Part shown: in pieces, positions 1 to 33,535 of the stretch | Position numbering within the stretch: position 1 is the stretch's first letter | How the letters are laid out: each line of letters begins with the position of its first letter | Source: Flavobacteriales bacterium | GTDB taxonomy: Bacteria > Bacteroidota > Bacteroidia > Flavobacteriales > Schleiferiaceae | DNA length: 33,535 bases | NCBI GenBank assembly: GCA_012269745.1 | Contig: JAAXJR010000013.1 | Location: 86,357 to 119,891 of the forward strand | Reading direction: 5' to 3' | Made by a program: the position numbers and the translations under genes | Notes under the pieces: generated by a model | What the model saw: only the letters and a program-made list of their open reading frames with translations | What the model was told of the DNA's origin: nothing | The model's database searches: none

Positions 1-27
1 GGTAAAGAGCTTCCAGGTGTTGCGGCG

Positions 28-498
28 TTAAGCTAAATAGCCCGAGAGGATTTCACTGAAATCTACGAGAAACGGAAAGTATTGGGAATCCAGGATCCAT
101 TCCGGGTGCTGGAACCCCACTCCGTTCTTAGCCGTGGTATACGCATAGGTCAGTATAGTCAGCCATAAAATAGACTTCACTGCGCCAAAGACACCTCCTA
201 GTATGCGGTTGATTCCCCCAAGAAAGATGGTCTTGAGAATCTTGTCCACAAGGTTCCCTAATAACATTACCGCGCTGTAGACGATAATGAACACTATGAT
301 GTAGGCGACGGTCGGTAGGTAATCAAATTCAAAATATCTACTTAAAAGTGCTGTTGCGTTGTCATGATAGACGAATGAAATGATCACAGCGAGCAAAACA
401 GCGGCGATTCCGGCGATTTCTTTTACAAAGCCTTTCCATATACCTTTGACAACAAGAAACGCTGTAAAAAGCAAGATAATGAGGTCTAATCCTTTCAT
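28..498 (-). CDS. cvpA: CvpA family membrane protein
   Basis: This 156-residue protein has about four hydrophobic segments: near the N-terminus (LDLIILLFTAFLVVKGIWKG), at about 30-45, 62-82 and 100-120. The opening Asp, the GxxKG-like first turn and the four-helix layout match the CvpA/colicin V production family. Members are inner-membrane proteins linked in other bacteria to envelope stress, septation and biofilm traits, with no known enzyme activity. The gene starts with ATG only 12 bases from the start of the divergent gene on the plus strand, so its promoter probably lies inside that gene. The 27 bases downstream reach the window edge and hold no callable gene. Family assignment is fairly secure; cellular role is not. 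Confidence 0.85.
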   Translation of the reverse strand: MKGLDLIILLFTAFLVVKGIWKGFVKEIAGIAAVLLAVIISFVYHDNATALLSRYFEFDYLPTVAYIIVFIIVYSAVMLLGNLVDKILKTIFLGGINRILGGVFGAVKSILWLTILTYAYTTAKNGVGFQHPEWILDSQYFPFLVDFSEILSGYLA

Positions 499-510
499 AG
501 AAGCAAAATA

Positions 511-861
511 GTGAGAAGCGAAGAATTAAAAGCCGATTGGCACAACCTTCTGGATAAACTTTCCCACCAGTTCCCTGGCGATGGGGATATAGATTTGGAC
601 GGTGTGCTATTGCTCATAGGCACCCAAGAGCTTCAGATGGGCTATATCAAGATGAAGAAGGACGTGAAAATCAATGTGCTTCATGTTGCCATTTGTACAG
701 TCCTAGAGCCTTATGGCTATTACGAGTTTGAGAAACGTGACGACGATGGTTGGCCACATTTTAAAGCGCTAAAGCCGTTGCCGACGTTGAAGGCCGGAGA
801 ACAGGCCATTCTGATGAAACAAGCCGTAGTCAATTACTTTAAGTCCAACGGATATATTTAG
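511..861 (+). CDS. Small conserved hypothetical protein
   Basis: This 116-residue soluble protein has no signal peptide or membrane helix. It starts with GTG: an in-frame TAA at 487-489 blocks extension upstream and the next Met is about 40 codons in. The sequence is acidic at the N-terminus and has a compact aromatic C-terminal half (VLEPYGYYEFEKRDDDGWPH), which looks like a single folded domain. I recognise the overall look of a Flavobacteriia conserved hypothetical but no named domain. It is head to head with cvpA, with 12 bases between start codons, and ends in a strong terminator. The coding call is supported by the clean reading frame and terminator position; function is unknown. Confidence 0.75.
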   Translation: MRSEELKADWHNLLDKLSHQFPGDGDIDLDGVLLLIGTQELQMGYIKMKKDVKINVLHVAICTVLEPYGYYEFEKRDDDGWPHFKALKPLPTLKAGEQAILMKQAVVNYFKSNGYI

Positions 862-865
862 AAAA

Positions 866-898
866 AGAAACCCCCGAGCCGCAGGCTCGGGGGTTTTT
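866..898. terminator. Bidirectional rho-independent terminator
   Basis: A perfect 10-bp stem, CCCCCGAGCC at 871-880 and GGCTCGGGGG at 884-893, closes a GCA loop. It is flanked by an A-rich run on the left (aaaaagaaa) and TTTTT on the right. It lies between two convergent genes, the hypothetical ending at 861 and the lipoprotein ending at 919, and can serve both strands. Confidence 0.93.
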
Positions 899-918
899 AT
901 TTGAATTGGTCCAGGGTA

Positions 919-1287
919 TTAACAACCTGGATCTGAAGGATCGTAAGGAAGTAGAATGATAGAAGTTTCTACCGTTTCGTTCGCCTCAAGCTTCACAAAA
1001 CCACAACCAATGTGTGTGTATGGGTTACCGCCACGCGTACCCAAGATTTTAAACACAGCTTCGTAGTCGTATTCAAACTCAACCATTCCGTCGAGGCCTG
1101 TTGTGTCTACCATATATGCTTCTTCGCGATGTCCAGGAACATCAACCGACGCTTCTACCACAACGTTTTGAATGGCCACACCGTCCGGATTAGTTACCTT
1201 AATTCTGAATGCATAAGTAGGGTTATCTATGCGACAACCGGTAAACAACATTGCGCTCAACGCAAATAGGAAAACAATCTTCTTCAT
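919..1287 (-). CDS. Small lipoprotein, paralogue A
   Basis: Starting at MKKIVFL gives 122 residues with a lipoprotein signal peptide (lipobox FTGC, Cys18). A longer reading from 1299 would add four residues before a poor signal peptide, so the ATG at 1287 is preferred. This ATG overlaps the stop of the upstream gene as TAATG, which suggests translational coupling. The mature part looks like a small beta-sandwich of the carboxypeptidase-regulatory/Ig-like kind (FRIKVTNPDGVAIQNVVVEA). It aligns along its length with the upstream gene, including GCGFVKL versus GCNYVRL and a C-terminal Cys after DP. Function is unknown; an envelope-attached binding or structural role is a guess. Confidence 0.8.
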   Translation of the reverse strand: MKKIVFLFALSAMLFTGCRIDNPTYAFRIKVTNPDGVAIQNVVVEASVDVPGHREEAYMVDTTGLDGMVEFEYDYEAVFKILGTRGGNPYTHIGCGFVKLEANETVETSIILLPYDPSDPGC

Positions 1288-1634
1288 TATTCTACACAAC
1301 CATTAGGGTCTCCGATAGGGTAAAGTACAACATTTACGTCAATTGTCTCCCCTCTTACTAATCTTACGTAGTTACAACCCTCGTAAACCATTTTCCACGC
1401 TTTGATATCGTGGTACGCCTCGAAGCCCGATTTGAATACTACTTGACCGCTCACATCGGTGAAATTATACCACTCGGTAGAGTTTTGAATTGGGGTAAAC
1501 ATCTTTACTGCGGCGTTCTGTACAGGAATGCCTTCCTCGCTCGTTACCGTAACGCGGACGAAGTATTCAGTTGCCTCTTCTTCACATGAAGAAAAAGTAA
1601 CTGCAACTAGTAATAAAAGAAATAAGCGTTTCAT
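1287..1634 (-). CDS. Small lipoprotein, paralogue B
   Basis: This 115-residue lipoprotein has a signal peptide ending in FSSC (Cys17) followed by EEE. Acidic residues just after the lipid Cys resemble the lipoprotein export signal reported for surface lipoproteins in some Bacteroidota, so surface exposure is possible. The body is a predicted small Ig-like/CarboxypepD_reg-like domain (FVRVTVTSEEGIPVQNAAVK). It ends in LYPIGDPNGC, parallel to LLPYDPSDPGC in the downstream paralogue. The two genes form a coupled pair, B first, ending at the terminator near 880. No enzyme motif is visible and no specific function can be named. Confidence 0.8.
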   Translation of the reverse strand: MKRLFLLLLVAVTFSSCEEEATEYFVRVTVTSEEGIPVQNAAVKMFTPIQNSTEWYNFTDVSGQVVFKSGFEAYHDIKAWKMVYEGCNYVRLVRGETIDVNVVLYPIGDPNGCVE

Positions 1635-1656
1635 GCTTGTAATTCAGTAATTTCGC

Positions 1657-1664
1657 CAAATCTA
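1657..1664 (-). promoter_or_regulatory. Candidate -7 element (TAGATTTG)
   Basis: On the minus strand TAGATTTG matches the Bacteroidota -7 consensus TAnnTTTG. It lies 22 bases upstream of the ATG of the lipoprotein pair. No clear TTG appears at the usual -33 spacing, so this is a partial match. Confidence 0.45.
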
Positions 1665-1695
1665 CAACAAACGAATCGTATTAGACTAGGCAGTT

Positions 1696-2712
1696 ATGCT
1701 TGAAAATGTTCAAAACCTCCGCGACCAGATTGAATCTATCTCCTTGACTAACAAAGAGGAGGCAGAACAGTTTAGACTTCAATTCTTAAGCAAAAAAGGG
1801 GCCATCCAAGACTTGTTCAAAGAGTTTAGGAACGTTCCTGCAGACCAGAAGAAGGCCTTTGGTGCGGCTTTGAATGAATTAAAGCAATTGGCAGAAGGCA
1901 AGCACAAGGAAGCTCTTGAAGGCCTAGAAAGCGCTGCTGCTACTGGAGTAAACGGCGATATCACCCGCCCAGGCATTCCATTTGAAATGGGATCCATCCA
2001 CCCAATCAATGCGATTAAGGACGAGATTGTAGATATTTTCAAACGCATCGGTTTCAATGTAAGTGTAGGTCCTGAAGTAGAGGACGATTGGCACAACTTT
2101 ACGGCGCTAAACTTCCCTGAAGAGCACCCTGCGCGCGACATGCAAGACACTTTCTTTGTGCAAAGAAACCCGGACTGGGCACTCCGCACACACACTTCTT
2201 CTGTGCAGGTGCGCGCCATGGAAAGCAGCACCCCTCCTATCCGTACTATTAGTCCAGGACGTGTGTTTAGAAATGAGGCGATTAGCGCAAGAAGTCACTG
2301 TATTTTCCACCAGATTGAGGGTCTTTACATTGACAAGAATGTAAGCTTCGCTGATCTGAAGCAAGTACTTATGTACTTCGCTGAGGAATTCTTTGGCAAC
2401 GCGAAGATTAGAATGCGTCCGTCTTACTTCCCTTTTACTGAGCCTAGTGCTGAGGTAGATGTTTGGTGGGGTCTAGAAACAGAGATTGACCACAAGATCA
2501 CTAAAGGCACTGGGTGGCTTGAAGTGATGGGTTGCGGTATGGTTGATCCCAATGTTCTAAAGGCAAGCGGTATCGACCCTGAGGTGTATTCTGGCTATGC
2601 TTTTGGTATGGGAATAGAGCGTATAGCCATGAACCGTTATCAGATTCCAGACATTCGTTTATTCACAGAAAACGACAAGCGCTTCTTAGAGCAGTTTAAA
2701 ACAGGCGTTTAA
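1696..2712 (+). CDS. pheS: Phenylalanyl-tRNA synthetase alpha subunit
   Basis: This 338-residue class II aminoacyl-tRNA synthetase subunit charges tRNA-Phe together with PheT in the cytoplasm. The N-terminal 90 residues form the expected coiled-coil tRNA-binding arm. The catalytic core follows, with motif 2 around FRNEAISARSHCIFHQIEG, the FTEPSAEVDVWW strand, and motif 3 GMGIERIAM near the C-terminus. Length is normal for the family and no key motif is missing. pheT is not adjacent, so the two subunits are encoded at separate loci unless it lies outside the window. The 3' end overlaps the convergent dehydratase gene by four bases. Confidence 0.98.
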   Translation: MLENVQNLRDQIESISLTNKEEAEQFRLQFLSKKGAIQDLFKEFRNVPADQKKAFGAALNELKQLAEGKHKEALEGLESAAATGVNGDITRPGIPFEMGSIHPINAIKDEIVDIFKRIGFNVSVGPEVEDDWHNFTALNFPEEHPARDMQDTFFVQRNPDWALRTHTSSVQVRAMESSTPPIRTISPGRVFRNEAISARSHCIFHQIEGLYIDKNVSFADLKQVLMYFAEEFFGNAKIRMRPSYFPFTEPSAEVDVWWGLETEIDHKITKGTGWLEVMGCGMVDPNVLKASGIDPEVYSGYAFGMGIERIAMNRYQIPDIRLFTENDKRFLEQFKTGV

Positions 2713-2975
2713 GGTCGCGGGTAATAGATGGCGTCAATTTTATGGGCCAACTGATGATCCTTGACGGTGATGGTATTCCCGGCATCGTGTGTTACAGTTC
2801 GCAGTAAAACCTTTGTGTATTGAATGGTGATATCGGGATGGTGATTGCTAAGCTCTGCAATCCTTCCTACTGCAATTACAAAGGCAATAGCCGCAGAAAA
2901 AGTAGGTAGCTCGAATTCTCTAGTCAGAAGACCACCGATGTTTTTCCAATTATGTTCGTAAGACTCTTGGGACAT
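2709..2975 (-). CDS. 4a-hydroxytetrahydrobiopterin dehydratase
   Basis: This 88-residue protein matches pterin-4-alpha-carbinolamine dehydratase. It has the tryptophan-containing N-terminal helix (HNWKNIGG), the helix before the active site, then AELSNHHPDI with the His pair, THD, and a closing D-x-LA-x-x-ID pattern. The enzyme dehydrates 4a-hydroxy-tetrahydropterin, a step in recycling the cofactor of aromatic amino acid hydroxylases. Some homologues instead serve in pterin or molybdopterin metabolism or as regulators. No hydroxylase gene is in the window. It converges on pheS with a four-base overlap and starts just upstream of the pyk terminator. The family call is strong; the physiological partner is not visible. 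Confidence 0.9.
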   Translation of the reverse strand: MSQESYEHNWKNIGGLLTREFELPTFSAAIAFVIAVGRIAELSNHHPDITIQYTKVLLRTVTHDAGNTITVKDHQLAHKIDAIYYPRP

Positions 2976-2985
2976 ACTTAAAGAT

Positions 2986-3018
2986 AAAAAAAAGCCCGCA
3001 TTTTTAATGCGGGCTTTT
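2986..3018 (-). terminator. Rho-independent terminator after pyk
   Basis: An 11-bp stem, AAAGCCCGCAT at 2991-3001 and ATGCGGGCTTT at 3007-3017, has a five-base loop and continues on the minus strand into a run of T. It sits 27 bases beyond the pyk stop and should end the acpP-fabF-rnc-pyk transcript. The dehydratase gene begins just past it. Confidence 0.92.
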
Positions 3019-3043
3019 GGTTGTTTTAATAAGTAGCCTCAAA

Positions 3044-4474
3044 CTACACAGCTGCGATTTTCAGCATGTTAGTGAAGCCTTTTTCTTCGATAGGCATAGA
3101 AGCAATCTTAACCACAAGGTCATTTGTTTCTACGACACCGTTTTCTTTCAAGATGTTCTTGATATCGTCAAAGGTTTGATCGGTACTTTCCATACCATCG
3201 TAGTAGAACGCTTCAACACCCCATACAAGAGACATTTGGTTCATGATTTGACGGTTCGCAGTAAATACTACAATCTTGGTTTTAGGACGGTGTCCCGCAA
3301 TCTTAAGCGCGGTGTATCCAGAGAAAGTCAATGTCAGAATAGCTGCAGCACCAACTTGGTCCGCAATTTTCGCTGCATTGTAACAGATGGTCTTCGTGAT
3401 GTAGCGCTCATTTTTGATAGAAGGTGCATTTTCTGTAAGCGGCTTCACATCAAAGGTAGATTCTACGTGAGCAACGATGCTGGCCATGGTTTCTACAACT
3501 TTCGCAGGGAATTTACCTACTGAAGTTTCACCTGAAAGCATCACCGCATCGGCACCATCACATACAGAGTTAGCAACATCATTTACCTCGGCGCGTGTTG
3601 GGCTCTGGCTCTCAATCATGCTTTCCATCATCTGAGTAGCGATGATACAAGGCTTGGCTTTGATATGACATTTTTCGACGATCATCTTCTGTACCATCGG
3701 TACTGAAGAATAAGGAATTTCAACCCCAAGGTCACCACGAGCCACCATGATGGCGTCTGTAGCATCGATGATTTGGTCGATATCAACTACGGCCTCTGGC
3801 TTTTCAATCTTAGAAACAATCTTCGCGTAGCTGCCAAATTCTTCGATAATTGTGCGCAATTCTTTCACGTCTTGAGCGTCGCGAACGAAGCTCAGTCCAA
3901 TCCACTCAACACCTTCTTCCATTGCAACAACTACGTCTTCTAGGTCTTTAGGTGTCAAACAAGGCAAACTAACCTTGGTATTTGGAAGGTTTACTCCTTT
4001 CTTGCTTTTGAGCGGTCCACCTTGGATAACGCGAGTTACAACGGTGTCTTTTTTGTTGGTCTCAACAACCTCACACATAAGCTTACCGTCGTCCATAAGG
4101 ATGCGCTCACCTGTGTTTACATCGCTAGGGAACTGCTCGTAGTTCATATAAACAAGCTCAGCAGTGCCATTTACTTTGTTTGTGGTGAAGGTAAGAGTGT
4201 CCCCTTCGTTAATTACAGCGCCTTCTTCTACATCACCGATACGAAGCTTAGGGCCTTGAAGGTCAGCCAAAACTGCGGTTTTGCAGTTGAATTCAGCGTT
4301 GATTTCTTTGATCAGTCGAATAGTACGACGGTGTGTTTCGTGATCGCCATGAGAAAAGTTGACGCGAAATACGTTTACGCCAGCCTTAATCATTTCCATC
4401 ATTACTTCCTTGTGCCATGAAGCTGGTCCAAGTGTAGCAACAATCTTAGTGTTGTTAGATGTTTCGGATCTCAT
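3044..4474 (-). CDS. pyk: Pyruvate kinase
   Basis: This 476-residue enzyme converts phosphoenolpyruvate and ADP to pyruvate and ATP, the last step of glycolysis. The opening TKIVATLGPAS and VFRVNFSHG are standard. The Mg/K-binding active-site segment is seen in KIEKPEAVVDIDQII and MVARGDLGVEIP, followed by the signature region around ATQMMESMI. A B domain occupies about 70-170 and a C-terminal domain about 350-476. Length is typical. The start lies inside the end of the upstream IPExxxVDY gene (20-base overlap), so the two are probably translated together. It is the last gene of the minus-strand run starting at acpP. Confidence 0.98.
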   Translation of the reverse strand: MRSETSNNTKIVATLGPASWHKEVMMEMIKAGVNVFRVNFSHGDHETHRRTIRLIKEINAEFNCKTAVLADLQGPKLRIGDVEEGAVINEGDTLTFTTNKVNGTAELVYMNYEQFPSDVNTGERILMDDGKLMCEVVETNKKDTVVTRVIQGGPLKSKKGVNLPNTKVSLPCLTPKDLEDVVVAMEEGVEWIGLSFVRDAQDVKELRTIIEEFGSYAKIVSKIEKPEAVVDIDQIIDATDAIMVARGDLGVEIPYSSVPMVQKMIVEKCHIKAKPCIIATQMMESMIESQSPTRAEVNDVANSVCDGADAVMLSGETSVGKFPAKVVETMASIVAHVESTFDVKPLTENAPSIKNERYITKTICYNAAKIADQVGAAAILTLTFSGYTALKIAGHRPKTKIVVFTANRQIMNQMSLVWGVEAFYYDGMESTDQTFDDIKNILKENGVVETNDLVVKIASMPIEEKGFTNMLKIAAV

Positions 4475-4943
4475 ATAAAAGATGTGTTTCAGTTTGTGTC
4501 AGTTGAGTGTGTGCCTCAAAATAGGAGGCTGTGGTGATTTTAGGATTGCGCTTAAGGGCCGATTCTAAATCGAATGCAAATTCGGCATTTTCTGCCATTA
4601 AAACGTAATCCCAATGTTTAATAGAAGGTAAAAGATGCTTCTCAGGAACGGTATTGTCGAAAAGGCTCATTTCTTGTGAAGCTTTTTGACGACTTCCGCT
4701 GCTTACGTTCATGATCATACAAAGGCCCTCACCTTTGTGATCTTTTCCGTCGAAAACGTTGTATTCCCAGACGCTTCCTTCCAATTCTACATCGGCAACT
4801 TTCGTTCTTGAAACGAGTTCAAGCTTGTAGAAATGGTTCAACCAATAAGCCAATTCATAGTCCTTTAATTCGCTACGGATACCGAGCGTACTAAAGTTCA
4901 TTTTTTCGCCTTTGAGCGCATTTATGTGCTTCACCTTAGGCAT
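4455..4943 (-). CDS. IPExxxVDY family protein
   Basis: This protein has 162 residues when started at the ATG at 4943. A longer reading from 4949 would use TTG, and the ATG gives the better N-terminus. The ELKDYELAYWLNHFYKLEL core and a C-terminal LPSIKHWDYVLM block match the Bacteroidota-specific family named for its IPExxxVDY motif, although the motif itself is diverged here. No enzyme residues are apparent and no signal peptide is present. It overlaps rnc by eight bases at its start and pyk by 20 bases at its end. A place between rnc and pyk is where this family is usually found. Function is unknown. Confidence 0.8.
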   Translation of the reverse strand: MPKVKHINALKGEKMNFSTLGIRSELKDYELAYWLNHFYKLELVSRTKVADVELEGSVWEYNVFDGKDHKGEGLCMIMNVSSGSRQKASQEMSLFDNTVPEKHLLPSIKHWDYVLMAENAEFAFDLESALKRNPKITTASYFEAHTQLTQTETHLLYEIRNI

Positions 4944-5658
4944 TGGCAATGTGGTTTTGATAAAATTCTTTTGAAGCGGCTTCTTCTCCTTTTTTCTTCG
5001 AGCTCCCCTCTCCTTTAGCTACCAATTCATCTTCTATATACAAACCCATGATGAACGTGCTGTTGTGCTGTTCGCCCATGCGGTCTATTTCTTCGAATTT
5101 GAAGTTGGTTTTTTCTGCTTGGAAGTGTTCAATGACTTCGCTCTTGTAGTTCAGCGCCGTTTCTTCAAGGTTATCACAGGAGAGAAATGGGTCAACGATG
5201 CACTTTGTTACAAAATGCTCAGTACGACGCATACCGTGGTCTAGATACATGGCGCCAACGATGGCTTCAAGAGCGTCACCATATATACTTTCGCTATGGT
5301 TCCCTTTCAAATTGGCCACCACCAGGTTAGGAATTCCTAGAGTGTCAGCAACGCTGTTGAGGTTGTTTCGCGAGACAATCTTGCTGCGAAGCTTCGTCAA
5401 ATGACCTTCATCATCTGTGGGAAAGCGGTAGAAGAGAATGTCTGCAACGATGAGGTCGATGACAGCATCGCCCAAAAATTCAAGGCGCTCATTGTTGCGC
5501 TCCCCCTTCTTTTTTCTGAATGGGTAGGCGCTTGCATGACGCAACGCGAGTTTATACAAAGCAGCTTCCTTAGGCCAATACCCAATGACTTCTTTGATGT
5601 TTTTATCAAAAGAAGAGCGTTTTAGGAATGGAAATAAGCGTGCTTTGCTTTGACTCAT
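4936..5658 (-). CDS. rnc: Ribonuclease III
   Basis: This 240-residue double-strand-specific endoribonuclease processes rRNA and structured mRNAs. The RNase III signature NERLEFLGDAVIDLI and the second catalytic cluster DALEAIVGAMYLD provide the metal-binding acidic residues. A C-terminal double-stranded RNA-binding domain runs from about 170 (YKSEVIEHFQ) to 237, ending in KKKGEEAASKEFY. It follows fabF with an eight-base gap, and acpP-fabF-rnc is a widely conserved order. The short basic N-terminal extension (MSQSKARLFPFLKR) is typical of flavobacterial homologues. Confidence 0.97.
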   Translation of the reverse strand: MSQSKARLFPFLKRSSFDKNIKEVIGYWPKEAALYKLALRHASAYPFRKKKGERNNERLEFLGDAVIDLIVADILFYRFPTDDEGHLTKLRSKIVSRNNLNSVADTLGIPNLVVANLKGNHSESIYGDALEAIVGAMYLDHGMRRTEHFVTKCIVDPFLSCDNLEETALNYKSEVIEHFQAEKTNFKFEEIDRMGEQHNSTFIMGLYIEDELVAKGEGSSKKKGEEAASKEFYQNHIANA

Positions 5659-5666
5659 CTACGTTT

Positions 5667-6917
5667 CTATTCGGCCTTTTTGAAAAGTACAGAAGCATTG
5701 TGACCTCCAAAACCGAAGGTGTTACTCAATGCAGCGCGCACTTCTCTTTCCTGAGCCGAATGGAAAGTAAAGTTGAGTTTAGGATCAAGATTTTCGTCGT
5801 CCGTAAAGTGGTTGATTGTTGGAGGAATCATGTTCGTGTAACAAGACATGATTGCCGCCATCGCCTCAACTGCTCCCGCTGCACCCAAAAGGTGACCGGT
5901 CATACTTTTCGTAGAAGAAATGTTCAGATTGTAAGCGTGATCGCCAAATACCTGCTGGATTGCTTTTGTCTCTGCAATATCTCCAAGAGGAGTAGAGGTA
6001 CCGTGAACGTTTACGTAATCCACCTCATCAGGGCTCATTCCCGCATCTTCGATAGCGTTAGCCATTACGTTGCGCGCACCAAGACCTTCTGGATGTGGAG
6101 CTGTCAAGTGGTGAGCATCAGCGCTAAGGCCGCCACCAACCATCTCGGCATAAATTTTCGCACCGCGTGCTTTCGCGTGCTCGTACTCTTCAAGGATGAT
6201 ACCTGCACCACCTTCTCCCATAACGAAACCATCGCGTTCTGCGTCGAATGGACGAGAAGCAGTCATAGGATCATCGTTGCGAGTAGAAAGTGCATTCATT
6301 GCATTGAAACCTCCCATACCCACTGGGTTAATAGCAGCTTCTGATCCGCCTGTAACCACAACATCAGCCTTACCTAGACGAATGAGGTTGAACGAATCAA
6401 TCAATGCATTTGTAGAAGACGCACACGCACTAACAGTGGTGTAGTTTGGTCCGCGAAGACCGTGCATCATAGAAATTCTCCCAGGGGTGATATCTGAAAT
6501 CATCATTGGGATTAAGAATGGGTTGAAGCGCGGGTTAAGGTCGTTATCAACGAAGCCCTTCACCTGATCATAGAATGTATCGATACCACCGATACCTGAT
6601 CCCCATACGACCCCGATACGATCGAGGTTTTCTGTTTCCAAATCCAACCCGGAATCGGCAATGGCTTCATTAGCCACTACCACTCCGAATTGTGTGAATC
6701 GATCCATACGACGTGCTTCCTTGCGGTCGAGCAAGTCGTTGGGTACAAAGTCTTTTACCTCACACGCAAAGTGTGTTTTAAACAAAGACGCATCGAACCT
6801 AGTAATAGGACCGGCGCCAGATTTTCCTGCAAGCAGGTTTTTCCAAGTTTCCTCGGCGGTATTACCCACTGGGGTAAGCGCGCCCAAACCTGTGACAACT
6901 ACGCGTTTAAGGCTCAT
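5667..6917 (-). CDS. fabF: Beta-ketoacyl-ACP synthase II
   Basis: This 416-residue condensing enzyme extends acyl-ACP with malonyl-ACP in fatty acid synthesis. The active-site Cys lies in TVSACASSTNALID (Cys165 by position). The two catalytic histidines are in VNVHGTSTPLGD and STKSMTGHLLGAAGA. The N-terminal RVVVTGLGALTPVG is characteristic of KAS I/II, and the length favours FabF over FabB. It lies 15 bases downstream of acpP, its substrate carrier, and eight bases upstream of rnc. Confidence 0.97.
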   Translation of the reverse strand: MSLKRVVVTGLGALTPVGNTAEETWKNLLAGKSGAGPITRFDASLFKTHFACEVKDFVPNDLLDRKEARRMDRFTQFGVVVANEAIADSGLDLETENLDRIGVVWGSGIGGIDTFYDQVKGFVDNDLNPRFNPFLIPMMISDITPGRISMMHGLRGPNYTTVSACASSTNALIDSFNLIRLGKADVVVTGGSEAAINPVGMGGFNAMNALSTRNDDPMTASRPFDAERDGFVMGEGGAGIILEEYEHAKARGAKIYAEMVGGGLSADAHHLTAPHPEGLGARNVMANAIEDAGMSPDEVDYVNVHGTSTPLGDIAETKAIQQVFGDHAYNLNISSTKSMTGHLLGAAGAVEAMAAIMSCYTNMIPPTINHFTDDENLDPKLNFTFHSAQEREVRAALSNTFGFGGHNASVLFKKAE

Positions 6918-6932
6918 AAAAAAGACTTTAGC

Positions 6933-7169
6933 TTATGCTTTTGCTTCTTCGATGTACGAAATAGCTTGACCTACAGTACCGATGTTTTCTGCTTGATCGT
7001 CTGGGATTTGAATATCGAACTCTTTTTCGAATTCCATGATCAATTCCACAGTGTCAAGAGAATCTGCACCTAGATCGTTTGTGAAGCTTGCTTCAGTGTT
7101 TACTTCGTTTTCGTCAACTCCTAGTTTGTCAACGATAATCGCTGTTACTTTTGCTGAAATGTCAGACAT
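6933..7169 (-). CDS. acpP: Acyl carrier protein
   Basis: This small acidic protein of 78 residues carries growing acyl chains on a 4'-phosphopantetheine attached to Ser37 in the DSLDTVEL motif. Composition and helix pattern are standard ([20 protein letters not shown]). It is the first gene of the minus-strand run acpP-fabF-rnc-IPExxxVDY-pyk and is divergent from purN across a 102-base gap that must hold promoters for both. On its own strand TTTCTTTG lies about 30 bases before the ATG, one base away from the TAnnTTTG consensus. Confidence 0.98.
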
Positions 7170-7242
7170 GATTAGTTTGTTTTATTAATCAAGCACAAAG
7201 AAAATAAAACTTTAGTTATCCTCTGCAGCCCGAAAGTAGAGT

Positions 7243-7250
7243 TAACTTTG
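7243..7250 (+). promoter_or_regulatory. Candidate -7 element for purN (TAACTTTG)
   Basis: TAACTTTG is an exact match to the Bacteroidota TAnnTTTG element, 21 bases before the purN ATG. That would give a short leader. No clear TTG stands at the expected -33 spacing. Confidence 0.5.
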
Positions 7251-7271
7251 GGCTTTCAATAAGAAAAATCA

Positions 7272-7844
7272 ATGCTCAGAATAGCTGTATTAGCCTCAGG
7301 TTCAGGAAGTAACGCGGAAGAAATCTACCATTATTTCGAGAGTCACGATTTAGCTCGTGTAGAAATGATAGTTACTAACAACACGAAAGCGGGCGTAATT
7401 GATCGATTTTCGGGCAAAAAAGTTTCAATTCGCACCTTTGACCCTGCCACAGAATCTGATGCGGTTTTGGGCGAATTAACACAAGGGGCAGACATGGTCA
7501 TTCTCGCCGGTTATTTGAAAATGATTCCTAAATCTTGGACCCGGGCATTTAACGGCCGAATGCTGAACATTCACCCAGCCCTTTTGCCAAAGTTTGGTGG
7601 TAAGGGAATGTATGGGAAGCGTGTACACAAGGCAGTGAGCGAGGCTGGTGAAACAGAAAGCGGTATTACCATCCACTTGGTGAACGAACATTACGACGAG
7701 GGCGCCATTGTGGCTCAGTTCGCAGTGGACATTGAGCCGGGTGAGCGTCCGGAATTGATCGAAGAAAAAGTAAGAGCACTGGAACTGGAATACTATGCAC
7801 CGACTATTGAACGTTGGATAGAGAACCTAATTCTAAGCCAATGA
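7272..7844 (+). CDS. purN: Phosphoribosylglycinamide formyltransferase
   Basis: This 190-residue enzyme uses 10-formyltetrahydrofolate to formylate GAR in de novo purine synthesis. The substrate-binding loop [12 protein letters not shown] opens the protein. The catalytic Asn99 and His101 lie in [11 protein letters not shown], and Asp142 in EHYDEGAIV, matching the Asn-His-Asp set of the family. [13 protein letters not shown] is typical of Bacteroidota PurN. It is divergent from acpP, and its stop overlaps the rnhA start as ATGA, so the two are likely co-translated. Confidence 0.97.
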
Positions 7845-8299
7845 GAGTAACCATATATACCGACGGTGCCGCGAGCGGAAACCCAGGACCGGGCGGATAC
7901 GGTGTCGTATTAGAAAGCAGCGCTGGTCATCGCAAAGAGCTAAGCGGCGGTTTTCGCAGAACCACAAACAATAGAATGGAACTTCTCGCGGTTATAGTTG
8001 GTTTAAAGGAACTCAAGAGCACCGAAGTTGCGGTCACTGTTGTGAGCGATAGCAAGTATGTGGTGGACGCCATTAATAAAGGATGGCTTAGGTCTTGGGT
8101 GAAGAAGGGCTTCAAGGACAAAAAGAACCCCGATCTGTGGCGTTTGATTATTCCTTTATTAGACAAATACAATCCCACCTTTCAATGGGTCAAAGGCCAC
8201 AACAATCACCCGCAGAATGAACGTTGTGATGCCTTAGCTGTGCAAGCTAGCAAGCAACCTTCACTTCCAGCGGATACAGGTTACGAAAGCAGTCTTTAA
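7841..8299 (+). CDS. rnhA: Ribonuclease HI
   Basis: This 152-residue enzyme degrades RNA in RNA-DNA hybrids. The start at 7841 (MRVTIYTDG) is chosen because it overlaps the purN stop as ATGA and gives the usual N-terminus; a reading from 7814 adds nine residues from within purN. The four metal-binding acids are present: Asp8 ([16 protein letters not shown]), Glu47 (NNRMELLAV), Asp70 (VVSDSKYVV) and Asp130 (NERCDALA), with [12 protein letters not shown] as the active-site loop. The basic handle region is intact. The gene ends in a four-base overlap with the convergent M23 peptidase. Confidence 0.97.
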
Positions 8300-9156
8300 A
8301 ATTTGATAAAGTTCTGTGGGTCGATCGGAGCACCTTCGTACCACAGTTCGAAATGAAGGTGAGGCCCTGTAGAGTTCTCGCCGCTATTGCCAATGATTGC
8401 GATAGCCTCCCCACTGCGCACAAATTCACCCACCTCTTTAAGCAGGGCACTGTTGTGTTTGTAGGCGCTTAGTAAGTTGTTTTCGTGCTGAACGATGATG
8501 ATGTTGCCGGTTTCACTGGTCCAATCGGCAAAGACAACGGTGCCTTCGTAACAGCTTTTGATAGGCGTGTTGGCCGCCGCTGCGATATCTACAGCGTAGT
8601 GATTCGTTGCGTTATCAAAGTCGCTCGTGATAATGCCTTCCAAGGGCGAAATGAGTTGTGGGATGCCTATTTCCGCTCCGCTTTGATTCAAAGTGAACGC
8701 GTTTTCTTCTTCGACCCATTCACGGAACGCACTGTCTTGCGGACTTGGGTTTGAAAGATTTACCTCGGTTGGATTAGCACTGGTGTCCGATTCCAATTCC
8801 AACATCACTGTATCAATAACTTCTCCCTGAAGGATGCGTTGTACCCCTTGGATATAACGTTCGTTTCTGTCGAGAGCGGCAGTTAAGCTATCTGTGGTCA
8901 ACGCAAGTTCAATGGCCTCTCTCCGAAGTTTCGATGATGCATATCCAGGGATCAATTCCTTTAGAGGCGTAAAGGCAATGACCGTTGTAGTCAGTGCAAT
9001 AGTGCTGACGATGGTTATGACCGAGAAGACAAAGATGTTGAGCGGACTCAATTTCAAGGTCAAGAGCTCCTCAAACGTATCATCGTTTAGGATTACGAAG
9101 CGGAATTTGTTCCTCCACCGCTGTACTCTAGTCTCGTTTTTTGAATCTTTTGCCAT
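8296..9156 (-). CDS. Membrane-anchored M23 (LytM-type) peptidase
   Basis: This 286-residue protein has a basic cytoplasmic N-terminus, one transmembrane helix at about 38-62, a short coiled segment and a C-terminal M23 domain from about 165. The metal ligands are visible in NHYAVDIAA (His and Asp) and GPHLHFELW (H-x-H). Peptidases of this family cut peptidoglycan cross-bridges or act as anchored regulators of cell-wall hydrolysis. All metal ligands appear present, so activity is plausible. It is divergent from porW/sprE with 74 bases between starts, a linkage I believe is common in flavobacteria. Confidence 0.92.
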
Positions 9157-9206
9157 TCTTCTGACAAATATCGCACTCTGAATTTCTCTCGTGGTATGAA
9201 ATAAAA

Positions 9207-9214
9207 TAATTTTA
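9207..9214 (+). promoter_or_regulatory. Weak candidate -7 element before porW/sprE
   Basis: TAATTTTA differs by one base from TAnnTTTG and lies 17 bases before the ATG at 9231. No -33 TTG is seen. It is offered only because a promoter must lie in the 74-base gap between divergent genes. Confidence 0.28.
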
Positions 9215-9230
9215 GCACGTTATTAGACCT

Positions 9231-11831
9231 ATGCATCATATCCGTCCAATTCTTCTTTCACTCACCGTGCTATTCCTAGCGGGGTGTTCTACGACGAAGG
9301 ATAAATGGGTGAATAGGAAGTACCACGAGACTACTGCGCATTACAACGCCTACTTCAACGGCATGGAAGCATTCGACGAGGCAGTCGATGGTTTCGAAAA
9401 GACTGAAGAGTTGAATTTCGAAGAGGTCCTCCCACTTTATTATTGGCCGGACGAAAAGCAGGCTACGTCTCTTTTTGCAAAAATGGATCGCGCCCTTGAA
9501 AAGAGCGCGAAAGTGATCAAAGGGCACAGCATGGTTTTCTCAGGAAGGCAAAAGAACCCATATGTGGTGAAGGCTTACTTGCTCATTGCACGCAGTAGGT
9601 TTTATAAGCATGAATTTATTCAGACGCTTGAAGCCTCGAGCTATATAGTGGACCAATTCAGTGGTCTTGACATGGCTGAAGAGGAAGTCTTTTGGGCAAA
9701 GCTCCTAGCCGCGCAAACCCACATTCGCATGGGCAATGCATTTGCTGCGGAGGGGTTGCTTGATGAGATTTATACGAAGAAACTGCCAAAAGATAGACTT
9801 CACGCTGCTCAAAAGGGGTATGCTTTTTATCACTTTGAGGAAGGCAATATCGCGGAAGCACAGAATTGGCTGGAGGCGGCTTTTGGATCGGCAGGAAATA
9901 AGGAAGAAAAGGTTCGATTGGCCTATATCAATGCACAACTGCTTGCCAAGCTCGGTATGGGCTATGAGAGTGCGCTGGCCTACGAGCAAGTATTGGATCT
10001 GCATCCGAATAATTACGACATCACTTTCTCCGCGCAGATCAAGCGTGCTGAGAATTTTGACGTGTACATGGAGGACATTGCCGTCATCGAGAAGGAGCTG
10101 CGCAAGATGCTCAAGGACGATAAAAACATTGCGTATCGCGATCAGATTTACTACGTGTGGGCCCTGAAGGAATTGGACCTAGAGCATTACCCAGAGGGCG
10201 AAAATTTGTTGCGCCAGTCCATTGCCTCTTCAGTAAACAACCCGAAGCAAAAGGGAAAAAGTTACCTGAGATTGGCTGATGTAGAATTTGATTTTAGGGA
10301 ATTCGTTGCTGCCAAGGGGTTCTATGATAGTGCTTTGGCTGTGTTGCCTCCAGGGTATCCAGGTACGGATACGCTGCAAGAGCGGGTTGAGGTTTTGGAT
10401 GAATTGGTAGTGCATTACAATGAGGTCAAATTGCAAGACAGCCTTCAAGCGATGTACGGTATGAGCGAGCAGGCCTTACGTAAAAAGTTTGAGGATTTCA
10501 TTGAAGAGAAGAAAGCTAGAGAAGCTGAAGCGGCACGTCGCGCCGAGATTGCCGCACTAAATGCGGCACAAAACGCAGCTTTAGCAGATGCCGGCCCAGT
10601 TGCTGGACAAGGTTCAGGCAAGTGGTATTTTTACAACCCTACAGTTCGCTCCTCGGGTTTGGCGGCGTTTAAAAGGACTTGGGGTGACCGGGTGTTGGAG
10701 GATCATTGGCGCCAGAAAGACAAACCCGTGGACGGTTTTGGCGATGTTGATCTCGCAGCAGATGACCAAGATTCTACTGCTGAGGGAGAGGTGCTCCTGC
10801 CGACCAATGATAATGCAGTTGAGTATTATTTGGCACGCGTGCTGAAGGACGAGAATGATCTTAAGGAAAGCCTAAGGAAAGAAGCATTGGCCTTGGCAGA
10901 ATTAGGCTTCGTGTATAAAGACGGGCTAGGTGATTTTGATGCCGCAGAGGATACGTGGGGTCGTTACCTCAAGGAATTCACTTCTGCGCCATCGACCGCC
11001 AAGGTGTGGTACGGTAAGTATTTGTTGCACGGAGAGTTGGAGGAATCTGATGAGCGAGCTGCCGCTAAGGAAGAGTTGTTGTCCAATTTCGCTGATAGTC
11101 CCTACGCAGCTCTAGTTCGCGGTGATGCCAAGGGCCCAGAGATCCCAGAAGCCGAGCAACTGGCCTACAACACAGCCTTTGAAGCCTACACAAAAGGCAA
11201 TTCTAAGTCCGCCGACCGAGCCATTAGTGATTTCAAAATAACCTATAGCCAAAGTATGCTCTTACCCAAAGTTGCCTTGTTGGAAGCGTATGTTTTAGGA
11301 TTGCAGGAGAAGGGCGATGAAGTGGTTGCCCAATTAAAATTGGTCACGAAAGATCACGCAGGAACTGAAGAGGCTGCAAGAGCTGCCCAAATTTTGGCGT
11401 TGCTGCAAGATGAAAACAAAGGCAGCGAAGACACTAAGGGCATAGGTGATCTCAAAGTCCGCAAGGTGAAGTTCGACGACCAGCCGAATGCCCCGCATAA
11501 AATTGTTTTTGCAATTCCAGCGAAAAACGCGGATATCAACAATCTAAGAAATGCACTTGCGGACTTTAACAAGGAAAATTTTAAGTTCGACAACCTGCGC
11601 ATTCAGAACATCTTCTACGATCAAAACACGCAGCTTGTAATTATTAGTGGATTGCGTACCAAAGCGAAAGCGGTAGTTTGGCTAAACAGCTACGAATCAC
11701 AAGGTTCTCAGATCAAACAATACTATCCGATTGGCCTAAGTGAGGTTTTTTACATAAATAATCCGAACTTTGGCAAAGTGTACCGCGATAAGGTACTTAA
11801 GGATTACATTCAATATTTTAAGGAGCAATGA
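9231..11831 (+). CDS. porW: Type IX secretion / gliding lipoprotein PorW (SprE)
   Basis: This 866-residue lipoprotein (lipobox LAGC, Cys19) has tetratricopeptide-like helical repeats over most of its length. The N-terminal block CSTTKDKWVNRKYHETTAHY with YNAYFNG, and IKGHSMVFSGRQKNPYV, match PorW/SprE. In Flavobacterium and Porphyromonas this protein is needed for type IX protein secretion, and for gliding where gliding exists. An Ala/Glu-rich charged linker at about 418-455 separates the repeats from a second half. The C-terminal about 130 residues form a beta-rich domain (APHKIVFAIP to YYPIGLSEVF). Length matches SprE (about 870). It overlaps the bactofilin gene by ATGA. Confidence 0.88.
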   Translation: MHHIRPILLSLTVLFLAGCSTTKDKWVNRKYHETTAHYNAYFNGMEAFDEAVDGFEKTEELNFEEVLPLYYWPDEKQATSLFAKMDRALEKSAKVIKGHSMVFSGRQKNPYVVKAYLLIARSRFYKHEFIQTLEASSYIVDQFSGLDMAEEEVFWAKLLAAQTHIRMGNAFAAEGLLDEIYTKKLPKDRLHAAQKGYAFYHFEEGNIAEAQNWLEAAFGSAGNKEEKVRLAYINAQLLAKLGMGYESALAYEQVLDLHPNNYDITFSAQIKRAENFDVYMEDIAVIEKELRKMLKDDKNIAYRDQIYYVWALKELDLEHYPEGENLLRQSIASSVNNPKQKGKSYLRLADVEFDFREFVAAKGFYDSALAVLPPGYPGTDTLQERVEVLDELVVHYNEVKLQDSLQAMYGMSEQALRKKFEDFIEEKKAREAEAARRAEIAALNAAQNAALADAGPVAGQGSGKWYFYNPTVRSSGLAAFKRTWGDRVLEDHWRQKDKPVDGFGDVDLAADDQDSTAEGEVLLPTNDNAVEYYLARVLKDENDLKESLRKEALALAELGFVYKDGLGDFDAAEDTWGRYLKEFTSAPSTAKVWYGKYLLHGELEESDERAAAKEELLSNFADSPYAALVRGDAKGPEIPEAEQLAYNTAFEAYTKGNSKSADRAISDFKITYSQSMLLPKVALLEAYVLGLQEKGDEVVAQLKLVTKDHAGTEEAARAAQILALLQDENKGSEDTKGIGDLKVRKVKFDDQPNAPHKIVFAIPAKNADINNLRNALADFNKENFKFDNLRIQNIFYDQNTQLVIISGLRTKAKAVVWLNSYESQGSQIKQYYPIGLSEVFYINNPNFGKVYRDKVLKDYIQYFKEQ

Positions 11832-12226
11832 TTTCATCACCGAAGAAAAACCCAGAACAAGCCCAAGCCTCAAACAGAATTCTAGTAGGAACCTCTATTC
11901 AAGGCGACGTTCAAACGGACGGGGATATTCGCGTGGATGGGACCATCAAAGGCAACATGAAGGTCAGCGGCAAATTAGTAGTTGGTCAGCATGGTACAGT
12001 TGAAGGAGAAGTAGAGTGTAAGAATGCATCTATTGCGGGTAGTCTAAAAGGTATCCTGAAAGTAGCTTCAACGCTTTCATTATCTGCCACTGCAAAAGTG
12101 GAAGGCAACGTTCAGACAGAAAAACTATCCGTGGAGCCTGGCGCTTCAATCAACGGTTCTGTTAGCATGGGCACCGTAATGAAAAAGGTGGGCGAAGCAG
12201 GAGCAGATGCTTCCAAAACTGCCTAA
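11828..12226 (+). CDS. Bactofilin (polymer-forming cytoskeletal protein)
   Basis: This 132-residue protein has a single beta-helical bactofilin (DUF583-type) domain at about 18-112 flanked by short polar tails. The stacked repeats are visible as GTSIQGDVQTDGDIRVDGTI, KVSGKLVVGQHGTVEGEVEC and similar rungs with regular Gly/Val spacing. Bactofilins polymerise without nucleotide into filaments at the membrane and guide cell shape, wall enzymes or polar machines. The start overlaps the porW stop as ATGA, so it is probably translated with porW; a link to positioning the secretion/gliding apparatus or the nearby M23 peptidase is inference. The atp genes follow directly. Confidence 0.93.
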   Translation: MISSPKKNPEQAQASNRILVGTSIQGDVQTDGDIRVDGTIKGNMKVSGKLVVGQHGTVEGEVECKNASIAGSLKGILKVASTLSLSATAKVEGNVQTEKLSVEPGASINGSVSMGTVMKKVGEAGADASKTA

Positions 12227-12235
12227 CCATTCTCC

Positions 12236-12448
12236 GTGGCCGATTCTTCAGATAAGAACGATCGAAAGTTTTTGCGATTTGCTTCCGTAGGGATCCAAAT
12301 GGCAGTACTCATATATGCCGGTTCAGAGCTCGGTAAGTATTTGGATGCGAAATATCCTTCGGACAAGAATTGGTACACCATTGCCTGTGTGATGGCGGCG
12401 GTAGGCATCTCATTTTATCAACTGATCAAGGAATTGCCCAAGGAATAA
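12236..12448 (+). CDS. atpZ: AtpZ/AtpI family protein
   Basis: This 70-residue protein starts with GTG. It has a basic N-terminus and two transmembrane hairpin helices (FASVGIQMAVLIYAGSELGKYLD and WYTIACVMAAVGISFYQLI), the AtpZ/AtpI pattern. Family members sit before F-ATPase genes and are linked to ion or Mg2+/Ca2+ supply and assembly of the c-ring. It lies nine bases after the bactofilin stop and its own stop overlaps the next start as TAATG. Position ahead of atpB supports the call. Confidence 0.88.
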   Translation: MADSSDKNDRKFLRFASVGIQMAVLIYAGSELGKYLDAKYPSDKNWYTIACVMAAVGISFYQLIKELPKE

Positions 12449-12822
12449 TGGAAGTCAAAAAAGCTCTTCCTTTCTATTTCACTCTTGTAATAAGCGCCCT
12501 GGCAGCACTATTCGCCCAAGCACACCTCTCGCAGCTTCCTGTCGAGGGAATCTTAGTCAAAACGTATGTTCTAAACCATCTATTGGCGGCCATCGTTTTT
12601 ACCGTCTTATACCGATTGCGCAAAAAACATATAGAAAAGCTGGGGTTCATTTTTTTGGCTGGAACAGGACTGAAGTTTTTAGCCTTCTTTCTCTTTGTCT
12701 ACCCCACTTTTCATGCAGACGGAAGCCTCGATCGAAATGAGTTTGTACTCTTCTTTGTGCCTTATGCCATTTCCACTGGGGTGGAGGTCGTCTTTTTAGC
12801 TCGGATTTTGAACCGCGAGTAG
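12448..12822 (+). CDS. Small four-helix membrane protein before atpB
   Basis: Started at the ATG at 12448, this protein has 124 residues. A longer frame opens at 12370 but runs through atpZ in another frame and is rejected. Four hydrophobic helices are visible: FYFTLVISALAALFAQ, a second around LNHLLAAIVFTVLYRL, a third IFLAGTGLKFLAFFLFVYP, and a fourth EFVLFFVPYAISTGVEVVFL. It resembles Bacteroidota membrane proteins of the DUF6168 kind found at this place, and by size and position could act as the AtpI partner of AtpZ. The TAATG overlap with atpZ suggests linked translation. Function is inferred from context only. Confidence 0.75.
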   Translation: MEVKKALPFYFTLVISALAALFAQAHLSQLPVEGILVKTYVLNHLLAAIVFTVLYRLRKKHIEKLGFIFLAGTGLKFLAFFLFVYPTFHADGSLDRNEFVLFFVPYAISTGVEVVFLARILNRE

Positions 12823-12843
12823 CCCTGGTTTTTGTGTGATATA

Positions 12844-12883
12844 AGTCACTATAAAGCAGTTGTTTAGTCTCCTTTGAGTGACT
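12844..12883. repeat. Inverted repeat upstream of atpB
   Basis: AGTCACT (12844-12850) and AGTGACT (12877-12883) form a 7-bp inverted repeat 26 bases apart. An overlapping alternative pair, GCAGT (12856-12860) with ACTGC (12881-12885), shares the right arm, so the two pairings exclude each other. It lies in the 189-base gap before atpB, upstream of the candidate promoter. It could be an operator or a leader structure if transcripts come through from porW. Confidence 0.35.
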
Positions 12884-12953
12884 GCGTTGCACACCTCTGT
12901 GGATATCTATAAATAAATAGCACCTTTTCTTTTAGGTCATCAAGATTGTTCAT

Positions 12954-12961
12954 TAGTTTTG
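12954..12961 (+). promoter_or_regulatory. Candidate -7 element for the atp operon (TAGTTTTG)
   Basis: TAGTTTTG is an exact TAnnTTTG match in the 189-base gap before atpB, which is otherwise AT-rich and non-coding. It would give a leader of about 45 bases to the ATG at 13012. No good TTG is found at the -33 position. Confidence 0.5.
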
Positions 12962-13011
12962 CACCGATTTTAAGCCGCTAAAATTCCGGAAACGGGAAAC
13001 GCAAAAATTGT

Positions 13012-14199
13012 ATGATTTCTAAGTTTACTGCCTTTTCAGCCTTCGTAGGCTTAATGTTCTTCTCAGCACCAGCGGCAGCTCAAGACCACGGTCATGAGGA
13101 TGCGCACCAAGAAGAAGTTCACCACGACGACGCACATCATGAAGATGCCCACGCTGTAGAAATGCACGCAGAGGATGCACACGGCGCCCATGCTGATCAC
13201 TCAGAAGGCCATGGTCACGGCGAATTCGTACCTGCATCAGATACAGAAGGCAGAAAATCAGTGGTAAAAGAAACTGTTGAGCACCACCTTGCAGATTCTT
13301 ACGAATTTCACATTGTTGGTCCTGTAGGTTTTCCATTACCAGTAATTCTGTACGATAACGGTCTTAAAGTTTTCTCATCAGCGAAGTTCCATCACGGTGA
13401 ATCTGTGGCGGAGGTTGATGGTCAGTACTATATGGTACACCACAGCAAAATCTACAAGACGGATGCGGAAGGTACCATCACTTACGATGAGCACCACCAC
13501 CCAACAAACGAAAAGCCACTAGACTTCTCAATCACCAAGAACGTGTTCATGATCATTTTCATGGCGGTGTTTATGTTCTTCTTGTTTAGAGGAGTTGCAA
13601 AAACATATAAGAACAGTTTGGTGCCAAGCAAAGCAGGTCGATTCCTCGAGCCGCTTATCGTTTTCATTCGCGACGAGATTGCCATTCCAAACATTGGCGA
13701 AAAGCACTATAAGCGTTACATGAGCTTCTTGCTCACTATTTTCTTCTTCATCTGGTTTTTGAACTTGGCAGGTATGACGCCGCTAGGGGTAAACGTTACT
13801 GGTAACATTGCCGTGACTGTTTCTTTGGCCTTGATGACTTTCTTCATCACCCAGTTTAGTGGTAAGAAAGATTACTGGATGCACATCTTTTGGATGCCAG
13901 GTGTGCCAGTACTACTTCGTCCTGTTTTGGCGGTAATCGAATTGATTGGTTTGGTAGTTAAGCCATTCTCGTTGACCATTCGTCTTTACGCAAACATGCT
14001 AGCAGGTCACGTTGTAATTATGAGCATCCTCGGGTTGATCTACATTTTCGCTTCGTACACAGCTGCGATTCCGTTTACTGGATTGACATTATTCCTTTAT
14101 GTCCTTGAGTTGTTAGTAGCAGCTTTGCAGGCATATATTTTCACCATGTTGGCGTCTCTGTACTTCGGTGCAGCCGTTGAAGAGCACGACCATCACTAA
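13012..14199 (+). CDS. atpB: ATP synthase F0 subunit a, with His-rich extension
   Basis: This 395-residue protein is much longer than the E. coli subunit a (about 270). It begins with a signal peptide (MISKFTAFSAFVGLMFFSAP, cleavage near Ala23-Gln24). A segment at 25-70 has 14 histidines plus many Asp/Glu, followed by a soluble stretch to about 165. The membrane part follows, with the essential stator Arg in SLTIRLYANMLAGH (Arg324) and helices through the C-terminus, which ends EEHDHH. Subunit a forms the proton half-channels against the c-ring. A long N-terminal region is common in Bacteroidota homologues; the His-rich part would face the periplasm. Start and reading frame are unambiguous. 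Confidence 0.96.
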   Translation: MISKFTAFSAFVGLMFFSAPAAAQDHGHEDAHQEEVHHDDAHHEDAHAVEMHAEDAHGAHADHSEGHGHGEFVPASDTEGRKSVVKETVEHHLADSYEFHIVGPVGFPLPVILYDNGLKVFSSAKFHHGESVAEVDGQYYMVHHSKIYKTDAEGTITYDEHHHPTNEKPLDFSITKNVFMIIFMAVFMFFLFRGVAKTYKNSLVPSKAGRFLEPLIVFIRDEIAIPNIGEKHYKRYMSFLLTIFFFIWFLNLAGMTPLGVNVTGNIAVTVSLALMTFFITQFSGKKDYWMHIFWMPGVPVLLRPVLAVIELIGLVVKPFSLTIRLYANMLAGHVVIMSILGLIYIFASYTAAIPFTGLTLFLYVLELLVAALQAYIFTMLASLYFGAAVEEHDHH

Positions 14200-14228
14200 T
14201 TAAGAGTATTAATTAAATTTTATATACT

Positions 14229-14420
14229 ATGGAAATTCCAACTATTGTAGGTGCAGGCTTGATCGTTATCGGTGCTGGTATGGGTATCGGTAGAATCGGT
14301 GGTTCTGCAATGGAAGCTATCGGCCGTCAGCCAGAAGCTTCTGGTAAAATCCAAACAGCTATGATTATTGCTGCTGCACTTATCGAGGGTATCGGTTTCG
14401 CGGCACTTTTCGCAGCTTAA
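14229..14420 (+). CDS. atpE: ATP synthase F0 subunit c
   Basis: This 63-residue two-helix protein forms the rotating c-ring. Helix 1 has the GxGxGxG packing motif (Gly15-Gly21), the loop has RQP at 33-35, and helix 2 carries the ion-binding carboxylate Glu53 in ALIEGIGFAAL. Residue 54 is Gly and position 57 is Phe, not the Ser/Thr and Tyr seen in Na+-binding rings, so proton coupling is expected. It is short for the family (usually 70-80). A long hairpin follows directly. Confidence 0.97.
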   Translation: MEIPTIVGAGLIVIGAGMGIGRIGGSAMEAIGRQPEASGKIQTAMIIAAALIEGIGFAALFAA

Positions 14421-14430
14421 GACAACTAAG

Positions 14431-14462
14431 TAGGTAGGTGCAACGATTGGTTGCACCACCTA
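14431..14462 (+). other. Hairpin between atpE and atpF
   Basis: TAGGT at 14431-14435 pairs with ACCTA at 14458-14462 and GGTGCAAC at 14437-14444 pairs with GTTGCACC at 14450-14457. This makes a 13-bp stem with one bulged A and a five-base loop. What follows is TTTATTTCC rather than a clean T-run, so it may be a partial terminator or a 3'-end stabiliser for atpE mRNA. Confidence 0.8.
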
Positions 14463-14502
14463 TTTATTTCCTAATTATAGAATTTGATTGTAATCAAAGA
14501 GC

Positions 14503-15003
14503 ATGGATAAGTTAATTAATGATTTTTCGATCGGGCTATTTTTCTGGCAGTCGCTAGTATTCCTTTTGTTGATCTTTTTGTTGAGAAGATACGCATGGAA
14601 GCCAATCTTGAACGCTGTTAACGAAAGAGAAGAGTCTATCGAAGGCGCTTTGAAAGCGGCAGAAGCGGCACGTGAAGAAATGAAAGCACTTCAGTCGAAC
14701 AACGAAGCGATCATGAAGGAAGCTCGCGAAGAGCGAGAGCGCATCTTGAAAGAGGCACGCGACATGAAAAACACCATCGTTGCAGAAGCGAAGGAAACAG
14801 CTGTAGCGGAGGCTGAGAAAACAGTTGTTGCTGCTAAGGCTGCAATTGAAGCTGAAAAAGCTGCTGCTGTTGCTGAATTGAAGAATCAAGCTGCAGTATT
14901 GAGCATTGAGGTTGCTGAAAAAGTTTTGGGCCAAGAATTGAGCGCAGAAAACAAGCAAGCGGCAATGATCAGCAAGATGATTGACGAAGTTAAAATCAAC
15001 TAA
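14503..15003 (+). CDS. atpF: ATP synthase F0 subunit b
   Basis: This 166-residue peripheral stalk protein has one N-terminal membrane helix (LFFWQSLVFLLLIFLLRRYAWKP spans about 12-34) and a long Ala/Glu/Lys-rich coiled coil to the C-terminus. This is the standard layout for subunit b, which links F0 to the alpha/beta head through delta. Only one b-type gene is present, so the stalk is a b homodimer. It is preceded by an 82-base gap carrying the hairpin and lies nine bases before atpH. Confidence 0.96.
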   Translation: MDKLINDFSIGLFFWQSLVFLLLIFLLRRYAWKPILNAVNEREESIEGALKAAEAAREEMKALQSNNEAIMKEAREERERILKEARDMKNTIVAEAKETAVAEAEKTVVAAKAAIEAEKAAAVAELKNQAAVLSIEVAEKVLGQELSAENKQAAMISKMIDEVKIN

Positions 15004-15012
15004 GAATAGGAT

Positions 15013-15570
15013 ATGAATTATCCAAGAGTTGCTTCCCGTTACAGTAAAGCGTTGCTTGAATTGGCCGTTGAGAAAAACGAGCTAGATCGAGTAAGCGCTG
15101 ATGTGGCTACCTTGAAAGCGGCAGTATCTGGATCTAGAGATTTAGAGCTGTTGTTGGCAAGCCCTATTGTTAAAACGGACAAGAAACAAGCCATCCTTAA
15201 TGAGGTTTTCAAGGGTGCGTTCTCTCCAATCTTTGAAGGGTTCGTGGCGTTGATCACTAAGAATGGTCGTGAGTCTATTTTGACGGCGATTTGCGACAAG
15301 TTTGAAAAGGATGTGCTAGAGCACAAAGGCATCGTTGAGGCTGAGGTAACAACCGCGGTTGCATTGGCGGATGCTGATAAAACGAAATTGGTTGAATCTC
15401 TTAAAGCTCAATTGGGTAAAGAGGTTGTACTAACAGAACACGTAGACGCTTCTACTATTGGTGGCATGAAGTTGTTTGTTGGCGGATACCAAATAGATAA
15501 TACGGTTTCAGGTAAGCTTAGAGCTATGAGAAACCAGTTAATTGACACGACTTACGAGTCGAAACTTTAA
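15013..15570 (+). CDS. atpH: ATP synthase F1 subunit delta
   Basis: This 185-residue protein matches the OSCP/delta family. It has an N-terminal helical domain (MNYPRVASRYSKALLELAVE) and a C-terminal region with the typical STIGGMKLFVGGYQIDNTVS stretch. It caps the F1 head and binds subunit b. Order and spacing in the operon (atpF nine bases before, atpA 28 bases after) agree with this. Length is normal. Confidence 0.96.
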   Translation: MNYPRVASRYSKALLELAVEKNELDRVSADVATLKAAVSGSRDLELLLASPIVKTDKKQAILNEVFKGAFSPIFEGFVALITKNGRESILTAICDKFEKDVLEHKGIVEAEVTTAVALADADKTKLVESLKAQLGKEVVLTEHVDASTIGGMKLFVGGYQIDNTVSGKLRAMRNQLIDTTYESKL

Positions 15571-15598
15571 GAAAAACAAAGCCTTAATATAAAGGATC

Positions 15599-17179
15599 AT
15601 GGCAGAAGTAAATCCAGCTGAAATTTCAGCAATTCTCAAGCAACAACTCTCAGGGATGGCATCAGGTGCTGACCTTCAAGAGGTAGGTACTGTATTGGAA
15701 GTAGGTGATGGTATTGCACGCGCTTACGGCCTAACTAACGCACAGTCTGGTGAGTTGGTAGAATTTGAAAACGGTCAGAAAGGTATTGTATTGAACCTTG
15801 AAGAAGATAACGTAGGTATCGTATTGCTTGCGCCGTCTACTGATATCAAAGAGGGTTCTACAGTAAAGCGTACCAACACTATTGCATCTATTAACGTAGG
15901 TGAGGGAATGGTTGGTCGTGTAGTTGATACTCTAGGTAACCCAATCGATGGAAAGGGGCCTATCGAAGGTGAAACTTACGAGATGCCACTAGAGCGTAAA
16001 GCTCCTGGGGTAATCTACCGTCAGCCAGTAAACGAGCCAATGCAGACGGGTATTAAGTCAATTGATGCGATGATTCCTATCGGTCGTGGTCAGCGTGAGC
16101 TTATCATTGGTGACCGTCAAACTGGTAAGACTACAGTTGCTATCGATACCATCATCAACCAGAAAGAATTCTTCGACAAAGGCGAGCCAGTATACTGTAT
16201 CTACGTTGCTGTAGGTCAGAAAGGTTCAACGGTTGCGGGTATCGCTAAGACGTTGGAAGATGCAGGTGCATTGCAGTACACGACTATCGTTGCAGCAAAC
16301 GCATCTGATCCAGCTCCGATGCAGTTTTATGCACCATTTGCAGGTGCTGCGATCGGTGAGTACTTCCGTGATACAGGTCGTCCAGGTTTGATCATCTATG
16401 ATGACCTTAGTAAGCAGGCTGTTGCTTACCGTGAGGTATCTCTACTACTACGTCGCCCACCGGGCCGTGAGGCATACCCAGGTGATGTATTCTACTTGCA
16501 CTCAAGATTGCTAGAGCGTGCCGCGAAAGTGATCGCTGATGATACAATTGCTGCACAAATGAACGACCTACCTGAGTCTTTGAAAGGCAAGGTTAAAGGT
16601 GGTGGTTCGTTGACTGCTCTTCCTATTATCGAAACGCAAGCGGGTGACGTATCAGCTTACATTCCGACAAACGTAATTTCTATTACTGACGGTCAGATCT
16701 TCTTGGAGGCCGATTTGTTCAACTCAGGGGTACGTCCTGCGATTAACGTAGGTATCTCTGTATCGCGTGTAGGGGGTTCTGCTCAGATCAAGCCAATGAA
16801 GAAGGTATCTGGTACTTTGAAGCTTGACCAAGCACAGTACCGTGAGCTTGAAGCATTCGCGAAGTTCGGTTCTGACCTTGATGCTGCTACTATGGCAGTA
16901 ATTAACAAGGGCGAGCGTAACGTAGAAATCTTGAAGCAAGGTGTAAATGCTCCTATGTCAGTAGCACACCAGGTGGCAATTATCTACGTAGGTACGAAGG
17001 GTAAATTGAACAAAGTACCTGTAAACAAGGTAAAAGCGTTCGAGGTAGCACTTATTGAGTACATGGAAGCAAACCAGAAAGCAGCGCTAGACAGCATTGC
17101 AGCAGGTAAGTGGACGGATGCGGAGATCTCTGCGATCGAAGCTTCAGTTGCTGAGGTTCTTCCAACGTACGAAGCATAA
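15599..17179 (+). CDS. atpA: ATP synthase F1 subunit alpha
   Basis: This 526-residue non-catalytic nucleotide-binding subunit has Walker A GDRQTGKT at 171-178, the [20 protein letters not shown] block, the [11 protein letters not shown] region with Walker B (LIIYDDL), and the visible signature [17 protein letters not shown]. All family landmarks are present and length is normal. It is followed by a compact hairpin and then atpG. The beta and epsilon genes are not downstream, in line with the split atp loci of Bacteroidota. Confidence 0.99.
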
Positions 17180-17191
17180 AAAGAAACTTAG

Positions 17192-17211
17192 CGCTGCGCC
17201 TTGACGCAGCG
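17192..17211 (+). other. Hairpin between atpA and atpG
   Basis: CGCTGCG at 17192-17198 and CGCAGCG at 17205-17211 form a perfect 7-bp GC-rich stem with a six-base loop CCTTGA. No T-run follows. It occupies the 49-base gap before atpG and could protect the upstream mRNA end or slow transcription or translation into atpG. Confidence 0.75.
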
Positions 17212-17228
17212 TCTAAACATTCCCAGAT

Positions 17229-18080
17229 ATGGCGAATTTAAAAGAGCTAAGAGTTAGAATTACTTCTATTGGCAGCACAATGAAGATCACTTCGGCAATG
17301 AAGATGGTAAGTGCAGCTAAGTTGAAGAAGGCGCAAGATGCTATCGTACAGATGCGTCCTTATGCTTCTAAATTGACAGAAATTCTACAAAAGGCTTCTT
17401 CTACACTGGATAGCAGCGAAAACGCTTATGGCGAAGATCGTGATACCAACCGCACACGTTTGGTTGTCATTACTTCAAACCGTGGTCTTTGTGGTGCATT
17501 TAACTCTAGCGTAGTGAAGAAAGCCAAAGCTTTCATGGCTGATAGTAACGATGACTTTAGCATTGTTGCCATCGGTAAGAAAGCGGGCGATGCATTTAAA
17601 AATGATGATCGTTTAGTTGAGCGCAACATTGAGTTGTGGGACAATATCAATTTTGATGCGGCTTCTGAGTATGCACAGAAATTGATGGACGGTTATTTAG
17701 CTGGCGAGTTCGACAAGGTTGTTTTGATTTACAACGCGTTCCGAAATGCTGCGGTGCAAGAGCCGACTGCGGAGCAGATGCTGCCTATATCAATTGATAC
17801 TGAAGGCCCAGTAGATACTACAGAGTACATCTACGAACCAACGAAATCAGAGATTCTTGAAGATTTGATCCCTACTTCGTTGAAGACGCAGTTCTTCGCA
17901 TCATTGCTTGATGCTAATGCTTCAGAGCACGGTGCACGTATGACAGCGATGCATAAAGCAACTGATAATGCAAAAGCGCTTCAGGGCGATCTTAAGTTGG
18001 AATACAACAAGGCACGTCAAGCGGCGATTACCAATGAAATCTTGGAAATTGTTGGTGGTGCAGACGCACTTGCTGGATAA
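17229..18080 (+). CDS. atpG: ATP synthase F1 subunit gamma
   Basis: This 283-residue central rotor shaft subunit has the two terminal coiled-coil helices. The N-terminal one includes RVRITSIGSTMKITSAMKMV and the C-terminal one ends in RQAAITNEILEIVGGADAL. The conserved middle NRGLCGAFN is also present. Length is normal. It is the last gene of this atp operon and is followed after 25 bases by a strong terminator. Confidence 0.98.
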   Translation: MANLKELRVRITSIGSTMKITSAMKMVSAAKLKKAQDAIVQMRPYASKLTEILQKASSTLDSSENAYGEDRDTNRTRLVVITSNRGLCGAFNSSVVKKAKAFMADSNDDFSIVAIGKKAGDAFKNDDRLVERNIELWDNINFDAASEYAQKLMDGYLAGEFDKVVLIYNAFRNAAVQEPTAEQMLPISIDTEGPVDTTEYIYEPTKSEILEDLIPTSLKTQFFASLLDANASEHGARMTAMHKATDNAKALQGDLKLEYNKARQAAITNEILEIVGGADALAG

Positions 18081-18105
18081 TAAAGAAAGCTTACACTTTT
18101 TAGTG

Positions 18106-18138
18106 ATCCCCTTTTGCCCCGGCAGAAGGGGATTTTTG
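18106..18138 (+). terminator. Rho-independent terminator of the atp operon
   Basis: ATCCCCTT at 18106-18113 pairs with AAGGGGAT at 18126-18133, with further TGC/GCA pairing inside the loop, followed by TTTTTG and more T-rich sequence. It closes the transcript 25 bases after atpG. Confidence 0.92.
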
Positions 18139-18144
18139 TTTTCT

Positions 18145-18158
18145 GTCTCCCTTGAGAC
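18145..18158. repeat. Short palindrome GTCTC-CCTT-GAGAC
   Basis: A 5-bp inverted repeat with a four-base spacer lies between the atp terminator and the small helix-turn-helix gene, with a further GAGAC at 18177-18181. It could be an operator for that gene or a second weak terminator hairpin, since a T-rich run follows. Evidence is limited to the symmetry and place. Confidence 0.35.
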
Positions 18159-18232
18159 TATTTTTCTTCTCTTAATGAGACGGCTCTTTTTTAGCTTAAA
18201 TTGGTTGAACCATCCAATAATATCTAACAACC

Positions 18233-18409
18233 ATGAGCCACTCGGAAATTCTAGAAAAGGAATTTATCAGTATAGCGGAACTAATGAAGCTCTTCGATAT
18301 CTCGAGAGCTACCGCTCAACGTTTATTGAAGAAAGGGGAGGTTAGGAGCGAAAAGCTCGGAGGAAAGGTGATTATTCCTACTCGCCCACTACGCGAAAAA
18401 TTTGCATAA
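18233..18409 (+). CDS. Small helix-turn-helix DNA-binding protein
   Basis: This is a 58-residue frame beginning MSHSEILEKEFISIAELMKL. The segment ISIAELMKLFDISRATAQRL followed by LKKGEVRSEKLGGKVIIP has the layout of excisionase/MerR-like helix-turn-helix domains: two helices, a turn at DIS-R, a recognition helix, then a wing with paired Gly. Nothing else is in the protein, so it is a stand-alone DNA binder. It sits in its own 380-base interval between the atp terminator and the histidine kinase, with 49 bases to the latter. A short palindrome lies upstream. No integrase or mobile gene is nearby, so an autoregulator or local regulator is more likely than a true excisionase. Target unknown. Confidence 0.75.
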   Translation: MSHSEILEKEFISIAELMKLFDISRATAQRLLKKGEVRSEKLGGKVIIPTRPLREKFA

Positions 18410-18458
18410 AATTCTACGCGAGTATCGCCTCTAGTGAGGAAAACCCTAAATTCGGAGT

Positions 18459-19874
18459 ATGCGTTTTCTAACCCTCCGAGTACGTACGTTTCTATTCATG
18501 ATGCTGAATCTATTGTTAGCTTTTTTGCTGACAGGTGCGTTCAGTTTATTCCATTTCCAAGAGGAGACGGCAGATTACCATGTTGAGCGACTGGAGCGTA
18601 AGGAGAATGCCATTCTAAGTCACATTGATTATGTCGTATCTGGTCAGGACAGTCTTCCTCGTTCTATTAATGAGTGGCATGAAGTTTTTGCTGGACGAGT
18701 AAGCGAGATTGGGTCTATTCACAAGCTGGATATTGCCATTTACCATCCTAAAGGAGATTTGATAGCGGCATCAATCATGCAGCTGGAAAACACGGATGTT
18801 CTGCCGAATAGATTGAATGAGTTTCCGAAAGGAGGAAGAAGAGTACCGCTAGGGAGGAGTGTTGAAGACAGAGGCGATTTGCTCATTAGTACAAGTGAGA
18901 TTATTACGCCAAGTAATGAGGTTATGCTTATTGTAAAGACGCTTTACCGCGTGGACCACTCGGCTATTCCTGAAGGGGATATTGAGTTTCTAAAGCAACT
19001 CGTTTTTGTTTACTTGTTCCTTTTACTTCTTGGAATTTTGCTGGCATTTGTACTTTCAAACTATATCAGTCAGAACATGAAGCGCGTCATTGAGCAATTG
19101 AAAAAGTTTCGATTGAATAAGTCGAATGAAAAGCTCGATTGGAAGTTCGACGATGAGATAGGCGAGTTAATACAGCAGTACAACGATATGGTAGATCAAT
19201 TGGAGCAGACAGCCGTAGAATTGGCCACAAGTGAAAGAGAGAGCGCTTGGAAAGAAATGGCTCAGCAGGTCGCTCACGAGATTAAGAATCCATTGACACC
19301 TATGCGCTTAACGCTACAAATGATGGAGCGCGAAAAAGATATCGAAGAGGTTAGAGAAATGGCCGCCAACCTTCTAGAGGAGGTTGAGAACCTCACCCAT
19401 ATAGCTGAAGCTTTTTCGAGGTTTGCACAAATGCCCGGCTTGCAGCTCGAGCGTTACGATATATCCTACCAAACCAACAGGGCGGTAGGACTGTATGCCG
19501 ATCGTGGAGTAAGCTTTATTTCTTCCGGCCCAGTGTATGCAAAAGTGGATAAGGAGCAGTGGTCTCGTATCATGCACAACCTAGTGAAGAATGCCATTCA
19601 GAGTGTTTCAGATGAGAGAGAGGCTGAGATAGTGGTTGCTGTAAATAAAGACAGTAAATACGCTCATATTAGGGTGAGGGACAATGGTGAAGGTATTCCA
19701 AAGGAAATGCAGGAGCGCGTCTTTGAGCCCAACTTTACCACGAAGAGCTCAGGTATGGGCCTTGGACTGGCGATGGTCAAAAACTTGATCGAGAACTTTG
19801 GCGGTAGCATCCGCTTTGAAACATCCTCTGAAGGGACAGAATTTATCATTGAATTACCTATCATAACTGAATAA
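18459..19874 (+). CDS. Sensor histidine kinase (HAMP, orphan)
   Basis: This 471-residue kinase has a first membrane helix at about 11-30, a periplasmic sensor region of about 150 residues, and a second helix at about 179-202. A HAMP-like linker leads to the H-box QVAHEIKNPLTPMRLTLQ with His273. The ATPase domain carries the N-box HNLVKNAIQSV, G1 DNGEGIP (Asp408 on) and G2 GMGLGLAMVKN. The H-box with HEIKNPLTP is the NtrY-like type common in Bacteroidota. No response regulator gene is adjacent, so its partner must lie elsewhere. It starts a tight plus-strand series; the next gene begins two bases after its stop. Confidence 0.94.
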   Translation: MRFLTLRVRTFLFMMLNLLLAFLLTGAFSLFHFQEETADYHVERLERKENAILSHIDYVVSGQDSLPRSINEWHEVFAGRVSEIGSIHKLDIAIYHPKGDLIAASIMQLENTDVLPNRLNEFPKGGRRVPLGRSVEDRGDLLISTSEIITPSNEVMLIVKTLYRVDHSAIPEGDIEFLKQLVFVYLFLLLLGILLAFVLSNYISQNMKRVIEQLKKFRLNKSNEKLDWKFDDEIGELIQQYNDMVDQLEQTAVELATSERESAWKEMAQQVAHEIKNPLTPMRLTLQMMEREKDIEEVREMAANLLEEVENLTHIAEAFSRFAQMPGLQLERYDISYQTNRAVGLYADRGVSFISSGPVYAKVDKEQWSRIMHNLVKNAIQSVSDEREAEIVVAVNKDSKYAHIRVRDNGEGIPKEMQERVFEPNFTTKSSGMGLGLAMVKNLIENFGGSIRFETSSEGTEFIIELPIITE

Positions 19875-19875
19875 C

Positions 19876-20661
19876 ATGGACCAATTCCAAAACCTCATCG
19901 TAGAGAAGAATGACGGTATTACTCTATTAGTATTGAACCGTCCAAAACAACTTAATGCCCTCAATAAAGACTTGCTTTGGGAGCTAAACGCCGCCTTTGA
20001 GACGCTTAGAGACGATGCTGATACCAAGGTGGTGATTCTCACGGGTTCCGGAGAGAAAGCCTTCGTTGCGGGTGCCGACATCAAGGAGTTTGCTTCATTT
20101 AATGGAGAGCAAGGAACTGAGCTCGCTAAGAACGGTCACATGACTGTATTCAACTTGATTGAAGAGTTTCCTAAACCTGTTATTGCTGCGGTCAATGGTT
20201 TTGCATTAGGCGGTGGACTAGAACTCGCTATGTCTGCTCACGTTCGCATTGCATCCGATAACGCCCGTATGGGTCTTCCCGAGACGTCTCTTGGTCTCAT
20301 TCCCGGATATGGAGGAACACAACGCCTTCCTCAACTAATAGGCAAGGGAAGGGCCTTAGAAATGATTTTTAGCGCTAAGATGATTGATGCACAAACGGCA
20401 TTGAATTACGGATTAGTCAATCAAGTAGTTCCTCAGGCTGAACTAATGGAGGCTGCTCAGAATATGGCAAAGTCCTTTATGAAAAATAGTATTGTCGCCA
20501 TGGGTTATGCTATTGAAGCGGTGAATGCTGGTTTACTCGAAGGCTCAGTAGGCTATGACGTGGAAGTACAGGCTTTTGGCGATTGTTTCAATACCGAGGA
20601 CTTTAAAGAAGGGACTACGGCATTCATTGAAAAGCGCAAACCAGATTTCCCAGGCGCATAA
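19876..20661 (+). CDS. Enoyl-CoA hydratase/isomerase family protein
   Basis: This 261-residue crotonase-fold protein hydrates trans-2-enoyl-CoA in beta-oxidation-type pathways. The oxyanion-hole segments AFVAGADIKEF and NGFALGGGLELAM are present. Both catalytic Glu positions are kept, in GGGLELAMS and in GLPETSLGLIPGYGGTQRL, which favours true hydratase activity over a divergent crotonase. It lies two bases after the kinase gene and overlaps the esterase start as TAATG. The real acyl-CoA substrate cannot be read from the sequence. Confidence 0.93.
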   Translation: MDQFQNLIVEKNDGITLLVLNRPKQLNALNKDLLWELNAAFETLRDDADTKVVILTGSGEKAFVAGADIKEFASFNGEQGTELAKNGHMTVFNLIEEFPKPVIAAVNGFALGGGLELAMSAHVRIASDNARMGLPETSLGLIPGYGGTQRLPQLIGKGRALEMIFSAKMIDAQTALNYGLVNQVVPQAELMEAAQNMAKSFMKNSIVAMGYAIEAVNAGLLEGSVGYDVEVQAFGDCFNTEDFKEGTTAFIEKRKPDFPGA

Positions 20662-21326
20662 TGTCAACACACTTTCTTGAGGTCCGTCAGCAGCAGCGAG
20701 TCGACGTTTTGGGTGAATTAAATGCAAACACCACGGACATTTGGCTTGCATTGCACGGTTATGGTCAGTTAGTAGAATATTTTCAAAGACATTTTAGAGA
20801 AAGTGTAAGCTCTTCAAGAGCCTTTGTCTTTCCACAAGGCGCACATAAGTTTTACCTTCAAGGCACCGAGGGTCGTGTCGGAGCCTCTTGGATGACCAAG
20901 GAAGATAGACTGACAGATATCGATAATCAACGCTTTTATTTGGACGAAGTGTGTAATTGGGCATCAAACCAAGCACCCAAAGCACGTTTCCATATGCTTG
21001 GATTCAGCCAAGGCGTGGCCACAGGAATGCGTTTCCTCGGGTACTCAAAAGTTACCTTTCACAGTTTGCTAGCTTGGGCAGGGAGTTGGCCGCCGGATCT
21101 CGATGAAAAGAGCCAATTAGCGACGAGAGCTTTGCACATGAGCGCATGGTTCGGGACAAAAGATCCATTCGTTGACGAAGCCAAAAAGCAAGAGCGAATA
21201 AAACATTACAAAGAAAACTATAGCATAGTCCCTGATGTGGGGACATATGAGGGCAAGCATACCTTCGATTCCAATATCTTAGCGAGCGAAATAGCCCGCT
21301 TAGAACAACTAACACTCAAACGATGA
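20661..21326 (+). CDS. Alpha/beta hydrolase, carboxylesterase-like
   Basis: This 221-residue cytoplasmic hydrolase has no signal peptide. The nucleophile elbow GFSQG holds Ser116, the oxyanion loop is LHGYGQ at 31-36, Asp168 is in FGTKDPF and His200 in EGKHTFD. Together these form a complete Ser-Asp-His triad in the order of the phospholipase/carboxylesterase (YpfH/Fsh1-like) group. Likely substrates are small acyl esters or thioesters. It is coupled at both ends (TAATG with the hydratase, ATGA with the DUF819 gene), so it probably works in the same expression unit, but a shared pathway is not shown. Confidence 0.88.
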   Translation: MSTHFLEVRQQQRVDVLGELNANTTDIWLALHGYGQLVEYFQRHFRESVSSSRAFVFPQGAHKFYLQGTEGRVGASWMTKEDRLTDIDNQRFYLDEVCNWASNQAPKARFHMLGFSQGVATGMRFLGYSKVTFHSLLAWAGSWPPDLDEKSQLATRALHMSAWFGTKDPFVDEAKKQERIKHYKENYSIVPDVGTYEGKHTFDSNILASEIARLEQLTLKR

Positions 21327-22579
21327 CACACGAAATAGATCCTTGGATTACTAATGACGCGACCCTTTTCGGGATTTTGGCCGCTATGTTGGGCGGAATC
21401 TTTCTTACTGCGAAGAGCGAAAACCCGTTTTGGAAGAAATTCTACAAGTACATTCCCGCACTATTGTTGTGTTATTTCCTACCATCGTTATTGACCACAT
21501 TTGAAATTATTGACCCAAAGCAGAGCCGTCTGTATTTTATGGCATCCCGCTACTTGCTGCCTGCAGCCCTTATTTTATTGACACTAAGCATAGATTTTGG
21601 AGAGGTAAAAAAGCTAGGCCCGAAAGCTTTAATCATGTTCTTTACAGGAACTGTAGGTGTCATCATCGGGGGTCCAATTTCAATTTTATTGTTTAGTGTT
21701 ATTGCACCGGATATAATTGGTGCTAATCCTGAAGAGATTTGGCGTGGTATGACCACTGTCGCCGGTTCTTGGATTGGCGGTGGAGCAAATCAAGCAGCCA
21801 TGAAGGAGGTCTTTGAAGTTAGTGAAGGCATCTTTTCGGCCATGGTTACTGTAGACGTTCTTGTAGCTGAGTTGTGGATGGCATTCTTGCTCATTGGTGT
21901 GGCCAAAGCAAAAAATATTGATGCAAGGTTTAAGGCGGATGCATCTTCTGTGCTAGCGCTTCAAGAGAAAATGGAAGCCTACACTGCGAGCATTTCTAAA
22001 ATCCCAACATTTAACGACCTCATCTACATCTTGGCCATTGCTTTTGGAGCAACAGGCTTAGCTCATGGATTGAGTGATATTATTGCTCCATTCATTAGTG
22101 AAAACTACCCTGTACTTGCCAAATTTAGTCTGACCTCTGGATTCTTTTGGTTGGTGGTGATAGCCACCACTATAGGTATTGCATTGAGCTTTACGAAGGC
22201 TAGAAATTTAGAAGGAGTTGGAGCTTCGAAAGTAGGCTCAGTGTTTATCTACATACTTGTAGCAACCATAGGGATGAGCATGAACGTTATGGAGGTATTT
22301 GAAAACCCCGGCCTATTTGCAGTAGGTTTAGTGTGGATGTTTATCCACGTAGGTCTGATGTTTTTGGTGGCGAAGATTATTAAAGCCCCGTACTTCTTCT
22401 TGGCAGTTGGGTCTAAGGCAAATATTGGAGGGGCAGCCAGTGCTCCAGTGGTAGCTGCAGCCTTCCATCCAGCACTTGCTCCTGTGGGAGTTCTTTTGGC
22501 GGTTCTAGGCTATGCCTTGGGAACTTACGGCGCCTACATCTGTGGCCTCTTAATGCAAGGAGCAGCAGGTGTCTACTAA
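21323..22579 (+). CDS. DUF819 family membrane protein
   Basis: This 418-residue integral membrane protein has about ten to twelve hydrophobic helices. Landmarks of the DUF819 (YjcL-like) family are GSWIGGGANQAAMKEVFE in the first half and GSKANIGGAASAPVVAAAFH in the second. These paired Gly/Ala-rich motifs suggest an inverted-repeat transporter fold. The family is uncharacterised; a transporter of a small organic ion is a reasonable guess. The start overlaps the esterase stop as ATGA and the end overlaps the next gene by 11 bases. Confidence 0.9.
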   Translation: MTHEIDPWITNDATLFGILAAMLGGIFLTAKSENPFWKKFYKYIPALLLCYFLPSLLTTFEIIDPKQSRLYFMASRYLLPAALILLTLSIDFGEVKKLGPKALIMFFTGTVGVIIGGPISILLFSVIAPDIIGANPEEIWRGMTTVAGSWIGGGANQAAMKEVFEVSEGIFSAMVTVDVLVAELWMAFLLIGVAKAKNIDARFKADASSVLALQEKMEAYTASISKIPTFNDLIYILAIAFGATGLAHGLSDIIAPFISENYPVLAKFSLTSGFFWLVVIATTIGIALSFTKARNLEGVGASKVGSVFIYILVATIGMSMNVMEVFENPGLFAVGLVWMFIHVGLMFLVAKIIKAPYFFLAVGSKANIGGAASAPVVAAAFHPALAPVGVLLAVLGYALGTYGAYICGLLMQGAAGVY

Positions 22580-23075
22580 GGAAATAGATATTAAAAACGG
22601 GAGAGCCTTCCCTGAACCGTTTAGATTTTACCTGTTGATTGGTATTATCTGTATTTCCACTATAGCTGCTGGAGAATACATCGGTTTTGGCTTTTTACTC
22701 ATTCCTATTCTTGGAATAACAGCAAGACGTGGTACTCAATTTAGGGGCGAGGAGTATCGCCGCTATTTTTCTGTTCTTGGACTCAAATTCGGATCTTGGG
22801 AACAGGTGAAAGAAGGAGAGGATCTAGTGCTTTTAGGCCTTCATATGAGTAGCCAATTCGGTTCGTACGGCGGTTTGCTTAGCACGAAAGAGGAAAAGGT
22901 ATGGACGCTGTATCTTGTAGATTCAAAGCATAGAAATAAGCGTGATTTAGGCATTTCGCTTCACAAAGAAGAATTAACACAAAGAGCAATGGAGGTCGTT
23001 GCGAACTCCTCATTAGAATTGGTGCCGTATGCACCTGTAATTTCGCAGCAAACTCAGAGCAGAAAAAGACGATAA
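22569..23075 (+). CDS. Small membrane protein, two N-terminal helices
   Basis: This 168-residue protein starts with GTG inside the end of the DUF819 gene. A hydrophobic hairpin at about 20-52 (FYLLIGIICISTIAAGEYIG then FGFLLIPILGI) is followed by a soluble domain that may be PH-like and a basic tail (SRKRR). I do not recognise a named family. The 11-base overlap with the DUF819 gene and one-base gap to the M28 peptidase show it belongs to the same unit. The clean frame and tight packing support it as real. Function unknown. Confidence 0.75.
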   Translation: MSTKEIDIKNGRAFPEPFRFYLLIGIICISTIAAGEYIGFGFLLIPILGITARRGTQFRGEEYRRYFSVLGLKFGSWEQVKEGEDLVLLGLHMSSQFGSYGGLLSTKEEKVWTLYLVDSKHRNKRDLGISLHKEELTQRAMEVVANSSLELVPYAPVISQQTQSRKRR

Positions 23076-23076
23076 C

Positions 23077-24441
23077 ATGAGAAATTTATTTCTAGGACTT
23101 GCCTTGGGCATTTGCGCTCAGACTATGGCTCAAGAAGCACCGGCAGATGCAAAGGATGTAATCAAAGCTATCTACACAGAGGCTTTGGGTGAACAACAAG
23201 GCTACAATTGGCTGTATCACATTTGTACAGAAATAGGTCCACGTCCTAGCGGATCGGAAGCTTCGAATGAAGCAGCGCGATACACCATGCAAATGATGCT
23301 TAATGCGGGCGCTGATACGGCTTGGTTACAACCCGTAGAAGTTCCAAAATGGCACCGCGGAGACGAATGGTCGAAAGCGTACGCGGGAGGCGAGCCGGTT
23401 TCTCTTCCTACTACTGCATTAGGAGGTTCCGTTCCTACACCAATGGAAGGAGTGAAGGCAGAAGTTGTTGAGGTGGGTTCTTTCGAAGAACTTGAAGCGC
23501 TAGGAGAGGAAGGAATCAAAGGAAAAATAGTCTTCTACAATACCTACATGGACCACAGCTTGATTAGCACCTTTAACGCTTATGGCGGCGCTGTCAAGTA
23601 CCGTTGGGCGGGTGCTATGGAAGCAGGCAAATATGGCGCTGTTGCTACAGTGATGCGCTCTGTCACCCTACTTCGCGATGATTTGCCCCACACAGGTGCA
23701 ATGAGCTATGGAGATAGCGAGGTGAAGGTGCCTTCGGCTGCGATTTCTTGGCAGGCAGCAGATAAGCTGAGCACTATGTTGGAAGGCGGAAAGGTCGAAT
23801 TAGAACTGTATTTGGACTGTGGCGTACAAGGGACAGCCACGAACTACAACATGATTGCAGATTTCAGAGGAAGTGAAAAGCCAGAGGAGATTATGCTTGT
23901 AGGTGGCCACATTGACTCTTGGGATTTGGGACAGGGAGCGCAAGATGACGGCGCTGGATGTGCACATGCTATGCAGGTGCCGAACCTTATGCGTAAGGCC
24001 GGTTATCAGAACAAGAGAACGGTTCGTGTGGTCCTTTGGGCAAACGAGGAATTTGGATTAGATGGCGCGAAGGAATACGCTCGTTGGGCCAAGGAAAACG
24101 GAGTGCATCACTGGGTGGCTATGGAAAGCGACGGAGGCGGAGATGTCCCTAGAGGCTTCGGTATTGGTGCAGATGATACTCGTATTGAGCAAGTAAGAAC
24201 GTTTAAGAGCTTGTTGAGCCCATATGGTCTTCATGTCTTTGCAAAGGGGGGCGGTGGAGCCGATTTAAGCCCGCTGCGCGGCTACGACAACTTCTTTATT
24301 GGATACCGTCCAGAGAGTCAGCGGTACTTTGATTTTCACCATAGCGCGCGTGATAATATAGATGCCATTCACCCACGAAGCTTAGAAATGGGTGCGGCTT
24401 CAATGAGTGCGTTATATTACTTATTAGACAACTTAGACTAA
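23077..24441 (+). CDS. Secreted M28 family zinc peptidase
   Basis: This 454-residue exported peptidase has signal peptide MRNLFLGLALGICAQTMAQ. The two-zinc site is complete: His278 in GGHIDSWDLG, Asp291 in AQDDGAG, Glu324-Glu325 in ANEEFGLDG, Asp352 in MESDGGG and His421/422 in DFHHSARD. A PA-like inserted domain spans about 115-240. It resembles plasma glutamate carboxypeptidase-type M28 enzymes, which release amino acids from peptides. No C-terminal type IX sorting domain is visible, so a periplasmic place is likely. It lies between the small membrane protein and the glycosidase-kinase gene, 16 bases before the latter. Confidence 0.92.
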   Translation: MRNLFLGLALGICAQTMAQEAPADAKDVIKAIYTEALGEQQGYNWLYHICTEIGPRPSGSEASNEAARYTMQMMLNAGADTAWLQPVEVPKWHRGDEWSKAYAGGEPVSLPTTALGGSVPTPMEGVKAEVVEVGSFEELEALGEEGIKGKIVFYNTYMDHSLISTFNAYGGAVKYRWAGAMEAGKYGAVATVMRSVTLLRDDLPHTGAMSYGDSEVKVPSAAISWQAADKLSTMLEGGKVELELYLDCGVQGTATNYNMIADFRGSEKPEEIMLVGGHIDSWDLGQGAQDDGAGCAHAMQVPNLMRKAGYQNKRTVRVVLWANEEFGLDGAKEYARWAKENGVHHWVAMESDGGGDVPRGFGIGADDTRIEQVRTFKSLLSPYGLHVFAKGGGGADLSPLRGYDNFFIGYRPESQRYFDFHHSARDNIDAIHPRSLEMGAASMSALYYLLDNLD

Positions 24442-24457
24442 CAACACCTAAACTGCT

Positions 24458-26281
24458 GTGAATCATAAATTTGAAAAAGATGCGTGGTCTGTTTTGGCCA
24501 AATCAGCCAAAAACTTTGGCTTTGTAGCGACCGCTCAGGACACGGACAACTATGCTCGACTTTGGTCGAGGGATAGTGCCATAGCATCTTTGGCGGTTTT
24601 GTCGCACGGTTACCAAGCGCTTTACCCTACAGTTAAAAGTAGTATTCTAAACTTGCTGGACGCCATTGGTGACGGTGATGTATTTCCGTCCAACGTGAGT
24701 TTTGATGAGGACGGAGTGCGCTCTGGACAGAGCTTTGGTGGCCCAGTAGGCAGGACAGATAGTCCTTTTTGGTGGGCGGTTACCGCGCTATCCTATATGG
24801 AGGTTTCAAAGGACTTCAGTAATAAGGATGCTATAGCAGATGCTATAGAAGAGATCGAGCGCAGAGCGCAGGCTTGGGAGTTTAACAACAAGCATTTGAT
24901 GTACTCTCCTGCCAGCAGCAATTGGGCAGATGAGTATCCAGTGGAAGGGTATATTCTCCTCAATAACATATTGAGGTACTGGATGTTAAAAAAAGTATCA
25001 CGTGTGCTTTTGTCAGATACATATTGTGAAAAGGCAGAACAAGTCCTCGGCTCTATTAAGTACCACTTCTTTGGTGAGCCTGCTCAAGCGCAAAACTTGT
25101 TTACACCAGCTCAATCACAAAAAGTCGATGCTCTGGAAGGAGGTCAACGTATTTTGATGAGTTTCACTCCTGGTTCTACATTGAATCATATCGATACGCT
25201 AGGTTGGAGTATTTCAATGTTGTTAGGAATAACGAGTGAATCGACGACCAAGAAGATGGTTGAAAGATTGCGCAAAGAAGTGGGTGGAACCTTAGCTCCT
25301 GCGCATTGGCCCATCATAGATAAAGATCATACACTTTGGGGCGCTATTGCATCGAATTACGCCTATAATTTTAAAAACCACCCTGGACATTTCCATAACG
25401 GCGGCGTTTGGGGTTTAACGCAAGGATATACTGCTGCAGCAATGAACACGCTGTTTGGAGAGAATCATGCGTACATGGCGAGCTATGAGAGAATGTTGGA
25501 AAGCTCAATGGAGGAGCACTCTTTTGCTGAATATTATTCTTACCCAGATTTGAAGCCTGGTGGCGTGAAGAACCTTTGTTTTTCTGCTGGATCTTATTTG
25601 ATTGCTACTGCAGCCGCTGATCAGGGCGAGGCGTTTACTGCGATTTTTGAACGTCAGTTGAAGGTTTTGATGGCGAAGGCGGTGAAGGTTGCAGAGGAAT
25701 TGGCCCGTGAGGTGGTTCAAAAATCGCCGGCTAAGGTGTATCGTGTGAGCGGTGAGAGCGGCTGTGGCAAGACGACTTTGGCAAAGGCCATTGTGAAGGA
25801 ACATGAGGCGCAAGGGAAAAAGGCGGTACTTATTTCACAGGACGAATATTTCCATTTGCCGCCAAGGCAAAACCACAATAAACGGGTTGAGGACTTTGAA
25901 TGGATAGGCCTTGGTGAGGTGGATTGGAAGCTGTTGAATAGGGTCATTGATCAGGTTTTGGATTCGGAGGTAACTAGTGTGGAGGTGCCGGAGATGGATT
26001 GGGAATTGGACACGAAAGAGTGGAAAACGATGGAGGCTGAAAAGGTGGATGTCGTTGTTATCGAAGGTACTTATGTGCTTGGGGAAAAGCGTGAGGGAGA
26101 GTTCGGGATTTTCTTTGAGCATACCTATGAGGACACTCGGGAAAATAGATTGGCGCGTAATAGGGAAGTCGTGGACGATTTTATCCAGCGCGTCTTAGAA
26201 AGAGAACACAAGATTATTAGTGGCTTAAGAGAAAAAGCCGACCTTGTGGTCAGCAAGAATTACACAATAACACAACCATAA
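24458..26281 (+). CDS. Glycosidase-P-loop kinase fusion protein
   Basis: This 607-residue protein starts with GTG and lacks a signal peptide, so it is probably cytoplasmic. Residues 1-400 look like an (alpha/alpha)6 glycosidase of the debranching-enzyme/GH100/GH15-like kind. Landmarks are YARLWSRDSAIASL (Asp39), WADEYPVEGY (Asp158, Glu159) and HFHNGGVWGLTQGY at 311-324. Residues 415-607 are a uridine-kinase/phosphoribulokinase-like domain. This has Walker A GESGCGKT at 432-439, DEYF at 462-465, VVVIEGTYVL with Glu536, and an Arg-rich lid (RLARNREVVDDF). The frame is continuous. An internal ATG at 25670 (Met405) with AAGG seven bases before it could start a free kinase. The GH97 gene begins three bases after the stop. 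Substrates of both domains are unknown. Confidence 0.85.
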   Translation: MNHKFEKDAWSVLAKSAKNFGFVATAQDTDNYARLWSRDSAIASLAVLSHGYQALYPTVKSSILNLLDAIGDGDVFPSNVSFDEDGVRSGQSFGGPVGRTDSPFWWAVTALSYMEVSKDFSNKDAIADAIEEIERRAQAWEFNNKHLMYSPASSNWADEYPVEGYILLNNILRYWMLKKVSRVLLSDTYCEKAEQVLGSIKYHFFGEPAQAQNLFTPAQSQKVDALEGGQRILMSFTPGSTLNHIDTLGWSISMLLGITSESTTKKMVERLRKEVGGTLAPAHWPIIDKDHTLWGAIASNYAYNFKNHPGHFHNGGVWGLTQGYTAAAMNTLFGENHAYMASYERMLESSMEEHSFAEYYSYPDLKPGGVKNLCFSAGSYLIATAAADQGEAFTAIFERQLKVLMAKAVKVAEELAREVVQKSPAKVYRVSGESGCGKTTLAKAIVKEHEAQGKKAVLISQDEYFHLPPRQNHNKRVEDFEWIGLGEVDWKLLNRVIDQVLDSEVTSVEVPEMDWELDTKEWKTMEAEKVDVVVIEGTYVLGEKREGEFGIFFEHTYEDTRENRLARNREVVDDFIQRVLEREHKIISGLREKADLVVSKNYTITQP

Positions 26282-26284
26282 AAG

Positions 26285-28387
26285 ATGAAAAAGGTAACAC
26301 TACTTTTCATTGGGATGGCTTTCGCAGCTTGCTCTAAGCAGGGAGTTGAAGCGATTGCTAGTCCAGACGGCAACGTACAGGTAAGCGTTGACGTAAACAC
26401 AGAGGGTAAGATTTATTACTCGGTAGATTTTAAAGGAAAAGAGGTCATTGAATCTTCGTACTTGGGGTTCGATTTTGCGGAAGCAGAGGATCTTTTGGAT
26501 GGATTTGAATTGGCCACAGTTGATGTAAAGGAAGTAAGCGATGCTTACACGATGCAGTGGGGTCCAAATACTGAGCTTTCGTACACGCACACCGAAGCCA
26601 CGTTCAACTTTACCCATGTCCCAACAGGTAGAACTTTAGGCGTTGTTTTCAGAGCAGCGAACGATGGATTTGCTTTCCGTTATTTGATTCCTGAGCAGGA
26701 AGAAGGACAGTTGGTGGTAAAGGCCGAGAAGTCGGAATTTAACTTGTCTGAAGATGCCATGGCGCATTGGATTCCTGGAGACTGGGAGATCTATGAGCAC
26801 CCATACAACCACACGAAGGTGAGTGAGATTGATGCCTTGAGCAAGGCCAACCACCCGAATTTGGCAGCAACAGTTATTGTGGAGAACAGCGTTAGCACCC
26901 CGGTGACCTTCGAATATAAAAACGGCACCCACCTGAGCATCCACGAGGCAGCCTTGGTGAATTATTCTGGCATGACCTTGCGTCGCGAGGGCAAGCATGG
27001 CTTTGTGAGCTCTTTGGTAGGTCGAGAGGACGGTAACAAAGCGACCATTCCAACGCCATTTAAGACGCCTTGGAGAATGGTGACATTGGGCGATGAGGCG
27101 ACCGATCTATTGGCGTCGCACCTCATGTACGATTTGAATGAGCCGAACCAGATGGGCGATATCTCAGAATGGTTTACTCCACAGAAATATGTGGGTATCT
27201 GGTGGGAGATGCACATGGGCAAGAGCACCTGGGATTACGGTATGACCCAAGATATGGGCACGTGGATTGATGACGGTCGTGAGCACGGTCGCCACGGCGC
27301 TACAAACGAAAACACGCGTAGATATATTGACTTTGCCGCTGAGCACGGATTCAGCGGTGTGTTAGTAGAAGGCTGGAATACGGGCTGGGAGCACTGGATT
27401 GGTTTTGACGACCGTGAAGGGGTGTTCGATTTCGTAACCAGCTACCCAGATTACGATATGGCAGCGCTGCAGAAATATGCGAAAAGTAAAGGTGTGAGTT
27501 TGGTGATGCACCATGAAACTTCTGCTGCACCACGCACCTATGACCAGCAGATGGATACCGCGTATGCATTGATGCAAGCGAACGACATTCATTTGGTGAA
27601 GTCGGGCTACGTAGGGCCACTTTTACCGAAGGGAGAATACCACCACGGTCAGTGGATGGTGAACCACTACAATAATGCAGTGACCAAAGCATTCGACTAT
27701 CAGATTGCTGTGAATACGCATGAGCCTATCAAGGGGACTGGATTGGAGCGTACATGGCCTAACTGGGTGGCTCGCGAGGGTGCTCGCGGACAGGAGTTCA
27801 ACGCATGGAGTATTGAGAAAGGGAATTATGTAGATCACATTCCAACCATGGCCTTTACCAGGTTCTTGAGCGGACCGATGGATTACACCCCTGGGGTATT
27901 CCAATTGGAAACTAAGAGCGGTCCGGATGGTGATAACAGAGTTCGATCTACGGTAGGCCAGCAGTTCGGCTTGTACGTTGTGGTGCCGTCGCCTATTCAA
28001 ATGGCGTGTGACCTTCCGGAGAATTACGAGAAGCATTTGGATTGGTTGCAATTCATCAAAGACGTAGCTGTCGATTGGGAGCGAAGTATTCCAGTGGCCG
28101 GTAAAGTGGGCCAATATGTGGCTTGGGCGCGTACACCAAAGGAGAACGACAACTGGTACCTGGGCGCGGCAAACGCCGATGGAGCGCACCAGATTAGCAT
28201 TGCGCTAGACTTCCTTGAGGAGGGCGCTACCTATGAGGCACAGATCTACCGCGATGCAGATGATGCAGATTGGGAAACCAACCCGTATGCGGTGACTATA
28301 GAAACTAAAACGTACGTGAAGGGCGATAGCTTTGATGTACGTTTGGCTTCAGGGGGTGGCTTTGGTGCTATCCTAGTGAAGCAGTAA
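26285..28387 (+). CDS. GH97 alpha-glucosidase lipoprotein, inverting type
   Basis: This 700-residue lipoprotein (lipobox FAAC, Cys16) matches SusB-like glycoside hydrolase family 97. It has an N-terminal beta-sandwich to about 270, a catalytic barrel to about 600 and a C-terminal beta domain. Key Glu residues keep the SusB spacing: Glu411 in MHHETSAAP, Glu480 in NTHEPIKGTGL, and Glu498 and Glu504 in REGARGQEF. Their intervals of 69, 18 and 6 residues equal those of the SusB residues 439, 508, 526 and 532. This places it in the Ca-dependent inverting alpha-glucosidase group. It likely releases glucose from alpha-glucans or oligosaccharides at the outer membrane or periplasm. It follows the fusion gene and ends before a terminator. 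Confidence 0.95.
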   Translation: MKKVTLLFIGMAFAACSKQGVEAIASPDGNVQVSVDVNTEGKIYYSVDFKGKEVIESSYLGFDFAEAEDLLDGFELATVDVKEVSDAYTMQWGPNTELSYTHTEATFNFTHVPTGRTLGVVFRAANDGFAFRYLIPEQEEGQLVVKAEKSEFNLSEDAMAHWIPGDWEIYEHPYNHTKVSEIDALSKANHPNLAATVIVENSVSTPVTFEYKNGTHLSIHEAALVNYSGMTLRREGKHGFVSSLVGREDGNKATIPTPFKTPWRMVTLGDEATDLLASHLMYDLNEPNQMGDISEWFTPQKYVGIWWEMHMGKSTWDYGMTQDMGTWIDDGREHGRHGATNENTRRYIDFAAEHGFSGVLVEGWNTGWEHWIGFDDREGVFDFVTSYPDYDMAALQKYAKSKGVSLVMHHETSAAPRTYDQQMDTAYALMQANDIHLVKSGYVGPLLPKGEYHHGQWMVNHYNNAVTKAFDYQIAVNTHEPIKGTGLERTWPNWVAREGARGQEFNAWSIEKGNYVDHIPTMAFTRFLSGPMDYTPGVFQLETKSGPDGDNRVRSTVGQQFGLYVVVPSPIQMACDLPENYEKHLDWLQFIKDVAVDWERSIPVAGKVGQYVAWARTPKENDNWYLGAANADGAHQISIALDFLEEGATYEAQIYRDADDADWETNPYAVTIETKTYVKGDSFDVRLASGGGFGAILVKQ

Positions 28388-28417
28388 ATATTTGTTAAAA
28401 GGGCGCAGGCCCGAAGG

Positions 28418-28447
28418 AACCCCGGCGCGCAGCGCCGGGGTTTTTTG
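28418..28447 (+). terminator. Rho-independent terminator after GH97
   Basis: AACCCCGGCGC at 28418-28428 and GCGCCGGGGTT at 28432-28442 form an 11-bp stem with a GCA loop, followed by a T-run. It ends the plus-strand unit that starts at or before the histidine kinase. Confidence 0.95.
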
Positions 28448-28471
28448 TATCTTAAACAAAACCTTAGACCC

Positions 28472-28759
28472 ATGTCACAGAATAAACCGCTCTGGTATTG
28501 GCCTACCATTGCAACTGCAGTGCTCTTGTCCATCCCGTTAATTGGAGGATTTGTAAGCGATGAAGTAAACTGGTCAGTATTTGATTTCCTTGTAGGAGGC
28601 GCACTAATCTTCGTTGTCTCTTCCGTTGAAATACTTCTATGGCGCTCATTGCCCAAAAAAGGAAGATGGCCAGTAATGCTGTTTTTGATGCTCTTATTTG
28701 CCATCCTGTGGGCAGAGATGGCGGTGGGGATTTTTGGCTCTCCACTGGCCGGTAGCTAA
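28472..28759 (+). CDS. Small three-helix membrane protein
   Basis: This protein has 95 residues from the ATG at 28472 (MSQNKPLWYWPTIATAVLLS). A reading from the TTG at 28445 would start inside the terminator T-run and is rejected. Three hydrophobic helices are visible, at about 10-28, 40-58 and 68-88, with basic residues between the second and third (LWRSLPKKGRW). It resembles short uncharacterised Bacteroidota membrane proteins. It has its own start after the terminator and ends three bases from the convergent trehalase gene. Function unknown. Confidence 0.75.
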   Translation: MSQNKPLWYWPTIATAVLLSIPLIGGFVSDEVNWSVFDFLVGGALIFVVSSVEILLWRSLPKKGRWPVMLFLMLLFAILWAEMAVGIFGSPLAGS

Positions 28760-28762
28760 GCG

Positions 28763-30190
28763 CTATTTCTTAATGTATTCGAGCATAGCAATGTATACGC
28801 CGTTGCTCCATCCAAAGCCGTCTTGTACGTCGTATTCACCGCCTTTGCTTAGGTTTTCAGGCTCAACCACATTGTACTTTTCCACGAATTTGCCGCGCGC
28901 GTTGTAAACGATATCACACGTTCGTATCCATCGCGTCGCGAGGTCTCTAGCTTCATCTATAAATCCGTAGCGGTCCAGACCCATCACAGCAATCCATTGC
29001 AAAGGCGCCCAGCCGTTGGGAGCGTCCCACTGTTGACCACTATTTATTGGCGTAGTTAAAAGCCCGCCGGTTTCCAGTAATTGGGGTAGGTGGTGTTCTA
29101 CGGTAAACGCCGCTTGGTCGGCAGTTGCCGCGCCCACAAAGAGCGGGTAGAATACAGCTGCACTTACAGCGCCGGTACCGGCACCGCTTCTCAAGTCTAT
29201 GTCTTGGAAGCCTTCTTCGGTAAAGAATTCTGATTGAAGCTTGCGCTTGCGCTCGTAGGCGGCATCTTCGTAAACCTTATTTCCAGTGAGGTTGAACAGG
29301 AGCTCTTCGAGGAAGAGTAGTAGTGAGTTGAGGTCAACAGGTGCGATATCCATGGTATGAATGGTGCCAAGGTCCATGGGGTCACTGAGCCACCTTGAAG
29401 AGAAGTCCCAACCGCTTTCGCAAGCAGCACGAAGGTGCTGGAAGAACAGGGGGTGCTCCTTGGCGTGCGCCTCCCACTCCAGATCGGTACGGTACATTTC
29501 GATGCGGGGCGAATTCCCAGCGTCCCAATAGGTGGTTTTTCCGGCTTCGTTGCGGTGTTCTGCAGACCAGAAAGCATATTCTTTTTCTAGTGCCGGCAGA
29601 TAGCGTTCGTAGACGTCCATGGGTTCTTCTGCACCTTTGGCGTAGGCATCCACCATGAGGGCAAAGAAAGGGGGCTGAGAGCGCGAAAGGAAGTAGGTGC
29701 GGTTGCCGTTGGGAATGTGTCCGTAGGTATCGATAAAATGGGCAAAGTTGTCGAGCAAGTCGCCCACCCAAGAGCGGTGTCCGTGTGCAAGTAGTCCTAG
29801 CTGGGTGAAGTAGCTGTCCCAATAATAGACTTCTTGGAACCTCCCTCCAGGCACGATGTAGGAGTGGGGAAGGGGAACTTTCGTGCTGAGTATATCTGTA
29901 GGGTCGGCACTGCGGTGCAGATATGGCCAGAGTGCTTTAATGTGATCCTCCGGTGAACGGTTGGGGTCGGCAGCAAAATCGACCTCCACAGCCTGTGCAG
30001 GCTGGAAGTGTTTTTCGAAGAAGGATTTTAGGTCAAAATTGGCCCCCGATTTTTCTTCGTTGTAAAGGGCCAGAACCTCGTCTATGGGCGTGGTGAGCTC
30101 TGCATCGCTGATGTATTTCTCGTCTTCCCATATGCCACTTGTGTGCAAGTCGACAAAGAGTTCGCCCAGAAGTTGATCGATCGTATTCAC
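28763..30190 (-). CDS. treF: Cytoplasmic trehalase (GH37)
   Basis: This 475-residue enzyme splits trehalose to two glucose molecules. Both family signatures are present: PGGRFQEVYYWDSYF at 114-128 and QWDAPNGWAP at 387-396. The catalytic acid Asp262 is in ESGWDFSSRW and the base Glu452 in GGEYDVQDGFGW, in the same contexts as Asp312 and Glu496 of E. coli Tre37A. There is no signal peptide, so it is a cytoplasmic TreF-type enzyme that depends on import. It starts with GTG, with AAGG just upstream, nine bases after the MFS stop, so the two are likely one operon. Confidence 0.95.
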   Translation of the reverse strand: MNTIDQLLGELFVDLHTSGIWEDEKYISDAELTTPIDEVLALYNEEKSGANFDLKSFFEKHFQPAQAVEVDFAADPNRSPEDHIKALWPYLHRSADPTDILSTKVPLPHSYIVPGGRFQEVYYWDSYFTQLGLLAHGHRSWVGDLLDNFAHFIDTYGHIPNGNRTYFLSRSQPPFFALMVDAYAKGAEEPMDVYERYLPALEKEYAFWSAEHRNEAGKTTYWDAGNSPRIEMYRTDLEWEAHAKEHPLFFQHLRAACESGWDFSSRWLSDPMDLGTIHTMDIAPVDLNSLLLFLEELLFNLTGNKVYEDAAYERKRKLQSEFFTEEGFQDIDLRSGAGTGAVSAAVFYPLFVGAATADQAAFTVEHHLPQLLETGGLLTTPINSGQQWDAPNGWAPLQWIAVMGLDRYGFIDEARDLATRWIRTCDIVYNARGKFVEKYNVVEPENLSKGGEYDVQDGFGWSNGVYIAMLEYIKK

Positions 30191-30199
30191 CCTTAGAAT

Positions 30200-31408
30200 T
30201 TACGCTTTCTTAGTCAATCTTTTTAAGACGAATACTGCGATCAGCAGGAGCGTCATAGGTACTAATGTGAAATAGAACGCACCGCCGCCTAATCGCTCAA
30301 AGAAGTAGGCCGTGATTCGTGATCCTAGGGTGCCACCCGTAGCAGAAAACAGTACGATCAGGCCGGTCATTGGGCTGTGCATTTTCTTAGGCAGGGCACT
30401 GAGCACTACGCTGTTTAATAGCGGGTAGATAGGGGCAATAAAGAGTCCTACTAGTGGGAAGATGAAGGCGAGTACCGGTAGGCCAAAGATCATGGCAGCA
30501 TCTTCGCTTACTTCACGATCTAGCGCTTGCGGGAGGACAAAGGCCACCATGAGCATGGCGCCGACAATAGCTCCCGAGATGACAAGGGTCCAGTGGAAGC
30601 GCTCGCTCAATTGGCCCCCAAGGATCCTGCCTAAACCTAGGGTAATGGCGAGTATACTGGCCATACGAATACTGTTGCTTTCGCTCAGGGCCAAAACCTT
30701 CTCGTTGAACGTTGGCAGCCAAGTCATAATGCCCTGCTCCACCATCACGTATAGGAAGGCGGAGAAGACAAATACGACAACCAAAAGCTTGGTGATGAGT
30801 CCGATCATGGCAGAGAACTCTTCGCTCAGGGGCGTGCTATTTTCCTCTTTAGGCAGCTCTGGAATGCGCGCAAGAAAGGCCACAGCTACTAGAACTAAAC
30901 CAGTGAGCAGGAGGTAGACGTTGAGCCAAGCGCTTGGGTCTGTTTCGCTATTGAAGGCGGGGAAAAGGAAATAGGCCAAGGCGATACCGAACATGAACGT
31001 TCCTTCCACGGAACTCATCAGTGCATTGTGCTCTTTTTCTCCTGAGGTTACTTCACCGATAGAGCCATAAACCGCCACCTTGATCAGGGCAAAGGAAGAC
31101 CCAACAATGGCAAAGAGGATTTGCGAAGAAATAAAGCTATTTCCTGCCCACATCTGAATCAAACCCAGCGAGGTAATCGAAAGGGCAATGACCATAATTT
31201 TCTTGTAGCCGATGCGTGGGACAAAGCTGGCAATGAGGAACGAAACGATGGCAACAGGCATGTCCTTGAAGAGCTCAAGCGTGCTGGCCTGCACTTCGCT
31301 TACGCCATAGTTGTTAATGCTTTTAAGAATTACGATTCCTACACTGTTCAGTAGGATGGCGTACACAAAGAAGTTGATGTGCAACGCCCATTTGAACGGC
31401 TTATTCAT
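30200..31408 (-). CDS. MFS transporter, probable sugar importer
   Basis: This 402-residue protein has twelve predicted membrane helices and a charged central loop (ARIPELPKEENSTPLSEE) between the two halves. It belongs to the major facilitator superfamily by layout; motif A is weak (SFVPRIGYKKIMV in the loop between helices 2 and 3). The gene sits just before cytoplasmic trehalase and starts inside the end of the haloperoxidase-like gene by eight bases. This place makes import of trehalose or a related disaccharide the best guess, but substrate cannot be read from the sequence. Confidence 0.88.
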   Translation of the reverse strand: MNKPFKWALHINFFVYAILLNSVGIVILKSINNYGVSEVQASTLELFKDMPVAIVSFLIASFVPRIGYKKIMVIALSITSLGLIQMWAGNSFISSQILFAIVGSSFALIKVAVYGSIGEVTSGEKEHNALMSSVEGTFMFGIALAYFLFPAFNSETDPSAWLNVYLLLTGLVLVAVAFLARIPELPKEENSTPLSEEFSAMIGLITKLLVVVFVFSAFLYVMVEQGIMTWLPTFNEKVLALSESNSIRMASILAITLGLGRILGGQLSERFHWTLVISGAIVGAMLMVAFVLPQALDREVSEDAAMIFGLPVLAFIFPLVGLFIAPIYPLLNSVVLSALPKKMHSPMTGLIVLFSATGGTLGSRITAYFFERLGGGAFYFTLVPMTLLLIAVFVLKRLTKKA

Positions 31409-32723
31409 TTCCGATGTAGGTCGTTAAGTTGGCATCTAGGTAGGCGCCCAAAGTGCGTCCTTGGCTCACTCCAATCTCGATGGCTGGCATGTAGTGAATG
31501 CCACCGTACAATCTCGAAATGGCCGCTTCGTCAGAGGCAGCAGTGAAGCTTTCGTAGGAGCGGTCGGGAAGCCCATATACGCGTTCTGTGGAATCTTGGA
31601 AGGCAAAATTATCGCCAAAGACACCGGTGAGCATTACTCCAGCGGCACCAGAAATTACACTGTGTCCCGAGGTATATTCAGGGAATGGAGGTGTTTGCAG
31701 CAATGGGGTCCAATTCTCGTCAAAATTCTCATTAATTACCGTCTCTGGGCGGACCAATTCTGAACGGTACTTCTCATCCCAACAAGAGATGAAGCCGTCA
31801 AACAACCCCGTAGCAGCGCGCAAGTGCGCATTGATGGTAGTACCGTAATCTGCTTCAGCCTTGCGACAAGCAATGCCCGTAATGCCCATCCAGTGACCTC
31901 CTGGGGTGATTTTCTTTGTCGCCAACATCACGTGACCGCGGTGCACACTCACATACGGGTTACAATCCCAAAACTGCGCAATGGCTTCTTGCTCTGGAGT
32001 TAGGTTGTTCACGGTGTGGTACACCTCCATGAGGTCTTTGTAAAATTTCGAGGCGGTATCCAAAGAAGGGGTTGGTGGCGGCACCGGCTTGAACATCTGC
32101 GCACTGTCCATGACGAGCGTACGAATGTTTCTCCAGTGCGGCTCAATACCGTCCATATAATCTGGAGGGGTTGGTTTCCAGCGCATCGGATCGTCGTTGA
32201 TCTCGTATTTGGTAAACGTGCGGCTTTGGTTGTAGTTATCTCCCTGGGCCCAATTCAACACAGCATCTGCAACGCGTTGTCCGTAGGCGCGGCTCACGGC
32301 GATGGCTTCATCGCTGTGGTGTTCACGCATCTTTTCGAACAAACCGTCCATATGTGCTTGCATGCGGTCTTCTGAGAAAATCAAGGCTTTACCGACCACA
32401 CCCAAGGCATGAAGCGAAGCTAGTTCGGGTACGTAATTTTCATCCGTTGGTGCTGGGTCTACCGTTGGGAATTCGTGGAATTGACCCGCAAGAGAACGGT
32501 AATCTGCATTGCTTTGAGCCACTACCTCGTAGGCAGCTGCGCCAGAGTAGGCATATACCCTTGCGGCCACAGGTGGCGAGAAAATATCGTGCACCAAGAT
32601 GTCTGTGATGGCCTGATATGCGTTCTGCAGATCACGCGAATAGTCGTTGTACGGCTCTTTGGGACCTTGGCAAGAGGTCGCCACAAAGGCGCTTACAGTG
32701 AGTGTTAGTAGAAGTCGTTTCAT
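31401..32723 (-). CDS. Vanadium-dependent haloperoxidase/PAP2-fold lipoprotein
   Basis: This 440-residue lipoprotein (lipobox ATSC, Cys18) has an all-helical C-terminal domain of the vanadium haloperoxidase/acid phosphatase superfamily. The oxyanion site is complete: Lys318-x6-Arg325-Pro (KYRSELVRP), PPFPEYTSGHSV with His354, and SRLYGGIH with Arg404 and His410. Thr replaces the usual Pro before SGH, and the Asp seen four residues after the last His in classical members is Ala. Members may be haloperoxidases or phosphatases and the two cannot be told apart here. Its start is 11 bases after the upstream lipoprotein stop, and its end overlaps the MFS gene. Confidence 0.9.
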   Translation of the reverse strand: MKRLLLTLTVSAFVATSCQGPKEPYNDYSRDLQNAYQAITDILVHDIFSPPVAARVYAYSGAAAYEVVAQSNADYRSLAGQFHEFPTVDPAPTDENYVPELASLHALGVVGKALIFSEDRMQAHMDGLFEKMREHHSDEAIAVSRAYGQRVADAVLNWAQGDNYNQSRTFTKYEINDDPMRWKPTPPDYMDGIEPHWRNIRTLVMDSAQMFKPVPPPTPSLDTASKFYKDLMEVYHTVNNLTPEQEAIAQFWDCNPYVSVHRGHVMLATKKITPGGHWMGITGIACRKAEADYGTTINAHLRAATGLFDGFISCWDEKYRSELVRPETVINENFDENWTPLLQTPPFPEYTSGHSVISGAAGVMLTGVFGDNFAFQDSTERVYGLPDRSYESFTAASDEAAISRLYGGIHYMPAIEIGVSQGRTLGAYLDANLTTYIGNE

Positions 32724-32734
32724 GTGTTGTGTGA

Positions 32735-33253
32735 TTAACAGTCGCAGAAATAGCGTGCAAGTCCAGTTTCAAAAGTTATATCCGTAGTGTCCGCGGCTTT
32801 CGGAAGTAGGATCCAGTTGAAGCTGAAGTTGTCGCACAACAGTTGGTTGCACTGGGTTTCATCGACGGTTTTAAGGGCATAGCGCCACCCTTCGGGCGTA
32901 CTTGTCAGTTTTAGGTAGTTCGTGGCTAGACAGCTAATTTCCGTAGAAAAGCCAATCAACGTGTACTCGTCAAAATCGATTTCAGGATACTCGCAGTAGG
33001 GGCATTCTTCATCACGCGAAAACTGGGTGAGCGCGTCGTAAGCGCTGTCGCTGCGGATGATGTACGGCTCAAACAACTCAATATTTGGATCGTATTCTGG
33101 AGTCAACAGTACGATATTGGTTCCCTCAATATCATTAGTGAATTCGTAAGCCTCGTACTCAGTGTATAAATCGGTCCATTCACATTCAGGATCCAAGGTA
33201 CATGAGGTGAGGAGCAACCCGCCGACGAGGGTAAATAGTAGAAAATCTCGCAT
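32735..33253 (-). CDS. Cys-rich lipoprotein of unknown function
   Basis: This 172-residue lipoprotein has lipobox LTSC (Cys18). After the lipid Cys there are eight more cysteines, including a CPYC pair in EECPYCEY and a closing CDC, which suggests several disulfides in a small exported domain. The mature protein is rich in Asp, Glu and Tyr. No named family is recognised. It lies between a partial gene (24 bases upstream) and the haloperoxidase-like gene (11 bases downstream) on the same strand, so co-expression is likely. Confidence 0.75.
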   Translation of the reverse strand: MRDFLLFTLVGGLLLTSCTLDPECEWTDLYTEYEAYEFTNDIEGTNIVLLTPEYDPNIELFEPYIIRSDSAYDALTQFSRDEECPYCEYPEIDFDEYTLIGFSTEISCLATNYLKLTSTPEGWRYALKTVDETQCNQLLCDNFSFNWILLPKAADTTDITFETGLARYFCDC

Positions 33254-33277
33254 CTGGCTAAAATAGGGAAAAGCGCC

Positions 33278-33535
33278 CTATAAATTGCCCTTATATAGGA
33301 GTGCTGGACCATCGTTTTGAAGAACGACGAGCCCTTGCGGAGTTGCCACAAATTTTGAGGTTGAACCGCGCAAAATGAAAGGTGCATTGCTGCATAGAGC
33401 ACCAGAAGTTCCGTAGGTAAGTATGGCGCCACAGAAGCTTTCTTGTGTGCCTATGGAAGTGTGCATATTGTCCGCGCCACCGCCTAAGAGAAGACCGCGC
33501 TGTGTTTCAATAGCGCAGTTAATTGTTGCTTGTTG
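33278..33535 (-). CDS. Partial gene, C-terminal 85 residues
   Basis: The frame ending at 33278 stays open to the window edge, giving 85 residues of a protein whose start lies outside. An ATG at 33466 is internal, since the codons before it (RGLLLGGGADN) continue without a stop. The sequence is Gly/Ser/Thr-rich with short beta-like stretches (AILTYGTSGALCSN, FVATPQGLVVLQNDGPALL) and two Cys. It looks like the end of an exported beta-rich protein, but I do not recognise it. It is not a typical type IX sorting domain. The gap to the next gene is 24 bases. Confidence 0.6.
   Translation of the reverse strand, partial: QQATINCAIETQRGLLLGGGADNMHTSIGTQESFCGAILTYGTSGALCSNAPFILRGSTSKFVATPQGLVVLQNDGPALLYKGNL

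Follow-up and report, generated by a model that had tools for sequence, protein, structure and literature searches.

The closest described relatives of the hydrolase examined here are the alkaline/neutral invertases of family GH100, represented by InvA and InvB of Anabaena and CINV of Arabidopsis. In InvA, Asp188 and Glu414 are reported to be the catalytic residues (PMC6995568). Kinases that phosphorylate hexoses have been described from other folds, and the uridine-kinase-like kind of P-loop kinase is not known for activity on plain hexoses. The 2005 kinase classification assigns fructokinase and glucokinase to the ribokinase-like and ribonuclease-H-like groups, and the part of its P-loop list considered here names gluconokinase, phosphoribulokinase, and uridine kinase and no hexokinase, glucokinase, or fructokinase (PMC1079889). 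A P-loop kinase has been connected with fructose in S. meliloti, where mutation of frcK led to less growth on fructose and to a fructose uptake of about half; the same report gives Frk as the demonstrated fructokinase and describes the substrate of FrcK as not apparent (PMC10433430).

The gene described below encodes a GH100-like hydrolase and a P-loop kinase as one protein. The literature searched, which lay outside most subscription journals, contained no paper naming such a fusion.

The fused gene and its hydrolase half

The window, by which we mean the whole analyzed stretch of 33,535 nucleotides, carries the fused gene at 24458..26281 on the forward strand. Its open frame begins with a GTG codon and is free of internal stops across all 607 codons. 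Both halves of the 607-residue product scored above the curated Pfam cut-offs, with 25.3 bits for GH100 (PF12899, cut-off 23.6, passed narrowly) and 29.4 bits for the PRK/uridine kinase superfamily (PF00485, cut-off 22). These data bear out the earlier note, made from the letters and open reading frames of the stretch, which had read the region as a glycosidase-type domain joined in one continuous frame to a uridine-kinase-like P-loop kinase.

An AlphaFold2 model of the fused protein, based on an alignment of 69 sequences, reached a mean pLDDT of 92.3 and a pTM of 0.81. The GH100-like (alpha/alpha)6 domain comprises residues 1 to approximately 400 (24458..25657, forward strand). It is followed in the model by a linking stretch that is largely a single helix (model residues 400–422; 25655..25732, forward strand) and by the P-loop kinase domain, from approximately residue 426 to residue 607 (25733..26278, forward strand).

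When six rows of the N-terminal domain were combined into a profile and compared with the PDB, the matches included plant CINV1 (E 1.3e-13) and the Anabaena proteins InvB and InvA. In the alignment from the same profile, NWADEY lies opposite MIDRR of InvA, and AEYY lies opposite PEYY. Asp-158 in NWADEY (24929..24931, forward strand) is aligned with Asp188 of InvA and is the presumed general acid, and Glu-358 in AEYY (25529..25531, forward strand) is aligned with Glu414 and is the presumed general base. Asp-158 is kept in 89 of 89 aligned rows and Glu-358 in 88, the remaining row having a gap at this position, so that the catalytic acids are retained across the aligned rows. The earlier note had pointed to Asp-39 in an RDS motif; this residue is indeed invariant (89/89 rows), but it does not align with the catalytic pair of InvA.

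The best structural matches to model residues 2–399 were GH100 invertases, namely 6ttj (Z 38.2, rmsd 3.4, 376 aligned), sucrose-bound InvA (5gop; Z 37.6, rmsd 3.3, 376 aligned), and InvB (5z73; Z 36.5, rmsd 3.0, 372 aligned), and the first family outside GH100 followed at Z 30.8 (rmsd 3.1, 345 aligned). As modeled, the hydrolase fold is closest to that of the sucrose invertases. The N-terminal half thus agrees with GH100 in its Pfam score, in its invertase-type (alpha/alpha)6 barrel (VIA Z 36–38 to InvA, InvB, and CINV), and in the aligned equivalents of Asp188 and Glu414, and it would be expected to hydrolyze sucrose. It shares its fold and its catalytic Asp/Glu positions with the alkaline/neutral invertases, which are its best structural matches, but it is only 18–20% identical to them and differs in its bacterial operon setting and in being fused to, or in relatives paired with, a kinase.

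The P-loop kinase half

The earlier reading of intact kinase motifs was confirmed in detail. An alignment of 43 rows, including the window, contains 19 invariant positions. In the Walker A motif GESGCGKT (residues 432–439; 25751..25774, forward strand), G432, S434, G435, G437, and K438 are found in 43 of 43 rows. The Walker-B-like stretch VDVVVIEGTY (residues 530–539; 26045..26074, forward strand), which ends in the acidic motif IEGTY (535–539), keeps G537, T538, and Y539 in every row and E536 in 41, and the Arg-rich lid RLARNR (residues 564–569; 26147..26164, forward strand) keeps R564, R567, and R569 in every row. Asp-462, which lies in SQDEYF (460–465), and Arg-476 are equally present in 43/43. 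A further conserved motif, LPPxxNHxxR, is particular to this kinase, and its positions are each retained in 40–43 of the 43 rows.

A model of the kinase alone (residues 398–607, 43 sequences) gave a pLDDT of 91.7 and a pTM of 0.88. When Z differences below 1 are counted as ties, its fold matches were type I pantothenate kinase (Z 17.1, rmsd 3.5, 201 aligned), uridine kinase (Z 16.8, rmsd 2.7, 169 aligned), phosphoribulokinase (Z 15.8, rmsd 2.8, 172 aligned), the FrcK-like protein 3c8u (Z 15.4, rmsd 3.5, 186 aligned, tied with many others), and D-glycerate 3-kinase 6ckg (Z 13.8). With the PRK/uridine kinase superfamily (Udk, type I PanK, PRK, and FrcK-like 3c8u), the kinase half has in common the P-loop kinase fold, Walker A, an aspartate after the second strand, and the Arg lid.

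The nearest curated models are those of uridine kinase. However, the score against the uridine kinase equivalog TIGR00235 was 51.7 bits, far under the curated cut-off of 220.3, and identity as a uridine kinase (Udk) was rejected on this basis. The PRK09270 models, which we take to cover FrcK-type kinases, scored 26.5 bits against an equivalog cut-off of 227. The LPPxxNHxxR motif and the link to GH100 further set this kinase apart from the described members of the superfamily.

More distant kinase relatives (133–160 bits) were found in one Bacteroidales-like family. Where looked at, they stood in a menaquinone-type operon or among unrelated genes, and these neighbors yielded no substrate hint; in L199 (3933–12112), for instance, from a family with genomes of ~2 Mb, a uridine-kinase-like gene (157 bits) lies amid genes for chorismate-binding, TPP enzyme, enoyl-CoA hydratase, MenC-like, and AMP-binding proteins.

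Fused, adjacent, and exchanged kinases in relatives

A search of 60 genomes, that of the window included, found matches at E ≤ 1e-10 in 12. Intact fused genes are present in genus members G007 (90% identity), G017 (87%), and G002, G008, and G018 (58%), and fused relatives in other families show 35–41% identity in their best tblastn segments. Because intact copies occur in other species of the genus and in other families, the fusion is not an accident of assembly; it is real and conserved, and the related genomes uphold the earlier note on this point. Not all copies are intact. The gene is split over two overlapping frames in the genus member G021 (L013/L008), and two other members, G004 (L011) and G006 (L012), keep only fragments, one of which contains stops; in G019 an N-run of the assembly falls within the gene. 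The two domains are separate neighboring genes in G028 and G054, with a TonB receptor before them and an MFS transporter after them.

Neighbor counts from the scan of named genomes rest on the best 80 (L057–L136) of 465 related loci, to which at least two assemblies contribute two loci each. The labels MFS, TonB, PfkB, GH97, GH37, and SSF were assigned with small profiles whose source loci belong to that set. Among the best 80 of 465, an intact fusion with the P-loop kinase is present in 18 and a broken one in 1 (L059, counted by the script among its 26 “next” P-loop loci); the next gene encodes this kinase in 25 and a PfkB kinase in 36. The balance of fused to adjacent separate genes, a matter raised by the earlier note, therefore stands at 18 intact to 25. 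The intact fusions come from the window genus, marine Flavobacteriaceae, Sphingobacteriaceae, and Chitinophagaceae. With PfkB scored as present above 150 bits, none of these 80 loci has both kinases and none has neither; lower-scoring ORFs resembling PfkB (66 and 67 bits) lie in the flanks of the P-loop loci L079 and L080.

GH-domain matches were obtained from 19 of the 395 genomes of a phylum sample, and 14 of these matches were close, with E below 1e-80. These 14 close GH100 relatives, that of the window's genome included, divide into five with the P-loop kinase, seven with PfkB (one fused), and two (L039 and L048) with neither kinase nearby by the profiles used. Kinases above 300 bits in this sample were limited to the five sequences that had seeded the query profile, with no additional close member, so their linkage to GH100 is not independent evidence. 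An order sample, again of 395 genomes, contained the kinase in 22, fused or adjacent to GH100 in 21 of the 22, and several of these are query seeds. A plasmid search returned three records, the one informative being Gemmatirosa of another phylum, Gemmatimonadota, in which GH100, the P-loop kinase, and a sucrose-type MFS transporter occur together.

The PfkB-fused relative, L049 (6031–8187, G286), resembles the window protein in placing a sugar kinase after an invertase-like domain within one polypeptide, but its kinase comes from a different family and the fusion is a separate one on the GH tree. This tree of 89 rows was built by a quick method and rooted at the midpoint; in it, the rows with a fused P-loop kinase, including the window, form one group of 20 (SH-aLRT 100). 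The split between P-loop and PfkB kinases takes about two changes, and that between fused and separate genes takes two. GH100 and the P-loop kinase thus probably fused once, and the GH100-PfkB fusion arose separately; the approximately two changes of kinase type also mean that the 80 loci represent few independent events. The same hydrolase fused with two unrelated kinases is a clean case of convergence.

Gene neighborhoods and the candidate substrates

In the sucrose-type operons of Bacteroidota, PfkB fructokinases occupy the same place behind the GH100 gene as the P-loop kinase and adjoin the same kind of MFS transporter, but they belong to an unrelated ribokinase-like family (PF00294) and are analogues, not homologues. 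The MFS proteins adjoining GH100 alongside either kinase had the sucrose/proton symporter TIGR01301 as their best NCBIfam match in 8 of 8 cases tested (including L041), with E values of 1e-22 to 1e-29 that all fall under the model's cut-off. MFS-type neighbors are present at 11 of 18 fused P-loop loci, 20 of 26 with the P-loop kinase next, and 32 of 36 with PfkB next, and TonB receptors at 6/18, 17/26, and 17/36, respectively, some loci being cut by contig ends. In L040 and L050 an SSF symporter takes the place of MFS. A LacI-type regulator lies upstream in five of five loci tested, and five of five operon PfkB proteins tested matched 5-dehydro-2-deoxygluconokinase (IolC) first and fructokinase second, all below cut-off. 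Near the window's own cluster there is neither a sucrose-type MFS nor a TonB gene, and the MFS protein of the genus does not match TIGR01301.

Other glycosidase genes adjoin the fusion. A GH97 gene recognized by Pfam, its product with a lipoprotein-signal-like N terminus as judged by eye, starts three bases after the fused gene (26285..28387, forward strand) and is probably on the same transcript. GH97 also lies directly downstream in the relatives L053, L054, L056, L064, and L065. The adjacency reported in the earlier note holds for the window and for some relatives only; among the best 80 of 465 loci, GH97 lies no more than four genes away at 7 of 18 fused loci and at 1 of 26 loci with an adjacent kinase. 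On the reverse strand follow a GH37 trehalase identified by profile (28763..30190), in which no signal peptide is evident by eye, and an MFS transporter (30200..31408) that, by profile comparison, is not of the sucrose-symporter type and is 55% identical to the trehalase-adjoining MFS of G711.

We propose that the fused protein combines two activities in the breakdown of disaccharides and probably resides in the cytoplasm. Its GH100-like half would convert sucrose to glucose and fructose through the Asp/Glu mechanism of the alkaline invertases, using Asp-158 and Glu-358. Its P-loop half would transfer phosphate from ATP to the hexose set free, most likely fructose, and would thereby perform the step carried out by PfkB fructokinase in sister operons. 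The earlier suggestion that sugar release and phosphorylation are united in one polypeptide is backed by the fusion, by the adjacent separate pairs, and by the replacement of the P-loop kinase by PfkB in sister operons. Of the substrates then envisaged, a sucrose-like one agrees with the GH100 profile and fold and with the sucrose-symporter-type neighbors of relatives, and a glycosyl-glycerate is not favored. We regard sucrose as very probably the substrate of the hydrolase. On balance, the explanation we favor is that a sucrose hydrolase has been joined to a kinase of the released hexose, most likely fructose, and that this kinase takes the role of PfkB. Both halves would be catalytic, and the fusion may bring a benefit such as channeling.

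The identity of the hexose is where the main alternative arises. The presence of PfkB, a ketose-type kinase, in the same place in 36 of the best 80 loci favors fructose, and we consider fructose the probable main acceptor; glucose, or both hexoses, are possible acceptors. With the hydrolase as described, the kinase could instead be a glucokinase or a dual glucose/fructose hexokinase serving the breakdown of sucrose, trehalose, and alpha-glucosides, a reading that we hold to be rather unlikely. It would account for the trehalase and GH97 genes that adjoin the fusion in the window and for the result that no ROK/Glk glucokinase was found in G028 or in the 12 genus genomes, four of which are below 90% completeness. 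However, G054 carries Glk and ROK in addition to the P-loop kinase, and glucokinase families beyond ROK/Glk may exist; a PF00349 search of the window's genome gave zero matches, as did its control. The same reading draws on G711, in which the P-loop kinase and a sucrose-type MFS lie beside a PAP2 protein and a trehalase (L227, 6712–8784) and GH100 had no match in a genome rated 100% complete, but the GH63-like gene also held by this cluster could release another sugar. Within the window's genome, a GH32 gene on contig C16 adjoins a fructokinase-like PfkB gene (L167, 17–2325); this PfkB, together with the lack of ROK/Glk matches there, would suit a role for the P-loop kinase on glucose. Across 25 chosen genomes, the presence of the P-loop kinase relative to other glucokinases and fructokinases was mixed, with no clean pattern. 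Trehalase genes occur among the 12 genus genomes and G028, in which no ROK/Glk was found.

It is improbable that the hydrolase acts on a different small glucoside, such as glucosylglycerate, glucosylglycerol, or a sucrose isomer, with the kinase phosphorylating the aglycone. The GH100 match is distant, GH63 mannosylglycerate hydrolase has the same fold (Z 29.5, rmsd 3.1, 321 aligned), and the fold matches of the kinase include D-glycerate 3-kinase, but the GH100 invertases lead other families by ~6 or more Z units, and the neighbors in relatives are of sucrose-symporter and fructokinase types. A glycosyl-glycerate substrate in particular is disfavored, as the GH63 enzyme lies clearly under the GH100 invertases (Z 38.2) and a fructokinase/IolC-type PfkB is not expected for glycerate. 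The kinase could also act on nucleosides or vitamins or be regulatory, in which case it would have been joined to the hydrolase for control and would not phosphorylate a sugar. This reading would fit the uridine kinase models, the pantothenate and uridine kinase folds with FrcK-like 3c8u among them, and the fructose uptake of frcK mutants, which is about half, with a FrcK substrate described as not apparent (PMC10433430), but it is highly improbable given the low TIGR00235 score, the pairing with GH100, the exchange for the PfkB sugar kinase, and the LPPxxNHxxR motif.

Returning to the sucrose pathway, we consider it likely that the P-loop domain is a hexose kinase for fructose and/or glucose that was exchanged with PfkB, in either direction, in a Bacteroidota sucrose operon and fused to the invertase as a one-protein sucrose-to-hexose-phosphate enzyme. 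The invertase part belongs to the known GH100 kind, and a hexose-phosphorylating P-loop kinase would, if shown, be the new element. It would add a third fold for hexose kinase activity to the ribokinase-like and ribonuclease-H-like ones and would widen the range of activities of the P-loop fold. It would also account for a group of genes of uridine-kinase type in the sugar operons of Bacteroidota, represent a natural invertase-kinase fusion, and might offer a lead on the substrate of FrcK (PMC10433430).

Further genes recur around these clusters. Tightly upstream of the fusion (window 21323–24441) lie genes for a DUF819 membrane protein, a 168-aa protein without a Pfam match, and an M28 peptidase, and ORFs similar in length and order are found upstream in the genus relatives L052, L054, and L055. 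A gene for a PAP2-superfamily protein (window 31401–32723) lies next to those for the trehalase and MFS. In L044, L053, L064, and L227, clusters with GH100, GH97, or trehalase again have PAP2 and long proteins of FG-GAP repeats close by, with PAP2 in L064 just below the cut-off and FG-GAP in L227 judged by eye.

Finally, two relatives carry other fusions. In L051 (7624–9702), a sucrose-6-phosphate phosphatase domain is fused to a GH100 domain, beside a GT4-type glycosyltransferase. In L079 (9132–11429), directly after GH100, the P-loop kinase is fused C-terminally to a GH13 enzyme whose best model, below cut-off, is alpha,alpha-phosphotrehalase. The fused parts in both loci agree with the indications from the neighboring genes.
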